Shown: piece by piece, positions 1-64,000 of the stretch | Numbering within the stretch: position 1 is the stretch's first letter | Layout: each line of letters starts with the position of its first letter | Origin: Chloroflexota bacterium | Lineage (GTDB): Bacteria; Chloroflexota; Anaerolineae; Anaerolineales; Villigracilaceae | DNA length: 64,000 bases | NCBI GenBank assembly: GCA_016213105.1 | Contig: JACRBN010000016.1 | Span: 248,001-312,000 of the forward strand | Reading direction: 5' to 3' | Translations under genes and position numbers: made by a program | The notes under the pieces: model-generated | Told to the model about the DNA's origin: nothing | Database searches by the model: none | What the model saw: only the letters and a program-made list of their open reading frames with translations

Positions 1-956
1 GGGTCCGTATCCGCGCCGGGTTTGAAATAATTCGCAATGTAGTTGACGGGCATGACGGTCAACTGGTGCTGGAAGTCCACATGGCTGAATGACCCAAAGG
101 GATTGTAGACCACGTTGTTCACCACATCGGTCACACCGCTGGTCGAGACCAGCGGATTGCGCTCGCCGTTGTGGGCCATGAGATTATGGTGAAAGGAGAT
201 GTTGCCTGCGCCGGGTTGATCCTTGTTCTCATCGCTGGCATAACCGCCGAGCAGCACGCCCTTGCTGTGGCAGCCCTTGGGGTGGATGCTGCAATTCAAG
301 CCTTCCGCAAAAATATTCCATTGAATGGAAAGGTTGTGAACGTCATACCAGGTCGCCAGGTCGCGGTTCACCGCCCAACTGATGGAGTTGTGGTCGATGA
401 CGACGTTGTAGGTGTCATGAGCATCCGTTGCCAAAATCATCACCCCGTCCCCCGCCGACGGCGGACCCGCGCGCAGCGTAAGATAGCGGATGACGACATC
501 ATGCGTCTCGATCTCAAGGATCGCCTCCACGGCCGGGTTCAGGCTGCGCAGGGTAATGCCAGCGCCCGGGGAACTCTGACCGGCAATCGTAACGTACGGG
601 CTGGAGATCACCAAACTGGATTCGAGCCCGATTGTGCCCGCCAGGCGAAAGACGATGATCCGCGGTCCTTCCGCTTCGACGGCGTCCCGCAGGGAGCCGG
701 GCCCGGTGTCGTCCAGGGTGGTCACCTCGATCACCCTCCCGCCGCGGCCGCCCACCGTTAAAGCTCCGAACCCCTCCGCCCCCGGGAAAGCGAGGAGCCG
801 CTCAGGGTCAGGAGTGGGCGAAGCGGTCACGGGGGTGTTCATCCGCGTGGGGGTGGGAATTGCGACAGACTCCGCAATCGGCAAACAACTCGACGAAAGG
901 AGCAGGGCCGCTAAAACAAAACCCAGCGTCGAAGCCACCCCTGATTTGGTCGTCAT
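1..956 (-). CDS. Secreted pectate-lyase-like protein, C-terminus beyond the window
   Basis: The reading frame is open from an ATG at 956 to the window edge (about 318 codons, no stop), so only the N-terminal part is visible. The first 25 residues form a hydrophobic signal ending in LLLSSSC, a weak lipobox. Then comes a Pro/Thr linker and, from about residue 57, FPGAEGFGALTVGGRGGRV followed by TTLDDTGPGSLRDAV, the typical N-terminal signature of PL1-type pectate lyases (right-handed beta-helix). The ATG overlaps the stop codon of the upstream O-antigen-ligase-like gene by one base, which implies translational coupling. In this operon it may trim or remodel the exported polysaccharide. Family assignment is strong; the substrate need not be pectate. 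Confidence 0.82.
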   Translation of the reverse strand, partial: MTTKSGVASTLGFVLAALLLSSSCLPIAESVAIPTPTRMNTPVTASPTPDPERLLAFPGAEGFGALTVGGRGGRVIEVTTLDDTGPGSLRDAVEAEGPRIIVFRLAGTIGLESSLVISSPYVTIAGQSSPGAGITLRSLNPAVEAILEIETHDVVIRYLTLRAGPPSAGDGVMILATDAHDTYNVVIDHNSISWAVNRDLATWYDVHNLSIQWNIFAEGLNCSIHPKGCHSKGVLLGGYASDENKDQPGAGNISFHHNLMAHNGERNPLVSTSGVTDVVNNVVYNPFGSFSHVDFQHQLTVMPVNYIANYFKPGADTD

Positions 957-2185
957 CAGCGCGCCTCGGTTTTGATCGCAGGGCTGGCAGGAGACGGGAA
1001 GCGTTCGATGTCCCTGGAAGTATTCGTTACGGCCCGCCTGGCATGCAACTGCTCGCGGGTGAAATTCCCCTCGATGACAATAAAATTAAGCAACAGCCAG
1101 GTCAGCTTTCTGAATTCCCAGGAGAGCGAAAGAACGCCGATAACCCAGGTCAGGAAAATAGCCACCCAGAAACCCGCGTTTCCATTGGGGATGTTCAGCG
1201 CGCGCATAAAAACGACGGCCAGAATGGCAAGGAACAGGGTAAATCCGATAAAGCCCGTCTCCGCCGCAATCGACACAAAGGTGTTGTGAGCCGCCGAACC
1301 GATGACCACATCCAGGGTCCCTCCGCCCGAGCCGGTGAAGGGCTGCTCCTCCAGCACCAGGATGGCCTTCCACCACAATTCCACGCGGCCGCCAAGGTCG
1401 GCGGATTCAATCGAAGCGCCCAGCGTGCCCAGGCGGGCGGTGACCGATTGGGGGATGAATGGATACAGCATCAGGAGGGCCAGCAGGAGGATGCCAAAGA
1501 CCAGCATCTTTCGGTCGAATTTGATCTGCTGCGTCACCACCAGGTAAATGCCAAACGGGATCACCGCGATCAGCGAGGTGCGACTCCCGGTGAGCACAAT
1601 CGAAAAAACAGCCAGGGGAATGTAAGCCAGGTTGATCAATCTCAAAATGGTGCCCACCCTGCCCGGCTTGGCCACAAAAAATAATTGCATGGCAATCGGC
1701 AGCCCAATCATCAGGATCAGGGCCAGGTCGACGGCATTCACGCCCGTGGCGCTGTAGCGTCCCTCGTACACGACGGCGGCATTGCCCTGGATGTAATTGG
1801 TGATCGAACTGGTGATAAGCACATACCCGCCAAAGATATATGCCTGGAGGCCGGCCATGAGATCTTCAGGTTGCTGAAACAATTCCCAGAATACGAGCAT
1901 GAGAAGGTAAATCTGACCGTAGGTTTTGATGCGTTGAAGCGTGCTGTCCGTGTCCGAGCTCCAAAAAATGCTCACGACATTCCATAGAAAGAAAAGCAAT
2001 ACCAGGATATGAAAAAGACTGGGCTTCCGAAATTTCCCTTCGAGCAGGATCGTAACCAGCCACAATCCAGCCACGACCAGGCCGATCAGTTTGGCCACCG
2101 ATCCCAGGGTCGTCACCGAGACACTATCCTCCCAGGGAATGATGAAAACCAACAGAACCGACAGCAAATACGCAAGTTTGCGCAT
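956..2185 (-). CDS. O-antigen ligase / Wzy-type polymerase-like membrane protein
   Basis: The protein has 409 residues and many membrane segments starting right at the N-terminus (RKLAYLLSVLLVFIIPW). The periplasmic loop and following helix contain GRVELWWKAILVLEEQPFTG and then AAHNTFVSIAAETGFIG, the H-N-x-F pattern typical of the Wzy/WaaL (O-antigen ligase, PF04932) family. The start at 2185 is preferred over upstream starts because it begins at the first transmembrane helix and lies 2 bases after the stop of the preceding glycosyltransferase; the longer frame would add a non-homologous Arg/Gly-rich extension. It probably polymerises or ligates the repeat units exported by the flippase in this operon. 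Confidence 0.85.
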   Translation of the reverse strand: MRKLAYLLSVLLVFIIPWEDSVSVTTLGSVAKLIGLVVAGLWLVTILLEGKFRKPSLFHILVLLFFLWNVVSIFWSSDTDSTLQRIKTYGQIYLLMLVFWELFQQPEDLMAGLQAYIFGGYVLITSSITNYIQGNAAVVYEGRYSATGVNAVDLALILMIGLPIAMQLFFVAKPGRVGTILRLINLAYIPLAVFSIVLTGSRTSLIAVIPFGIYLVVTQQIKFDRKMLVFGILLLALLMLYPFIPQSVTARLGTLGASIESADLGGRVELWWKAILVLEEQPFTGSGGGTLDVVIGSAAHNTFVSIAAETGFIGFTLFLAILAVVFMRALNIPNGNAGFWVAIFLTWVIGVLSLSWEFRKLTWLLLNFIVIEGNFTREQLHARRAVTNTSRDIERFPSPASPAIKTEAR

Positions 2186-2187
2186 GA

Positions 2188-3291
2188 TCAGGCACCCAAC
2201 AACAATTTTATGTAGCGATCCGTCACACGATCCGACTGGAACGGCTCCCAGCTTTCCCTGGGGGGACGGGCGCTGTGACGATCCAGGGCCTCTTCGATGG
2301 CCTGCGCCAACAGGATCGGAGAGTCGACGGGCACCAGCCTGCCGTATTGCCCATCCTTCAATATTTCCCTTGACCCGCCCGGGCAATCCGTGGCGACGAT
2401 TGGCGCGCCCACGTATAAGGCCTCGACCAGGACGGTCGGCAGGCCCTCCCACCTGGACGGGAGCACGAACAATGCAGCCTGCGCCAGATACGGATAAGGG
2501 TTCTGCACAAAGCCCATCAGCCTGACGTCCTCTTCGAGGCCCAGCCGCGAGATCAGGGATTCGAGAACGGGGCGCTCCTCCCCCTCCCCCAGGATCAGCA
2601 AACGCGCGGGACGATTGGTTCGCACCTGGGCAAACGTATGGATCAACAGGTCGAAGGCCTTTTGATCCGTCAGGCGGCCAATACCCAGGAGAACCGGGGG
2701 CTTCCCATTCCCAAACCAGGGATGCTCCAGGCGGGCGGTCGCTTTTTTCTGCAGATCGGGCGTGACGACCGGGTTGTACACGACCTGAATGAGATCCTGG
2801 GAAATCCCGGCAACCTGGGTCAGGTCATTGGCCACGCCGGCCGACACCGCCACGATCGCGTCAGCCCAGGGGTAAAACCAGCCAGCCAATCTTGGGTATA
2901 CCTGCCAACGCCAATCCTTCTTATTGTGGATCACGGAAGCCAGCGTGTTGTGCTCGGTGATCACAAGCCGGCGGGGCAGGCCGCACAGACGTCTGGCCCA
3001 GAGGGCGGTCAGATTGGCAAACATCGAGGAAAGCAGCGCCGCCGGCCGCTCGCGGCGAAGATATTTGACGAGGGCGGGCATACTGGTCATCACGCGGGAT
3101 GCCTTCAGGTCGATGAGCCTGACCGACTCGGGCACCTGGTTTATGTAGGCCCCCTCGGCGCGGGCCAGCACCAGGTCGACGGCATACCCGCGGGCGGAGA
3201 TTTCCTTCGCCAGGTTGAGCATGACGCGCTCGGCCCCGCCCTCATAAAGTCCGGGCAGAAAGATCGCAACTCGTTCCTTCGATGTTTTCAT
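2188..3291 (-). CDS. GT4-type glycosyltransferase
   Basis: A 367-residue GT-B glycosyltransferase. The N-terminal half has the acceptor-side motif GLYEGGAERVMLNLAKE at residues 14-30. The C-terminal half has the donor-binding region: PPVLLGIGRLTDQKAFDLLI, LLILGEGEERPVLESL, PSRWEGLPTVLVEAL (the EX7E-type region) and APIVATDCPGGSREIL. It would transfer a sugar from a nucleotide donor to a lipid-linked precursor on the cytoplasmic side. It sits between a P-loop kinase and the Wzy-like gene, only 2 bases upstream of the latter, so co-transcription is very likely. The sugar specificity cannot be read from the sequence. Confidence 0.92.
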   Translation of the reverse strand: MKTSKERVAIFLPGLYEGGAERVMLNLAKEISARGYAVDLVLARAEGAYINQVPESVRLIDLKASRVMTSMPALVKYLRRERPAALLSSMFANLTALWARRLCGLPRRLVITEHNTLASVIHNKKDWRWQVYPRLAGWFYPWADAIVAVSAGVANDLTQVAGISQDLIQVVYNPVVTPDLQKKATARLEHPWFGNGKPPVLLGIGRLTDQKAFDLLIHTFAQVRTNRPARLLILGEGEERPVLESLISRLGLEEDVRLMGFVQNPYPYLAQAALFVLPSRWEGLPTVLVEALYVGAPIVATDCPGGSREILKDGQYGRLVPVDSPILLAQAIEEALDRHSARPPRESWEPFQSDRVTDRYIKLLLGA

Positions 3292-3300
3292 GATGGTTTA

Positions 3301-3981
3301 TCAGGCGAGACCGAATTCGAATAAAAGCTGGCTGACCATTTCATCCAGGGATTTTTGTCCTGTGTCAAAGCGCAGGATTTTCAGGCGCCCGCTGCGGGCG
3401 GCCAGGTCGGAGATGATCCGTTCGAAGGCTATGCGATAACATGCCAGAAATTCGACCGTGGCTTCATCCGTACGATCCTTGACCACGTGTTCTTTTTCCC
3501 GTTCGCGGATGCGTTTCAACAGGTCGGCATCCGGGGCGTCCAGCCAGAGGATCATATCCAGTGTGTTCGCCCAGCGGGAATATAAGGTTTGGCGCAGAGC
3601 CAGGGCTTCCCGTCCTTTCAGATATTCGGGGCCGAACTCGATGGCCTCTGTCAATAAATAGATGGGGCCCTGATCCAGAAGATGGATCCTGTCGTTTTCC
3701 AATTCCTTTTGCAGGATCGCGGGCCAGCCGTTCAGGATCGACAACCAGGCGAATTCCCGTCGGGTCATTTTTCTGCCGTTACGCCGCGCCAGGCTGAAAA
3801 TGGCGGGAAAGATTTGAAGTCCATTCCACACGAAGAACGGAGCAGCGGCGGCTTTTCGCACATCGGGAAAATTACTGATACGAAGCCTGGCGCTATGCGC
3901 CTCCAACGCGTGGCAAAGCGTTGTCTTCCCCGCCCCCGCCGGGCCGACGATTTCCACCACCTTCGGGAATTCGGTATCCAT
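3301..3981 (-). CDS. P-loop kinase of the adenylate/thymidylate kinase type
   Basis: A 226-residue protein with a Walker A motif GPAGAGKT at residues 13-20, a later DQGP segment (LLDQGPIYLLTEAIEFG) and a LWLDAPDADLLKRIRERE segment like the LID region of nucleoside-monophosphate-kinase folds. A GTG at 3996 gives five extra residues, but the ATG at 3981 has a good GGAAGGA ribosome binding site, so I chose 3981. It lies 9 bases upstream of the glycosyltransferase and 24 bases after the flippase. What it phosphorylates is unknown; kinases of this fold occur sporadically in exopolysaccharide clusters. Confidence 0.75.
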   Translation of the reverse strand: MDTEFPKVVEIVGPAGAGKTTLCHALEAHSARLRISNFPDVRKAAAAPFFVWNGLQIFPAIFSLARRNGRKMTRREFAWLSILNGWPAILQKELENDRIHLLDQGPIYLLTEAIEFGPEYLKGREALALRQTLYSRWANTLDMILWLDAPDADLLKRIREREKEHVVKDRTDEATVEFLACYRIAFERIISDLAARSGRLKILRFDTGQKSLDEMVSQLLFEFGLA

Positions 3982-4005
3982 CAGCAATCCTTCCACGGGC
4001 GCGGC

Positions 4006-5607
4006 TCATTTCAATCGGGCAGGGGCATCTGGTGTGGCAAGCACCGCCTGCATCCTGCGCAGCATGCTTTTGCGTTGAAGCGTCGACAGCCCGCCAAAGA
4101 AGGAAATCGCCAGCATCAGGATGCCCGTCACGCCTGCTGAAAGCAGAAAACTCAGCCAGCCATCGGCCCAGGATTCAATCGCGCTGGAGAAAAAGGCATC
4201 CACCCCAACGCCCGCTGCAAAAAGCAGGGCGGTCACCAGCATGGGACGGTACATGAGGCTCAATTGGGAGCGCCAGGGAATTCCCAGGGAACGCCCGATC
4301 AGAATCGGATAACCGATGCTGAGAATGACCCGCCCGGCCATGATGCCAAGACACAAGCCCACGACACTCATCCGAAAATAACCGACCAGAATGCCAGCCG
4401 CCGCAATCGAAATCGCCACGGAGAGAAATCCCAAAAGCACCTTCCTGCTGAGGCGCAGGGTCAGGTCGATGATATTGCCGTCGCTGCGGATCAGCGCGAG
4501 CTGCATGGCCGCGGCGACGATCAGCAGATTGGGAAGTGAACCCGAATAATGTCCCGTCCCCACCCACAAGCCGATAAAGGTCCTGTTCCAGATCAGGATG
4601 GAGGCGCCCAGCGTGGTCGCGACCAGCCAGATGAATGAGTTGATCTCCTCCCGCAGGTGAACGGCCTTTTCGAAATTCCCCGCGCCGATGATCCCGCCCA
4701 GGCCGGGCATGATCCCGAAAATGACGATTACGATGACGCCGATCAGCATCTCGGGAACATATTTGGTCAACGAATAATTGGTGACCGACTCGACCGAGTT
4801 GAGCAATCCCAGCACGACCACGTCGCTGGCCAGCAGCAGGGTCGTGACCAGGTTCCAGCCCATGAACCACCAACTCAGCCCCAACATCTGACGCGCATCG
4901 GCCAGGCTGGGCTTGGCCGCGCCGAACCAGGGGGCATAGGTGCGCACGATCCACAGATAGAACAGCCCGGTCATCAGGGTCGACGTAACCACCGCTGCGG
5001 CAACGCCGACAATGCCCAGCTTCAGGTACAAGGCCAGCCAGGTTAAACTTCCGCCCGCCAGGACGAGGACCACTGACATGCCCATGCGTTTGTAGCCCAG
5101 GTTTTCACCCTGCAAGGTCACCTGGGGAATGGACGACAGCGTGCTGACGATCATGTTCAACACGAGCAATCCCGCCACGGCGCGGATGGTCCACACGTAG
5201 GTCGATGGCGCGTGGACCCAAAAAGGCGCAAACCAACTGACGCTCCCCCCGATGCCGATCAGGATCGGCAGAAACAAGGCCCAAATGGCCAGCGTGCTGC
5301 CCACGTAACGTCTTTTTTGATCGTAGTCGGTGGAGCCCTGTTGGTTGGACAGGGTGGCCTTCAAGGCAAAGCCCGGGCGGCCGCTGACGGGGTTGATGTA
5401 CCCGATCAGGCGATTCAAAATCTGCCACATGCCAAACAGGTAACTGCCCAGCCCGGCCACCATCAGGGGCGTGATGATGAATCCAACCACCAGGCTGGCC
5501 GCATATTCAAGCACCACGGTCAGGGCATTTAAATAGGCCTTGCGGGTCAGGCTCTTGTCGGACAGCAGGCCGGCGATGAACTTCATGGGACGCGTGAGGG
5601 TTGACAT
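4006..5607 (-). CDS. Wzx-like polysaccharide flippase (MOP superfamily)
   Basis: A 533-residue integral membrane protein with about 12-14 hydrophobic segments. The first is EYAASLVVGFIITPLMVAGL followed by GSYLFGMWQIL, the usual pattern of the polysaccharide-biosynthesis/Wzx branch of the MOP exporters. It should flip the undecaprenyl-linked repeat unit to the outside of the membrane. The ATG at 5607 is chosen because the upstream extension is low-complexity and non-homologous; the ribosome binding site is weak. There is a 71-base gap to the preceding gene, the widest in this part of the operon apart from the one after the antiterminator gene. Confidence 0.85.
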   Translation of the reverse strand: MSTLTRPMKFIAGLLSDKSLTRKAYLNALTVVLEYAASLVVGFIITPLMVAGLGSYLFGMWQILNRLIGYINPVSGRPGFALKATLSNQQGSTDYDQKRRYVGSTLAIWALFLPILIGIGGSVSWFAPFWVHAPSTYVWTIRAVAGLLVLNMIVSTLSSIPQVTLQGENLGYKRMGMSVVLVLAGGSLTWLALYLKLGIVGVAAAVVTSTLMTGLFYLWIVRTYAPWFGAAKPSLADARQMLGLSWWFMGWNLVTTLLLASDVVVLGLLNSVESVTNYSLTKYVPEMLIGVIVIVIFGIMPGLGGIIGAGNFEKAVHLREEINSFIWLVATTLGASILIWNRTFIGLWVGTGHYSGSLPNLLIVAAAMQLALIRSDGNIIDLTLRLSRKVLLGFLSVAISIAAAGILVGYFRMSVVGLCLGIMAGRVILSIGYPILIGRSLGIPWRSQLSLMYRPMLVTALLFAAGVGVDAFFSSAIESWADGWLSFLLSAGVTGILMLAISFFGGLSTLQRKSMLRRMQAVLATPDAPARLK

Positions 5608-5678
5608 GTTTTTTGGCAGGCTACAACTCGATACCGACGGAAATCCTGGCGGACATAACCGCTTCGAAATGGAACTCC

Positions 5679-7205
5679 CTACAGCCGCGCCCACACCAGG
5701 GCTTTCACCTGTGAAAGGACTTCCTCCCTGGTGGCCGCCGCGTCGACCGTGAAAGCAGAGATGGTCGACCAGTTCAACTTCCACACCTCGCCCGAACGCG
5801 CCCTGACCGAGAGCGCCGTCTCTTCCGCTTTACGCTGAACGGCAATTTCAGGATCCACTTTCAGAACGATGGTCAGGTCGGGCGGTTTGATTTGTCCGTA
5901 ATAGGACTGCTCCCTGCCCGCCAGGAATCTGTACAACCCATTCACCCGGGGCAGGTTGGCCAGCGCAGTCTCACATTGCGGCCCGTCCATGCTCATGAAA
6001 CCGGGCAAGGAGTAGCGGTCGCACAGGACCAGCCCGCCATTGGAGGAAAACCGCCGCGCTCGAAGATAAGTCAGATAACGGTCGCGGGCCGTGCAAACAG
6101 CGCGGATGAACCAGGGATAGCCATGCGGCCGCGACATTTCCTCGTAGGTGTCACCTTCAAAACGGGACAGCCGCAGCAGCGTACCAAGCTTCAAGATTCC
6201 CCGAACGGCCACAGTCGTCCATGACCAGGCCGGTTTCCCCAGGTGGACTTTCCTGACTTCGAAAATCCCCGACAACCAGCGATACACTTCATCGACCACG
6301 GTGGTCTTGCCGGCCCCGTCCCCGCCGACAATGGCGATGAACAAGCCGCCGCCGGCAAAACGACTTTTTGGCTCGTACCCAAATCCTCGTTTCAGAATGG
6401 GCCGCCAGATTCGCCGCGAAAACTTCAAGGCGACATCCAGCCAGTGGGGATGCCGCGCGCAGCTGCGCAGCGCCGCCTGCAATTTCTCGCCCGCCTCGAT
6501 ACGCACTCGAAGCGGACAGCCAGACTGGAGCGACCACAGGCACAGATCGAACAAATCCCGGCTCAGACCCGGCAGATGAGGCAGCACAGCCCCGATCTTC
6601 GACGATGTCACCCTTGCCGCCAGGTCGTTCAACTCGGAGCGTTCAGAGGGCGATAGCCTGCCGTGCCACATGAGGAGCGCGTCCCAGGTCGAGTGCTTCA
6701 GCACCATGCGCAGCACCAGGACAGCAAACTCAAACTCAGGGGCAGGGACGCGAAACAGGTCACCCTGGGTGGCGGAGTCCAGGTAAGCCCGTTCGATGGG
6801 CAGGCGATAGTTCTTGGAGAGATCATTGCCCAGGATCAACTGATAGTGCGCATGCACGTGAACCCATTTTCCCGTGGTCAGGTCGACCCCGTAAAAATTC
6901 CGCACCCCGGGCAGTTCCTCTTCGGCGGGAGCCAGGGTTTCCTTGAACCCAAGGCTGGACAGAATTTCAGTGAAACGGGCTGCATCGACGCGGTTTACCA
7001 GCAGGTCGAGATCGTTCTCCCCGCTCGCAGATCGATCCAGAAAGGTGTTGCTTTTCCAATGGCAATAATCGATCCTGTGAAACGCGAGCAGGCCGCACAG
7101 TTGGGCAACAATTTCTAGGGTGGCGGCGATGATTTTTCCCCCGCTGGGCTGCGCTTCCGCAATTGCGGGTTTTGACTGAAGATGAAGATCGACTTTGTCA
7201 TTCAT
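5679..7205 (-). CDS. Nucleotidyltransferase-like domain fused to a thymidylate-kinase-like domain
   Basis: A 508-residue two-domain protein. Residues 30-240 resemble a nucleotidyltransferase-like fold: CHWKSN at 48-53 and ENDLDLLV at 63-70, the paired-Asp metal site. Residues 285-508 are a thymidylate-kinase-like P-loop domain with GGDGAGKT at 294-301, VLCDRYSLPGFMSMDG as a DRY-type motif and ALSVRARSGEVWKLNW near the end. Proteins of this architecture are found in exopolysaccharide gene clusters, but their substrate is not established to my knowledge. It lies 30 bases after the GINT1-like gene. No strong Shine-Dalgarno precedes the ATG, so coupling to the upstream gene is plausible. Confidence 0.78.
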   Translation of the reverse strand: MNDKVDLHLQSKPAIAEAQPSGGKIIAATLEIVAQLCGLLAFHRIDYCHWKSNTFLDRSASGENDLDLLVNRVDAARFTEILSSLGFKETLAPAEEELPGVRNFYGVDLTTGKWVHVHAHYQLILGNDLSKNYRLPIERAYLDSATQGDLFRVPAPEFEFAVLVLRMVLKHSTWDALLMWHGRLSPSERSELNDLAARVTSSKIGAVLPHLPGLSRDLFDLCLWSLQSGCPLRVRIEAGEKLQAALRSCARHPHWLDVALKFSRRIWRPILKRGFGYEPKSRFAGGGLFIAIVGGDGAGKTTVVDEVYRWLSGIFEVRKVHLGKPAWSWTTVAVRGILKLGTLLRLSRFEGDTYEEMSRPHGYPWFIRAVCTARDRYLTYLRARRFSSNGGLVLCDRYSLPGFMSMDGPQCETALANLPRVNGLYRFLAGREQSYYGQIKPPDLTIVLKVDPEIAVQRKAEETALSVRARSGEVWKLNWSTISAFTVDAAATREEVLSQVKALVWARL

Positions 7206-7235
7206 GGGTTGCCGTCTGGCAGACTGCCTGGAGTC

Positions 7236-8882
7236 TCAAAATCCCATTTTTCTGGCATACGACATGGTATCGATCACCATTAGATTCCCGCAATTGGCCA
7301 GGGTGTGGGTCGCCACGATTTTCTTGTCCCAATCGGGGCGGATGGACAGGATTCTGCGTTCGCGATATTCCGATTCGGACAGGACCTCCACCTCGTTCAG
7401 GTCGATCCCGTATCCATATCCCCGCGAACAATCCTGTGACGGGCGGAACAGCTTGCCGCCTTTTATGAACAAACCGCCCGCCGGCCTGGCGCATTTGACG
7501 TCGGATATGATCGGGTTTTGAGGATGCGCCTGCCACTCCCCCTCGAAGAGATCATTCTTGTAGAACAGGAACAATTCGACGTTGGGTGCGGCAGCCTCAT
7601 TTTCGGCCATGCCGGTGAAGAGCCACCATTTGTTGGAATAATGGATCAGCGTCGTATCCACGGCGGACACATGTTCCATCAGACAGCGCTTGAAATTCCA
7701 CTGGTAGGGGAAATCGGTACACTCATACAGGTCGATGGTGCGGTTGCCCCGCGACTCGGGCACCATGTAGAACCGATCCTGCCACTCGAAGATAAAGGGA
7801 TAGGACAAGTGATACTCCCGCTCCAGGACTTTTACAGGCGCCTTCCAGTTTCCCTTATCATCCAGTTCGATGACCGAGATGTGCCCCCTGTTCGTGGCCT
7901 GCACAAATTCCTCGATGAAGATGTAGTATTTCCCTTTCAACTGGACGACGTGCGGGTCGGCCCAAAACAGACGCTTCGACGGCATGATCTTCTTGAATTC
8001 ATCGAAGTTTTCGGGGATGTCCTTGTTCAGGCTGAACAGCAGCGACCATTGATCCGCATAGAGAATCCGATGGGCGAATTCCTTTATCAGACGAATCATT
8101 ATTTTGGATATGGCCACCAGGGCCAAACGATTCGAGGGCGTTTTGGACTCTTTGATCTCACGCAGGGGCACGGTGTTGAATTTCGCGGTTTGCTTCCAAT
8201 ACTCATCCCAGCCAAGATTGTTGAGCAGGTCGATCTGGCGGGGTAAAAAGGTGGTGAGCGCCCAAAAATAATAACTTCTGTGACGGGCCGGGGAAAAAGG
8301 ATAGGTTACGAAATGGGAACGGAACAAAACGCGATTGGGGAAAAAGGCCCCGCCCAGCGCGAACAGGGCGGAACTGGTCTCCGACCAGTTTTCGACCACC
8401 TCCCAAAAACCTGGCGGCCCGCCCCGCATGATCCTGTCGTCCCCGTGGTAATAAAACCAGATCCCGTACTTCGAGGCATCCAGGAATTCGCATCGCAAAT
8501 TATCGAACCCGAACTTGATCAGGATGTCCAGATGATATTCTCTGATCGTTTCGATATCCGCCTCGTCAAGGTGCCAGCCATCCTTTTTGTATTGCGGCGT
8601 CACCTCGATCACCGGAACATTCGACAACAAATCCGCAACATTCCTGGATGCGAAGGGGTCCGGCGCCTTGGTAAATAATTTCTCATCGATGCGGTTGAAA
8701 ACGGAGTAGACGAATGTGTTGGGGGTCGATGCCCGGCGGGGCCGGCCGGCGCAGCCATTCAGAACAACCAATGAAAACTCGCCCGACTTCCCATTCGCAA
8801 TCCGCTGAATCGTATTTTGCACCCAGGCGGGAACGCTGAATGAATCAAGCAATAAACCGAGTCTCAGTTTTTTAGGATACAT
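7236..8882 (-). CDS. Glycosyltransferase with formyltransferase-like N-terminus and GINT1-type beta-propeller
   Basis: A 548-residue protein. The N-terminal 220 residues (LRLGLLLDSFSVPAWVQNTI; VIEVTPQYKKDGWHLDEADI) resemble a methionyl-tRNA-formyltransferase-like Rossmann fold. The C-terminal 300 residues (WADPHVVQLKGKYYIFIEEF; FYMVPESRGNRTIDLYECTD; VDTTLIHYSNKWWLFTG) form repeats like a five-bladed propeller, as in the N-terminal domain of plant glucosamine inositolphosphorylceramide transferase (GINT1). The ATG at 8882 has a GAGGT ribosome binding site 6 bases upstream; earlier starts lack one. It is the first structural gene after the antiterminator. I infer a sugar-transfer role; the exact reaction is unknown. 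Confidence 0.75.
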   Translation of the reverse strand: MYPKKLRLGLLLDSFSVPAWVQNTIQRIANGKSGEFSLVVLNGCAGRPRRASTPNTFVYSVFNRIDEKLFTKAPDPFASRNVADLLSNVPVIEVTPQYKKDGWHLDEADIETIREYHLDILIKFGFDNLRCEFLDASKYGIWFYYHGDDRIMRGGPPGFWEVVENWSETSSALFALGGAFFPNRVLFRSHFVTYPFSPARHRSYYFWALTTFLPRQIDLLNNLGWDEYWKQTAKFNTVPLREIKESKTPSNRLALVAISKIMIRLIKEFAHRILYADQWSLLFSLNKDIPENFDEFKKIMPSKRLFWADPHVVQLKGKYYIFIEEFVQATNRGHISVIELDDKGNWKAPVKVLEREYHLSYPFIFEWQDRFYMVPESRGNRTIDLYECTDFPYQWNFKRCLMEHVSAVDTTLIHYSNKWWLFTGMAENEAAAPNVELFLFYKNDLFEGEWQAHPQNPIISDVKCARPAGGLFIKGGKLFRPSQDCSRGYGYGIDLNEVEVLSESEYRERRILSIRPDWDKKIVATHTLANCGNLMVIDTMSYARKMGF

Positions 8883-8913
8883 GGAAACCTCGTTCTGAAA
8901 TTGCTCCGCCCAT

Positions 8914-8936
8914 CTGACAATCAACGATGGTCAGTT
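8914..8936 (-). other. Small alternative hairpin in the leader after the antiterminator gene
   Basis: In the 109 bases between the NusG-like gene and the first glycosyltransferase, the minus strand reads CTGAC-CATCGTTGATT-GTCAG. The overlapping pair CCATC/GATGG gives a mutually exclusive fold. Specialised NusG proteins can need an RNA or DNA element in such leaders. The stems are only 5 bp, so this is a weak candidate. Confidence 0.25.
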
Positions 8937-8991
8937 CTCGTGTTCCTGATGGAGTATCAATTCATGTCCCCCCGGACAGCGCCTGTTGGTT

Positions 8992-9495
8992 TTAATTTAC
9001 GCGATGAATGCTTGCCACAGACAATTCAACAGGGATTTGACGATTTCCGATCAGCGACAAAAGCACGCGCACACGCTCCGCGCCGGAAAGGTAGATATCG
9101 AATATCCCTTCATAATCCATGAAGATGCCTTCATGAATTACGATATTGTCGCCTTTTTGCAGGGATATGGTTTTCTGCCCGGTGGCCGCCACGAGCGCAT
9201 CCACCCGCTGCCTGATCGCATAAATCAGGCTGTCTGGGATAAACGCAGGCTCATCGCCAAAGGAGACAAGGCCCGCCGCGCCCGGGATCCATTCAAGGCA
9301 GGAGATGCCGACCCGTTCCAAGTCAGCATGAACGAACAAGTACCCCGGAAAGTAGGGCTGCACTTTTTTGGCGCGCGGATTGACTGGATTCACCTTGATA
9401 CACGGATAATACGATTCGAGATTCCGTATACAATATTGTTTCCAGAGAATTTCTTCATGCCTGGGTTTGCTATGAGCAACATACCATTTTTCCAT
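8992..9495 (-). CDS. NusG/RfaH-like antiterminator of the polysaccharide operon
   Basis: A 167-residue NusG paralogue. The N-terminal NGN domain is clear: EKWYVAHSKPRHEEILWKQY, then VQPYFPGYLFVHADLERVG. The C-terminal KOW-like part begins at LQKGDNIVIHEGIFMDYEG. It matches the specialised NusG proteins (RfaH, UpxY, LoaP) that are encoded first in long polysaccharide operons and prevent premature termination. The ATG at 9495 is used; a TTG two codons upstream (9501) is an alternative with slightly better spacing to GGAGA. Being first in the operon and far shorter than its targets fits processive antitermination of 956-8882. Confidence 0.9.
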   Translation of the reverse strand: MEKWYVAHSKPRHEEILWKQYCIRNLESYYPCIKVNPVNPRAKKVQPYFPGYLFVHADLERVGISCLEWIPGAAGLVSFGDEPAFIPDSLIYAIRQRVDALVAATGQKTISLQKGDNIVIHEGIFMDYEGIFDIYLSGAERVRVLLSLIGNRQIPVELSVASIHRVN

Positions 9496-9585
9496 TCGCA
9501 AGCATTCTCCATACTCATGTTGGCGCCAAATCGGTATCTTCCCGGTGGAAGGGGCCTTTGCTTTGGATAGCTTTACTTTACTCTT

Positions 9586-9654
9586 TCAAATCTTTTTGAT
9601 ATTTAGAGTTTTATTTGAAATTATTTGAGATAAATTTGAGTTATATAATCAAAT
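9586..9654. promoter_or_regulatory. Cluster of ATTTGA half-sites in the AT-rich divergent intergenic region
   Basis: The 392 bases between the polysaccharide operon and the giant sensor gene hold no credible gene. They are strikingly AT-rich. The hexamer ATTTGA occurs at 9613, 9623 and 9634 (about one helical turn apart) and again at 9822 and 9845. Its complement TCAAAT lies at 9586 and 9649. 9634-9654 forms a dyad, ATTTGA-GTTATATAA-TCAAAT, that contains TATAAT. This looks like a regulator-binding and/or curved promoter region for one or both divergent units. Confidence 0.45.
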
Positions 9655-9862
9655 AAATGCTAAAATATGAACTCTCCTCCATCCTCGAGTATTCCTTCCA
9701 ATTCGATAACCTCCATTACACTCATCAAGAAGCCAGTCCATTTCTCATCCAGGGCTCGAATCCCCGTAACCCGCTGGAAAGCACCCCCGCCCAGGTTCCG
9801 TTTCATTTCCGAAGGGAAAATATTTGAAATGATTCTCTTTTTCTATTTGAGTAAATCCGCTC

Positions 9863-9868
9863 TATAAT
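9863..9868 (+). promoter_or_regulatory. -10 element upstream of the giant sensor gene
   Basis: TATAAT lies 25 bases before the ATG at 9894, giving a predicted 5' leader of roughly 20 bases. No good -35 is seen at 16-18 bases; an ATTTGA half-site (9845-9850) sits in the spacer region, so an activator or repressor may act here. Confidence 0.5.
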
Positions 9869-9893
9869 ACAAATACGCCCAAATTAAGATTTC

Positions 9894-12800
9894 ATGAGTC
9901 ACCCGCGTTCGGCCTTCCCCGTGTCTGTGGCGCTCCTCTATTGCATCATCGGAGGAGTATGGATCGTTTCCACAGATTACGCCGTTCATCTGCTCGTACA
10001 GGACCCGCAGGTGGCAAACGGCCTTCAAACAGCCAAGGGGTGGTTCTTTGTCATTGCCAGCGCGCTCGTCCTGTATTATGTGCTGCACAAGGAAACCCAA
10101 ACCCGCGAACACGCCGAACAGGAATACCGTAATATTTTCGAAAACAGCCCGGAGGGATTCTTTCAATCCACCCCGCAGGGCGTTTTTCGCAGTGTCAACC
10201 CATCCATGGCGCACATCTTCGGGTACGAATCCCCGCAGGAGATGATCGCTCTCATTAATGACCTCAGCATCCAGCTACATCCCAACCAGGAAAACCGTCG
10301 ACGGTTTGTGGAGGAGTTGCTCCAGCACGGTTCGGTAGAAAACTTCGAAGCCCAGAACCTGCGCAAGGATGGAAGCACGATCTGGACATTGACCAATGCC
10401 CGCGTGGTCAGGGGGATGGACGGGGAGATCCTGTACTACGAGGGTTTCCTCCAGGACATCACCCAACGTAAAAAAGCGGAACTGGCCCTGCTGGAAAGCG
10501 AGTGGAGCTTTCGCGGGCTGTACGACAACAATCCACTGATGCTCTTCAACATGGACCGCAATGGAGTCATCCTCGCGGTCAATCAAACCACCAGCCAGCG
10601 CCTGGGGTATTCGAGCGAGGAGCTGGTTGGCAGGCGCGCGATCGATTTCACGCACAGACACGACCGCAAAAGCGTCCTGCGCATCGCCATCGAATGCATC
10701 CAAAAATCGAATGAAATCCGCCAATTGGAGTTTCGCGTCATCACGCGGGCCAATGAAAGCTTGTGGGTGGAGGGCAGCGCGCGCGCCTTCATTGACGCGC
10801 GCGGCAAGATCAACATGTTCGTGGTTTGCGAAGACATCCAGGAAAGAAAATACGCCGAATCCGAGTTGATCATGGCGGAGGAGCGCTATCGCGCGCTGGT
10901 GGAACAATTACCCGTGGCCGTCTACAGGGAGGCCTACGGCGAGTTAAATCACCATCTCTACCTAAGCCCCCGCATCGAAACGATTTTGGGATATACCCAC
11001 GAAGAACTGATCCAGCAACCGGGCATCTGGCGGGAGGCCATCCACCCCGAAGACCGCCAGGCCATCGAACTGGAGAATCAGCGCACAGACGAAACCCTCG
11101 AACCGTACCAAATGGAGTATAGAGCCTTCAAAAAAGATGGAAGTCTCATCTGGCTGCGCGACCAGGCGGTGGTGATATTCGACGAGAACGAAAAACCGCA
11201 GTACTGGCAGGGCCTGTTGATGGATATCACAGCCCAGAAGAAAGCGCAGGAATTGCTTACAAAAAGCGAGGAATCCTATCGCGGGCTGTTCAATACGGTC
11301 GCCGATGCCATCTACATCCAGGATGTCAATGGCTTCTTCCTCGACGTGAACGAGGGCGCCGTCAAAATGTACGGATACAGCCGCGAGGAGTTGATCGGGA
11401 AATCTCCCTTGGATGTGTCTGCCCCGGGGAAAAACGATTTGGAGGAAGTCGGCAAAAAAATCGAGCTTGCCTTCAAGGGGGAGGCGCAGCAATTCGAATT
11501 TTGGGGACAAAGAAGGAACGGCGAAATCTTTCCCAAAAATGTACGGGTTGCCCGCGGAACCTACTTTGGGAAAAACGTGCTGATCGCCTTCGCCGAGGAT
11601 ATTACCGAGCGCAAAAAAGTGGAGGAGGCCCTGCGGTCCGCCGAGGCCCGCTACAGAAACCTGGTGGAGCACCTGCCCGCCGTGGTGTACATCGATTCCG
11701 CCGAGGATACATCCACGCTCTACGTCAGCCCGCAAATCCAGACTCTGACCGGGTACACGCCCGCTGAGTGGACGGCCGACGAAAACTTGTGGGTGAACTC
11801 CATTCATCCGGAGGACCGCGAGGCGGTCGTGCAGGCGGAACGTCACATGTATGAAACCCATGAACCCTTCGGCCGCGAGTATCGGCTCATCCGCCGCGAC
11901 GGGCAGGTCATCTGGGTGTACGATCAAACCGCCCCGCTTTACAGCACGGATGGAAAGCCGCTCTACTACCAGGGCGTTTTTCTGGACACGACCAAACAGC
12001 GCCAGGCTGAAGAAGCCATCCGCCAAAGCGAGGAACGCTTCAGCAAGGTGTTCGAATCCAGTTCCATCGCGATCTGCATCACCACCCTGGCAGAGGGCAG
12101 ATTCATCGACGCCAACCAGGCTTATTGGAATTTATTTGGCCTGACGCCCGAAAACGCCATCGGCCACACGGCCGTCGAATTGAACATCTGGAAAAATGAA
12201 AAAGGCAGGAGAAGGCTGGTTCGCCGCCTTCGGGAAAGTAAATCCCTGCGCGGCGTCGAGGGAAGTTTCACCACCTCCCGGGGCATCCGGCGCGACACGC
12301 TCATTTTCTACGAGTTGATCAACCTGGACGGGCAGGACTGCATCCTGTCCATGTTCCATGATATTACCGAGCAGAAAAAAGCCCAGGATGACCTGCGCCG
12401 CAAGGAAGCCATCCTGAATGCGATTGCCTTCGCCGCCGACCAATTCCTCAAGTCGCCATACTGGACCAGCGCCATTTCGGCCATCCTCGAAAAAATGGGA
12501 AACGCCGCCCAGGCCAGCCGCGTTTACATTTTCCAAAAATTGGATGACGAGTCTGCGCACAGTGTGGTCAGGCAGCGTTACGAATGGTGCGCGGCGGGAA
12601 TCACATCCTTCCAGGGCGATGTCTCCATGCAAGGATTCGACATGGTCGAGAATGGCCTGGGACGCTGGGTGGGTTTGATCGAAAGCGGCAGGCCGGTGTA
12701 TGGCGTCGTCAGGGATCTGCCGGATGGGGAAAAAACCGAATTCGTAAGGCAGGGCATCCTTTCCATCATTTGCATGCCCATCATGATTGGTCAGGATTGG

Positions 12801-15800
12801 TGGGGCTTCATTGGGCTGGATGATTGTGTCGCGGAGCGCGTGTGGAGCGAGAGCGAAAACGAAGCCCTGCATACGGCCGCCAGCATCATCAGCGCAGCCA
12901 TCCAAAGGGAGCAATCTGGCGAGGCGGAGAAAAAGCAGTTGAGTGAGTTGATCATGCTGCACGCCGTCGCGCTGGCCAGTTCCACTGCGGCCAACGCGGA
13001 CGAGTTGATCCAGCGCATCACCGCGATCATCCACGAGAACCTGAAAGCGGACAATTGCGGCATCCTGCTGGTCAGCAAAAATGGCAGGCTGATCGAGCCG
13101 CACCCCTCCTACATCGAGAGCGCCCATTCGGCATCGAATGAACCCATGCAGATCGAACAGGGCGTGGTGGGCAAGGTTGCCCTGACCGGCCAACCCGTGC
13201 GCCTGGACAACGTGAAACACATTTTCGAATACGTTGCGATCGCGCCGGATATCCAGTCCGAACTGTGCGTCCCGATCACCTCCGGGGGACAGGTGGTCGG
13301 CGTCATCAATATCGAAAGCAAAACCGCTTCAGCCTTCAGTGAAACAGACGAGCGGCTGATCAACACGGTCGCAGGCGGCTTGGGGACCGCCATCGACAAA
13401 TTCAAATTGTTCGATACCGAACGCCGCAGGGCGCGCGACGCCGAAAACCTGCTGGAAGCCACCGCCAGCCTGAACAGGTCCCTCGACCTCGCGGAGCTGT
13501 TCGAAGTCACCTTTGACATGCTGGCCAGGTTCACTCCGTTCGACAGCGCCTCCATCTTCATCCTGGATGGAGATTCTGTGAAAGTGGCGGCGACGAAGAA
13601 CCTGCCGCCCGGGCTGGCCGCCATTGGCAGCCTTTTTCCTCTCTCAGACAAATGGAGATGGATTTACACAAACCGCTGTCCCCTGATCCTCGAGGATGCG
13701 CAAAACGACGCCTCCTTCGATAAATGGGAAGGCTCCGAATACATTCACGGTTGGATTGGCCTGCCCCTGGTGGTCAAGGATCAGGTGATCGGATTCGTCC
13801 ACCTCGACAGCAGCACCCCCGGGGCCTTCACCGAGGAACAGTCCATCCTGCTCCAAACCTTCGTAAACCAGGCAGCCATTGCCATCGAGAACGCCCGTCT
13901 GTTCGAGGCCGAACAGCAGCGGCGGCACGAGGCCGAAACCCTGCGCGAGGTCGCCACCGCGGTAGCATCCACCCTTGATGAGGAAACCGCCATCCAAGTG
14001 ATCCTGGAGCAGCTTTCCAAGGTGGTGCCGTTCAAAAGCGCCTCGGTGCAAATTCTCGGGGATGGATACCTCGAAATCGTGGGCGGGGTAGGCTGGCCCG
14101 ACCCATCCGCGGTGAAGGGATTGCACTTCCCCGTGCCAGGCGACAATCCCAACACGGTCGTCATCCAGGAAAAACGACCCTACCTGCTCAAAAATGCGTC
14201 CTCCAACTTTGGACCCTTCCACCAGCCGCCGCACGCCCACATCCATTCCTGGCTCGGCGTCCCGCTCATCGTGCGCGACCACGTGATTGGCATGTTGGCC
14301 GTCGACCACTCGGAAAAGGATTTTTACACCGCGGAGCATGCCCACCTGGTCGAGACCTTCGCCATCCAGGCGGCGATTGCCATCGAGAACGCGCGCCTGT
14401 TCGCCGCCGAACAAAATCAGCGCCTCCGCGAAGCCTCGATGCTCGACCTGATGACCCTGGCCGCCTCCTCCCTCGATCTCGATGTGGTCAACCAAAACAT
14501 CCTCAGTCGCATCATCAAATTGATCCCCTGCGACTCCGGGACGATCCAGATCCTCAAGGAGGATCGCCTGCGCATTTCCGCCGCCATCGGTTTCGAGACC
14601 CGGGTGATCAAACCCGGCAACACCCTCCTGGTTGATGACTTTCCACTCAACGCCAGGATCATCACCAGCAAGCAGCCCATCCGTCTCGACAACGTAAAGA
14701 ACAACGACAACTACCGCTGGATCCCGGGCATCAGCAATATCTGTTCGTTCATGGGAATTCCCATCCTCTTCAAGGGCGAGATCATCGGCATTGTCACCCT
14801 CGACAGCAGCCTGGATGCCCGCTTCACAAAGGAAGACGAGGAACTGGGCCTGGCCATCGCGACCAACGCCGCCAATGCCATCGGGAACGCGCGCCTGTTC
14901 GAGCTGGAGCAGCAGCGCAGGCAGGAGGCCGAGAACATGCGCCTGGCCGCCTCGGCCATCACATCGACCCTGGATGCCCGCCAGGTGCTGGAAACCATCC
15001 TGATCGCCCTGCAGCAGGTGGTGCCCTATCACAGCGCGACGATGTTCCTGCTCGAAAATGAAACGGTGAAGATCGCCGCCACCCAGGGACTTTCCGATCC
15101 CGAAGCTGCGCTCCAGCGCGTCTTTCCGGCCGATAATCGGCTCTTCCTTGCCATGAACGAAAGCAATCAACCCATCATCCTGTACGATGCGCAGGTCGAC
15201 CCGCGCTTCGAAAAATGGATTGCCGAGGATGTGCGTGGCTGGATGGGAGTGCCGCTCATCACCCACGGGAGCATCGTCGGCTACATCACCCTCGACAGCG
15301 ACAAGACCGGCAATTTCGACGAGAACGCCGCCGAGCTGGCCCAGACCTTCGCCTCCCAGGCCGCCATCGCCATCGACAACGCCCGCCTGTACGAAGAAAC
15401 GCGCCGTCGTCTGAGCGAGCTGGAAGTCGTCAGCCGCGTTTCCTTCGCCCTGCGCTCCACACAGGATCCCAACCGCATGCTGCCGACCCTGATGAAGGAA
15501 ATCCTGAGAAGCATGGAAACGGATGCGGCCTCCATCTGGTTGTACAACCCCAGAACCTACATGCTCGACCGGGTGATTGCAAGCGGCTGGCAAAATGAAA
15601 TCGACATCAAATCCCTGCACCCGCACGAGTCCATCGTCGGGCACGTTTATCAGACCGGGGAAGTGCATCTGATCCAGGATTTCCCCAAGGATCCGTACAC
15701 GCATCCTGTGCTTGCCGACCAGAAAGGGGAAGGCTGGGGCGGCATTGCCGTGCCGATCCGCACCACGTCCCAGACCATCGGCGCTGTGATCGTGGCCGTG

Positions 15801-16991
15801 CCCCAGCCGCGCAAGGTGGAACATCACCAGGCGCAACTGCTGATCACCCTGGCGGAAATCGCGGGCAGCGCCATCCATCGCGCCCAGTTGTATGATCAAA
15901 GCGAGGAACAGGTCAGGCGCCTGACGGCCCTGCGCGACGTGGATACCGCCATCGCATCCAGCTTCGACCTGCACACGACGCTCAGCATCCTGTTGGACCA
16001 CACCCTGTCACAGCTCAACGTGGATGCCGCCACCATCCTGACCTACAACGCTGACATGCGCACCCTCAACCACATCGCCAGCCTGGGCTTCCGTCGATCC
16101 AGTTCCATCCAGGCTTCCATGCGCATCAACAATCGCCTGCTCAACCAGGCCCTGCTCGAACGCAGGGACATCTTCGTGGAAAATATTGCGGGCGAAATCA
16201 ATCACCACCGCAAGGAATTGGCGGTCGGGGAAAATTTCGTCAGTTATTTTGCCACCCCGTTGACCAGCAAGGGACACGTCAAAGGCCTGCTCGAAGTCTA
16301 CCTGCGCCAACCCTTCATGCCGCAGTCCAACTGGGTGGATTTCTTCCACACCATCGCCGGGCAGGCAGCCATTGCCATCGACAATTCGCAACTGTTCGAA
16401 AACCTCCAGCGCACCAACCAGGAACTGGCCCTGGCGTATGACACCACCCTCGAAGGCTGGGGCCGGGCGCTCGAATTGCGCGACAAGGAAACACAGGGTC
16501 ACACCCTGCGGGTCACCGAACTGACCGTGCGCCTGTCCCGCCGACTGGGCATCCCCGAAACGGCTCTCATCCACATCCGCCGCGGCGTGCTCCTGCACGA
16601 CATCGGCAAGATGGCCGTGCCCGACCATATCCTCAAAAAGACGGGACCGCTCACCCTGGACGAATGGGCCGAGATGCGCCAGCATCCAAAATATGCCTAC
16701 GACTTGCTCTATCCCATTCCATACCTGCGCCCGGCATTGGACATCCCCTATGCCCACCACGAGTTTTGGAACGGTGAGGGCTATCCGCGCGGGTTGAAGG
16801 GCGAGAACATCCCCGTGGCGGCGCGCATCTTTGCCGTGGTGGACGTTTACGACGCGCTGCTCTACGACCGTCCCTACCGCGAAGCCTGGCCGAAGGATAA
16901 GGTATCCAAGTACCTGCTGGCCGAATCAGGCACCCACTTCGACCCTGCCATCGTAAGCGAGTTCCTTAGAATGCTCGAAGAGGATGAATAG
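9894..16991 (+). CDS. Giant membrane-anchored PAS6-GAF8-HD-GYP signalling protein
   Basis: A 2365-residue protein. Two transmembrane helices lie at about 9-28 and 48-66. Six PAS domains follow, each about 125 residues, beginning near 80, 197, 322, 453, 577 and 707; most end in the PAC-type DITxRKKAE/DITEQKKAQ linker. Eight GAF domains begin near 835, 1020, 1185, 1350, 1512, 1682, 1845 and 2015, many ending in AIAIENARLFE. An HD-GYP domain (about 2186-2365) has LLHDIGKMAVPD and HHEFWNGEGYPRG, so the metal-binding HD and GYP motifs are intact. Such domains hydrolyse cyclic di-GMP to GMP. No histidine kinase or GGDEF is present. It faces the polysaccharide operon divergently, so control of exopolysaccharide by c-di-GMP turnover is a reasonable inference. 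No Shine-Dalgarno is obvious. Confidence 0.92.
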   Translation: MSHPRSAFPVSVALLYCIIGGVWIVSTDYAVHLLVQDPQVANGLQTAKGWFFVIASALVLYYVLHKETQTREHAEQEYRNIFENSPEGFFQSTPQGVFRSVNPSMAHIFGYESPQEMIALINDLSIQLHPNQENRRRFVEELLQHGSVENFEAQNLRKDGSTIWTLTNARVVRGMDGEILYYEGFLQDITQRKKAELALLESEWSFRGLYDNNPLMLFNMDRNGVILAVNQTTSQRLGYSSEELVGRRAIDFTHRHDRKSVLRIAIECIQKSNEIRQLEFRVITRANESLWVEGSARAFIDARGKINMFVVCEDIQERKYAESELIMAEERYRALVEQLPVAVYREAYGELNHHLYLSPRIETILGYTHEELIQQPGIWREAIHPEDRQAIELENQRTDETLEPYQMEYRAFKKDGSLIWLRDQAVVIFDENEKPQYWQGLLMDITAQKKAQELLTKSEESYRGLFNTVADAIYIQDVNGFFLDVNEGAVKMYGYSREELIGKSPLDVSAPGKNDLEEVGKKIELAFKGEAQQFEFWGQRRNGEIFPKNVRVARGTYFGKNVLIAFAEDITERKKVEEALRSAEARYRNLVEHLPAVVYIDSAEDTSTLYVSPQIQTLTGYTPAEWTADENLWVNSIHPEDREAVVQAERHMYETHEPFGREYRLIRRDGQVIWVYDQTAPLYSTDGKPLYYQGVFLDTTKQRQAEEAIRQSEERFSKVFESSSIAICITTLAEGRFIDANQAYWNLFGLTPENAIGHTAVELNIWKNEKGRRRLVRRLRESKSLRGVEGSFTTSRGIRRDTLIFYELINLDGQDCILSMFHDITEQKKAQDDLRRKEAILNAIAFAADQFLKSPYWTSAISAILEKMGNAAQASRVYIFQKLDDESAHSVVRQRYEWCAAGITSFQGDVSMQGFDMVENGLGRWVGLIESGRPVYGVVRDLPDGEKTEFVRQGILSIICMPIMIGQDWWGFIGLDDCVAERVWSESENEALHTAASIISAAIQREQSGEAEKKQLSELIMLHAVALASSTAANADELIQRITAIIHENLKADNCGILLVSKNGRLIEPHPSYIESAHSASNEPMQIEQGVVGKVALTGQPVRLDNVKHIFEYVAIAPDIQSELCVPITSGGQVVGVINIESKTASAFSETDERLINTVAGGLGTAIDKFKLFDTERRRARDAENLLEATASLNRSLDLAELFEVTFDMLARFTPFDSASIFILDGDSVKVAATKNLPPGLAAIGSLFPLSDKWRWIYTNRCPLILEDAQNDASFDKWEGSEYIHGWIGLPLVVKDQVIGFVHLDSSTPGAFTEEQSILLQTFVNQAAIAIENARLFEAEQQRRHEAETLREVATAVASTLDEETAIQVILEQLSKVVPFKSASVQILGDGYLEIVGGVGWPDPSAVKGLHFPVPGDNPNTVVIQEKRPYLLKNASSNFGPFHQPPHAHIHSWLGVPLIVRDHVIGMLAVDHSEKDFYTAEHAHLVETFAIQAAIAIENARLFAAEQNQRLREASMLDLMTLAASSLDLDVVNQNILSRIIKLIPCDSGTIQILKEDRLRISAAIGFETRVIKPGNTLLVDDFPLNARIITSKQPIRLDNVKNNDNYRWIPGISNICSFMGIPILFKGEIIGIVTLDSSLDARFTKEDEELGLAIATNAANAIGNARLFELEQQRRQEAENMRLAASAITSTLDARQVLETILIALQQVVPYHSATMFLLENETVKIAATQGLSDPEAALQRVFPADNRLFLAMNESNQPIILYDAQVDPRFEKWIAEDVRGWMGVPLITHGSIVGYITLDSDKTGNFDENAAELAQTFASQAAIAIDNARLYEETRRRLSELEVVSRVSFALRSTQDPNRMLPTLMKEILRSMETDAASIWLYNPRTYMLDRVIASGWQNEIDIKSLHPHESIVGHVYQTGEVHLIQDFPKDPYTHPVLADQKGEGWGGIAVPIRTTSQTIGAVIVAVPQPRKVEHHQAQLLITLAEIAGSAIHRAQLYDQSEEQVRRLTALRDVDTAIASSFDLHTTLSILLDHTLSQLNVDAATILTYNADMRTLNHIASLGFRRSSSIQASMRINNRLLNQALLERRDIFVENIAGEINHHRKELAVGENFVSYFATPLTSKGHVKGLLEVYLRQPFMPQSNWVDFFHTIAGQAAIAIDNSQLFENLQRTNQELALAYDTTLEGWGRALELRDKETQGHTLRVTELTVRLSRRLGIPETALIHIRRGVLLHDIGKMAVPDHILKKTGPLTLDEWAEMRQHPKYAYDLLYPIPYLRPALDIPYAHHEFWNGEGYPRGLKGENIPVAARIFAVVDVYDALLYDRPYREAWPKDKVSKYLLAESGTHFDPAIVSEFLRMLEEDE

Positions 16992-17042
16992 CGACTTTAC
17001 CTGGGGGATGCGGGTTGATCGATCAACAAGCCAGGGAATGAA

Positions 17043-17070
17043 AAAGGGATGGCCGTGCGGCCATCCCTTT
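17043..17070. terminator. Bidirectional intrinsic terminator between sensor gene and tyrS
   Basis: AAAGGGATGGCC-GTGC-GGCCATCCCTTT is a 12-bp perfect stem with a 4-base loop, A-rich before and T-rich after, so it can serve both convergent genes. Confidence 0.9.
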
Positions 17071-17108
17071 TATTGGTGCAGTGGTAATCGTTCCCGAATT
17101 AGGCGCGC

Positions 17109-18320
17109 CTACACGACGCGCAGGAAGCGCCGCTTGCCAACTTGCAGCACGCCAGGATGCGGGAAGGGAGCATCGCCGCGCTCCAGCGTCTCACCGTCCA
17201 GGCGGACGCCCTTCTGGTCGATCAGGCCGCGCGCCTTGCTCTTGCTCTCCGCCAGCCCCGCCGCCAGGATCACATCCAGCACGGTCTCGCCCGCCTTGAG
17301 GCTGTACTCGGGCATTTCATCGGGCACTTCCTTTTGCTGGAACATCTTGACAAAATTTTCCTGCGCGGAATCGGCAGCCGTCTCGCCATAGAAGATGCTG
17401 GTGATCTCGCGCGCCAGTTTCATCTTCGCGTCGCGCGGGTGCATCGCAGCGGATGCCACCGCCTTCTCGACCTCATCGATCTCCTGCGGCGAGAAGCGCG
17501 TCACCAGGCGGTAGTACTTGCTCATGGCCGCATCGGGCACGGACATGACCTTGCCGTACATATCGTCCGCCGTGGACGTGATCGGCACGATGTTGCCCAT
17601 CGACTTGGACATGCGCTGGACGCCGTCGGTGCCGGGCAGGATGCCGCAGATGACGCCCACCAGCGGCTTTTGGCCGAGGGCCTCCTGCAGCTTGCGTCCC
17701 GCCACGATGATGTTGAACAACTGGTCCGTCCCGCCGACCTGGATGTCGGTTTCCATGGCGGCCGCGTCGTAGCCCTGCATCAGCGCGTAGAAGGTCTCGT
17801 GCAGGTAGATCGGCTCGCCCTTCTCAAGGCGGTTGGCGAAATTCTCGCGCGCCAGGAATTGCTGGACGGTGAAATTCTGTCCCAGGCGGATCAAGTCCAC
17901 CAGCGTCAGCTTGGACAGCCACTCGCCGTTCTCGCGGATCTTCGTTCTGGCGGGGTCGAGCACGCGGAAGGCCTGGTCCGAGTAGGTTCTGCCGTTGGCG
18001 GCCACCTGCTCCTGGGTCAGGATCGGGCGGGCCTTGTTCTTGTCGGAGGGATCGCCCACCAGCGCGGTGTAGCTCCCGATCAGGAAGGTCACCTCGTGCC
18101 CCAAATCCTGGAACTGGCGCAGCTTGCGCATGGTGATGGTGTGGCCCAGGTGCAGGTCCGTGGACGTGGGATCATAGCCGCAGTACACGCGCAGGGGACG
18201 GCCCTCCTTTTGGGCCAATTCGAGGCGCTCGCGCAATTCGGCGGTCATGGCCTTCTTCAGGTCCTCGTCGCCGTATTCCGTGCCTTGCATCAAAAGTTCG
18301 ACTTGCTCTTCAATGTTCAT
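17109..18320 (-). CDS. tyrS: Tyrosyl-tRNA synthetase
   Basis: A 403-residue class I synthetase that charges tRNA-Tyr. The HIGH motif is HLGH at residues 57-60 and the KMSKS motif is RMSKS at 236-240. A C-terminal S4-like RNA-binding domain (KSKARGLIDQKGVRLDGE) completes it. The sequence around HLGH (DPTSTDLHLGHTITMRKL) matches the TyrZ-type branch. The ATG at 18320 has a strong GGGAGGT ribosome binding site; a TTG at 18383 in the same frame lies inside the terminator hairpin and is not the start. Its leader contains a Tyr-rich leader peptide and attenuator (see 18402-18449 and 18352-18380), so expression is probably controlled by Tyr-tRNA charging. Confidence 0.97.
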   Translation of the reverse strand: MNIEEQVELLMQGTEYGDEDLKKAMTAELRERLELAQKEGRPLRVYCGYDPTSTDLHLGHTITMRKLRQFQDLGHEVTFLIGSYTALVGDPSDKNKARPILTQEQVAANGRTYSDQAFRVLDPARTKIRENGEWLSKLTLVDLIRLGQNFTVQQFLARENFANRLEKGEPIYLHETFYALMQGYDAAAMETDIQVGGTDQLFNIIVAGRKLQEALGQKPLVGVICGILPGTDGVQRMSKSMGNIVPITSTADDMYGKVMSVPDAAMSKYYRLVTRFSPQEIDEVEKAVASAAMHPRDAKMKLAREITSIFYGETAADSAQENFVKMFQQKEVPDEMPEYSLKAGETVLDVILAAGLAESKSKARGLIDQKGVRLDGETLERGDAPFPHPGVLQVGKRRFLRVV

Positions 18321-18351
18321 GGGAACCTCCCGACAAAAAATGGCAAACAAA

Positions 18352-18380
18352 AACGCGCCCGCGATGGTGAAGGGCGCGTT
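18352..18380 (-). terminator. Attenuator terminator in the tyrS leader
   Basis: On the minus strand AACGCGCCC (18380-18372), an 11-base loop and GGGCGCGTT (18360-18352) form a 9-bp GC-rich stem followed by TTTTGTTTG. It stands 31 bases before the tyrS start codon. The loop bases UUCACC (18371-18366) can instead pair with GGUGGA (18392-18387), with CGC/GCG extending the pairing across a bulge; that alternative fold traps the 5' arm of the terminator and acts as a candidate antiterminator. Confidence 0.82.
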
Positions 18381-18401
18381 CAAAACTCCACCGCAGACAG
18401 G

Positions 18402-18449
18402 CTAGGGGTGGGAATAATAGTAATAGGTTTCGCGCTTCAATTCGAACAT
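18402..18449 (-). CDS. tyrS leader peptide with four consecutive Tyr codons
   Basis: The 15-codon ORF reads MFELKRETYYYYSHP, with the Tyr codons TAT TAC TAT TAT at codons 9-12, then a TAG stop. The ATG lies 7 bases after the TATAAT element, so the transcript probably starts at or next to this AUG (leaderless). A ribosome stalled on the Tyr codons would leave 18395-18387 free to form the antiterminator; a ribosome reaching the stop codon would cover it and let the terminator form. This is the geometry of classical ribosome-mediated attenuation. Too short for routine gene callers. Confidence 0.8.
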   Translation of the reverse strand: MFELKRETYYYYSHP

Positions 18450-18455
18450 GCGCCT

Positions 18456-18486
18456 ATTATAACGCAAGAATTTTTTCGGAAGGCAA
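18456..18486 (-). promoter_or_regulatory. Promoter of the tyrS leader transcript
   Basis: Minus-strand TATAAT at 18461-18456 and a -35-like TTGCCT at 18486-18481, separated by 19 bases. The predicted start point coincides with the A of the leader-peptide ATG at 18449. Confidence 0.65.
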
Positions 18487-18563
18487 TTCGTTGCAAGCCG
18501 GTTGCGGCGGAAGGCAACAATTCGCGCGGCTCATCTCTTGCGCAGGCGGCAGACGCATCAGGT

Positions 18564-18569
18564 TATAAT
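18564..18569 (+). promoter_or_regulatory. -10 element for the small ORF and C39-like protease
   Basis: TATAAT ends 7 bases before the ATG at 18576, so this transcript too may be leaderless. The -35 is poor (TTGCGC at 18538 is 20 bases away). Confidence 0.55.
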
Positions 18570-18575
18570 ATTTCC

Positions 18576-18635
18576 ATGAGCCGCGTAAACAAGCCGTCTG
18601 ACAGAACGTCCAAATACCAAGGTGCGCTGAAATGA
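18576..18635 (+). CDS. 19-codon ORF coupled to the C39-like protease gene
   Basis: The ORF encodes MSRVNKPSDRTSKYQGALK and ends at a TGA that overlaps the next ATG (ATGA at 18632-18635). Its ATG is at the predicted transcription start. No codon run suggests attenuation. It may simply bring ribosomes to the downstream gene, which has no Shine-Dalgarno of its own. Evidence is positional only. Confidence 0.45.
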   Translation: MSRVNKPSDRTSKYQGALK

Positions 18636-19294
18636 GCCGATCCCCGTTCCTCCGTCTGACGCTCGTTGGCGTGTTGTTTATTAGCGCGCTGATCTCTTCG
18701 GGATTTATCCCCTCCCCGAACGACAGTTATTGGGGCCAGCAACTCGCCAAATACGGGAAGATGAACCTGCCCGTGGATGAGCTTTCGCAGTCGAAGGCCA
18801 CTTCCTGCGGCGAGGCGGTCATCACGATGGCCTACAACTATGCCTATCCCGAAACCCAGGTCACCGAGCGGGCCGTGATCGAATACGCAGCGGACGAGGG
18901 CTATTACACCGAGCGCAAATTCCCCTACACCAGCCCCGAAAATATGGTGAAGATCGCCGAACATTATGCGCCCGGCACGGTCTCCACAGGCGCGGTCAAC
19001 GACGCGGACGAGGCGCTGGCCCTGTTGATCGACAAGCTGACGGGCGGCGACCCGCTCATCATCGACGTGTTCACCCTGCTCTATGACCCAGATTCGGGGG
19101 CGCACTTCGTAGTGGTCACGGGCATTGCCATCGACCCGAAAGATTCCGATGATATCGAAATCTATTACAACGATCCGCTCACGGGCGAAAATCGGTCGAG
19201 CGACTGGTACGGCAACGAGGGCATTTGGAATGCCTGGCAAAATAACAATGACCCGGGCGGCTCGGGCTGGTGGATGGTAATTTCCTCTCCATAG
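18632..19294 (+). CDS. Secreted C39-like (papain-fold) cysteine protease domain protein
   Basis: A 220-residue protein with an N-terminal membrane signal (about residues 8-25) and one C39-like domain. The putative catalytic residues are in order: Cys59 in KATSCGEAV, His158 in SGAHFVVVTGI and Asn180/Asp181 in YYNDPLTG, the usual peptidase_C39_2 arrangement. It is probably exported and acts outside the membrane. It is divergent from tyrS and convergent with mreB, and starts inside the stop of a 19-codon ORF. Substrate unknown; some members of this family have other thiol chemistry. Confidence 0.75.
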   Translation: MSRSPFLRLTLVGVLFISALISSGFIPSPNDSYWGQQLAKYGKMNLPVDELSQSKATSCGEAVITMAYNYAYPETQVTERAVIEYAADEGYYTERKFPYTSPENMVKIAEHYAPGTVSTGAVNDADEALALLIDKLTGGDPLIIDVFTLLYDPDSGAHFVVVTGIAIDPKDSDDIEIYYNDPLTGENRSSDWYGNEGIWNAWQNNNDPGGSGWWMVISSP

Positions 19295-19316
19295 CAAGCA
19301 GAAGGTCTCTAAAAAA

Positions 19317-19340
19317 AACGGCTCCCTCTCGGGAGCCGTT
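19317..19340 (-). terminator. Terminator of the atp-mreB operon
   Basis: AACGGCTCCC-GAGA-GGGAGCCGTT (minus strand) is a 10-bp perfect stem followed by eight T residues. On the plus strand the tail is poor, so it mainly serves the minus-strand operon. Confidence 0.9.
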
Positions 19341-19347
19341 CTGGTTT

Positions 19348-20355
19348 CTACACTTGCGGAAGGTTGCGCTTCAACACATTCAACATGCTGAAGCTCTTCA
19401 TTGCACCCTCGACCACGCAGGTCATCGGGTTGTCCACCAGGTAGGCGGGGATGCCGAGCGACTTGGTCAGCAGGCGGTCCACGCCGCGCAAGAGCGCGCC
19501 GCCGCCGCACAGGGCCACGCCGCGGTCGATGATATCGGCCACCAGTTCGGGCGGAGTCTTCTCCAGCACGCGGCGGCCCGTCTCGACGATTTGCTTGAGC
19601 GGATCCTGCAGGGCTTCGACGATCTCGCCCGTCGTCAACGTGACGGGACGCGGCAGGCCGGTGACCTGGTCCTGTCCCTGGACCTCCATGCTGTTTTCCG
19701 TGTCCTGGGGGACGGCCGCGCCGATGCGCACCTTGAGTTGTTCCGCCGTGGCGGCGCCAATGATGACACCGTATTTACGGCGCACGTAGCTGATGATGGC
19801 TTCGTCCAGGTCCATGCCGCCAGAGCGCAGGGTCTCGGCCGAGACGATACCGTACATCGCCATGACCGCCGCCTCGGTGCATCCGCCACCCAGGCAGATG
19901 ACCATGTTACCGGAAGGTGAATTGATCGGCAGGTCGATGCCCAGCGCGGCAGCCAGCGGCTGCTGGATGAGGTGCGCCTCGCGGCTGCCCGCTTCGAGCA
20001 CGGCCTCGTACACCGCGCGGCGTTCCACGCTGGTCACACCGTAGGGAACCGAGATCATGACGCGCGGACGGATAAAGCGCATAGAGCCGCTGGCGTGTTG
20101 AAGAAGCCATTGCAGCAGGGTTTCGGTGATTTCGTAATCGGCAATGACGCCGTTCTTGAGGGGACGCGCCACTTCGATGCTGTCCGGCACGCGGCCGAAC
20201 ATATCGCGCGCTTCCTGGCCCACGGCCACCATCTTCTGCTCGGCTACGTCAATGGCGACAATGGTCGGCTCTTGCAGCACGACTTGTGCGCCATCCGCCA
20301 GGCGGGTGTACATGGTACCCAGGTCGATCCCCAGGTCTTTTGAAAAAAAAGCCAC
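19348..20355 (-). CDS. mreB: MreB-like actin homologue
   Basis: A 335-residue actin-fold ATPase of the MreB family. The phosphate-1 motif is LGIDLGTMYTRL near the N-terminus; CLGGGCTEAAVMAMYGIVSA is the phosphate-2 region and ALCGGGALLRGVDRLL the adenosine motif. MreB forms membrane-bound filaments that guide cell-wall synthesis. The start is a GTG at 20355 with an AGGAAAA ribosome binding site. It follows atpC by only 5 bases and precedes the shared terminator, so it is the last gene of the F1 operon. The codons after the start contain a run of eight T residues, a possible slippage site. Confidence 0.92.
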   Translation of the reverse strand: MAFFSKDLGIDLGTMYTRLADGAQVVLQEPTIVAIDVAEQKMVAVGQEARDMFGRVPDSIEVARPLKNGVIADYEITETLLQWLLQHASGSMRFIRPRVMISVPYGVTSVERRAVYEAVLEAGSREAHLIQQPLAAALGIDLPINSPSGNMVICLGGGCTEAAVMAMYGIVSAETLRSGGMDLDEAIISYVRRKYGVIIGAATAEQLKVRIGAAVPQDTENSMEVQGQDQVTGLPRPVTLTTGEIVEALQDPLKQIVETGRRVLEKTPPELVADIIDRGVALCGGGALLRGVDRLLTKSLGIPAYLVDNPMTCVVEGAMKSFSMLNVLKRNLPQV

Positions 20356-20360
20356 TTTTC

Positions 20361-20798
20361 CTACGATTCAGAGTATGGTGAACGATTTCCCTTGCGATAA
20401 CGGCGGGCCACATCCAGGCGCAGGTTGGAGCGGCGCAGGGCCGCTTCCATGGCCAGATAGGCATCGCCATCGGCGGGTACGCCCTTGGCGAGCGCTTCCT
20501 CCGCGCGTTTGCGGGCGGCCTCGGCGCGGACCACGTCAATTTCCTCGACGTTTTCCGCCGCATCGGCCAGAATGGTGACAATCTCGGGTTGGACTTCGGC
20601 CACCCCGCCCGCCACGGTAAAGACGTCCTCTTTGCCGCCGTGACGCACCTTGATCACGCCATATTTGAGCGTGGTCAGGACGGGCGCATGTTTGGGCAGG
20701 ATGCCCATCTCGCCGCCCGCGCCGGGCAGCACGACGATATCGACGTCGCCCGTAAACACCGTGCGGTCCTGAGAAACGATTTCACATCGAATGGTCAT
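20361..20798 (-). CDS. atpC: F1Fo ATP synthase epsilon subunit
   Basis: A 145-residue epsilon subunit. The N-terminal beta-sandwich is typical: TIRCEIVSQDRTVFTGDVD, then GGEMGILPKHAPVLTTLKYG and GVAEVQPEIVTILADAAEN. The C-terminal part is a helical Ala/Arg-rich hairpin (RAEAARKRAEEALAKG). It is part of the rotary central stalk with gamma and can inhibit ATP hydrolysis. It lies 35 bases after atpD. Confidence 0.95.
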   Translation of the reverse strand: MTIRCEIVSQDRTVFTGDVDIVVLPGAGGEMGILPKHAPVLTTLKYGVIKVRHGGKEDVFTVAGGVAEVQPEIVTILADAAENVEEIDVVRAEAARKRAEEALAKGVPADGDAYLAMEAALRRSNLRLDVARRYRKGNRSPYSES

Positions 20799-20833
20799 AA
20801 ATTTTCCGTTTCAACGTTAAACGTTTAACGTTA

Positions 20834-22249
<1,416 letters not shown>

Positions 22250-23140
22250 TTATTTCGCGGCAAGCGCTTCCGCGCCGCCCACAATGTCTAAGATGTCGTT
22301 GGTGATCGCCTGCTGGCGCACCTTGTTATATGCCAGTTGCAGCGCACCGACCAGTTCCTTGGCGTTGTCGGTGGCGTTGCGCATGGCGATCATGCGCGCG
22401 GCATGTTCACTGGCCTGCGATTCGAGCACAGCCTGAAACACCTGTAAAGCCGTGAAGCGCGGGATGATCTCATCCAAAATCTCACGCTGGTCAGGTTCAT
22501 ATTCATAGGCTGCTGTGGGACCGGCATGCGGCTCGAAATCGACTACGCGCCCCTCCCCGCTGCTGACTTCCAGGGGCAGGAGCTTCTTCATCGTGGTGAG
22601 CTGGCGGCCCATGTTGATGAAGTCGGTGTAGATCAGATGAACCTCATCCACCTCGCCCTTCAGGAACATCTCCACGGCCATGCGGCCGATGGCAGACACG
22701 TCCGAGAAGGTGGGGGCGGCGGGCAGGTTGCTGAAATCCGCGACCACCTGTTTGCGGCGGCGGAAGAGCAAGTCGCGGCCCTTGCGGCCCACGGCGATGT
22801 ACTGGACGGGAAGCTGGTACTGATCGAAGCGCTGGGCCACAAAACGGATGACGTTCGTGTTGTATGCGCCCGCCAGGCCGCGGTCGCCCGTCAGCACGAT
22901 GACGAGGGCGTTCTTCGGGTCGGGACGTTCCATCAATAACGGATGCAGGCTGTGGCGTCCGGGCTGGGCTGCCACGTGGGTCAGCACCTGCCAGGCCTTG
23001 GTGGCGTAGGCACGGGTGGCCGTCACGGCCTGGACGGCCTTGCGCACCTTGGCCGCGCTGACCGCCTCCAGGGCGCGCGTCACCTGTGAGATGTTCTTGA
23101 CACTTTTGATGCGAAGCCGCATCTCGCGTGCGGATGCCAT
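22250..23140 (-). CDS. atpG: F1Fo ATP synthase gamma subunit
   Basis: A 296-residue gamma subunit, the rotating shaft of F1. The N-terminal helix has ASAREMRLRIKSVKNISQVT, and the C-terminal helix has ARMIAMRNATDNAKELVGAL with YNKVRQQAITNDILDIVGGA, both diagnostic. It is 3 bases downstream of atpA. Confidence 0.97.
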   Translation of the reverse strand: MASAREMRLRIKSVKNISQVTRALEAVSAAKVRKAVQAVTATRAYATKAWQVLTHVAAQPGRHSLHPLLMERPDPKNALVIVLTGDRGLAGAYNTNVIRFVAQRFDQYQLPVQYIAVGRKGRDLLFRRRKQVVADFSNLPAAPTFSDVSAIGRMAVEMFLKGEVDEVHLIYTDFINMGRQLTTMKKLLPLEVSSGEGRVVDFEPHAGPTAAYEYEPDQREILDEIIPRFTALQVFQAVLESQASEHAARMIAMRNATDNAKELVGALQLAYNKVRQQAITNDILDIVGGAEALAAK

Positions 23141-23143
23141 GGG

Positions 23144-24811
<1,668 letters not shown>

Positions 24812-24883
24812 TTCGCCTCCACGCCGGGTTTTGAGGATTTACTGCCTTCGCAGCATTCGTAGATACGGGATTTATGCACAACA

Positions 24884-24908
24884 ACCCGGATAAACGTTTT
24901 ATCCGGGT
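24884..24908. promoter_or_regulatory. Perfect 11-bp hairpin in the atpA upstream region
   Basis: ACCCGGATAAA-CGT-TTTATCCGGGT lies about 75 bases upstream of atpA. No T-run follows on either strand, so it is not a standard terminator. It may be an operator or an mRNA 5' structure. The rest of the 315-base region 24812-25126 holds no gene; I could not place an atpA promoter with confidence. Confidence 0.5.
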
Positions 24909-25057
24909 CATGCAATTTATCAGCTTGCCGCTTTCGTGAGCAGGTGTACAAGCGGGCCAATGATACCTGAAAGGATAACAGTTGTCCAGTTGCAAATATC
25001 CCGGAGGTTAAGATGAACGTCGCGGGGCCTTTTTTTGATGGAAGTTATCCATATCCC

Positions 25058-25085
25058 TTGAAATAATCCCGGTTTGTACTATACT
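25058..25085 (+). promoter_or_regulatory. Promoter of the ATP-grasp ligase gene
   Basis: TTGAAA, 16 bases, TATACT. The predicted start near 25092 gives a leader of about 35 bases with an AGGAG ribosome binding site at 25115-25119. Confidence 0.7.
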
Positions 25086-25126
25086 TTGCCGCGTTTTGAC
25101 CAACTGAATCGAAACAGGAGTATAAA

Positions 25127-26251
25127 ATGACAGGCGCAGATCAGCCTCCCAGTCGTCGCATGAAACGTTATTGGAAAGTGGCCGTCCTAGCCAACATCAA
25201 GGACGACAACACGCCCAAACCCGAGGGCGTGCCCCCCGACGCCTTTGCCGATTTCGACCACATCGAGACCATTCACCACATCCGCGGGGCCATCGAAACC
25301 GACGGACACGAGACCGTCTTCCTGCAAGCGGATCGCAGCCTGCCCTTTACCCTCCAGGAAGCCCAACCCGACATCTGCTTCAACATCGCCGAAGGCCTAG
25401 GCGGTGACGCGCGCGAAGCCCAGGTGCCCGCCCTGCTGGAAATGTTCGGGATCCCCTACACGGGTTCGCGCGTGCTGACCAACGGCATCTCCCTCGACAA
25501 AACCCTCACCAAACGCATCTGGCGCGACCGCCGCCTGCCGGTGGCCCCCTTCCAGGAGTTCAACGCCGGCGACGAGCCGCTGCGCTCCGAGTTGAAATTC
25601 CCGCTCTTCGTCAAGCCCGCCCGCGAGGGAACGGGCATGGGCGTGGACATGAACGCCATCGTCAACAACGAAAAGGAATTGCGCGAGCGCGTTCAGTACA
25701 TCGTCAATGTCTATCAACAACCCGCCCTGGTCGAGACCTTCCTGCCGGGGCGCGAATTCACGGTCGGCATCATGGGGCGCTCCGACGCAAAGCTATATTC
25801 CCGCCACCCCGACTGGTACGAGAAGGACGGTTTTCACCGCTTCCCCGTGCTCGAACTGGACAGCAGCCGCTCGGTCACGCCCTGGGTCTACAGCCAGGCG
25901 GCCAAATCCAAGGAGGTTGGGGCCGACGGGGCACCCGGGTATTTTTGTCCCGCGGATATTGACCCTGAACTCGAAAAGAAACTCAAGCACTTCGCCTTGC
26001 GCGCCCACCAACTGCTCAATGCGCTGGATGTCTCCCGCACCGACATCCGCCTGGACGAGGAAGGGAATCCGCGCCTGATCGAGATCAACACCCTGCCCGG
26101 CCTGACCCCCGACTACAGTGACCTGTGCCTGCAAGCCGCCGCCGAGGGTATCCGCTATGAGGACCTAATTCTCGACATCCTGTACCTGGGAGCAAGCCGC
26201 TGGGGCATGTTGGAACCGCGCGACCTGCCGTCCACAAACGGAAGGAAGTAA
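25127..26251 (+). CDS. D-alanine--D-alanine ligase-like ATP-grasp protein
   Basis: A 374-residue ATP-grasp enzyme. DICFNIAEGLGGDAREAQVP and IPYTGSRVLTNGISLDKTLT match the N-terminal substrate domain of Ddl-type ligases. FPLFVKPAREGTGMGVD is the ATP-grasp lysine/glycine loop, ALVETFLPGREFTVGIMG follows, and LIEINTLPGLTPDYSDL is the metal-binding end. It lacks some spacing typical of true Ddl, so it may join other amino acids or a peptide. The ATG at 25127 is supported by AGGAG; Met12 is an alternative. It is transcribed alone and ends at a terminator. Confidence 0.85.
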   Translation: MTGADQPPSRRMKRYWKVAVLANIKDDNTPKPEGVPPDAFADFDHIETIHHIRGAIETDGHETVFLQADRSLPFTLQEAQPDICFNIAEGLGGDAREAQVPALLEMFGIPYTGSRVLTNGISLDKTLTKRIWRDRRLPVAPFQEFNAGDEPLRSELKFPLFVKPAREGTGMGVDMNAIVNNEKELRERVQYIVNVYQQPALVETFLPGREFTVGIMGRSDAKLYSRHPDWYEKDGFHRFPVLELDSSRSVTPWVYSQAAKSKEVGADGAPGYFCPADIDPELEKKLKHFALRAHQLLNALDVSRTDIRLDEEGNPRLIEINTLPGLTPDYSDLCLQAAAEGIRYEDLILDILYLGASRWGMLEPRDLPSTNGRK

Positions 26252-26293
26252 ATCCGCCCAGAGCGGAGGGCCGAATGCTCTTCGAGGCCCGTA

Positions 26294-26348
26294 GTCGAAG
26301 GGCGGGTAACCAAAAAACAGCAGTTAATTTGCGCATCTGCCCTTCGAC
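26294..26348. repeat. Inverted repeat GTCGAAGGGC / GCCCTTCGAC
   Basis: A 10-bp perfect inverted repeat with a 35-base spacer, downstream of the ligase gene; a further CTCCGCTCAGGGCGAA follows at about 26370. It has the look of a dispersed Chloroflexota intergenic element. Confidence 0.5.
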
Positions 26349-26392
26349 CGCGCTCGGCTGTCGCCTCTCTCCGCTCAGGGCGAAAATCATCC

Positions 26393-26421
26393 AAAGAGAC
26401 CCCATTGCGGGTCTCTTTTTT
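26393..26421 (+). terminator. Intrinsic terminator after the ligase gene
   Basis: AAAGAGACCC-CATTGC-GGGTCTCTTT followed by further T residues: a 10-bp stem with a T-run. Confidence 0.88.
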
Positions 26422-26430
26422 GATCCCCCA

Positions 26431-26460
26431 TTGCGCACAACCACACAATCTCTCCATAAT
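26431..26460 (+). promoter_or_regulatory. Possible promoter of the exporter operon
   Basis: TTGCGC, 18 bases, CATAAT. This would leave a leader of about 70 bases before the gene at 26539. The match is moderate. Confidence 0.4.
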
Positions 26461-26538
26461 TTAACAACCTTTCCCTAACACCGGAAAAATATACTGACAG
26501 AGTACTTTTTCACTAATTGCAGTCAGAAAGGAATTCCG

Positions 26539-28029
26539 ATGTCCGTTCAAACACAAGCCAGCGCGACCGTTGTTGTCAAAGCAAAATCACCCTCCAAATC
26601 CAGGACTTCCAAAAAAATCATCTGGGGAATCGCTATCCTGCTCCTTCTTTCCGCCACCGGCGGTTTTGCCTATTACAAACTCGTGTACGTGTCCTCGCAA
26701 ACCACGACCACCACGGCCACCCTGCAGACCACCACCGTCCGCCAGGGTGACCTGATCATTTATGCCAGCGGCACCGGCACGCTCACCTCGGCCAACGAAA
26801 CTGATCTGGCTTTCGAGACCGGCGGGCGGATGACCGAACTGCTGGTCAGCGTGGGCAACAAGGTCGAGGCGGGCGACCTGCTCGCCAAGGTGGATGACAG
26901 CGATGCCCAAATTGCCTATACGCAAGCCAAACGCGCCTATGCCGAACTCACCTCCCCCAGCGCCATCGCCGCCGCCCAGATTGCCGTGGCCGATGCCCAG
27001 GAAACGGTGGTCAGCGCTCGGAGCCACCTCGAATATGTGCTCGGGCCGAACATCCTGTATTGGGAAAATGAAGTCGCCAAGGCGGAAGCGGCCGTGGCCG
27101 AATCGCAGGCCGCCCTCGACCAGGACTCCACCAACAAGGACTTGCAGGCCGCACTTCAGAAAGCGAAGGACTACCTCGACTACGTTCAGGACAAGCTGAG
27201 CGGCGCATGGGTCAGCTACGAGGAAATCTACGTTCCGAATCATTTCACAACCACCGACCGCTCCTCGGGGCAGAAATACGTCTCCGCGCCCTCGGATACC
27301 GAGATATTCTCCGCGCGCGCCGATTTGGCGGCGGCCCAGGCTGCCGTCCAGGAGGCCGAATATCTATATGCCGCGCTGACCGGCGGCGAAGTCCCCGAAG
27401 ATGCCACCGGCTCGGGGCTGACCGAACTCGAACAGGCGCAGCTCAACCTGCAATCGGCCCAGGATGACCTGGACGGCGCTCTGCTCTACGCGCCCTTCGC
27501 AGGCACGGTCATGTCCATCGACGCCAGTGCGGGCGACAACGTCAGCAGCGGCGCGACGATCATCACCATCGCCAACCTCGACCAGCCCTACCTGGAAGTC
27601 TACCTCGACGAATCGGACTGGGCCAACGTGGCCGTCGGGTACGAATGTGACGTGATCTTCGACATCCTGCCCGACAAGACCTATTCGGGCGTTGTCACCC
27701 AGGTCGACCCCGGCCTGTACTCGGAGTCGGGCACCTCGGTCGTGCGGGCCATCGTCCAACTGACGGAGATCAACGAAAACACCTTCAATCTTCCGCTGGG
27801 CACCACCGCCTCGGTGGACGTGATCGGGGGCCGCGCAGAGAACGCCCTGCTGATTCCCATCGAGGCCCTGCATCAGGCAGATGACGTGTACACCGTCTTC
27901 GTCATGGAAAACGGCGCCCCGGTCTTGAAGGTGGTCGAAGTCGGCATCCAGGATCTGCTGTACGCCGAGATCAAATCAGGCCTCAAGCCTGGCGACGTGG
28001 TCACCACCGGAACGACAGAGACAAAATGA
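26539..28029 (+). CDS. MacA/HlyD-type periplasmic adaptor protein
   Basis: A 496-residue adaptor with one N-terminal transmembrane helix (about 31-52), a split biotinyl-lipoyl domain (TELLVSVGNKVEAGDLLAKV and GTVMSIDASAGDNVSSGATI), a long Ala/Gln-rich coiled coil between them (about 130-320), and a C-terminal barrel. It starts with AAGGAAT before the ATG and overlaps the ATPase gene by 4 bases (ATGA). Together with the next two genes it forms a tripartite-like MacAB exporter. In a Chloroflexota cell without a standard outer membrane the adaptor may reach the cell wall rather than a TolC channel. Confidence 0.92.
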   Translation: MSVQTQASATVVVKAKSPSKSRTSKKIIWGIAILLLLSATGGFAYYKLVYVSSQTTTTTATLQTTTVRQGDLIIYASGTGTLTSANETDLAFETGGRMTELLVSVGNKVEAGDLLAKVDDSDAQIAYTQAKRAYAELTSPSAIAAAQIAVADAQETVVSARSHLEYVLGPNILYWENEVAKAEAAVAESQAALDQDSTNKDLQAALQKAKDYLDYVQDKLSGAWVSYEEIYVPNHFTTTDRSSGQKYVSAPSDTEIFSARADLAAAQAAVQEAEYLYAALTGGEVPEDATGSGLTELEQAQLNLQSAQDDLDGALLYAPFAGTVMSIDASAGDNVSSGATIITIANLDQPYLEVYLDESDWANVAVGYECDVIFDILPDKTYSGVVTQVDPGLYSESGTSVVRAIVQLTEINENTFNLPLGTTASVDVIGGRAENALLIPIEALHQADDVYTVFVMENGAPVLKVVEVGIQDLLYAEIKSGLKPGDVVTTGTTETK

Positions 28030-28781
28030 GCGCAACCATCATCGAAATCGTTGACATCACCAAGGTCTACGGCATGGGTGATATCAGCGTGGCGGCGCTC
28101 AATGGTGTGAGCATGAAGATCGAGGCGGGCGAGTTCGTCGCGATCATGGGGCCGTCGGGGTCGGGCAAGAGCACGCTGATGCACATCCTCGGCTGCCTGT
28201 CCCAGCCCAGCTCGGGACAGTACATCCTGGACGGCGAGGATGTGAGCAACCTCGACAAGGCGGAACTGGCCGCCGTGCGCAACCGCAAGCTCGGATTCAT
28301 CTTTCAGGCGTACAACCTGCTGGCGCGCACCAGCGCCCTGCGCAACGTGACCCTGCCCCTGCTCTACAACCACGCGGATGCGAAAGTCTCCGTGGAAGAG
28401 GGCGACCAGAAGGCACACGCCATGCTCGAACTGGTGGGACTGGGTGATCGAATCCATCACCAGCCGCACGAACTCTCTGGCGGCCAGCAGCAGCGTGTTG
28501 CCATCGCCCGCGCGCTGATCAACGACCCCATCATGGTCATCGCCGACGAGCCGACCGGCAACCTCGACAGCCGCTCGGGCGAGGAGATCATGAACCTGCT
28601 GCATACCCTGCACAGGCAGGGCACCACCATCGTCATGGTCACCCACGACCCGAAGATCGCCGCGCACACACAGCGCACCATCACCTTGAAGGATGGCGTA
28701 ATCGACGAAATTACTCACAACGGAAAACATGTGGGGCGGAATACCATTCCGCTCCACAGCCAATGGGAAGGTGCAGCATGA
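28026..28781 (+). CDS. MacB/LolD-type ABC transporter ATPase
   Basis: A 251-residue ATPase. Walker A is GPSGSGKS, the signature is [15 protein letters not shown], Walker B is [12 protein letters not shown] and the H-loop is VMVTHDP. The pattern is typical for the LolD/MacB export family. It overlaps both neighbours by ATGA, so the three genes are translationally coupled. Confidence 0.96.
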
Positions 28782-30004
28782 AGCCGCTTGAAGCCATTCG
28801 CATCGCCTGGGAAGCCATTTTCAAGAACAAAATCCGTTCCCTGTTGACCATGCTGGGCATCATTATCGGCGTGGCGGCGGTCATCATCATGATCGCCATC
28901 AGCGCAGGGACGGAGGCCACCATCCAGGACCAGATCACCAGCCTGGGCTCGAACCTGGTCTTCGTGCAGGGATCCATGACGCGCGGCGGCCCGGGCCAGG
29001 CTCCCAGCGGCGGACTGGTCTACGACGACGCAGCCGCCATCCAGGACGGCGTGAGCGACGTCAAGGCCGTGGTGGTGGAGCAGAATTCCAGCGAGACGGT
29101 CAAGGCGGGCGACGTGACCCTGGAGGATATTGAAATCCTCGGCACGACCACGGGCTTCCCCTCCGTGCGCGACATGGAGATCGCCGAGGGCCGCTACTTC
29201 AACGAGACCGAGATCGAGCGCAAGAGCAAGGTTGTCATCCTCGGGTCGAGCGTGGCAGAAGAGTTGTTCGGCGAAAGCAGCCCGATCGGCGAGTACATCA
29301 AGGTCGGCAACACCCAACTGGCGGTGATCGGTGTCTTTACCGAAAAGGGCCTGGTCGGCAACACCGACTTCGACTCGCGCATCTACATGCCCATCAGCGT
29401 GGTATTCCAGAAGTTCACGCCCTCCATGTTCGCCCGTTTCATGGGCGACAGCGTGCGCATGATCTACGTGGAGGTGGAGGAAGGCGCGGACCAGGATGCC
29501 ATCATCGCCAACATCGAGCGCCTGCTCATCAAGCGCCACGACGTCACTGCCGACACCGAGGACTTTACCATCACGACCCAGCAGGACATCATCAGTACGC
29601 GCGAATCCACCACGTCTGCCTTCCGTTCGCTGCTGGCCTGGGTGGCGGGCGTATCGCTGATCGTGGGCGGCATCGGCATCATGAACATCATGCTGGTCAG
29701 CGTCACCGAACGCACGCGCGAGATTGGCATCCGCCAGGCCGTCGGCGCGACCCCAGCCGACATCCGCCTGCAATTCCTGACCGAGGCGCTCATGTTGAGC
29801 ATCGTCGGCGGGTTGATCGGGACGCTGGTCGGTGTGGGCGGCTCGTACATCTTCGGCGCGTTGAGCGATATGCGCACCGTGATCCAGCCCGCCTCCATTT
29901 TGCTGGCCTTCGGTTCAGCCGCAGCAGTGGGCGCCTTCTTCGGCTACTACCCCGCCAACCAGGCCGCCCAACTCGACCCGATCGAGGCGTTGAGATACGA
30001 ATAA
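28778..30004 (+). CDS. MacB-type ABC transporter permease
   Basis: A 408-residue FtsX/MacB permease. The first transmembrane helix (LLTMLGIIIGVAAVIIMIAI) is followed by a large extracytoplasmic MacB-PCD domain (about 50-275) and three C-terminal helices with VGGIGIMNIMLVSVTERTRE and GIRQAVGATP. The ATG at 28778 shares four bases with the ATPase stop; a longer frame from 28763 is not needed. It moves substrates, probably peptides, lipids or lipoproteins, out of the membrane by mechanotransmission. Confidence 0.94.
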   Translation: MKPLEAIRIAWEAIFKNKIRSLLTMLGIIIGVAAVIIMIAISAGTEATIQDQITSLGSNLVFVQGSMTRGGPGQAPSGGLVYDDAAAIQDGVSDVKAVVVEQNSSETVKAGDVTLEDIEILGTTTGFPSVRDMEIAEGRYFNETEIERKSKVVILGSSVAEELFGESSPIGEYIKVGNTQLAVIGVFTEKGLVGNTDFDSRIYMPISVVFQKFTPSMFARFMGDSVRMIYVEVEEGADQDAIIANIERLLIKRHDVTADTEDFTITTQQDIISTRESTTSAFRSLLAWVAGVSLIVGGIGIMNIMLVSVTERTREIGIRQAVGATPADIRLQFLTEALMLSIVGGLIGTLVGVGGSYIFGALSDMRTVIQPASILLAFGSAAAVGAFFGYYPANQAAQLDPIEALRYE

Positions 30005-30010
30005 ACATCA

Positions 30011-30137
30011 TGTCATTGCGAGGAAGGTTGAGACGCGACAGCGTCGAAACCCGACGAAGCAATCTCGTGGAATACATTGCTTTTTCCTTACTACAGGAGA
30101 TTGCTTCGTCGGCAAAGAACGCCTCCTCGCAATGACA
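30011..30137. repeat. Dispersed palindromic repeat (TGTCATTGCGAGG family), long copy
   Basis: Outer arms TGTCATTGCGAGG and CCTCGCAATGACA and inner arms CCGACGAAGCAATCTC / GAGATTGCTTCGTCGG (16 bp, perfect) form a long nested palindrome between the permease and the first lipoprotein. Related copies occur at 60301 and 62517. The 153-base gap here holds nothing else. Confidence 0.85.
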
Positions 30138-30157
30138 CCAAATAATCAAGGACACAA

Positions 30158-30865
30158 ATGAAAAGACTCTTCATCACACTCACCCTGTTGACCCTCCTCC
30201 TCACGGCCTGCGGTGCAACCCCGACCGAACAGCCTGCCTCCATACAACAAGCCACGGCTGTCGCCCAGATCGTTTCTACCCAACTGGCGCAGACGCCCGC
30301 CGCTCCCGCCCAGGCTCAGCCTCAACCCCAGGAGCAGGCGCTCCAACCCGCCGCCCTGACCTCGGCCCTGAACACCGACTACACTGACGCGGTCAGCGTC
30401 CCCGAGCAATTGCTGACGGGCACCTTCATGCTGGCCGACACGAACCTGTCCCTGACGGGTGAACAGACGGCGCAACTCATCACACTGTGGACTGGTCTGA
30501 AAGAGGCCACCCAAATTTCCGCCGCACAGGAGCAGGTCGACGCGCTCGTCCAGCAGATCGAGTCCGCGCTGACGGCAGAGCAGGTCAAGGCCATCGCCGA
30601 CTTGAAGATCACGCGCGACAGCATGATGGCCATCCTGCAAGATCAGGGCGTGACCATGGGCGGCCCGCAGGGAAACGGAAATGGTCCGGGCGACGGCACA
30701 CCTCCCGATGGCACGCCCCCGGCTGGAGGTCCAGGAGAGGGCGGCACGCCTCCCGGGATGAACGGCACGCCCCAGGCCGGGAATCCGCCCGCGGGCCGTG
30801 GGAACTTCATCCAGCCTGAACTGATCGAGGCATTGATCCAATTCCTGCAAGGCAACCAAGGATAA
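30158..30865 (+). CDS. Lipoprotein with Gly/Pro-rich C-terminal region
   Basis: A 235-residue lipoprotein: the signal peptide ends LLLTAC with the lipid-bearing Cys18. A helical middle part (VPEQLLTGTFMLADTNLSLT; ALTAEQVKAIADLKITRDSM) recalls the short Thr/Gln helices of LTXXQ/Spy-like sensors. The segment 165-215 is low complexity, rich in Gly, Pro and Asn. The last 20 residues are amphipathic (LIEALIQFLQGNQG). It is paralogous to the next gene (same order, same ending). I do not recognise a named family; it may be a sensor or chaperone for the exporter and two-component system. Confidence 0.8.
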   Translation: MKRLFITLTLLTLLLTACGATPTEQPASIQQATAVAQIVSTQLAQTPAAPAQAQPQPQEQALQPAALTSALNTDYTDAVSVPEQLLTGTFMLADTNLSLTGEQTAQLITLWTGLKEATQISAAQEQVDALVQQIESALTAEQVKAIADLKITRDSMMAILQDQGVTMGGPQGNGNGPGDGTPPDGTPPAGGPGEGGTPPGMNGTPQAGNPPAGRGNFIQPELIEALIQFLQGNQG

Positions 30866-30869
30866 ACCT

Positions 30870-31502
30870 ATGAAAAAAATTACCCTGATTTCCATCACCC
30901 TCCTGGCGCTATTGCTCAACGCCTGCGGCGCGCAAACCACCCAGGCGGCTCCCACACAAAGCGAGCTAAACACCGAATCGAAACTCATCCTCGGCACGCT
31001 CAAACTCGACGGCACCGAACAGGCCATCACCGCCGAACAGGCCACGGAACTGGTCATCTACTGGCAGGTTTACCAGGAGATCAGCCAAAGCGACACCGCG
31101 GCGCAGGAGGAAATCTCCGGCTTGCTGACCCAGATCGAAGGCACGATGACCGACGCGCAGATGCAGGCCATTGAAGCCCTGGGCCTGACCCAGCGCGACG
31201 TGATGACGGTCATGCAGGAAAAGGGTTTGATGGCGAACATGCCCGCCAGGGACAACGCCTCGTCGAGCGGCAGTTCCAGCAGTTCGGGCGGCGGATTCAC
31301 CCCACCCGATGGCGGAATGCCGATGGGCGCGGGCGGACCACCCGACATGGGCAGCGGCGGCCCGATGATGGGCGGACCATCCAGCAGCGGGACATCCTCG
31401 ACGGACAGTTCCTCATCCAGCGCCACCTCCACGCGCACAAATCCCACCTCGCTGTTGATCGACGCGTTGATCGAATACCTGCAAGGCATTGCGGGCGGGT
31501 AA
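30870..31502 (+). CDS. Lipoprotein paralogue of the preceding gene
   Basis: A 210-residue lipoprotein with lipobox LLNAC (Cys19). It shares the plan of its neighbour: a helical part with TAEQATELVIYWQVYQEI and MTDAQMQAIEALGLTQRDVM, a Gly/Ser/Met/Pro-rich segment (about 125-180), and an ending LLIDALIEYLQGIAGG. The 4-base gap from the previous gene indicates co-transcription. The pair probably arose by duplication. Function unknown. Confidence 0.8.
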   Translation: MKKITLISITLLALLLNACGAQTTQAAPTQSELNTESKLILGTLKLDGTEQAITAEQATELVIYWQVYQEISQSDTAAQEEISGLLTQIEGTMTDAQMQAIEALGLTQRDVMTVMQEKGLMANMPARDNASSSGSSSSSGGGFTPPDGGMPMGAGGPPDMGSGGPMMGGPSSSGTSSTDSSSSSATSTRTNPTSLLIDALIEYLQGIAGG

Positions 31503-31512
31503 GTTGGCATGA

Positions 31513-31545
31513 ACCTTCGGAAGTCTGACAGACTTCCGAAGGTTG
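31513..31545. repeat. Perfect 15-bp inverted repeat
   Basis: AACCTTCGGAAGTCT-GAC-AGACTTCCGAAGGTT sits between the lipoprotein pair and the response regulator. No T-run follows directly, so it is a weak terminator at best and more likely a dispersed palindrome. Confidence 0.7.
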
Positions 31546-31583
31546 GATAAAAATTGGTATACTGAAAAAAAAAGAGAGGCGCG

Positions 31584-32270
31584 ATGACCACAAAAACCAT
31601 CCTTGTTGTGGACGATGAACGAAGACTGGTCTCCCTGGTGGAGAGTTATCTCACCCAGGAAGGCTACCGTGTGGCCACGGCCTATAATGGCAAGGAAGCC
31701 CTTGCGGTGGCGCGCCACGAAAAACCAGACCTGATCATCCTGGACGTGATGATGCCCGAAATGGATGGCTACGCCTTCATGCGCGCGCATCGCGCCGAAC
31801 AGGATACGCCCATCATCCTGCTCACCGCCCGCGTGGACGATGACGAAAAGATCCTCGGCCTCGAACTGGGCGCGGACGATTACGTCACCAAGCCCTTCCG
31901 CCCGCGCGAGTTGACCGCGCGCGTGCGCGCCGTCCTGCGCCGCACCGGCAACACCGAACCCTCGGCGCAAGTCCTGCACGCCGCCGACCTGACCCTCGAC
32001 CGCGAGGGCCGCACCGTGCAGGTACAGGATGAATACACGGACCTGACCCCCTCCGAGTTCGACATCCTGGCCGCGCTCATGTCTGCGCCCGGGCGGGTCT
32101 TTTCACGCCTCGACCTGCTCGACATCATCCAGGGCGTGCGCTACGAGGGCTACGAGCGCACCATCGACACCCACATCAAGAACCTGCGCAGCAAGATCGA
32201 AACCGATCCGCGCAACCCGCGCTACATCGAAACCGTCTACGGCGTCGGTTATCGCTTCGCCAGGGAATAA
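31584..32270 (+). CDS. OmpR-family response regulator
   Basis: A 228-residue regulator. The receiver has acidic residues Asp10/Asp11, phosphorylation site Asp54 (LIILDVMMPEMDGY) and the conserved Lys in DYVTKPFRPRE. The C-terminal winged helix has DLTPSEFDILAALMSAPGRV and RTIDTHIKNLRSKIETDPRN, then the typical YIETVYGVGYRFA ending. A TATACT box at 31556 and a GAGG site precede it. It works with the next gene, 3 bases downstream. Confidence 0.95.
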   Translation: MTTKTILVVDDERRLVSLVESYLTQEGYRVATAYNGKEALAVARHEKPDLIILDVMMPEMDGYAFMRAHRAEQDTPIILLTARVDDDEKILGLELGADDYVTKPFRPRELTARVRAVLRRTGNTEPSAQVLHAADLTLDREGRTVQVQDEYTDLTPSEFDILAALMSAPGRVFSRLDLLDIIQGVRYEGYERTIDTHIKNLRSKIETDPRNPRYIETVYGVGYRFARE

Positions 32271-32273
32271 GCG

Positions 32274-33644
32274 ATGCGGACCATCACCTTCAAGTTGGTG
32301 CTTGGCTTCCTGGTGGTCGGGCTGATCAGCATCGCGCTGATGCTCGTCCTGGCGCGCTGGAACACCAACCAGGAATTCTCGCGCTTCGTCACCGACCGCG
32401 CCCAGACCGACATGCTCGACACGCTGACCGGCTTTTATCAAAGCAACGGCTCCTGGGAGAATGTCGAAGCACTGTTCCCGCCCCAGTCGGAGAATCCGCC
32501 CGATATGGACAGCAAACACGACGATCATCCCGTCCCGCCCTTCACGCTGGCCGATATAAACGGCGTGGTTGTGCTGGCCAGGGATCGCTTTGCAATGGGG
32601 GAACAAGTCCCAGCCACCGACCTGGATCTGGGCATCGAGATCATGGTTGACGGCCAGCCGGTAGGCATCCTGTTGATGAGCAGCCACCTGCCCTTTTCGA
32701 GCGACCCGCGCGCCCAGGAATTCGTCCAGCGCAATACCCAGCTGCTCATCTACAGCAGCCTCGGCGCCACGCTGGTGGCTTTTCTGTTGGGCATCTTCAT
32801 TTCGCGCACGCTCACCCGCCCCATCCGCGAACTGACCGCCGCCACGCACGCCATCTCGGAGGGCAACCTCAACCAGCAGGTCTCCGTGCGTTCCAACGAT
32901 GAGATGGGCGAACTGGCGCGCGCCTTCAACAAGATGAGCGCCGAACTGGCGCGCTCGGTCCACACCCGCCGCCAGATGACCGCCGACATTGCCCACGAGC
33001 TGCGCACCCCGCTCAGCCTGATCCTGGGCCACGCCGAAGCCGTGCACGATGGCGTCCTGCCGCCCTCGCGCGAAAATTTCGAGATCATCCGCGAAGAAGC
33101 GGGCCGCCTCGAACACCTGGTGGATGACCTGCGCACCCTGTCCCTGGCCGACGCGGGCGAACTCAAACTCAACCCGCAGCGTGTCACGCTCCCCAAATTA
33201 TTGCAGGACCTGGCCGCGCTGTACCAATTCCAGATGCAGAAGAAAAGCATTTCCCTCGAAGTGGATGTGGAACAAACCCTGCCCGAGCTGACGGCTGATC
33301 CCACCCGCATCACCCAGGTGCTCACCAACATCCTGGATAACGCCCTGCGCCACACCCCCGAAGGCGGACGCATCATCCTGGCCGCCAAACTGGCCGCAGA
33401 TGGGATCGAGATATCCATCCGCGACTCGGGGCCTGGGCTGGCCTCCGAGGACCTGGAGCGCATCTTCGACCGCTTCTACCGCGCCGACGCCTCCCGTCAC
33501 CGCGCGGATGGCGGCTCGGGTCTGGGGCTGGCCATCGCCAAATCCATCGTGCAAGCCCACGGCGGACAGATCCGCGCCGAGAGCAAGCTGGGCGACGGGC
33601 TGAAGGTCATCATCAGCCTGCCAGAGACGCCCGTCAGCGCATAA
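32274..33644 (+). CDS. Sensor histidine kinase
   Basis: A 456-residue membrane kinase with two transmembrane helices (about 7-27 and 155-177), an extracellular domain between them, a HAMP domain (about 178-230), HisKA with phospho-His241 in DIAHELRTPLSLILGHAEA, and HATPase_c motifs (ITQVLTNILDNALRHTPEGG; ISIRDSGPGLASEDLERIFD; GGSGLGLAIAKSIVQAHGG). The extracellular part has a His/Asp/Pro-rich stretch (DSKHDDHPVPPF, 79-90) that could bind metal. It probably senses envelope or metal stress and controls the adjacent exporter/lipoproteins. Confidence 0.95.
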   Translation: MRTITFKLVLGFLVVGLISIALMLVLARWNTNQEFSRFVTDRAQTDMLDTLTGFYQSNGSWENVEALFPPQSENPPDMDSKHDDHPVPPFTLADINGVVVLARDRFAMGEQVPATDLDLGIEIMVDGQPVGILLMSSHLPFSSDPRAQEFVQRNTQLLIYSSLGATLVAFLLGIFISRTLTRPIRELTAATHAISEGNLNQQVSVRSNDEMGELARAFNKMSAELARSVHTRRQMTADIAHELRTPLSLILGHAEAVHDGVLPPSRENFEIIREEAGRLEHLVDDLRTLSLADAGELKLNPQRVTLPKLLQDLAALYQFQMQKKSISLEVDVEQTLPELTADPTRITQVLTNILDNALRHTPEGGRIILAAKLAADGIEISIRDSGPGLASEDLERIFDRFYRADASRHRADGGSGLGLAIAKSIVQAHGGQIRAESKLGDGLKVIISLPETPVSA

Positions 33645-33650
33645 GACAGT

Positions 33651-33679
33651 CGTAGCGCAAATTGGCAATTTGCGCTACG
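33651..33679. repeat. Inverted repeat CGTAGCGCAAATTG / CAATTTGCGCTACG
   Basis: A perfect 14-bp inverted repeat with a one-base centre directly after the kinase gene. It resembles other small palindromes scattered in this genome. Confidence 0.65.
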
Positions 33680-33694
33680 GACATGCTCAAATAA

Positions 33695-33723
33695 AGAACC
33701 GAAGGCATGAAACCTTCGGTTCT
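33695..33723. terminator. Bidirectional terminator between kinase and DUF4405 operons
   Basis: AGAACCGAAGG-CATGAAA-CCTTCGGTTCT with T-rich sequence on both sides, placed between convergent units. Confidence 0.85.
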
Positions 33724-33736
33724 TTTCGATTCTTCA

Positions 33737-34084
33737 TCAGATCTGGGGGTTCGTATCCTCCACCTGCGGGTCGGCCTTCTTTTTGAACAGGCTTTTGGGA
33801 ATGACGATGACCGCCACCAGCAGGGCGATCACACCGACATTCTTGACCAGGCCGAACATCCAGCGCCCGCCCACGGCGCCACGCTCTCCGCCGCCACGCT
33901 CGGGGCGCATTCCCTCGGGGAAGTCTCCCTGGGGCCGTTCCCCCTGCGGGCGGAACTCGGCGCCTTCGGGTCGGTCGAAAGACGGGTCCGCGCCCGAACT
34001 GTTCGCATCGACCAGGAAATAGAGCGCCGCGCCCACAAGGACGGTTGCCAGCAAAATGATCAGAATTCGTCCGAGAGTTTTCAT
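33737..34084 (-). CDS. Small membrane protein with Pro/Glu/Gly-rich loop
   Basis: A 115-residue protein with a transmembrane helix at each end (about 6-24 and 78-96) and an exposed, repeat-like Arg/Pro/Glu/Gly/Gln-rich loop between them (RPEGAEFRPQGERPQGDFPE). It overlaps the DUF4405 gene by four bases (ATGA), so the two are coupled. The loop composition resembles the low-complexity segments of the two lipoproteins across the terminator. Function unknown. Confidence 0.75.
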   Translation of the reverse strand: MKTLGRILIILLATVLVGAALYFLVDANSSGADPSFDRPEGAEFRPQGERPQGDFPEGMRPERGGGERGAVGGRWMFGLVKNVGVIALLVAVIVIPKSLFKKKADPQVEDTNPQI

Positions 34085-34590
34085 GCCGTCACATCCTTCT
34101 GTTTTTTGGTGAACAGGCGGCCAATCGGCTCGATGATGTAGCGCTTGAACGTGTTAACGATCCAGCTCCAGTGCAGGGCGGTGTGCAGGCCCAGCAGCAA
34201 CAGGAACAGGTTGGCTGACATGTCATGCAGCCTGCGCCAGGCAAAACCCGGCGGCAGGGAAATTCCCAGGGCGGGCATCACCGCTTCCGAGATCAGGATG
34301 CCCGAAAACATGATCAGGATGCCGTCGATGAACAGCAGCCAGTTGAGCACGTAATTGATACGCGAGACGCCACCCACCCGTCCGAAAAAGCGGCGCGTCA
34401 CCTGCGCGATCCAGTCCCAGCTCAACAGCAGATGTACGATGACCACGGCGATCATCGCAATACTCAGCCACTCGTGGATGGGAATGCCGCTGGAATGCGG
34501 GTCCATCGTGACCAGGAACGCGATAAAGATCGCAAGGTCGATCCATAGTTTTATCTTCGTTTGACTGCGCGGTTTGGATTTACTTTCCAT
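34081..34590 (-). CDS. DUF4405 cytochrome-b-like membrane protein
   Basis: A 169-residue protein with four hydrophobic segments and four well placed histidines: HEWLSI, VIVHLLLSW, RRLHDMSANLF and LHTALHWSW. This is the pattern of the DUF4405 family, a four-helix bundle likely to bind heme like cytochrome b561-type proteins. The ATG at 34590 has an AAAGGAG ribosome binding site. A CRP/FNR-type box and TATAAA element upstream suggest redox- or cAMP-type control. It probably moves electrons across the membrane together with the coupled small protein. Confidence 0.82.
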   Translation of the reverse strand: MESKSKPRSQTKIKLWIDLAIFIAFLVTMDPHSSGIPIHEWLSIAMIAVVIVHLLLSWDWIAQVTRRFFGRVGGVSRINYVLNWLLFIDGILIMFSGILISEAVMPALGISLPPGFAWRRLHDMSANLFLLLLGLHTALHWSWIVNTFKRYIIEPIGRLFTKKQKDVTA

Positions 34591-34688
34591 GAAATGTCTC
34601 CTTTGGATGCCCGATATTCTAGCGGCATGGACGCTGCGCATGGTGGGAAAAATACGGATGAATTGTGAAGATTTTGTAAAAAGTTCTT

Positions 34689-34729
34689 TTTATACTCGCG
34701 GCGGATTTACAGATGTGACAGGTGTCACA
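34689..34729 (-). promoter_or_regulatory. CRP/FNR-type box with class II promoter spacing
   Basis: The palindrome TGTGACA-GG-TGTCACA (34714-34729) fits the TGTGA-N6-TCACA consensus of CRP/FNR-family regulators perfectly. A minus-strand TATAAA lies at 34694-34689. A start point near 34680-34682 puts the box centre (34721.5) close to -41, the class II activation position. The transcript would run into the DUF4405 gene with a leader of about 90 bases. Confidence 0.72.
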
Positions 34730-34748
34730 ATTTATAATCCGCCGCGAG
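34695..34748. repeat. Dispersed palindrome CTCGCGGCGGATT / AATCCGCCGCGAG enclosing the CRP/FNR box
   Basis: Perfect 13-bp arms at 34695-34707 and 34736-34748 with 28 bases between them, which hold the CRP/FNR-type box. A copy with the same core and the same right flank (AATCCGCCGCGAGCA) is at 44436-44458, there with a tight loop. Confidence 0.8.
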
Positions 34749-34774
34749 CATTACAAGCTGCATGAAAATAGACA

Positions 34775-34803
34775 TTGCCTGAAACGGGCAACATGTGTAT
34801 AAT
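34775..34803 (+). promoter_or_regulatory. tRNA-Ser promoter
   Basis: TTGCCT, 17 bases, TATAAT; the predicted start is about 10 bases before the tRNA. Confidence 0.75.
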
Positions 34804-34819
34804 TCGCCCGCTTGATTTT

Positions 34820-34906
34820 GGAGAGGTCGCGTAGTCCGGCTTAGCGCGCACGCTTGGAAAGCGTGTAACCCACAAAGGTTCGCGGGTTCGAATCCCGCCC
34901 TCTCCG
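34820..34906 (+). tRNA. tRNA-Ser (GGA anticodon)
   Basis: The acceptor arms GGAGAGG / CCTCTCC pair perfectly. The anticodon arm is CACGC-TTGGAAA-GCGTG with anticodon GGA at 34856-34858. The long variable arm AACC-CACAAA-GGTT marks a class II tRNA, and the T arm is GCGGG-TTCGAAT-CCCGC. The discriminator base is G, as expected for serine; CCA is not encoded. Confidence 0.96.
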
Positions 34907-34910
34907 CCTA

Positions 34911-34938
34911 AAAAGACTCCCTGTCTGGGGAGTCTTTT
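34911..34938 (+). terminator. Terminator after tRNA-Ser
   Basis: AAAAGACTCCC-TGTCT-GGGGAGTCTTTT, a stem ending in a T-run, 4 bases after the tRNA. Confidence 0.88.
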
Positions 34939-34961
34939 GGTTTTAGGTTCGCACGTCCCCA

Positions 34962-34992
34962 TTGTCCATTGATGGGAGGATGGTTGTATAAT
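34962..34992 (+). promoter_or_regulatory. Promoter of the M48 protease gene
   Basis: TATAAT at 34987-34992 with a distant TTGTCC (19-base spacer). The leader carries GGGAG 7 bases before the ATG at 35035. Confidence 0.5.
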
Positions 34993-35034
34993 CCACTCAA
35001 AATATGAACATTCTTGCAAGCAGGGAGAATCAAA

Positions 35035-36525
35035 ATGAACATGAGATCACGTTGGTCGCTGATCGGACGGGGAATCATTGCTCTGTTGCTCACGATCGGT
35101 TTTTATGGACTGGCGCTGGGTACCGCCTTTGGGTTGCTGTATCTGATCTACGTGGAATTTTACGTGATCGGCACGGTCAACCTGCGCCTGACGGTCTTCG
35201 CCTTCATCGGCGCGGTCATCATTTTGTGGGCCATCGTCCCACGCGTCGATGAGTTCAAGGCGCCTGGGCCGCGCATCACACGCAAGAAATATCCCGCGCT
35301 TTTCGAGCAGATCGACTCCGTTGCCAGGGCCACGGGACAAACCATGCCGCGCGACGTGTACCTCATTCATGACGTGAATGCCTTTGTGACCGAGCGGGGC
35401 GGCATGATGGGCATCGGCAGCCGTCGCGTGATGGGTATCGGACTGCCCCTGCTCTACCTGGTCACGGTGGACGAATTGCGCGCGATCCTGGCGCATGAGT
35501 TCGGCCACTTCCACGGCGGGGATACGATGCTTGGCCCGTGGATCTACAAAACCCGCAATGCCATCATCCGCACCGTGGTCAGCCTGGGTAACTCTGCATT
35601 GCGCATTCCATTCGAGATGTATGCCAATCTGTTCCTGCGGATCACCAACACGGTTTCGCGCCAGCAGGAATTTTCCGCGGACCGGCTGGCCGCCCGCACC
35701 GTGGGAGCGCAGGCCGCCCTGCAGGGGTTGCAGAAAGTTCACAGTTACGGTCCCGCCTTTCAGGCCTACTTCCAGCAGGAGTTTGCCCCCGTCCTCAACA
35801 GCGGATACCTGCCACCGATGATCCAGGGCTTCGAGCGTTTCCTCAAATCGCCGCGGGTCACGGAGCTCATCGCCAGGAGCGAAAAGGAACAACTGCGGGT
35901 GGACAAAACCGACCCGTACGATACCCATCCGTCCCTGAAACAGCGTGTGGAAGCCTTGCAAGGCCTGCTGTCCGGCAGTTCACAGGATCCCCGTCCCGCC
36001 TCGGTGTTGTTGCAAGGCGCGCCCAACTTGGAAACGCATTTGCTGCAAGTGGTCACATCCGACCCTGCCAGGGTGAAGATGCTCCGGGAGATCAACTGGG
36101 ACGAGGTGCTCGAAAAAGTGTATCTGCCCCGCTGGGCGGAGTCGGCGGCGCTCTATGCTGGCATCCTCAAGGATTTGACGCCCGTCCAACTCCCTCATGC
36201 CGCCCACGAGGTGGAGCGCTGGTTCACTCTGGCGGCGCGCGCTGGCAAACTCCTGCCGCCGGGGATTACGCCCCAGCAGATCGCGCGGGAAAACCAACTC
36301 CAATTCGTAAATAACGTGATCGGCGCGGCGCTGGTGACGGTGTTACTGGAACACGGCTGGCAGGCGCTCAACCTGCCCGGCGAAAACATCACCCTGCACA
36401 GGGATGGGCACGTTCTGGAGCCATTTTCCGCGTTCCACAACCTGGCAAACATCGAGCTTTCATCGGAAGTGTGGCAGCAGCAATGCCAGGAGTTTGGGAT
36501 TGCCGATATTCCCTTGGGAAAATAA
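35035..36525 (+). CDS. M48-family membrane metalloprotease
   Basis: A 496-residue zinc protease. Two transmembrane helices lie in the first 70 residues. The catalytic motif is HEFGH in ILAHEFGHFHGGD, and FSADRLAARTVG carries the distal zinc-ligand region. The tail (about 300-496) includes DTHPSLKQRVEALQG, common in M48 proteins, plus an extension without a recognised domain. It resembles HtpX/YfgC-type membrane quality-control proteases. A frame from a TTG at 35014 was not chosen because GGGAGA fits the ATG at 35035. It is a single-gene unit with its own terminator. Confidence 0.9.
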   Translation: MNMRSRWSLIGRGIIALLLTIGFYGLALGTAFGLLYLIYVEFYVIGTVNLRLTVFAFIGAVIILWAIVPRVDEFKAPGPRITRKKYPALFEQIDSVARATGQTMPRDVYLIHDVNAFVTERGGMMGIGSRRVMGIGLPLLYLVTVDELRAILAHEFGHFHGGDTMLGPWIYKTRNAIIRTVVSLGNSALRIPFEMYANLFLRITNTVSRQQEFSADRLAARTVGAQAALQGLQKVHSYGPAFQAYFQQEFAPVLNSGYLPPMIQGFERFLKSPRVTELIARSEKEQLRVDKTDPYDTHPSLKQRVEALQGLLSGSSQDPRPASVLLQGAPNLETHLLQVVTSDPARVKMLREINWDEVLEKVYLPRWAESAALYAGILKDLTPVQLPHAAHEVERWFTLAARAGKLLPPGITPQQIARENQLQFVNNVIGAALVTVLLEHGWQALNLPGENITLHRDGHVLEPFSAFHNLANIELSSEVWQQQCQEFGIADIPLGK

Positions 36526-36532
36526 AGGAGTC

Positions 36533-36565
36533 AAAAAATCCCCGCTTCAGCAGCGGGGATTTTTT
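36533..36565. terminator. Bidirectional terminator between the M48 gene and the Act operon
   Basis: AAAAAATCCCCGCT-TCAGC-AGCGGGGATTTTTT, a strong stem with A/T runs on both sides, placed between convergent units. Confidence 0.93.
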
Positions 36566-36578
36566 ACTCTATGGAACG

Positions 36579-37280
36579 TTATGGCGCAGGAGTGGCCCCG
36601 CCTGCCAGCGGTTCGCCGATGGGCGCGCCGGCGTAGACCAGCGGGCCTTTCTCGGGGACGTCCGCGGGGCGGCCGAGCGGCATGATGGGACGGCCGATGG
36701 TAGACTGTCCGTTGGGGGCGTAGAGCATCTGATACATCAGGGCGTTTTCCCAGTCGCCGCCGCCCAGGATGTCCTTGCCTTTGGCCTCGCCATTGGCGCG
36801 GTTCGAGCCGGCGATGATGCCCGCGTAGGAACTTAAGTCCATGTTCTTGATGGCCAGCTTGAGGTCAGACTGGTGGCAGGAGGCACAAGCCAGCGCGCCC
36901 GGGTACCACAAGTTAGACTCGAGGAACAGCGGCTGGACATCCTTCTTGAAGCTGCCCTCACAGGGCGTGCCCTTGACGTCGGTGAAGCTGAACTTGTCAT
37001 TCTCCGGATAGCCCGCGGAGACCCACGCGCCGATCAGGTCGACGGCCGCGATCTGGCATTTGTTGAAGGCCGTCTGCGCGCGGTTGCGCTCGATGGCGGG
37101 CATCGTGGCGGGGATCAGCGTCGGAACGGGGGTGCGGTACACGTAGGGCTGCGCCTTCGAGCAGGTCAGGGAGAAGCCGCAGGAGGAGACAAAGATGAAA
37201 CTGATGAACAACACCACTGCAATCAGGAACAGCACGATGGTGGTGTAGATGAACTTGCGAAGATCGTTTTCTTCGTACAT
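36579..37280 (-). CDS. Membrane-anchored monoheme cytochrome c of the Act cluster
   Basis: A 233-residue protein with an N-terminal membrane helix (about 10-32) and one heme motif, CASCHQSD, at roughly residue 140. Much of it is not a standard cytochrome c fold; VYRTPVPTLIPATMPAIERN and TPCEGSFKKDVQPLFLESNL recall cytochromes of the peptide-linked PSCyt type. The ATG at 37280 has a strong GGAGGAG site. It is the last gene of the alternative complex III operon, 16 bases after actE, so it may be an extra subunit or the electron acceptor of the complex. Confidence 0.8.
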   Translation of the reverse strand: MYEENDLRKFIYTTIVLFLIAVVLFISFIFVSSCGFSLTCSKAQPYVYRTPVPTLIPATMPAIERNRAQTAFNKCQIAAVDLIGAWVSAGYPENDKFSFTDVKGTPCEGSFKKDVQPLFLESNLWYPGALACASCHQSDLKLAIKNMDLSSYAGIIAGSNRANGEAKGKDILGGGDWENALMYQMLYAPNGQSTIGRPIMPLGRPADVPEKGPLVYAGAPIGEPLAGGATPAP

Positions 37281-37296
37281 TGGAATGACTCCTCCC

Positions 37297-37806
37297 CTAC
37301 TTCGCTGCGGCCAGCGTGCGGATGAAGTTGACCAGGTCCCAGCGGTCACGCACGGTCAGGTTTTCATTCAAGGGCGGCATACGTCCCAGCACGCCGTTCG
37401 AGATGGTCAGGAACAGCGAACCGTCGCTCTTGGATTGGGTCACGTCGAGTGTCAGGTTGGCGGGCTTGTTGACGAGATTGCCCGCAATCGTTCCGTTACC
37501 CACACCCGTTTCCCCGTGGCACATCTGGCAGTGGATCGCAAACAGTTGCGCGCCGCGCGCGATGGAGGTCTCATCGGCGGGGACGGGGTTTTCGGGCGCG
37601 CCCATGTTCGGGATGGAGAGCGGCCCATCCACGGGGATCGAGCGGGCGGGCACAGCCAGCGGGCTTTCCATGGGGCGGTAGGAGGGCTGGATCTCCATGA
37701 AGGTGACCCAGTCGATCTTGGCGATGTCAAACGTGAAGAGCGACAGGGCGGCAAAGGCGATGCCCAGCACGGCGAACACGCCGACTAATTGTTTGAACAG
37801 TCTCAT
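37297..37806 (-). CDS. actE: Alternative complex III monoheme cytochrome c subunit
   Basis: A 169-residue protein with an N-terminal anchor and one heme motif CQMCHGETGVGNG, followed by PPLNENLTVRDRWDLVNFIR, a normal class I cytochrome c ending with a Met ligand candidate in GRMPPL. The N-terminal region with MEIQPSYRPMESPLAVPARS is characteristic of the ActE cytochromes. Its ATG overlaps the actD stop by four bases. Confidence 0.88.
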   Translation of the reverse strand: MRLFKQLVGVFAVLGIAFAALSLFTFDIAKIDWVTFMEIQPSYRPMESPLAVPARSIPVDGPLSIPNMGAPENPVPADETSIARGAQLFAIHCQMCHGETGVGNGTIAGNLVNKPANLTLDVTQSKSDGSLFLTISNGVLGRMPPLNENLTVRDRWDLVNFIRTLAAAK

Positions 37807-38333
37807 AATGGTTGCGCCTCCGCGGCCTCGACCTTTTCAGCGCCCAGGGCGGTCATGGCCTTGGTGATTTTTTCTGAGTCCTCCTGCGGGCAGGAGAAGA
37901 ACACGGCAAACTTGCCATCGCTGATCTCGGGCACGTAGTGCATCGGGCGGTAGGATGGGAAGTAGCTGTCGAGGAACACGCCCAGGAAGGTGGACAGCAG
38001 CAGGCCCAGCATGGTCATCTCGAAAACGACCACCACGGTGGGCGGACCGGAGATGATGCCCTGGCGGCCCACCTGGATGGGATACAGGCTGGGTGTGGCA
38101 AAGGCCAGGAAGAGGCCGATGATCATGCCAGCCAGCGCGCCGCCCAGCGCCAGGCGCGGGACGTTGGTCCACTGGCGGGGACGCCCGAGCATGGCCTCGG
38201 TCACGGGCGTGCCAGAGATGACGTTCATCTGGTCGTCGGGGACGCCCAGGGTGCGGAGCCGGTCAATCGCGTCGGCGGCCGGCTCGAGGTCCGGGAAGAC
38301 CGCCAGGAGGGATATGTTGGTCGTCACAGTCAT
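37803..38333 (-). CDS. actD: Alternative complex III subunit ActD (DUF3341)
   Basis: A 176-residue DUF3341 protein: LLAVFPDLEPAADAIDRLRT is the N-terminal domain, followed by two membrane helices (about 62-82 and 100-122) and SYFPSYRPMHYVPEISDGKF. ActD is a membrane subunit of the complex without cofactors. It lies 10 bases after actC and overlaps actE. Confidence 0.92.
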   Translation of the reverse strand: MTVTTNISLLAVFPDLEPAADAIDRLRTLGVPDDQMNVISGTPVTEAMLGRPRQWTNVPRLALGGALAGMIIGLFLAFATPSLYPIQVGRQGIISGPPTVVVVFEMTMLGLLLSTFLGVFLDSYFPSYRPMHYVPEISDGKFAVFFSCPQEDSEKITKAMTALGAEKVEAAEAQPL

Positions 38334-38343
38334 GTCAATCCTC

Positions 38344-39780
38344 CTATTCCAGTTCGCTGATGGTCACGACGGTCTCGCGGCCATACTTCTTGAGCGAGTG
38401 GGCCATCTGGCCCTCCTGCACTTCCCAGACCGGGATGAGCGGGATCAGGCGCGAGGCGCCCATGTACAGCAGGATGAAGAAAGCCACCGTGCCGATGCCG
38501 AGATAGATTTCCACGCCAGGCGTGTACATGCGCCAGGTGAAGGGCATGCGGTTGATGGTCAGCGAGATGGGGATGATGATGTAACGCTCGAACCACATGC
38601 CGAAATTGATCAGCAGGCCGACCCCAAAGAGCAACCAGGGATTGGAACGCCACTTCTTGTTCCACAGGGTGGCCCACGGGATAGCCACGTTGAAGATCAG
38701 CATGGCAAACCACATCCAACCGAGCGGCCCCGCTTCGTGGAAGTGCAGCAATTGCTGAGTCCACTTGTCGCCGCCGTACCATTGCACCATATAGTCGTTG
38801 AAGAAGAAGTAGGCCCAGGTCATCGAGACCAGCAGCATCAACATGCCCAGCGCATCGAAGTGCTCGCCGCGGATGAAGTACTTCATATGCTTCATGCGGC
38901 TCTGGACGACGGCCAGCACCATAGCGACCGCGCCCATGCCCGAGTGCAGCGCGCCGACCACAAAGTACGGGCCGAAGATGGTGGAGTTCCAGCCCGGGCG
39001 GGTGGCGGCGGCACAGTCCCAGGATACGATGGTATGCACCGAGAACATGACCGGGATGATGGCGAAGGCGAAGATGTTCATCGCGTGGCGCAGGTGCGTC
39101 CACTCACCTTCGGTGCCGCGGAAGCCGAGCGCCAGCACGCGATAGAAGGTCTTCTGCCAGGTACCGTCGGGGGTGCGGTCGCGCGCCATCGCCAGGTCGG
39201 GGATGAGCGGCAGGAACAGGTACATGGTGGACGACAGCAGGTAGGTGGTGATGGCCAGCAGGTCCCACGAGAGCGGCGAGTGGAAGTTGGGCCACAATCC
39301 GCGCTGGTTGGGGATGGGCATCAGCCAGTACGAGAGCCAGACGCGGCCCATGTGCATGAAGATGCTGAAGCCCGCCTGGACCAGGCCGAAGGTGGTCATC
39401 AACTCGGCGGCGCGGGTAAACGGACGGCGGAACTCGGCCTTGAACACGCGCAGGATGGCGGAGATGAACGTGCCTGCGTGGCTGATGCCGATCCAGAAGA
39501 CGGTGTTGACCAGGAAGATGCCCCAGTACGACGGTCGGTTGACGCCCGCCACGCCCAGGCCGTTGGCGATCATGTAGCCCCAGGCGCCGAACAGGAAGAC
39601 GGCCACGATCACGCTCAGGATGCCAAAGACCACCCAGAATTTCCAGGAGGTGTCGTGCATCGATTCCATCACCATTTCATTCATCCGCCCGCGCGGGAGC
39701 GGATCGAGCATCAGGTGTTTCTCGCGCAGGTGCGCGATGTGATCCTGTTCGTGGTCGTGATGTGTTGCGGTAGAAGCCAT
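38344..39780 (-). CDS. actC: Alternative complex III quinol-binding membrane subunit ActC (NrfD/PsrC)
   Basis: A 478-residue NrfD-family protein with about ten membrane helices. SYWGIFLVNTVFWIGISHAG and GTFISAILRVFKAEFRRPFT match the ActC N-terminal half, which holds the quinol site. RVWLSYWLMPIPNQRGLWPN is also conserved. It oxidises menaquinol or ubiquinol and hands electrons to the ActB iron-sulfur clusters. Its start is 2 bases after the iron-sulfur gene. Confidence 0.96.
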   Translation of the reverse strand: MASTATHHDHEQDHIAHLREKHLMLDPLPRGRMNEMVMESMHDTSWKFWVVFGILSVIVAVFLFGAWGYMIANGLGVAGVNRPSYWGIFLVNTVFWIGISHAGTFISAILRVFKAEFRRPFTRAAELMTTFGLVQAGFSIFMHMGRVWLSYWLMPIPNQRGLWPNFHSPLSWDLLAITTYLLSSTMYLFLPLIPDLAMARDRTPDGTWQKTFYRVLALGFRGTEGEWTHLRHAMNIFAFAIIPVMFSVHTIVSWDCAAATRPGWNSTIFGPYFVVGALHSGMGAVAMVLAVVQSRMKHMKYFIRGEHFDALGMLMLLVSMTWAYFFFNDYMVQWYGGDKWTQQLLHFHEAGPLGWMWFAMLIFNVAIPWATLWNKKWRSNPWLLFGVGLLINFGMWFERYIIIPISLTINRMPFTWRMYTPGVEIYLGIGTVAFFILLYMGASRLIPLIPVWEVQEGQMAHSLKKYGRETVVTISELE

Positions 39781-39782
39781 GG

Positions 39783-40523
39783 CTAGCCTCCCTTGAGATA
39801 GGTCACGGCAGGCAGGGTGCCGAGTTCTTCGAGCAGGTGGAAGCCGCGGGCGCCGCGCGCCATCTTGCTGACGGCGCTCTCGGGATCATCGATGCGGCCG
39901 AAGACGATGGCATCGGCGGGACAGGCCTGGGCGCAAGCGGGAGCGAACTCGCCGTCGGCCACTTCGCGGCCCTCGGACTTGGCCACATCCTCGGCACGGT
40001 GGATGCGCTGGATACAGAAGGTGCATTTTTCCATCACGCCGCGGCGGCGGACGGTCACGTCAGGATTGAGCTGGTTGGGCAGCGGCTCGGGGCGTTCGTA
40101 GTCGCGCCAGTTGAACGAGCGCACCTGGTAGGGACAGTTGTTGGCGCAGTAACGCGTGCCCACGCAGCGGTTGTAGACTTGCAGGTTGAGCGCCTCGGCC
40201 TGACTGTGGACGGTCGCAAAGGCGGGACAGACCGGCTCACAGGGCGCGTGTCCGCATTGCTGGCACAGCACGGGCTGGTAGGGCGTCATCTTGATCTCGG
40301 GGAACTCACCCTCCCAGAAGCGCTCGGTGCGGATCCAGTGCATCGAGCGGCCGTAGCCTGAATCCGCTTCGCCCACAAAGGGGACGTTGTTCTCCATCGC
40401 GCAGGCGGCCACGCAGGCCTGGCAGCCGGTGCAGATGTCCATGTCGATGGCCATGCCCCACTTGCCCTGCTCGCCCTCGGCAAAATTTGCGCTGATCTCG
40501 GAAATTTTCAATTCAGTCGTCAT
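39783..40523 (-). CDS. actB: Alternative complex III iron-sulfur subunit (ActB C-terminal part as a separate gene)
   Basis: A 246-residue ferredoxin-like protein with four cysteine groups: CTGCQACVAACAMENN, CQQCGHAPCEPVC, CVGTRYCANNCPY (a Thr in place of the second Cys, the usual sign of a [3Fe-4S] site) and CTFCIQRIHRAED with ACAQACPADAI. This corresponds to the C-terminal domain of fused ActB proteins. The ATG at 40523 follows the stop of the molybdopterin-like gene by 4 bases; a longer frame reaching back to 40694 only overlaps that gene out of frame. Confidence 0.93.
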   Translation of the reverse strand: MTTELKISEISANFAEGEQGKWGMAIDMDICTGCQACVAACAMENNVPFVGEADSGYGRSMHWIRTERFWEGEFPEIKMTPYQPVLCQQCGHAPCEPVCPAFATVHSQAEALNLQVYNRCVGTRYCANNCPYQVRSFNWRDYERPEPLPNQLNPDVTVRRRGVMEKCTFCIQRIHRAEDVAKSEGREVADGEFAPACAQACPADAIVFGRIDDPESAVSKMARGARGFHLLEELGTLPAVTYLKGG

Positions 40524-40527
40524 AAGG

Positions 40528-42714
40528 TTAATGCTCCTCACCCAGGGCTTCGCCGTACACGCCCATGCGGCTTTCCAGACGGGACAAAGGATAGGTCTTG
40601 CCGGTCTTCTCCACTTTGACGCGCATACCCGCAAAGGCCAGGTCGCCCGCGCCGTTGACCTGTTCGCCGAACAGATCGGCGGGATTGGCTCCACGCCCCT
40701 CAGCGTAGCGGCCGTAGGCAGTGTGACCCTGCCCGAAAGGCATCGCGATCGTATCGGGGCGGATGGCGGGATACTTGTAAACGACCGCCTCCACCGCCCC
40801 CGCCTCGGAGGTGATCAACACGATATCGTCATTGTCCACGCCCAGTTCGTGCGCAGTCTCGGGGTGGATCTCGACCCACGAACTCCACATGACGGTGGTG
40901 GTCGGGTCGGGGACTTCCTGGAGCCAGGGCTTGTTCGCGCCCGCCTCGGCCAGCACGGGCGAAACGAACGGGTGGAAGTAGAACTCACCCTCGCCCGCAA
41001 ACTTCGCTTCGGCGACCTGGATGGCTTTGCCCAGGGCGTCGCCGCTCGGGGTGGACAACTCATCCACAGTCTTCCACCAGCCGCCGTACTGCTGGAAGTA
41101 GGCCGTGAAGGTGTTGATCTCGGGCGCGGAGAAGAAGCCATCGCTTTCACCTACCAGCGCCACGATCTTGCTCTGAATGAACTCGACCTCATCCTTGAAG
41201 GACAGGGCTTCCGCGGCCTTGCCGCCTGCCAGCGCGGCCGCCGCCAGGAACACATCCGCGGTCGCGCGCGTGTTGTAGTATGGCGAGACGGTCGGCTGCG
41301 CGCCCGAAAGCGCGGACTGGGCCGAACCTGCCGCCACCCGCTGGTAGCCCCAGGACTCGAGGCTGTGATGATCGGGGAAAACATAATCGGCCTGGACGGC
41401 GGTCTCGTCGGGGAAGGTCGCAAACGAGATGACGGTCGGCACGCTCTTGAGCGCGTTCTCGAAGCCCAGGGATTTGGGCAGTTCGAAGACAGGATTGACG
41501 CCGTGAATGAAGAGGGTCTTGACCTCGCCGCCCTTCAGCTTCTCGACGAAGGCCGCCATTTCCTTTAAGTTGGCAGGACGATGATACTCCGCCTGCATGG
41601 GAGCCAGTGGGGTCAGGTACATGCCGCCCGCGCGGCCCAATCCGCCGACCAGCGCGTTGAGCGCCAGCACGGCTTCAGCGGTCTCGAGTCCATTGCTGTG
41701 ACCGAGCGCCGCTCCGCCAGGGATGGCCAGGGCTGCGCCCGCCGAAGCGAACAGTTTGCCCAACTCGTCGAGCTTCTCGGCGTGGACGCCCGAGGCTTTG
41801 GCCGCGGCTTCCACGCCCACGTCGGCGAAGGCGGCGGGCATGACGCCGCCGCGCGCTTCCGCCGCGATGCGGCCAATCGCCAGCGCCACCAGGCCTTCCG
41901 TCCCAGGCTTGATCGGGATCCACATATCCGCCTTCGAGGCGGTTTGGGACATGCGCGACTCGAAATGCACCAGGGTGCCGCGTCCGTGACCGCCGCCGCG
42001 GCGCATATTGGCAAATCCGCGCGTGAAGGCCACGGGCGAGATCCAGGTTTCAAGGAAGTTCGCGCCGAAGGAGAAGGTCAGGTCGGCCTTGGACATGTCG
42101 AAGAACGGCATGGCGGCCTGGCCGAAGAGCACCTCGGTCGCCTTGCTGAGTGTGGCGCGCGCCTCAAACATCCCCCGCGCCCCAAAGCGGATCGGGGCGG
42201 GCGCGCCGATGGCCTTCGCCAGGTCCGAGACTAGGTCGAAGAGATGGTCGGGGGCCATGCCCATCAGGAAGGCCATCTCGGAGGGTTTGGTGTTCTTGAG
42301 CGCCTCGGCCACCACACCGATGGCGGCGTCCCAATCCAGGTTGGAATAATCGCGCGAGCCGCGCTTCGACTGTTTGGCGGGTTCCTGCACGCGGTCGGGA
42401 TTGTACAGGCCGTGCAGCGTGGCCTGTCCGCGCACGCAGGTCTTACCGAGGTTGACGGGGTGATTCTTGTTCCCCTCCACCTTAAGGGCGCGACCCTGCA
42501 TGGTGCGCACCACCAGCCCGCAGCCCGCCGCGCACTCGCGGCAGGTGGTGGCATAGTGGGTGCTTTGACCATTGTAGGTATACTCGGGCATCTGGATGTA
42601 CGGCTCGCGGGTCACGTAACGCGAGGCCGGGCCGCAGCCCGTCAGGATCGCAGAGGTGGCCGCGCCGACCGATGCCAGCTTGAGAAAATCGCGCCGGGAA
42701 AAATGTTCTGTCAT
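40528..42714 (-). CDS. actB: Alternative complex III molybdopterin-oxidoreductase-like subunit (ActB N-terminal part)
   Basis: A 728-residue protein of the molybdopterin oxidoreductase family with a Tat signal (SRRDFLKLASVGAAT) and a possible lipobox (ILTGC). It carries TTCRECAAGCGLV with a fourth Cys in KTCVRGQ, a complete motif for one N-terminal [4Fe-4S] cluster. In well-studied complexes this domain has no molybdenum cofactor. Here ActB is split into two genes rather than fused. The extra cysteine motif suggests an additional cluster or a closer relation to ancestral enzymes. Confidence 0.92.
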   Translation of the reverse strand: MTEHFSRRDFLKLASVGAATSAILTGCGPASRYVTREPYIQMPEYTYNGQSTHYATTCRECAAGCGLVVRTMQGRALKVEGNKNHPVNLGKTCVRGQATLHGLYNPDRVQEPAKQSKRGSRDYSNLDWDAAIGVVAEALKNTKPSEMAFLMGMAPDHLFDLVSDLAKAIGAPAPIRFGARGMFEARATLSKATEVLFGQAAMPFFDMSKADLTFSFGANFLETWISPVAFTRGFANMRRGGGHGRGTLVHFESRMSQTASKADMWIPIKPGTEGLVALAIGRIAAEARGGVMPAAFADVGVEAAAKASGVHAEKLDELGKLFASAGAALAIPGGAALGHSNGLETAEAVLALNALVGGLGRAGGMYLTPLAPMQAEYHRPANLKEMAAFVEKLKGGEVKTLFIHGVNPVFELPKSLGFENALKSVPTVISFATFPDETAVQADYVFPDHHSLESWGYQRVAAGSAQSALSGAQPTVSPYYNTRATADVFLAAAALAGGKAAEALSFKDEVEFIQSKIVALVGESDGFFSAPEINTFTAYFQQYGGWWKTVDELSTPSGDALGKAIQVAEAKFAGEGEFYFHPFVSPVLAEAGANKPWLQEVPDPTTTVMWSSWVEIHPETAHELGVDNDDIVLITSEAGAVEAVVYKYPAIRPDTIAMPFGQGHTAYGRYAEGRGANPADLFGEQVNGAGDLAFAGMRVKVEKTGKTYPLSRLESRMGVYGEALGEEH

Positions 42715-42735
42715 TTCGCTATCCTTTCGCCCGGT

Positions 42736-43359
42736 CTAATAATGGCAGGTGCCACAATCGAGGAGCTTGATGCGCTTCTCGTTCAGCGTCGCAGAGACGG
42801 CTGGATCGCCGTTCGGATTGTTCTGGGTGTTATCCTCCGTGCGGGTGCGGTGACATTCGAGACACCAGCCCATATTCAACACCTGGGGATTTTGGGCCAC
42901 CGTGAACTTCGGGTCCGACATGTTGCCGTGGCAGTTCTCGCAGTTCAACCCAGCCGCAATGTGCGGACGATGATTGAAATGCACGAAGTCGGGCACCTGC
43001 GCCACCGGCACCCACGGGATGGGCTCGTTGTTCATGACATAATTTCTCAGCTTGACCAGCTCAGGCCGCGCCTGCCACTGCTCCTCCGTTTGAACGGCGG
43101 ACAACTGCTGATGACAGCCCCAGCATTTCGTCTCCGTCGGCAGCCCGGCCGAGGCCTGGCGATACGCGCCGGGATGGCAGTACAGACACTGCACATTAAG
43201 ACCCACATGCAAGCCATGTGGAAATTCAAGGGGCTGTTCGGGAGCCGTCTGGGTTTGATAAAGCCCAAAGGCTGCACCGCTGAACAGCGTCAGGAATGCG
43301 ATCAACACCCCGATGCGTCCAAGCGGATCATTCAGCCAGGAAAATAAACGATTGACCAT
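42736..43359 (-). CDS. actA: Alternative complex III pentaheme cytochrome c subunit ActA
   Basis: A 207-residue protein with one N-terminal membrane helix (about 17-32) and exactly five CxxCH motifs: CLYCH, CWGCH, CENCH, CLECH and CGTCH, the last at the C-terminus. This is the standard ActA pattern. It takes electrons from ActB on the outer face. It lies between the diheme cytochrome (17 bases) and the split actB (21 bases). Confidence 0.96.
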   Translation of the reverse strand: MVNRLFSWLNDPLGRIGVLIAFLTLFSGAAFGLYQTQTAPEQPLEFPHGLHVGLNVQCLYCHPGAYRQASAGLPTETKCWGCHQQLSAVQTEEQWQARPELVKLRNYVMNNEPIPWVPVAQVPDFVHFNHRPHIAAGLNCENCHGNMSDPKFTVAQNPQVLNMGWCLECHRTRTEDNTQNNPNGDPAVSATLNEKRIKLLDCGTCHY

Positions 43360-43376
43360 GGAATCTCCTGAGAGAA

Positions 43377-44327
43377 TTACTTGCTGCGGCGCAGTACAAA
43401 GACCACCGCCACGCCGATCATAATAATGAAGAAAAGGAAGAGGATGGCCGCGCCGAGGGTGCCCAGCGCCGCCAGGATGCCGGTGAAGATGCCCGCCAGC
43501 CAGTTATCGCTCGGGCCGCCCACATCCTGCGGGGCGGGTTCGGCCCCCTGGCCTGCCCCCGTTACCTCAGCCGTTTCCTGCGCTTCGGGCAGGGACTGGG
43601 CATAGGCCAGCACATCGCGCCCGTCGGCGGGAGTCCAGCCCAGGGTCACGCCCACAGGCATCGTCGTCCCGGCCACGCCGAAGCGGGTGCGGTGCAGGAA
43701 GCGGTAGGGATCGCGGTGGGCCACGTCGCCCAGGTACTCCTCCACGCCCTCGCCGCGGAAGACGATCTTCGCCCCATCCGCGCCGTGACATTCCGAGCAG
43801 GTCGCATCGAACAGGCTTTTGCCGTGCCCGACATCCCCGTCGATCACCTTGAGTGAAGCCGAATCGATGTATTTCGAGTCGTCGATCAGGCCTTCTTTAA
43901 GGAAGAGGGCCACCTTTTGCATGGAGGCCTCATCAAGGTACGCAGAAAAATCGTGCTGCACATCGTTCTCCCCTTTGAGATGGGCCACGATCTGCTCCTC
44001 AGACAAGCTGGGAGCCAGGATCATCAGGCTGGGAAAGCCCGTCTTGTGCGACCCGCTGGCATACGCGCCGTCCACACCTCGGTAATCCCAACCGTGACAT
44101 TCCGCACAGCGCCAGGTTTCGGCGCCCGAGCGGCTGTTGGTGGACTGACGCCCCCAAATGGGCATATCGCCCTCGGGCTGCTGGCCCAGGACGGCGTACC
44201 ACTTGTCATACAGTTGCGCGCCCGCCACCACATCCTTCGATTGACGTACCCCGCCCGCAAATACGAGACTCGTCCCAAGCACAACCAGGACGAGGGCCAA
44301 AAAAACCGCAAACACAATACGTTTCAT
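43377..44327 (-). CDS. Membrane-anchored diheme cytochrome c, first gene of the Act operon
   Basis: A 316-residue protein with a signal peptide (1-24), two cytochrome c domains (CAECHGWDYRG near residue 74 and CSECHGADGAK near 178) and a C-terminal membrane helix (about 281-311). It probably docks to or exchanges electrons with the complex. It has a GGAGAG site before the ATG, and a TATAAT box lies about 40 bases upstream. It is not one of the canonical Act subunits I know, so its place in the complex is inference from the operon. Confidence 0.88.
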   Translation of the reverse strand: MKRIVFAVFLALVLVVLGTSLVFAGGVRQSKDVVAGAQLYDKWYAVLGQQPEGDMPIWGRQSTNSRSGAETWRCAECHGWDYRGVDGAYASGSHKTGFPSLMILAPSLSEEQIVAHLKGENDVQHDFSAYLDEASMQKVALFLKEGLIDDSKYIDSASLKVIDGDVGHGKSLFDATCSECHGADGAKIVFRGEGVEEYLGDVAHRDPYRFLHRTRFGVAGTTMPVGVTLGWTPADGRDVLAYAQSLPEAQETAEVTGAGQGAEPAPQDVGGPSDNWLAGIFTGILAALGTLGAAILFLFFIIMIGVAVVFVLRRSK

Positions 44328-44366
44328 TCACTCTCTCCTCAGAAAGTCAGCCCCACCGGCGGGCGC

Positions 44367-44395
44367 ATTATAATCGAAAAAAAGTCCAAAGTACA
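44367..44395 (-). promoter_or_regulatory. Promoter of the alternative complex III operon
   Basis: Minus-strand TATAAT (44372-44367), 17 bases from a weak -35, TGTACT. The predicted start is about 30-35 bases before the diheme cytochrome gene. Confidence 0.55.
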
Positions 44396-44435
44396 TATAA
44401 GTGATAAAGTTAGGCCAAATTACAATTGCTGACCT

Positions 44436-44458
44436 GCGGCGGATTGCAAATCCGCCGC
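44436..44458. repeat. Dispersed palindrome GCGGCGGATT / AATCCGCCGC, compact copy
   Basis: Perfect 10-bp arms with a 3-base loop, same core and right flank as the repeat around the CRP/FNR box at 34695. It lies in the 213-base divergent region between the Act operon and the small membrane protein gene. Confidence 0.75.
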
Positions 44459-44491
44459 GAGCAAGAGAGGCACCACGAGCAAAGAGGGGCG

Positions 44492-44512
44492 CGCTGGATT
44501 TTACATCCAGCG
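44492..44512. repeat. Inverted repeat CGCTGGAT / ATCCAGCG
   Basis: 8-bp perfect arms with a 5-base loop. The -35-like TTTACA (44500-44505) begins in the loop and reaches one base into the right arm, so the palindrome overlaps a promoter. Confidence 0.6.
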
Positions 44513-44527
44513 ACTGAGTGATATACT
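44500..44527 (+). promoter_or_regulatory. Promoter of the small membrane protein gene
   Basis: TTTACA, 16 bases, TATACT; the predicted start is only about 7 bases before the ATG at 44541, so the leader is very short and lacks a Shine-Dalgarno. Confidence 0.5.
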
Positions 44528-44540
44528 TGCCCACAGGCAT

Positions 44541-44813
44541 ATGAAGAAACCTCTGCACATCCTTCGCCCTTCAGCCTTGATCATCCTCGGATTGCTGCTG
44601 GCCCTGGTCAGTGCGGCCTTGGGACAACCCAGCGTCTTTGGATTGCAGGCTCCCACAGGGACGCCCACTCCCCAAGCCAGCCCCACCCCGCCCGCCCTGG
44701 ACCCTTCGGAAATCGGCTCGACCAACGGTCTGGTCTTCGTGGGTATCCTGATCACGATCATCATCATCGTACCCATCCTGATCCGTTGGAAGACCTGGGT
44801 GCGGAAAGCTTGA
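44541..44813 (+). CDS. Small membrane protein, divergent from the Act operon
   Basis: A 90-residue protein with an N-terminal signal or helix (about 10-28), a Thr/Pro-rich linker (TGTPTPQASPTPPALDP) and a second helix (about 64-82) ending in RWKTWVRKA. The composition is typical of real small membrane proteins of this genome. It may assist the respiratory complex next door, but only position supports that. A promoter-like sequence lies just upstream. Confidence 0.6.
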   Translation: MKKPLHILRPSALIILGLLLALVSAALGQPSVFGLQAPTGTPTPQASPTPPALDPSEIGSTNGLVFVGILITIIIIVPILIRWKTWVRKA

Positions 44814-44831
44814 ACTGATCGTCTCTCGATC

Positions 44832-44909
44832 CATCCGAAAATCGGAGTGCAGACTTTAGTCTGCTTTGGTATGGCGGACTGAAGTCCGCGCTCCGTGAAT
44901 TTTTGGATG
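44832..44909. repeat. Composite palindromic element with two inner hairpins
   Basis: Outer imperfect arms CATCCGAAAATCGGAG and CTCCGTGAATTTTTGGATG enclose two perfect inner palindromes, GCAGACT-TT-AGTCTGC (44849-44864) and GCGGACT-GA-AGTCCGC (44874-44889). The whole could fold as a three-way junction. It has the size and build of a REP/MITE-like element. Confidence 0.65.
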
Positions 44910-44922
44910 AATACAGAACACA

Positions 44923-44952
44923 ATCCCCTTCATGAAGTTGCATGAAGGGGAT
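44923..44952. terminator. Hairpin between convergent genes
   Basis: ATCCCCTTCATG-AAGTTG-CATGAAGGGGAT is a 12-bp perfect stem followed by an AT-rich tail; probably a bidirectional terminator. Confidence 0.6.
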
Positions 44953-44957
44953 ATTTA

Positions 44958-45521
44958 TTAGAAGACCCTTTCTCCTGCGAGCAGGGTGATAACCTGTTCC
45001 GCCGTCATCACCTGGCCGTAGGATTTGAAGGCCGCCAGAAAGGCGCGGTGGACGTGGTCGGCGGGCACCATCACCCCGCCGTGAGTCAGGTCGCGGGTGG
45101 CGCAGGCGTCCTCAGCCACGATGACCTGGAAGCCCAGATCGGCCGCCGCGCGGACAGTGGCGTCCACGCACATGTGCGTCATCATGCCGCAGATCACCAC
45201 CCGCTCGACGCCCCAGCCTTTCAACACCTCCAGCAGGTTCGTCTCGCGGAACGAGTTGGGAACATGCTTCTGCACAATCGGCTCGCCCTCGAAGTGCGCC
45301 ACCGCATCGTGGATGTCGGTGCCGCGCTCGCCCGAGATGAAGAAGGTCGCATCGGGCTTGATCGCCACGTGCTGAATATGGACGTGATGTCCGCCATGTT
45401 CGCGGAAGCATTGCAGCAGCATATAGGCCTTCTTCGCCGCCGCCAGCGGTTCCACCAGCGGAAATTTCCCGCCGGGGAAGTAGTCTTTTTGGATGTCGAT
45501 CAGGAGCAGGGCTGTGTTCAT
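44958..45521 (-). CDS. Isochorismatase-like cysteine hydrolase
   Basis: A 187-residue protein of the isochorismatase-like superfamily (nicotinamidase and relatives). The catalytic triad is visible: Asp9 in LLLIDIQKDYF, Lys85 in IVQKHVPNSF and Cys118 in GMMTHMCVDATVR, with the cis-peptide region VVICGMMTH. The substrate is not certain; nicotinamidase lacks this exact spacing, so it is best called a cysteine hydrolase. The next gene ends 4 bases upstream (45526), so the two are co-transcribed. Confidence 0.88.
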   Translation of the reverse strand: MNTALLLIDIQKDYFPGGKFPLVEPLAAAKKAYMLLQCFREHGGHHVHIQHVAIKPDATFFISGERGTDIHDAVAHFEGEPIVQKHVPNSFRETNLLEVLKGWGVERVVICGMMTHMCVDATVRAAADLGFQVIVAEDACATRDLTHGGVMVPADHVHRAFLAAFKSYGQVMTAEQVITLLAGERVF

Positions 45522-45525
45522 TTAT

Positions 45526-46149
45526 TTACTTCCTTCCAAAATCCGCAGGGTTCTCGCCCCACATCTCCGTGTCCCATTTCAGGACGGCGTCGTCGCGCAG
45601 TTCGTTCTCGGACAACCAATTTTCCGCGCTGTGGATCAGGGCGAACAGTTGCGCGTTGACGGTGGTGTGTTCGAGCTTGGTCCTGGCTTTGCCATTGTAG
45701 ACCCAGGCGATGGCATTCTCGGAGTCGGAGTAGATCGGCATCACCAGTCCGTGTTTGGCCAGCCAGGCCAGGGCGTGGACGATGGCCAGGAACTCGCCGA
45801 CGTTATTCGTCCCGTCTTTGAACGGACCCGCGTGGAAGAGCCGTTCGCCCGTTTGCAGGTTCATGCCCTGATACTCGACCGGACCAGGCGCGCCCGAGCA
45901 GGCCGCGTCCACGCACAGGCAGGGCAGGATCGGCCGCACACTGGCGGTCTGCCAGTTGCCTGCCGTGGCGGGCTTGCCTTTATAGACCTCGTATTTGGAC
46001 TGGAAGGCCGTCTCCGCTTCGGCGCGCGAAGGGAAGGCCTTGAACTCCGCGCCGACGAAGCCCTTCACCTGCGCCTCGCACTCCGCCCACGAGGAGAAGA
46101 TGCCCGTCCTGCGGCCCTTCCATACCACGTAATATTTTTGTTTGCTCAT
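45526..46149 (-). CDS. rnhA: Ribonuclease H with N-terminal hybrid-binding domain
   Basis: A 207-residue RNase H1. Residues 3-45 form the hybrid-binding domain (YYVVWKGRRTGIFSSWAECE, AFPSRAEAETAF). The RNase H fold follows: CVDAACSGAPG with the first catalytic Asp, NNVGEFLAIVHALAWL with Glu and YSDSENAIAWV with the second Asp. It cleaves RNA in RNA/DNA hybrids such as R-loops and primers. The ATG at 46149 is chosen from the domain start; the ribosome binding site is weak. It is divergent from the sugar dehydrogenase gene. Confidence 0.9.
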   Translation of the reverse strand: MSKQKYYVVWKGRRTGIFSSWAECEAQVKGFVGAEFKAFPSRAEAETAFQSKYEVYKGKPATAGNWQTASVRPILPCLCVDAACSGAPGPVEYQGMNLQTGERLFHAGPFKDGTNNVGEFLAIVHALAWLAKHGLVMPIYSDSENAIAWVYNGKARTKLEHTTVNAQLFALIHSAENWLSENELRDDAVLKWDTEMWGENPADFGRK

Positions 46150-46308
46150 CACTCTAATTGTACATGAAATGCAGTACACTGTTTGCATCCGTTCAGCGGA
46201 TGTTCATGCGGCTGCGTTCGCACAGTGCGAAACGGATCGAACCATTCCCTTTTATTCCCATGCTCCAATCGATCTTTTTCATCCATAACTTTAGCCAAAG
46301 GAGTTGAC

Positions 46309-48828
<2,520 letters not shown>

Positions 48829-48905
48829 CGAGAAACATCCCCACTGTGCGCGCTGGCCCACATGAAGCATGCAGCCACACAGACGATCGGTTCGTAGCCA
48901 CAAAA

Positions 48906-48999
48906 CCCTTGCGAAGGTTTCGCGCCTGCCCAATCTGAACTCTGAAAGATGCTCATTACTGCAAGTCAGGTTCGATCCAAACCAAAGCCTTCGCAAGGG
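48906..48999. repeat. Spaced inverted repeat CCCTTGCGAAGG / CCTTCGCAAGGG
   Basis: 12-bp perfect arms separated by 70 bases, in the 211-base gap between two plus-strand genes. The build matches the spaced inverted repeat at 61967, with different arms. No other feature is seen here apart from the promoter at its right end. Confidence 0.65.
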
Positions 49000-49015
49000 T
49001 GAATGATGACAGGGG

Positions 49016-49044
49016 TATACTTCATGTGAATTCCATCACATGAA
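49016..49044 (+). promoter_or_regulatory. TATACT element and CRP/FNR-type palindrome overlapping the start codon
   Basis: TATACT at 49016-49021 is followed at once by TTCATGTGA-N6-TCACATGAA (49021-49044), perfect 9-bp arms that contain TGTGA-N6-TCACA. The box centre is about +5 from the predicted start, and its right arm contains the ATG of the cytochrome gene. A bound regulator would block transcription here, so repression is the simplest reading. Confidence 0.6.
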
Positions 49045-49714
49045 AACTCTGCGAACAATCCTCACCCTGTTCCTGGCTGGCGGCGCGCTTCTCGGCCTGT
49101 GCGCGTTCCAGGCGGATTGGCCGCCCCTGCAAACCAACGTCACCCCCACACCGACCCACGATCCACTGATCGAGCCCATCCTCCCCGAAAACCCGACCGA
49201 GCTCGAACTGGGCGCCAACCTGTACTGGCACTGGTGCATGCCCTGTCACGGCGACGTGGGCCAGGGACTGACCGACGAGTTCCGCGGCATTTGGGAGCCC
49301 GATCACCAAAACTGCTGGGACCGCGGCTGCCATGCCGGTCACAACGGCGACATGGGCTTCCCCATCCCCACCGTTGTGCCTGCCATTGTGATCGCGGACA
49401 AGCTGGCGCAGTTCCCGTCCCTGCAGGCGCTGACCGAGTACCTCAACTCCACGCATCCGCCGCAACACCCAGGCATCCTGGAGACACCGGAATATCATGC
49501 CATCGCAGCCTATGTTTTTACGCTGAACGCACGCGCGCTGGAGGAGGCCACGCCCACTTCGACTCCCTCGCCCCGCCCTTCGCCGACCGTCAGCCTGACC
49601 CCGCCAAACCAGGGACACTCCGCCCCAGCCCCGATCCCGTCCCTTGCGGCGGGAGGCCTGGTTCTGTTGATCCTCCTTCTTGCAATTGTGACTATACGCA
49701 AAAGAAAACCGTGA
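49040..49714 (+). CDS. Membrane-anchored cytochrome c with a CxxCH and a Cx4CH motif
   Basis: A 224-residue exported protein with a signal peptide (about 1-23), a heme motif CMPCHGDVGQG near residue 66, then NCWDRGCHAGH near 92, a Cx4CH sequence that could bind a second heme in a nonstandard way. A Thr/Pro/Ser-rich linker (about 170-190) leads to a C-terminal membrane helix (about 198-217) and RKRKP. It stands apart from the Act operon. A CRP/FNR-type palindrome covers its start, so it may be made only under certain oxygen or redox conditions. Confidence 0.82.
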   Translation: MKTLRTILTLFLAGGALLGLCAFQADWPPLQTNVTPTPTHDPLIEPILPENPTELELGANLYWHWCMPCHGDVGQGLTDEFRGIWEPDHQNCWDRGCHAGHNGDMGFPIPTVVPAIVIADKLAQFPSLQALTEYLNSTHPPQHPGILETPEYHAIAAYVFTLNARALEEATPTSTPSPRPSPTVSLTPPNQGHSAPAPIPSLAAGGLVLLILLLAIVTIRKRKP

Positions 49715-49754
49715 GGCTTTCGCCGCACGGCTGAATAAGGAACAAACATGGGCA

Positions 49755-49781
49755 CAGTCCGCAAGTCCAACTTGCGGACTG
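49755..49781. terminator. Hairpin between convergent genes
   Basis: CAGTCCGCAAG-TCCAA-CTTGCGGACTG, 11-bp perfect stem, T-rich on the plus side (TTCATTTT). Likely terminator; the core also resembles dispersed GCGGACT palindromes such as 44874. Confidence 0.65.
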
Positions 49782-49784
49782 CGT

Positions 49785-50684
49785 TCATTTTATGGTCAGC
49801 ACCACCGAGTCCATCGCCAGCAGGGAGCCGTCGGCGGCGCTTAAATCCTGGATCTCGATGCGGAGGGTCGCGCCTGCGGGGAGGGTGCTCAAGTTGATCA
49901 GCGTATCGAAGGTGCCAGGCGTTCCCAGCCCAGCCCCCGCGGCACTGACGGGAACGGGGCCTGCCGCCAACTCAATCCCAGCCGCGTCGAAGATGTGATA
50001 GGACAGGTTGTACTCGAACGGCGAGACCGTGACGGTACCTGTCAGTTTCACATTCTCAGTACTCACCCCATCCAGCGGAACCGTGATCAGGATCTCGCGC
50101 CAGCGGCCGTCCGCGGCCTGGGTGGAAAAATCGCGCAGGACCAGGGCCGAGTCGCGCAGTTCGTAATGGCGCGTCGTTTCCAGGGTCGGGCAGCACATCG
50201 GGTCCTCGAAGCTGTGGATCGTGGCATCCAGCGCGATCTGGCCCGCGGTGATGCTGAGTTCCTGGATGGCGGGTCGGTCGTCGATGGGCGTGACGGCGGT
50301 TTGAACGGGCTGGCCGTCCTTGTTGAGGAACACCACCAGGGACACAAACGTGCCCGTGCCGCCATAGTTCTCGGCCACCAGCACAACGGCATCCCCCGCC
50401 CCGTCGTTGTTCAGGTCGCCAAAGGCCATTTGTTCGAGCAGGAATATGGATGCATCCCCCGCGCCGCCTGCAGCGGGCAGGTACTTGCCGTCGGTCAACT
50501 GGTAGGGAATCGGCGTCTCGCCCGTCAGTGTAGAGAGGGAGACCAGCGCGTTCCGCACATCGTCGGCGTCGAGCGACGGAAGGGCTGAGGGCGCAGGCGC
50601 ATCCGTCGAAACGGGAGCAGGCGTCGGCTGGGACGCACAGGCGGCCAGCGTCAGGAACAGGAGGGTGGAAATCAAGCGTCTCAT
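49785..50684 (-). CDS. Lipoprotein with C-terminal Gmad2-like Ig domain
   Basis: A 299-residue lipoprotein (lipobox LAAC, Cys16). The middle part (MAFGDLNNDGAGDAVVLVAE) resembles an FG-GAP-type calcium loop. The C-terminal 95 residues (VKLTGTVTVSPFEYNLSYHI; LAAGPVPVSAAGAGLGTPG; LRIEIQDLSAADGSLLAMDS) match the Gmad2-like immunoglobulin fold known from sporulation/germination-related and cell-wall proteins. It overlaps the upstream gene by four bases. Function unknown; probably a surface-exposed binding protein. Confidence 0.78.
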   Translation of the reverse strand: MRRLISTLLFLTLAACASQPTPAPVSTDAPAPSALPSLDADDVRNALVSLSTLTGETPIPYQLTDGKYLPAAGGAGDASIFLLEQMAFGDLNNDGAGDAVVLVAENYGGTGTFVSLVVFLNKDGQPVQTAVTPIDDRPAIQELSITAGQIALDATIHSFEDPMCCPTLETTRHYELRDSALVLRDFSTQAADGRWREILITVPLDGVSTENVKLTGTVTVSPFEYNLSYHIFDAAGIELAAGPVPVSAAGAGLGTPGTFDTLINLSTLPAGATLRIEIQDLSAADGSLLAMDSVVLTIK

Positions 50685-51862
50685 TGTGGATACCAGCTCG
50701 CGCCTCCGTCGGTCGTCTTGTACAGGCTGATCTTGAACGTGCTGGGATCGGAGGCGATCACCCAGCCCGTCGTCAAATTGACGAAATCCATGCTCATGAA
50801 GGCTTCATCGAAGACGACATCGGGTTTGACAATGGCCCAGGTGGCGCCCGCATCGCGCGTGACGTAGAACTGGCTGCCGTCGAACAGGAAGCCCTCCGTG
50901 GCAGACACGAAATCCACGGAGCGGCCTTTGGGGAACAGGGTGGGCGTCAGCGCCCAGGTGGCCCCGCTGTCATGCGTGACGTAGAGCGCGCGAGTCAGGC
51001 CGTTCTCGCCCGAGAAGGACAGGGTCAGGAAGCCGTCGGCGGGGGTCGGGAATTGGATCTCTTCGATGCCGACCTGGGAGTTCTGGGCGGCGGACGGCAG
51101 TTCGGCCGAAACCTGCGACCAGGTAATGCCGCCGTCGCTGGTGCGGTAAAGGTACAGGGTGGCGTTGGAATAGACTACGCCCCCCACCCAGGCAGTGTGC
51201 ATATCCCAGGCGTGGAAGACGCCCTTCAGGCCGCCCAGCGGAATGCTCTCGCTGGCGCCTGCGGCGGTGGGATCGTTGATGAAGGCCTGCGTCCAGGTAG
51301 CGCCGCCGTCGGTGGTCTGGAAGATGGCGATGGCGTTCGAGCCTGCGCCCACGCCTAGTCCCGCCATGGCCCAGCCGTTGGACGGATCCAGAAAACTCAG
51401 GATGCCGCCGCCGAACGGGATGGCGTTCATGCTCCAGCTCTGGCCGCCGTCGGTCGTGCGGTAAAGCGTGCCCGTGCGCATGGGGTCGGTCGTATCGGGC
51501 GCGGTGATAAAGGCGTGGCCCGCGTCGAGGAAGGCGCTGCCTGCGATGTATCCGAAGGCCGCCCCTGGCGGGGTGACGTCATGCCAGGTGCCGCCGCCGT
51601 CGTTGGTGCGCAGGACGGTCTGGTCGGTCAGGCCCCAGCCGTCGAGTTCGTTGAACATGTGGATGGATGTGAATTGCGGCTCATCCATGACGGGCGCGTC
51701 GATTGGCGGCGGGACGGGCGTGGCCGCTTCGACGGTGGGAACGGTCAGGTTTGGGGCTTCGGTGGCCGCGGCCTCGGGCGTCACGGCAGAACCTGCGGCT
51801 GGCAGGCCGCCGCAGGCCGTGGTCAGCAAGAGCAAAACGATCAGCAGCCGATTTAATTTCAT
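50681..51862 (-). CDS. Lipoprotein with seven Asp-box (YCF48/BNR-like) repeats
   Basis: A 393-residue lipoprotein (lipobox LTTAC, Cys17) followed by an Ala/Pro/Thr-rich linker. Seven copies of the TxDGGxTW Asp-box are visible: TNDGGGTW, TTDGGQSW, TTDGGATW, TSDGGITW, THDSGATW, TRDAGATW and TTDGGASW. This gives a seven-bladed propeller of the YCF48 or BNR type. In cyanobacteria YCF48 is an assembly factor; here a carbohydrate- or protein-binding surface role is more likely. It is coupled to the next lipoprotein (ATGA). Confidence 0.85.
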   Translation of the reverse strand: MKLNRLLIVLLLLTTACGGLPAAGSAVTPEAAATEAPNLTVPTVEAATPVPPPIDAPVMDEPQFTSIHMFNELDGWGLTDQTVLRTNDGGGTWHDVTPPGAAFGYIAGSAFLDAGHAFITAPDTTDPMRTGTLYRTTDGGQSWSMNAIPFGGGILSFLDPSNGWAMAGLGVGAGSNAIAIFQTTDGGATWTQAFINDPTAAGASESIPLGGLKGVFHAWDMHTAWVGGVVYSNATLYLYRTSDGGITWSQVSAELPSAAQNSQVGIEEIQFPTPADGFLTLSFSGENGLTRALYVTHDSGATWALTPTLFPKGRSVDFVSATEGFLFDGSQFYVTRDAGATWAIVKPDVVFDEAFMSMDFVNLTTGWVIASDPSTFKISLYKTTDGGASWYPQ

Positions 51863-51901
51863 CCAAATGCTCCTTATCCGTCGTTCCCGTTATGTCGGGT
51901 T

Positions 51902-53113
51902 TTATCCGAGCCACTCCAACACGGTGGCCTCGCCCTGACCGACGCCGACGCACAGCGTGGCCAGTCCGTATTTGACGTTGCCGCGCAGGCGCATCTCGTG
52001 TACCAGGGTGGTAACCAGGCGCGCGCCCGAGCAGCCCAGCGGGTGCCCGATGGCAATCGCGCCGCCGTTGACGTTGACGATCTCAGGGTCAAGGCCCAGA
52101 TCTTCGACCACGGCCAGAGACTGCACCGCAAAGGCCTCGTTGAGTTCGACCAGGCCGATGTCCTGCATCTTCAGTCCGGCGCGGGCCAGCGCCTTGTGCG
52201 TGGCGGGCACGGGGCCGACGCCCATGACTCGTGGCGGGACGCCCGCGGCGGCGGAAGACACCACGCGCGCCAGCGGATTGAGTCCCAACGCGGCGGCTTT
52301 TTCCTCGCTCATGATCAGCAGCGCCGCGGCGCCGTCATTGAGTCCAGACGAATTTCCCGCAGTGACCGTTCCGCCTTCCTTTGTGAAGGCAGGCTTGAGT
52401 TTGGCCAGCGATTCCAGGGTCGTGTCGCGGCGCGGACGCTCGTCGGTGTCGACCAGCTTCGGATCGCCTTTTTTCTGCGGGATGGCGACGGGCAGGATCT
52501 CTTCCTTGAAGCGGAAGCTGTCCTGCGCGGCAATCGCGCGCTGGTGCGAGCGGACGGCGAAGGCATCCTGCATCTCGCGCGTCAGGTGCGGGCGCTCGGC
52601 GGCGATGTTCTCGGCGGTCTCGCCCATCGCGTCGGTGCCGTACATTTCCTTCATTTTGGGATTGGGATAGCGCCAGCCCAGGGCGGTGTCGTAGGCGGTC
52701 AGGTTGCCGAAGGCGTAGCCTGATTCCGCTTTGGGCAGCGAGTACGGCGCCCGCGACATCGACTCGACCCCGCCCGCGATGTACACCTCCCCCTCCCCCG
52801 CCTTGATGGCGCGCGACGCCTGGTTGATGGCGTTCAGCCCCGAGGCGCACAGGCGGTTGACCGTCACGCCGCCGACCTCGAGCGGAAGCCCCGCCAGCAG
52901 CGCAGCCATGCGCGCCACGTTGCGATTGTCCTCGCCCGCCTGGTTGGCGCAGCCGAAGAAGACCTCCTCGACCAGGGCGGGATCGAATGAATTACGTTTG
53001 AGCATTTCCTTGATGACGAGCGCCGCCATATCGTCCGGGCGGACGGAAGCGAGGATTCCGCCCAGCGCGCCGACGGGCGTGCGAATGGCGTCTACAATGA
53101 CAGGTGTGGACAT
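51902..53113 (-). CDS. Acetyl-CoA C-acyltransferase (thiolase)
   Basis: A 403-residue thiolase. The acylated Cys89 is in [18 protein letters not shown], and the C-terminal motifs are [17 protein letters not shown] and [19 protein letters not shown] with the second Cys and the His. It cleaves 3-ketoacyl-CoA or condenses two acyl-CoA. The ATG at 53113 has GGAGGG 6 bases upstream; the longer frame only adds non-homologous residues. No other beta-oxidation gene is near, so the direction of the reaction is open. It lies 39 bases before the Asp-box lipoprotein. Confidence 0.94.
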
Positions 53114-53203
53114 GCGTCCCTCCAGGGTTTTGAATTCATGGGATGATTCTAACACCAGAGAGGTGCGATTCGCTCGAGCCGTATCTGGCGGTCTTATAAA
53201 AAT

Positions 53204-53242
53204 ACAGGCCACGCCTCCCTATCAGGGACAAGCGTGGCCTGT
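53204..53242 (-). terminator. Terminator of the hydrolase-natA-natB operon
   Basis: ACAGGCCACGC and GCGTGGCCTGT (11 bp, perfect) with a 17-base loop; on the minus strand ATTTTTATAAG follows. Confidence 0.75.
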
Positions 53243-53259
53243 AACTTGACCTGCTGGAT

Positions 53260-54432
53260 TTACCCGGCCACGATGCGTTCACCCTCGTAGAGTTTGACCG
53301 CGATGTAGGTGACGATGACCGAGAGCAGGATCGTCAACACGGCGGAAATGACGATGTTCATTTCCGCAATCGGCTCGGAGCGCAGGAACTGGTTGATCAG
53401 GATCTGCTGGCCAAAGGTCGGGATGAGCATCGTCCACAGGTCAGGTTTGACCGGCAGGAATGCCAGCGCCAGCCCCGGCAGGGAGGGAATCAAGCCAATG
53501 AAGGGCAGGTACGTCCCGGCTTCCTTGGTTGTTTTGGTGAAGGAAGCGATCAGGGTCTGGATGGCGCAGGCCAGGAAGACGATCGGCAGGCAGATAAAGA
53601 AGATCGCCGTCAGCGCGCCGATGTCCAGGCCGATCTGCACACCCAGCAATTCCTCGATGGGCAGGAAACGGAAAATGGCGGCGAACCCGGCCAGCGTCAG
53701 GATCAGGTTGATAGTGGCGAACGGCATGGCCGAAAGCATCTTGCCGATGGCAAACCAGCCGCGCGGCAGCGGATTGATCAGCAACGGTTCGAGCGAGCCG
53801 CGTTCCCGTTCCCCGGCGGTGGCATCGATGATGACCGGCGACGCGCCGTTGAAAATGGCAAAGATGATGAAGTACGGCAGCATCGACAGGAAGATCAAGG
53901 CCTGACTCTGCGGTGTGGCGGTGTCCACTTCCTCGATCTGCACCACCCGCACCACCTCCGGGCTGACGCCGCGCAGACTCAAACGCAGCAAGCCAATGTA
54001 TTTCCCGTAGCCTTCCAACAGGTTTTGCGCGCGGGTGATATCCACCATGGCAGACTGGCGTGTGCTGTCGAAAACGAGCTGCACCTTGGCGGTCTGCCCG
54101 GCCGAGAAATCCGCGCCGTAATCGGCCGGGATGATCAACGCCACGTTGATGTCGCCGGCGATGACGGCCGCTTCGGGGTCCGCGGGGGCAGGCTCGATGA
54201 TGACATCCTGCTGTTCGAGGAACGCGATCAGGCTGGGGGCATTTTCCGCGCCCAAAACGGGCAGAACCAGCGCCTCCTCGACATTATCGCGGATGGTGTT
54301 GCCCAGCAGCAGGATCATCCCGCCCAGCATGAGCGGACCGAACATCGCCCAAAACAAGCCTGTCGTCCAACTGCGATAATCGCGCAGGTTGTCGACCATT
54401 TCCTTTTGAAAGATAACCCAGATCCTCTTCAT
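53260..54432 (-). CDS. ABC-2 type exporter permease (NatB-like)
   Basis: A 390-residue permease with an N-terminal helix (about 23-45), a large extracytoplasmic domain (about 50-180) and five or six C-terminal helices. IIDATAGERERGSLEPLLIN followed by PLPRGWFAIGKML is the signature of the NatB/ABC-2 family. It overlaps its ATPase gene by four bases. The family includes Na+ exporters, but the substrate is not determined by sequence. Confidence 0.9.
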   Translation of the reverse strand: MKRIWVIFQKEMVDNLRDYRSWTTGLFWAMFGPLMLGGMILLLGNTIRDNVEEALVLPVLGAENAPSLIAFLEQQDVIIEPAPADPEAAVIAGDINVALIIPADYGADFSAGQTAKVQLVFDSTRQSAMVDITRAQNLLEGYGKYIGLLRLSLRGVSPEVVRVVQIEEVDTATPQSQALIFLSMLPYFIIFAIFNGASPVIIDATAGERERGSLEPLLINPLPRGWFAIGKMLSAMPFATINLILTLAGFAAIFRFLPIEELLGVQIGLDIGALTAIFFICLPIVFLACAIQTLIASFTKTTKEAGTYLPFIGLIPSLPGLALAFLPVKPDLWTMLIPTFGQQILINQFLRSEPIAEMNIVISAVLTILLSVIVTYIAVKLYEGERIVAG

Positions 54433-55160
54433 CCCAACCCCTCTTCCGAGCCGATGGCGGCTACAAAGGCATCTTCAAGATTTTCCCGCCCGGTCTGCTT
54501 CCGCAGGTCGTCCGGGCTGCCGTTGGCGGCCACTTCACCGCGTGAAATGATGATGATCTGGTCGCACAATGCGGCCACCTCTTGCATGATGTGACTGGTG
54601 AACAGGACACACTTGCCCTCCCCGCGCAGGCGCAGGATGAACTGGCGCATCGCGCGCGTGCTCATGACATCCAGGCCGTTCGTCGGCTCATCCAGCAGCA
54701 CGTTCTTCGGGTTGTGCACCAGCGTGCGGGCGATGGAAACCTTGAGTTTTTCGCCTGTGGAAAAGCCTTCGGTTCTTCTATCGGCAATGGATTGCATGTC
54801 GAGCAGGAGCAGCAGCGAGTCGATCTGCCTTTCGAGCGGCTCGCCCTCCAGGCCGTGCAGCCGCCCAAAGTAGCGGATGTTCTCGCGGCTGGTCAGGCGC
54901 GGATACAGCCCGCGCGCATCCGCCAGGACGCCGATGCGACTCTGGACTTCGAGCGGAGACTCGCGCACATCGAAGCCATCCACCTGGGCCGTGCCGCTGT
55001 CGGGCCTCAGCAGGGTGTAGAGCATGCGCAGGGTGGTGCTTTTACCCGCGCCGTTCGGGCCGAGCAAACCGGTGATCTGCCCATCCGACGCAGAAAAGGA
55101 AACGTTCTGAACTGCTTTTACCTTGCCAAACGATTTTGAAAGACCTTGGACTTGTATCAT
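54429..55160 (-). CDS. ABC exporter ATPase (NatA-like)
   Basis: A 243-residue ATPase with Walker A GPNGAGKS, signature FSTGEKLKVSIARTLVHNP (STGEK in place of LSGGQ, common in this subfamily), Walker B VLLDEPTNGLD and H-loop FTSHIM. It powers the permease encoded next. It lies 17 bases after the alpha/beta hydrolase gene, so the three are probably one operon. Confidence 0.95.
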   Translation of the reverse strand: MIQVQGLSKSFGKVKAVQNVSFSASDGQITGLLGPNGAGKSTTLRMLYTLLRPDSGTAQVDGFDVRESPLEVQSRIGVLADARGLYPRLTSRENIRYFGRLHGLEGEPLERQIDSLLLLLDMQSIADRRTEGFSTGEKLKVSIARTLVHNPKNVLLDEPTNGLDVMSTRAMRQFILRLRGEGKCVLFTSHIMQEVAALCDQIIIISRGEVAANGSPDDLRKQTGRENLEDAFVAAIGSEEGLG

Positions 55161-55177
55161 GGGTTGTCCCTGGGTGG

Positions 55178-56644
55178 TTACGGACGAGGTCCGCTGAAAT
55201 CGACGAAGAACGGCGGCGGCTGGACCGCCTCGACACAGGCGGTGTCCAACCCTTCAACGGACGCGCCTTCGAGAAATTCCTTGAACAGCCTGGAAGTGCA
55301 TGGGCTGGAAAGATTTCCATGCCCCATGCCCGCGAATACCAGGTGGAGTTCATTGGTCAAACTGTCGGCCACCCGTTCCGCGTGCCAGGGCGGGGTGATG
55401 GGATCCGCCTCGCCGGAGAAGATCAAGACCGGGACATCCGAGCTGAGCGGCGCGCGGAAATCGGGGGAGACGTCCCCCTTTGGCCACTCAGCGCAAATCG
55501 CCGAAAAATCCAGCGTGCGGTCGCCGAAGACGCTTTGTTCGCCGCGCCGCGCGGCCTCGTCTGCGGAGATCAGCGGCGCATCCTCGCTGCAGGTGACGGC
55601 GTAGAACATGCCGTCATATAAACCCGCGTTCACGAGCAGGGCCTGCGAAATCAGCGGGACATAATTTTCGTCCGCATAGGCCGCGTGGATGGACAGCGGC
55701 AGCGTGGCAACCAGGTCTGGCACATACAGCGTATTGAAGACCATGCCGGTGACCACCTGGCGCGTCACGGTCAGGTCGAACGGTTTGTTGGTCAGCGGGT
55801 GCGGGATGGTGATGTGCGGCGGCGCCTCCTCCAGCCGCGCGAGCAGTTCATCGAACTCGGCGCGCAGTTTGGGGAAGGTGGATTGACAAGCCTCATCCGC
55901 TTCACAGCGTGTGAAGAACTGCTCCAGCGCCGACTGGCCATCCGTGGCCGCATCCATGAACATGACGAAGCTGGGGTCCACCACCGCATCCAGCGTCACC
56001 GTGCGGACGCGCCCGGGGAACATGCGCAGGTAGGTCAGCGCGGCGCGCGTCCCATAGGATGCGCCGTACAGGTTGATGGTCTCGTATCCCAGCGCGGCGC
56101 GCACCTCATCCAGGTCGGTCATGGCGATCTCGGTGGTGTAGAAGCGCAGGTCGGCGTCGAGCGTGGCGGGACAGGCCTTGAGCTGCGCAAGCGCCTGATC
56201 ATCGGTCAACGTTTCATCCTCGGGGTCGAGACAGCGCAGCGGATTCGACTGGCCCGTCCCGCGCTGGTCGACCAGCACGATGTCGCGCTCCTGGTGGATC
56301 AGGAACATCAGCGGAATCATGGCAGGAAACGCCTCGACCGCCGACTGGCCCGGTCCGCCCGCCAATAGAAACAGCGGATCCGGCTCGGGACTGCGCTTGA
56401 TAGCGGGGATGACCGCAATGTGCAAATCAACCTGCCGCCCAGCGGGATTCGCGCGGTCTTCGGGAACGGTCAACGTGCCGCAGCGCGCGTCCACTTGCAT
56501 GCCGGCTGGCGTGACCAGGGCGCAATCTTCCAACTGGATGGGACTTTCGGGAGTGGCAGACAGGCTGCGGGGCGAGCAGGAGACGAGCAGGAACAGGAAA
56601 AGCAGGGAAAGGCGGGAGATTCGTCGCATGTTGGTTGGCTTCAT
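55178..56644 (-). CDS. Lipoprotein alpha/beta hydrolase (TAP/SlpD-type)
   Basis: A 488-residue lipoprotein (lipobox LVSC, Cys23) with an alpha/beta-hydrolase fold. LFLLAGGPGQSAVEAFP is the oxyanion region, YGASYGTRAALTYLRM has the nucleophile Ser196, SGEADPITPPWHAERV carries the acid and GMGHGNLSSPC the catalytic His in the TAP-like C-terminal domain. Related enzymes are tripeptidyl or prolyl aminopeptidases. Met1 and Met6 are both possible starts; neither has a clear ribosome binding site. Its link with the ABC exporter suggests peptide handling at the surface. Confidence 0.87.
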   Translation of the reverse strand: MKPTNMRRISRLSLLFLFLLVSCSPRSLSATPESPIQLEDCALVTPAGMQVDARCGTLTVPEDRANPAGRQVDLHIAVIPAIKRSPEPDPLFLLAGGPGQSAVEAFPAMIPLMFLIHQERDIVLVDQRGTGQSNPLRCLDPEDETLTDDQALAQLKACPATLDADLRFYTTEIAMTDLDEVRAALGYETINLYGASYGTRAALTYLRMFPGRVRTVTLDAVVDPSFVMFMDAATDGQSALEQFFTRCEADEACQSTFPKLRAEFDELLARLEEAPPHITIPHPLTNKPFDLTVTRQVVTGMVFNTLYVPDLVATLPLSIHAAYADENYVPLISQALLVNAGLYDGMFYAVTCSEDAPLISADEAARRGEQSVFGDRTLDFSAICAEWPKGDVSPDFRAPLSSDVPVLIFSGEADPITPPWHAERVADSLTNELHLVFAGMGHGNLSSPCTSRLFKEFLEGASVEGLDTACVEAVQPPPFFVDFSGPRP

Positions 56645-56820
56645 GTTGAAAAGGAAACGGCGGCGCGGAGAAAATCAATAATCCCTTGTGTGGACCAAAG
56701 TCTCCGTGGATTCAAAGTGTCAGGAGGATTCTACTCCATAACAGACTTAGGAAGTACGTTTATCTTTGCCATTTTTCACGAGCCGTGTATCTAAATCGTA
56801 GTCCACCTTTGGAGTTTTTC

Positions 56821-57057
56821 ATGCACAACTCGTCCCTGGTTCGTTCGTTTGCGCCTGGCTGGTTCGCCTCGGTCATGGGCACGGCGGTGGCCATAATCGC
56901 CCTGCAAGTCTTCCGCAGCTACATCCCCTTTGTGGACGGGCTGCTGCTCTTCTTCCTGGGAAACGTGGCCCATTTTCCACTGAACCTGGCGGGGAAAGGC
57001 GAGAGTATAATGGCAGAAATCCAACAGGATTGCACCTGTCGGCGGCGCAAGGGGTGA
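56821..57057 (+). pseudogene. TehA/SLAC1-family transporter remnant (N-terminus only)
   Basis: The frame from 56821 gives 79 residues that begin SSLVRSFAPGWFASVMGTAV and continue with VDGLLLFFLGNVAHFPLNL, the typical first helices of TehA/SLAC1-type transporters (normally 300 residues or more). The rest (GESIMAEIQQDCTCRRRKG) is not homologous and stops. No continuation exists in any frame before the next gene at 57112, so the gene has lost most of its length. Confidence 0.6.
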
Positions 57058-57111
57058 CTCCCTGACAGATGCAGGCATCATTCCCACACCCATCCCGCCA
57101 AGGAGGTGAAT

Positions 57112-58047
57112 ATGTCATCCCGCAAGAACATCAGACATGCAGTCATCCTGTCGATCCTGGCCCTGTTTGCGCTCACGTGCAGCACCCTCCCCACATCCGC
57201 TCCAACCGAAGATCCAGGCGGCCCCTCCGGCCTGGAAAGTATCACCGTCAGCACCTACGCGGGCGGGGTGGTACACGTCTCCATCGTCTACCTGCGCGCC
57301 AGGGAGGCCTCCGTGGCCCTGGTCTGTATCTACCCGGGTGCGGACGGCAGCTATCTTTCGCACTTTTACGCGGATAGTCAACCATCCCTCATCCAGGGCG
57401 GGCGCGAAATGAGAAACTACTCCCTGGACTTCGTGGTGAAGACCCCAGGCACATACAACGTCACCTGCACATTGGGCGCGTCGGAGAAAAGCGCCAGTTT
57501 CACGGTCGACGCCCCCCAGGTGTCCCTCCCTGCCACGGCTACGTTGGAGGGCAGCTTTCCCTTGCCCGTCCCCGGACAGTTTACCTCGGGCGGAATGTGG
57601 TTCTACTTCGACCAGGCCACCCGCAGCGTCGCCAACTACTTCCTAGAACACTGCCTGCCAGGCGTCAACTACAACGACCAGGGCGGCTGGGATTATTTCA
57701 GTGTGGCTCCGGATGGCATGCTCAGCGGGGAATGCAAATTTAGTTATGGCGAAGGCTCACAATACACGGGCAGGCTGACGCAGGGACAATGGAGCGCCGA
57801 CGGCCAGGTCACTTTCACGCTCGAAACCTCGCTGGTGCTAAGCAACAGCGATGGAACCTCGCATAACGACATCGTCTGGATCGGCGTGGGGAAATTCACC
57901 AGCGCCACCTCCGCCACAGGCACGGCCACCTGGAAGGGCACCTGCCAGACCAGTAATCCAAGCAGCGCATCCTGTGTCAGCGCGGATTATGGCTCCTACG
58001 TCGAAGCCAGCGGCACGATCCCGTGGGTGATTAATTTTTACCCATAA
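57112..58047 (+). CDS. Secreted lipoprotein-like protein of unknown function
   Basis: A 311-residue protein with an export signal ending ALFALTCSTLP, a near-lipobox. No family is recognised. Residues 40-140 look like an Ig-type beta domain (SITVSTYAGGVVHVSIVYLR; GTYNVTCTLGASEKSASFTV). The C-terminal 150 residues are rich in Gly, Ser, Thr and aromatic residues (GGWDYFSVAPDGMLSGECKF; GTATWKGTCQTSNPSSASC) with paired cysteines. The ATG at 57112 is backed by an excellent AAGGAGGTG site; a GTG two codons upstream is part of that site. Confidence 0.7.
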   Translation: MSSRKNIRHAVILSILALFALTCSTLPTSAPTEDPGGPSGLESITVSTYAGGVVHVSIVYLRAREASVALVCIYPGADGSYLSHFYADSQPSLIQGGREMRNYSLDFVVKTPGTYNVTCTLGASEKSASFTVDAPQVSLPATATLEGSFPLPVPGQFTSGGMWFYFDQATRSVANYFLEHCLPGVNYNDQGGWDYFSVAPDGMLSGECKFSYGEGSQYTGRLTQGQWSADGQVTFTLETSLVLSNSDGTSHNDIVWIGVGKFTSATSATGTATWKGTCQTSNPSSASCVSADYGSYVEASGTIPWVINFYP

Positions 58048-58156
58048 CGCTCTAAACGCAGGTCGCGCTCACAGCGTGACCATTTCAAAGAGACACTCGT
58101 TTAAAAATCCCCTGCTGCCCTGCCAATTCAACCTCACATCACGGAGAACCCTGCAC

Positions 58157-58384
58157 ATGAAAAATAACATCTGTCCCAAATGCAGTTCGAACGACATCCT
58201 CAAAATCCCAGGCTCGGTCGGCGCTCACGGCAGCGGGAATAACATCCTGCTGGGCATGACCATCTTCAGCGCGGTCAAGGTCACGCGCTATGTGTGCGGC
58301 CGCTGCGGCTTCAGCGAGGAATGGATCGACGATCAGGCCGGGTTGGACAAATTAAAGCAAAAGTTTGGGGCGCAGTCGAATTAA
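58157..58384 (+). CDS. Small zinc-ribbon protein
   Basis: A 75-residue protein with two CxxC pairs, CPKC at 6-9 and CGRC in RYVCGRCGFSEEW, spaced as in a zinc ribbon. Between them is a Gly/Asn/Met-rich hydrophobic stretch (GSGNNILLGMTIFSAVKVT). No function can be assigned. The ATG is preceded by GGAGA at a long spacing; the upstream in-frame ATG at 58076 has no support. Confidence 0.7.
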   Translation: MKNNICPKCSSNDILKIPGSVGAHGSGNNILLGMTIFSAVKVTRYVCGRCGFSEEWIDDQAGLDKLKQKFGAQSN

Positions 58385-58488
58385 TCGCCCGTCCTGCCGC
58401 ATTTCTTTCACCCAACGGGAAAGAGTCGAAGTTCTCCATAGTTTATTTTTTGTACTACACTTGGAGAAACCAGAAAGGAAACCCGCCC

Positions 58489-60297
<1,809 letters not shown>

Positions 60298-60300
60298 CAT

Positions 60301-60396
60301 GTCGTTGCGAGAGCGGTGGTTTTCCGCTCGAAGCAACATCCTGAAGTGAGCAGGAAGATCCACTGCTCCCTACGCTCGCTAAACTCGCAATAACGA
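60301..60396. repeat. Degenerate copy of the GTCATTGCGAG palindromic repeat
   Basis: Outer arms GTCGTTGCGAG and CTCGCAATAACGA with an internal GAAGCAA; same build as 30011-30137 but diverged. It fills the gap between pepF and the lactate permease gene. Confidence 0.65.
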
Positions 60397-60412
60397 AAAA
60401 TATCGAGGCTCC

Positions 60413-61960
60413 ATGAATCTACTCTCCGTCCTGCTTGCCCTGTTCCCTGTGCTCGTCGTGCTGGTTCTCCTGCTTTGGAAGCGCATGGCCGCCGACACGG
60501 CGGGGCTGATCGGCTGGGCCGCAGCCATGCTGGTAGCCTGGCTGTATTTCCAGACCCCGCTGCAGGTCGCATTGACCGCCAGCCTGGCGGGCGTGCTCGC
60601 CTCCCTGCCGATCACGCTGATGGTGGCGACCTCCATCCTGCAAGTCACGCTCATGCTGGAGACTGGCGCCATCGCGCGCGTCGTGGCGCTGGTCAAGTCG
60701 GTCGCGCCCAAAGATCAAGTTGTGCAGATCATGATCGTCAACATCGGCTTCGGGACTCTGCTGGCTGCGCTGGGCGCGACGCCCGTCTCGATCCTGCCGC
60801 CCATCATGCTGGCGCTGGGATATTCCTCCTTCATCGCCATCGCCCTGCCCGCCATCGGCTACGACGCGCTGACCACCTACGCCCTGCTGGGCATCCCCGT
60901 GGTGGTCTTCGCCAATTTCGTCGGCCGCCCCGTGGACGAGGTCGGCTGGGTCTTCGCGCGCTACATGCCCGTCATCAGCTCGTGCATCGCGCTGGGGATG
61001 TTGTGGATCGTCGGGGGCTGGAGCATGCTTCGGCGCGGACTCCTGCCCGCGCTGCTCTCGGGGCTGACGGCGGGCTTCATCGCCATCGGCATGAACGCCA
61101 TCGGCATGGTCACGCTGACGGGTGTCGCCGCGGGTTTGGGCGTCATCCTGGTCATGCTATTGTATCTTCTGGTTACACGCAAGCCGTTATGGGACAAAAG
61201 CGTTCAAAACGAGTCGGATCAACAGGCGGTGGCACGCATCTCCTTTTGGCGCGCCATCTCCCCCTGGCTGATCCTGACGGGCTTCGCCGTGATTGTCAAC
61301 GCACCCTTCCTGCCCTTCTTTGATCTGACCTTCACCACCTGGGCCATGCCCGTGGAGGTCATCCCTGGCGCGCCCGAAAAGGTGCGCCTGTTCTGGCAGG
61401 CCTATTTCTGGATTTTGGTCAGCGTAGTGCTGTCGCTGCCGTTCCTGAAGACGACGCGCACGCAGTGGAACATGTCTGTGCAGAAGTGGATCAAACGTGC
61501 CCCGCGTCCGATGCTGGCTTCGGCGGTTTTTTTCGCCATCGCCTACATCATCAACCACTCGGGCAAGGGCCTGGACTGGACTCTGGCCAACCCACAAAAC
61601 AACATGGTCGTGGTGCTGGCGGACGCGTCCACCGCCCTGTTCGGCCAGGCCTACCCGCTGATCGCCCCGTTCCTCGGCCTGCTGGGCGGCTTCGTCAGCG
61701 GCTCGGAGACCTCCTCGATTGCCATGTTCACCGCCCTGCATCTGTCCATCGCGGAAAAGATCGGCGCGTTTGGTCTGGTCATCGCTGCGGCCAGCGGCAT
61801 TGGCGGCGGACTGGCCAGCGTCATCTCGCCTGCCAAGCTGCAGAATGCTGCCGCGTCCATCGACCGCATCGGCGAGGAGGCGGGCGTCCTGCGCGTGACC
61901 TTCGTCATCTCGCTGATCATCACCGCCGTCGCCGCCATCCTGACGTTGTTGTGGGCGTAA
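60413..61960 (+). CDS. lctP: L-lactate permease (LctP family)
   Basis: A 515-residue permease with about 12-14 helices. MIVNIGFGTLLAALGATPVS with ILPPIMLALGYSSFIAIALP and LGGFVSGSETSSIAMFTALH match the lactate permease (LctP/GlcA) family, which imports lactate or glycolate with protons. Length is close to the usual 530-560. No lactate dehydrogenase gene is adjacent. A GAGG site lies close to the ATG. Confidence 0.93.
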   Translation: MNLLSVLLALFPVLVVLVLLLWKRMAADTAGLIGWAAAMLVAWLYFQTPLQVALTASLAGVLASLPITLMVATSILQVTLMLETGAIARVVALVKSVAPKDQVVQIMIVNIGFGTLLAALGATPVSILPPIMLALGYSSFIAIALPAIGYDALTTYALLGIPVVVFANFVGRPVDEVGWVFARYMPVISSCIALGMLWIVGGWSMLRRGLLPALLSGLTAGFIAIGMNAIGMVTLTGVAAGLGVILVMLLYLLVTRKPLWDKSVQNESDQQAVARISFWRAISPWLILTGFAVIVNAPFLPFFDLTFTTWAMPVEVIPGAPEKVRLFWQAYFWILVSVVLSLPFLKTTRTQWNMSVQKWIKRAPRPMLASAVFFAIAYIINHSGKGLDWTLANPQNNMVVVLADASTALFGQAYPLIAPFLGLLGGFVSGSETSSIAMFTALHLSIAEKIGAFGLVIAAASGIGGGLASVISPAKLQNAAASIDRIGEEAGVLRVTFVISLIITAVAAILTLLWA

Positions 61961-61966
61961 AAGAAA

Positions 61967-62058
61967 ACCCTAAAGGTTTCCTAAGCAATCAGCAACGCGT
62001 TTTCAACGGGTGTATCCTGCAAAAAAATATCCTGGTTCACGGTAGAAACCTTTAGGGT
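61967..62058. repeat. Spaced inverted repeat ACCCTAAAGGTTTC / GAAACCTTTAGGGT
   Basis: 14-bp perfect arms with a 64-base spacer immediately after the permease gene. Similar in build to 48906-48999. It may be a small mobile element or a long terminator; the spacer holds no ORF. Confidence 0.65.
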
Positions 62059-62084
62059 CTGACTTTTCAGATGGCATCCAAGTC

Positions 62085-62112
62085 TTGACAAATAGACAAA
62101 CTTCGATATAAT
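62085..62112 (+). promoter_or_regulatory. Strong promoter of arsR with overlapping operator-like octamer
   Basis: TTGACA, 16 bases, TATAAT: the best sigma70-type promoter in the window. The octamer ATAGACAA (62092-62099) in the spacer recurs at 62496-62503 upstream of arsM, so it may be part of the ArsR operator. Confidence 0.85.
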
Positions 62113-62133
62113 CTCACATAGAAAGTCATCGAT

Positions 62134-62445
62134 ATGAAATTCAACCCCGTCCTGTTCGCCAAGGCCATCGCCGATGAGACCCGCCAGAAGATCATGAAGC
62201 TGGTGTGTTGCAATTCGCTTTCGGTCAATGAGATCGTCGAGCAGTTGGATGTGTCCCAGCCCACGGTTTCCCATCACTTGGCCATCCTGCGCGAAGCGGG
62301 CCTGGTCAACGTGCGCGAGGAAGGCAAGCAGACCTTCTACACCCTGAACCAGGAAAATATCGCCGTGTGCTGCGGGCAGATCATGATCCAGTTCGCGCCC
62401 GAAACGCCCACCACGGAAAACCTGCTCAAGGTCATCAACCAGTAA
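62134..62445 (+). CDS. arsR: ArsR/SmtB-family metalloregulator
   Basis: A 103-residue winged-helix repressor. LSVNEIVEQLDVSQPTVSHH is the recognition helix region. Candidate As(III)-binding cysteines are Cys25-Cys26 (KLVCCNS) and Cys80-Cys81 (IAVCCGQIM), an arrangement different from the E. coli CVC motif. It would release its operator on arsenite or antimonite. It precedes arsM with a 129-base gap that holds a palindrome (62496) and a repeat. Confidence 0.9.
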   Translation: MKFNPVLFAKAIADETRQKIMKLVCCNSLSVNEIVEQLDVSQPTVSHHLAILREAGLVNVREEGKQTFYTLNQENIAVCCGQIMIQFAPETPTTENLLKVINQ

Positions 62446-62495
62446 ATGCGGAGGCGCAGGCTCCGTCCTGCCCTCCATATTTTTTAGAAAGATAC

Positions 62496-62511
62496 ATAGA
62501 CAATCATCTAT
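62496..62511 (+). promoter_or_regulatory. Possible ArsR operator upstream of arsM
   Basis: ATAGA-CAATCA-TCTAT is a short dyad containing the ATAGACAA octamer also found in the arsR promoter. Confidence 0.4.
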
Positions 62512-62516
62512 TTATT

Positions 62517-62556
62517 GTCATTGCGAGAAGGAGATTGCTCCGCGGCTCGCAATGAC
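62517..62556. repeat. Compact copy of the GTCATTGCGAG palindromic repeat
   Basis: GTCATTGCGAG and CTCGCAATGAC with an 18-base centre (containing GAGATTGCT), placed between arsR and arsM and ending 18 bases before the arsM start. Third copy of the family. Confidence 0.8.
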
Positions 62557-62574
62557 GGAAAAAGGAGAACCCTC

Positions 62575-63375
62575 ATGACCCAAACCCCCACCCCCATCCA
62601 CGATGTCGTCCGCGAGCATTACGCCGAGCGGATCAAGAACAACGCCTCCTGCTGCGGATCATCGTCCGATTGCTGCTCCACCGACAGCAACCTCTACCCT
62701 TCCGACCTGCTTTCGACCCTGCCCTCAGGCGAGTCGACGGTCAGCTACGGATGTGGCGACCCGATCACGCTGGCCTCGCTCCAGCCTGGGCAAACCATCC
62801 TGGACCTGGGATCAGGCGCCGGCCTCGACTGCTTCTTCGCTGCCCAGAAAGTCGGCGAAACGGGCCGCGTCATCGGCGTGGACATGACTCCCGAAATGCT
62901 CGAACGCGCCCGAGCCAGCGCGGCGCGGCTGAATCTCAAGAATGTCGACTTCCGCCAGGGCTTCATCGAAGAGATGCCCGTCGACTCGGCCAGCGTGGAT
63001 GTCATCATCTCGAACTGCGTCATCAACCTCTCGCCCGACAAATCCAAAGTCTTTGCCGAAGCCTTCCGCGTGCTCAAGCCAGGCGGCAAGCTGGCCGTCT
63101 CGGATATCGTCACCGACGGCCCATTGCCCGAGGAGGTCAAGAAAAGCCTGAGCGCCTGGGCGGGCTGCGTGGCGGGAGCCGTCGAAGCGCGGGAATACAT
63201 CGGCATGATGGAAGCCGTCGGCTTCACGAATGTCTCGGTCACACCCGTCTTCTTCGACAAGGAAACCGTCGACGACGCGCTGGACGAAATGAAACTGGAC
63301 GTAAACGAATATCCGCGCGAGGCGGTCTACAAGGCGGTCTATAGCGCCAAGATCACGGCTTACAAACCTGCGTAA
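62575..63375 (+). CDS. arsM: Arsenite S-adenosylmethionine methyltransferase
   Basis: A 266-residue class I methyltransferase. The SAM motif is TILDLGSGAGLDCFFAA (75-91). The conserved arsenic-binding cysteines are Cys60 (YGCGDP), Cys148 (SNCVINL) and Cys198 (AGCVAGA); the last two are 50 residues apart as in known ArsM enzymes. A Cys-rich N-terminus (SCCGSSSDCC, 25-34) is typical too. It methylates As(III) to volatile or less retained forms. AAGGAGAA precedes the ATG. It belongs to the arsR unit. Confidence 0.94.
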   Translation: MTQTPTPIHDVVREHYAERIKNNASCCGSSSDCCSTDSNLYPSDLLSTLPSGESTVSYGCGDPITLASLQPGQTILDLGSGAGLDCFFAAQKVGETGRVIGVDMTPEMLERARASAARLNLKNVDFRQGFIEEMPVDSASVDVIISNCVINLSPDKSKVFAEAFRVLKPGGKLAVSDIVTDGPLPEEVKKSLSAWAGCVAGAVEAREYIGMMEAVGFTNVSVTPVFFDKETVDDALDEMKLDVNEYPREAVYKAVYSAKITAYKPA

Positions 63376-63411
63376 ACAAAGTGACGTGATCTGCCATCTG
63401 CTTAAAAACAA

Positions 63412-63435
63412 ACTCGCCCGTTTTCACGGGCGAGT
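63412..63435. terminator. Bidirectional terminator between arsM and dcd
   Basis: ACTCGCCCG-TTTTCA-CGGGCGAGT with T residues after it on the plus strand. Confidence 0.82.
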
Positions 63436-63448
63436 CCTTTTTCTTGGC

Positions 63449-64000
63449 CTACAACTTTGGCAGCACGATGGACTGCTGCTTCTGGTACTTGCCCTTTTTA
63501 TCGGCATAGGAAATTTCGCATTCCTCGTCCGCTTCGAAGAAGAGCACCTGCGCCAGGCCCTCGTTGGCGTAGATCTTGGCGGGCAGCGGTGTGGTATTGG
63601 AAATTTCAAGCGTGACGAAGCCTTCCCACTCGGGCTCGAAGGGAGTCACATTCACGATGATTCCGCAATTGTGGACTACCACGCCGCTTTCCAGCGCAAA
63701 GTTTCCCGTTTCAGGAACGGTGAGACAAAATACATCGTGGTCGCCTGCCAGCGGACGCACCGAGACAACCTTGTGATTTTGGCCCTGCCCACGGAATTCG
63801 CGCATCACCTCGGGGAAGCGGCAGAAGACCGCGCGGTCGCAATTCAGGTAACGCGCCGCGCCGCGGATGGAGCCTGTGTGATTCGGCGCTTTCCCCGCCT
63901 CCATGCGTGTGATGTTCCAGGGATTATTGTTCAGGCGGTCAAAATCCGCGTGATGACGGTGTGCGCCAGGCTCGTCGGCGTACACGCCAAAGCGCAGGTT
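63449..64000 (-). CDS. dcd: dCTP deaminase gene interrupted by an intein, 5' part beyond the window
   Basis: The last 72 residues (63667-63449) are the C-terminal part of dCTP deaminase: [20 protein letters not shown], containing the catalytic Glu region, then [20 protein letters not shown] and [13 protein letters not shown]. The enzyme makes dUTP (or dUMP) from dCTP for thymidylate synthesis. Directly upstream in frame is an intein that ends ESGVVVHN before Cys+1. The insertion point is next to the usual A-R-C-G active-site stretch, a common place for inteins. The N-extein and the intein start lie outside the window. Confidence 0.88.
63668..64000 (-). mobile_element. Intein C-terminal half with HNH-like endonuclease motif
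   Basis: The frame encodes [17 protein letters not shown], which fits the HH-x-N-x-P-x-N pattern of HNH homing endonucleases, then the splicing blocks [19 protein letters not shown] (block F) and VVVHN with Cys+1 (block G). The terminal His-Asn and the following Cys are the residues needed for protein splicing. The other half of the element is beyond the window. Confidence 0.82.

Follow-up and report, generated by a model that had tools for sequence, protein, structure and literature searches.

A putative tyrosine-specific leader-peptide attenuator upstream of tyrS in a Chloroflexota bacterium and its occurrence among relatives

The tyrS locus and its upstream region

The window, i.e. the whole 64-kb stretch of DNA that was analysed, belongs to a Chloroflexota genome of 5.39 Mb and carries on its minus strand a gene for tyrosyl-tRNA synthetase (tyrS). 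The closest named match of this TyrRS comes from a groundwater Chloroflexi MAG (95% identity), followed by Chloroflexi, Anaerolineaceae, Anaerolinea and Anaerolineales MAGs. Reading the minus strand towards tyrS, a TATAAT box is followed after 6 nt by the ATG of a short leader ORF (18449), which encodes MFELKRETYYYYSHP and ends with a TAG stop (18404-18402); 20 nt further on come a terminator, its U-tract, a Shine-Dalgarno site and the tyrS ATG (Table 1). The sequence-only reading had described a tyrS leader with TAT TAC TAT TAT in a row, and these four codons can indeed be read directly at 18425-18414 of the minus strand. The downstream gene belongs to the metabolism of the same amino acid that the Tyr run of the leader encodes (PF00579). 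The gap between the leader stop and the tyrS start amounts to 81 nt. TAYTAYTAYTAY occurs a single time on both strands of the window and in none of 100 window shuffles, and only one of the 14 terminator-like sites in the window, the tyrS site, is preceded by an ORF tail with at least three Tyr. Another candidate for an amino-acid leader in the window, a terminator with at least three His in a nearby frame, was rejected, the frame looking like a chance reading. On the plus strand, positions 9894-16991 hold an ORF of 2365 aa, which by eye looks like a multi-PAS, multi-GAF protein with a terminal HD-type domain.

Table 1. Features of the tyrS leader region in window coordinates
Feature	Position	Strand	Basis or remark
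-10 box TATAAT	18456..18461	-	sequence; 6 nt 5' of leader ATG; predicted +1 on the ATG
Leader peptide ORF, MFELKRETYYYYSHP and stop	18402..18449	-	sequence; relatives carry Tyr-rich ORFs in the corresponding position
Four Tyr codons (control codons), TAT TAC TAT TAT	18414..18425	-	sequence
Segment 1, CCACC, putative protector stem	18407..18411	-	can pair with 18392-18388; weakly supported across relatives
Segment 2, antiterminator 5' arm GTCTGCGGTGG	18388..18398	-	pairing energy, shuffle test, alignment
Intrinsic terminator hairpin GAACGCGCCC...GGGCGCGTTT	18351..18381	-	sequence, predicted folding, relatives
Segment 3, antiterminator 3' arm CCATCGCGGGC	18357..18367	-	overlaps terminator loop and 3' arm
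U-rich tract TTTTTGTTT	18345..18353	-	sequence
Shine-Dalgarno GGAGG of tyrS	18330-18326	-	sequence
tyrS, tyrosyl-tRNA synthetase, 403 aa	17109..18320	-	PF00579 match 3.1e-70; relatives

The standard distance between a -10 box and the transcription start would place +1 on the A of the leader ATG. Because the TATAAT lies exactly 6 nt before this ATG, which puts +1 on its A, the leader is probably read from a leaderless mRNA. The -35 box is poor, and a simple consensus scan listed no promoter at the leader. The combination TATAAT-N5-8-ATG is found three times in the window compared to 0.22 expected. Another TATAAT-N6-ATG precedes the short ORF MSRVNKPSDRTSKYQGALK at 18564-18635 on the plus strand, the stop of which overlaps the start of a divergent gene at 18632.

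The terminator consists of a GC-rich stem (18381-18372 paired with 18360-18351) with an 11-nt loop, and 30 nt separate the stem from the tyrS ATG, close to the 31 bases given earlier for a GC-rich terminator at this place. It was not listed by a simple consensus scan, which allows loops of up to 8 nt. The best antiterminator is an 11-bp helix between 18398-18388 and 18367-18357, with a computed hairpin energy of -16.7 kcal/mol, nearly equal to the -16.9 kcal/mol computed for the terminator, and the two hairpins are mutually exclusive. The sequence-only reading had suggested another rival pairing; this pairing exists and even extends to 7 bp (18392-18386 with 18372-18366), but with -6.7 versus -16.7 kcal/mol it falls behind the 11-bp helix as the best antiterminator. 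By energy it is kept as a secondary pairing only, while the alignment of relatives is compatible with both registers. Folded as a whole, the leader shows no unusual stability (z -0.85), and this z-score is uninformative.

Leaders and switches in related genomes

Altogether 294 tyrS upstream stretches were gathered from family, class, phylum and order searches as well as from a species-level genome collection. The sample covers a selection of the genomes with a match, e.g. 40 of the 134 family genomes with a tyrS match were fetched, besides those among 80 named loci. After removal of stretches shorter than 130 nt and of duplicates sharing the same 200-nt end, 275 distinct upstreams remained. 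We applied a leader definition that is blind to tyrosine (a -10 box allowing one mismatch, a gap of 5-8 nt and an ORF of 5-45 codons starting with ATG), which matched 96 of the 275 upstreams with 103 ORFs. In the leaders of these 96 upstreams Tyr makes up 17.5% of the residues. Runs of YY and YYY are seen in 77 and 53 of the 96, respectively; of the 12 amino acids checked for runs, Ser ranks next with 7 and 1. The TATAAT is exact in 85 of the 103 ORFs, and the spacing to the ATG is 6 nt in 76. Where an exact TATAAT goes together with a Tyr-rich ORF, as in 84 upstreams, the best -35 box is situated at 17 nt in 45 cases, and 42 of these 84 -35 boxes show at least four matches to TTGACA, compared with approximately 19% of shuffles.

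In a second count, Tyr was scored in the last 14 codons of ORFs ending near a terminator. A terminator was present in 33 of the 38 upstreams of the family set and at least two Tyr in the tail in 32; the corresponding numbers were 70 and 68 for the 78 upstreams of the named set, 20 and 17 for 38 from the order's other families, 13 and 6 for 65 from the class's other orders, and 6 and 4 for 56 from the phylum's other classes. With Leu as control in the same tails, at least two residues were counted in 13/33 (family), 44/70 (named) and 8/20 (order's other families), and at least three in 31/70 of the named set, compared with 50/70 for Tyr. Since Leu as a common residue is also frequent in the tails, this count is weaker evidence than the one based on the -10 box.

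The conservation of Tyr-rich leaders in related Anaerolineae, proposed earlier as a check, was found in the genera of the window's family and in other families of its order: 18 of 22 placeable genera of the former have a terminator with a Tyr-rich tail upstream of tyrS, as do 7 of 13 of the latter. Together with the counts for class and phylum, these numbers indicate that the putative Tyr attenuator is common within the family and the order and has a patchy distribution outside them. No attenuator was detected in 39 of the 159 rows of a TyrRS tree calculated with FastTree, including two in the window's own clade (L035, L071).

The switch itself was evaluated in 124 upstreams with a terminator and a Tyr tail, many of which are close relatives, so that all following counts ignore kinship. 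A spacer of 17-22 nt separates the terminator from the stop codon in 100 of the 124, and 3 or 4 codons lie between the last Tyr and the stop in 107. The spacer pairs with the terminator loop and arms better than shuffled spacers do at p<=0.05 in 76/124 and at p<=0.01 in 46, with a median of 0.025, and the antiterminator persists while the sequences of its arms differ among genera. The protector stem, in which segment 1 pairs with segment 2, is weak in the same comparison (p<=0.05 in 45/124, median 0.2).

An alignment of close relatives comprised 42 of 49 candidate rows, with three near-copies (L079, L080, L081) and four more divergent rows (L085, L089, L093, L094) left out. Compensatory changes in both stems had been named earlier as a further check: they occur in the antiterminator at one pair, where 6 rows have both partners changed, and are absent from the terminator, which lacks covariation because it is nearly invariant in close relatives. 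The 11-bp antiterminator is paired in 94.9% of cells, and as many double-change cells were reached in 0 of 500 shuffles, but as many double-change pairs in 453 of 500. The covariation of the antiterminator must thus be regarded as thin. In the earlier register 89.3% of cells are paired and 11 double-change cells fall into one pair, which can be explained by the repetitive nature of the arms; as this register is also well paired with its 11 double-change cells, the alignment alone fits both registers. A lack of conserved Tyr codons or stems in close relatives, which would have spoken against the attenuator, was looked for, and the idea survived.

Some upstreams show leaders of another style, in which YSY, YLY or similar precedes a GGGGC...GCCCC hairpin that still lies in the coding part. 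This style was seen in 10 upstreams, most with a terminator farther downstream; nine come from the class's other orders (L118, L125, L127, L136, L206, L212, L213, L215, L216) and one from the same order (L344). Outside the class, three upstreams from two families (L227, L230, L235) carry YIY or YVY leaders, e.g. MDFLSTRGFKYVYRRRAQGPGVEA, before a tyrS terminator. Because their antiterminators do not outperform shuffles (p 0.81, 0.385 and 0.7), these leaders are taken as a lead only.

A putative long-gene form of the leader

Unexpectedly, in 40 of the 294 stretches, with a few genomes counted twice, a gene for a protein of approximately 165 residues is found upstream of tyrS. By eye the protein has two hydrophobic stretches, and it gives a sub-threshold Pfam match to bPH_6 (E 0.0094). 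Many copies of this putative membrane-protein gene carry the Tyr codons at their very end (…MVYYARA or …GRYYYSRP before the stop) and are followed by a similar switch. The long-gene form stands directly 5' of tyrS at L034, L036, L038, L073, L084, L088, L100, L143-L145, L264, L271 and others. Some of its antiterminators are perfect, and others are no better than shuffles, e.g. in L088, L100, L103, L162, L171 and L332. A TATAAT is situated 6-9 nt before the start codon in 32 of 43 membrane-protein genes, as a raw count. The gene is present in 21 of the 61 family genomes searched; it was not found in the genome of the window.

The tail of the protein varies with its neighbourhood. Among 42 distinct copies, YY lies within the last 8 residues in all 28 that adjoin an attenuator and in one of the 14 others, the lone exception being L149, which has no recognisable terminator. 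These 14 include six copies with a separate mini-leader downstream and two on a different contig from tyrS, and these eight are all devoid of YY and mostly end with a single Tyr (…IYSR). Two assignments should be mentioned: L101 (identical in sequence with L263), with a single Tyr and a terminator farther off, was classed as lacking an adjacent attenuator, and L053, with YY 8-9 residues before the end and no terminator, as lacking a YY tail. A Fisher test on tail versus attenuator gives 5e-10 and ignores kinship, whereas a tree-based test yields four independent pairs on supported branches, three for, none against and one tie (p 0.25). The direction is thus consistent with an association between YY tail and attenuator, at p 0.25 once kinship is corrected for.

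On the TyrRS tree the mini-leader and long-gene forms interleave, and well-supported branches force at least nine and at least eight changes, respectively. The window's own clade of eight rows comprises four long-gene forms, two mini-leaders and two without a detected attenuator. Because of this interleaving, which includes the window's clade, we think that the two forms may convert into each other. Taking everything together, we give somewhat better than even odds to a joint reading, in which Tyr attenuation of tyrS would be widespread in Anaerolineae in interchangeable minigene and long-gene forms. The minigenes, autonomous and leaderless, would be remnants (start plus tail) of the gene for the PH-like membrane protein, while in the long form an ordinary protein-coding gene would act as the leader peptide, its tail having extra Tyr codons when it adjoins the attenuator.

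Full-length upstream proteins whose C-terminal codons pause the ribosome and thereby control the next gene are known from SecM-SecA and MifM-YidC2, which sense secretion or insertion through nascent-chain arrest. The long-gene form resembles them in having a full-length sensor and differs in using Tyr codons and a transcription terminator as output.

Proposed mechanism, alternatives and known systems

The anatomy of the locus, its conservation, the exclusive hairpins of near-equal predicted energy and the spacing of codons, stop and terminator are the observations from which a model can be drawn. The front edge of a ribosome extends 15-16 nt past the P-site codon's first base. With this value, a ribosome holding the first to the fourth Tyr codon in its A site would reach approximately 18412 to 18403, and at the stop codon approximately 18391. 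Transcription would start at or beside the leader ATG, and the ribosome would load on the leaderless end, as the spacing between -10 box and ATG suggests. When Tyr-tRNA(Tyr) is scarce, the ribosome would stall on the Tyr run with its front edge short of segment 2, and the free segment 2 could pair with segment 3, taking up the loop and 3' arm of the terminator. With this antiterminator formed, RNA polymerase would continue into tyrS. With ample Tyr, the ribosome at the stop would cover most of segment 2, or its release would allow segment 1 to pair with segment 2; in both situations segment 2 would be blocked, the terminator would form and transcription would stop 30 nt 5' of tyrS. Start site, stalling and the direction of the response, with Tyr limitation leading to read-through, are what we infer. 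We put the probability at about 0.88 that a ribosome-mediated transcription attenuator couples tyrS expression to Tyr-tRNA charging; the cell would then probably make more tyrosyl-tRNA synthetase when charged tyrosine is short.

Direct sensing of tyrosine or tRNA by a trans-acting factor or an aptamer, T-box-like or riboswitch, with the leader peptide being secondary, has to be considered as well, given that T-boxes do exist in these genomes. RF00230 matches upstream of pheST in the window's own genome (L256) and at 5 of 7 other pheS loci scanned (6/8 in total; L241, L243, L246, L250, L251), and a T-box core motif is found in 15 of 17 pheS loci. At tyrS the picture is different: neither the window nor 52 other tyrS loci (20 + 12 + 20, the last 20 being leader-bearing loci from the family and order) gave a match to RF00230 in Rfam at gathering score, so that a T-box was rejected for tyrS at these loci. 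No other cis-regulatory Rfam match was obtained in the window or at the 52 loci, the only further hits being one tRNA elsewhere in the window and one among the loci. Moreover, the leader is about 100 nt long, and its conserved parts are the coding part (Tyr) and the pairing, with no core beyond the switch. Direct sensing appears very improbable on these grounds. In the same genome, no obvious Tyr leader was seen by eye in the inspected stretches at the tyrA-like loci, nor in the 300 nt inspected at the TrpRS gene.

It is similarly improbable that the leader acts on tyrS through reinitiation or translational coupling and not through transcription termination. Leader peptides near genes have been proposed to enhance translation (PMC4833913); in our case, however, the 81 nt between the leader stop and the tyrS start, the own Shine-Dalgarno site of tyrS and the terminator with U-tract lying between leader and gene all speak against it. 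The least probable alternative, a terminator that only ends upstream transcription or acts constitutively next to a Tyr-rich ORF that is a chance reading of spacer DNA, may draw on the strength of the terminator and on the 39 tree relatives without a detected leader, but it is hardly compatible with the Tyr enrichment and fixed spacing among species with quite different leaders or with the failure of window shuffles to produce TAYTAYTAYTAY. The classical ribosome-mediated attenuation claimed in the sequence-only reading is thus supported by the conservation, the persisting antiterminators and the missing tyrS T-box, with its mechanism kept at the level of the model above. Judged from sequence comparison, the window element is a real, conserved and Tyr-specific attenuator of a known mechanistic kind.

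By design, it can be likened to the pheST attenuator (pheM leader) of Escherichia coli and relatives, in which a cognate-rich leader peptide with terminator and antiterminator controls an aminoacyl-tRNA synthetase; it differs in Tyr and tyrS, in the leaderless start and in belonging to Chloroflexota. PMC1262725 names pheST as an attenuator of this kind, describes classical attenuators before the single synthetase genes trpS and leuS of Streptomyces, and places tyrosine genes of other bacteria under T-boxes. The Streptomyces attenuators share with ours the control of one synthetase gene and differ in amino acid, gene and phylum. In Firmicutes, a T-box senses uncharged tRNA directly and links antitermination of tyrS transcription to the Tyr-tRNA status; a link of antitermination to the Tyr-tRNA status is proposed here as well, whereas an RF00230 match is lacking. 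The Bacillus subtilis tyrS T-box is cited in PMC2494555, which also gives T-boxes in two Dehalococcoides genomes, one for ileS and others for two trp genes. Bacillus hisS paralogues have a His leader peptide where relatives have a T-box, and before this case no leader-peptide systems had been known outside Proteobacteria and Actinobacteria, according to PMC2965389. The parallel to our case is a leader peptide in the place that a T-box takes at such genes in relatives; the difference is that one genome here has both a T-box and a leader peptide, on different synthetase operons. The absence of a Shine-Dalgarno site for the leader is shared with the attenuator of Corynebacterium ilvBNC, a biosynthetic operon for branched-chain amino acids, for which RBS-less leader peptide formation is named in the reference list of PMC10272879.

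An excerpt of PMC11109978, with 8 uORF candidates in 50 genomes, mentions neither tyrS nor Anaerolinea. Among the matches listed in open-access literature, no report of a Tyr leader at tyrS or of leader-peptide attenuation in Chloroflexota was found, in line with the earlier remark that no described case was known from this phylum. A survey of attenuation in amino-acid and synthetase operons by Lopatovskaya and colleagues from 2010, cited in this literature, might mention such a case. As far as searched, gene, amino acid and phylum are new for classical attenuation.

If true, the finding would extend classical attenuation to a further phylum, amino acid and gene, and within one genome the T-box (pheST) and the leader-peptide attenuator (tyrS) would divide the control of synthetases between them. 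Furthermore, the long-gene form offers a testable route for the origin or loss of leader peptides, on which the tail of a gene would gain control codons and the gene body could be lost while start and tail persist.
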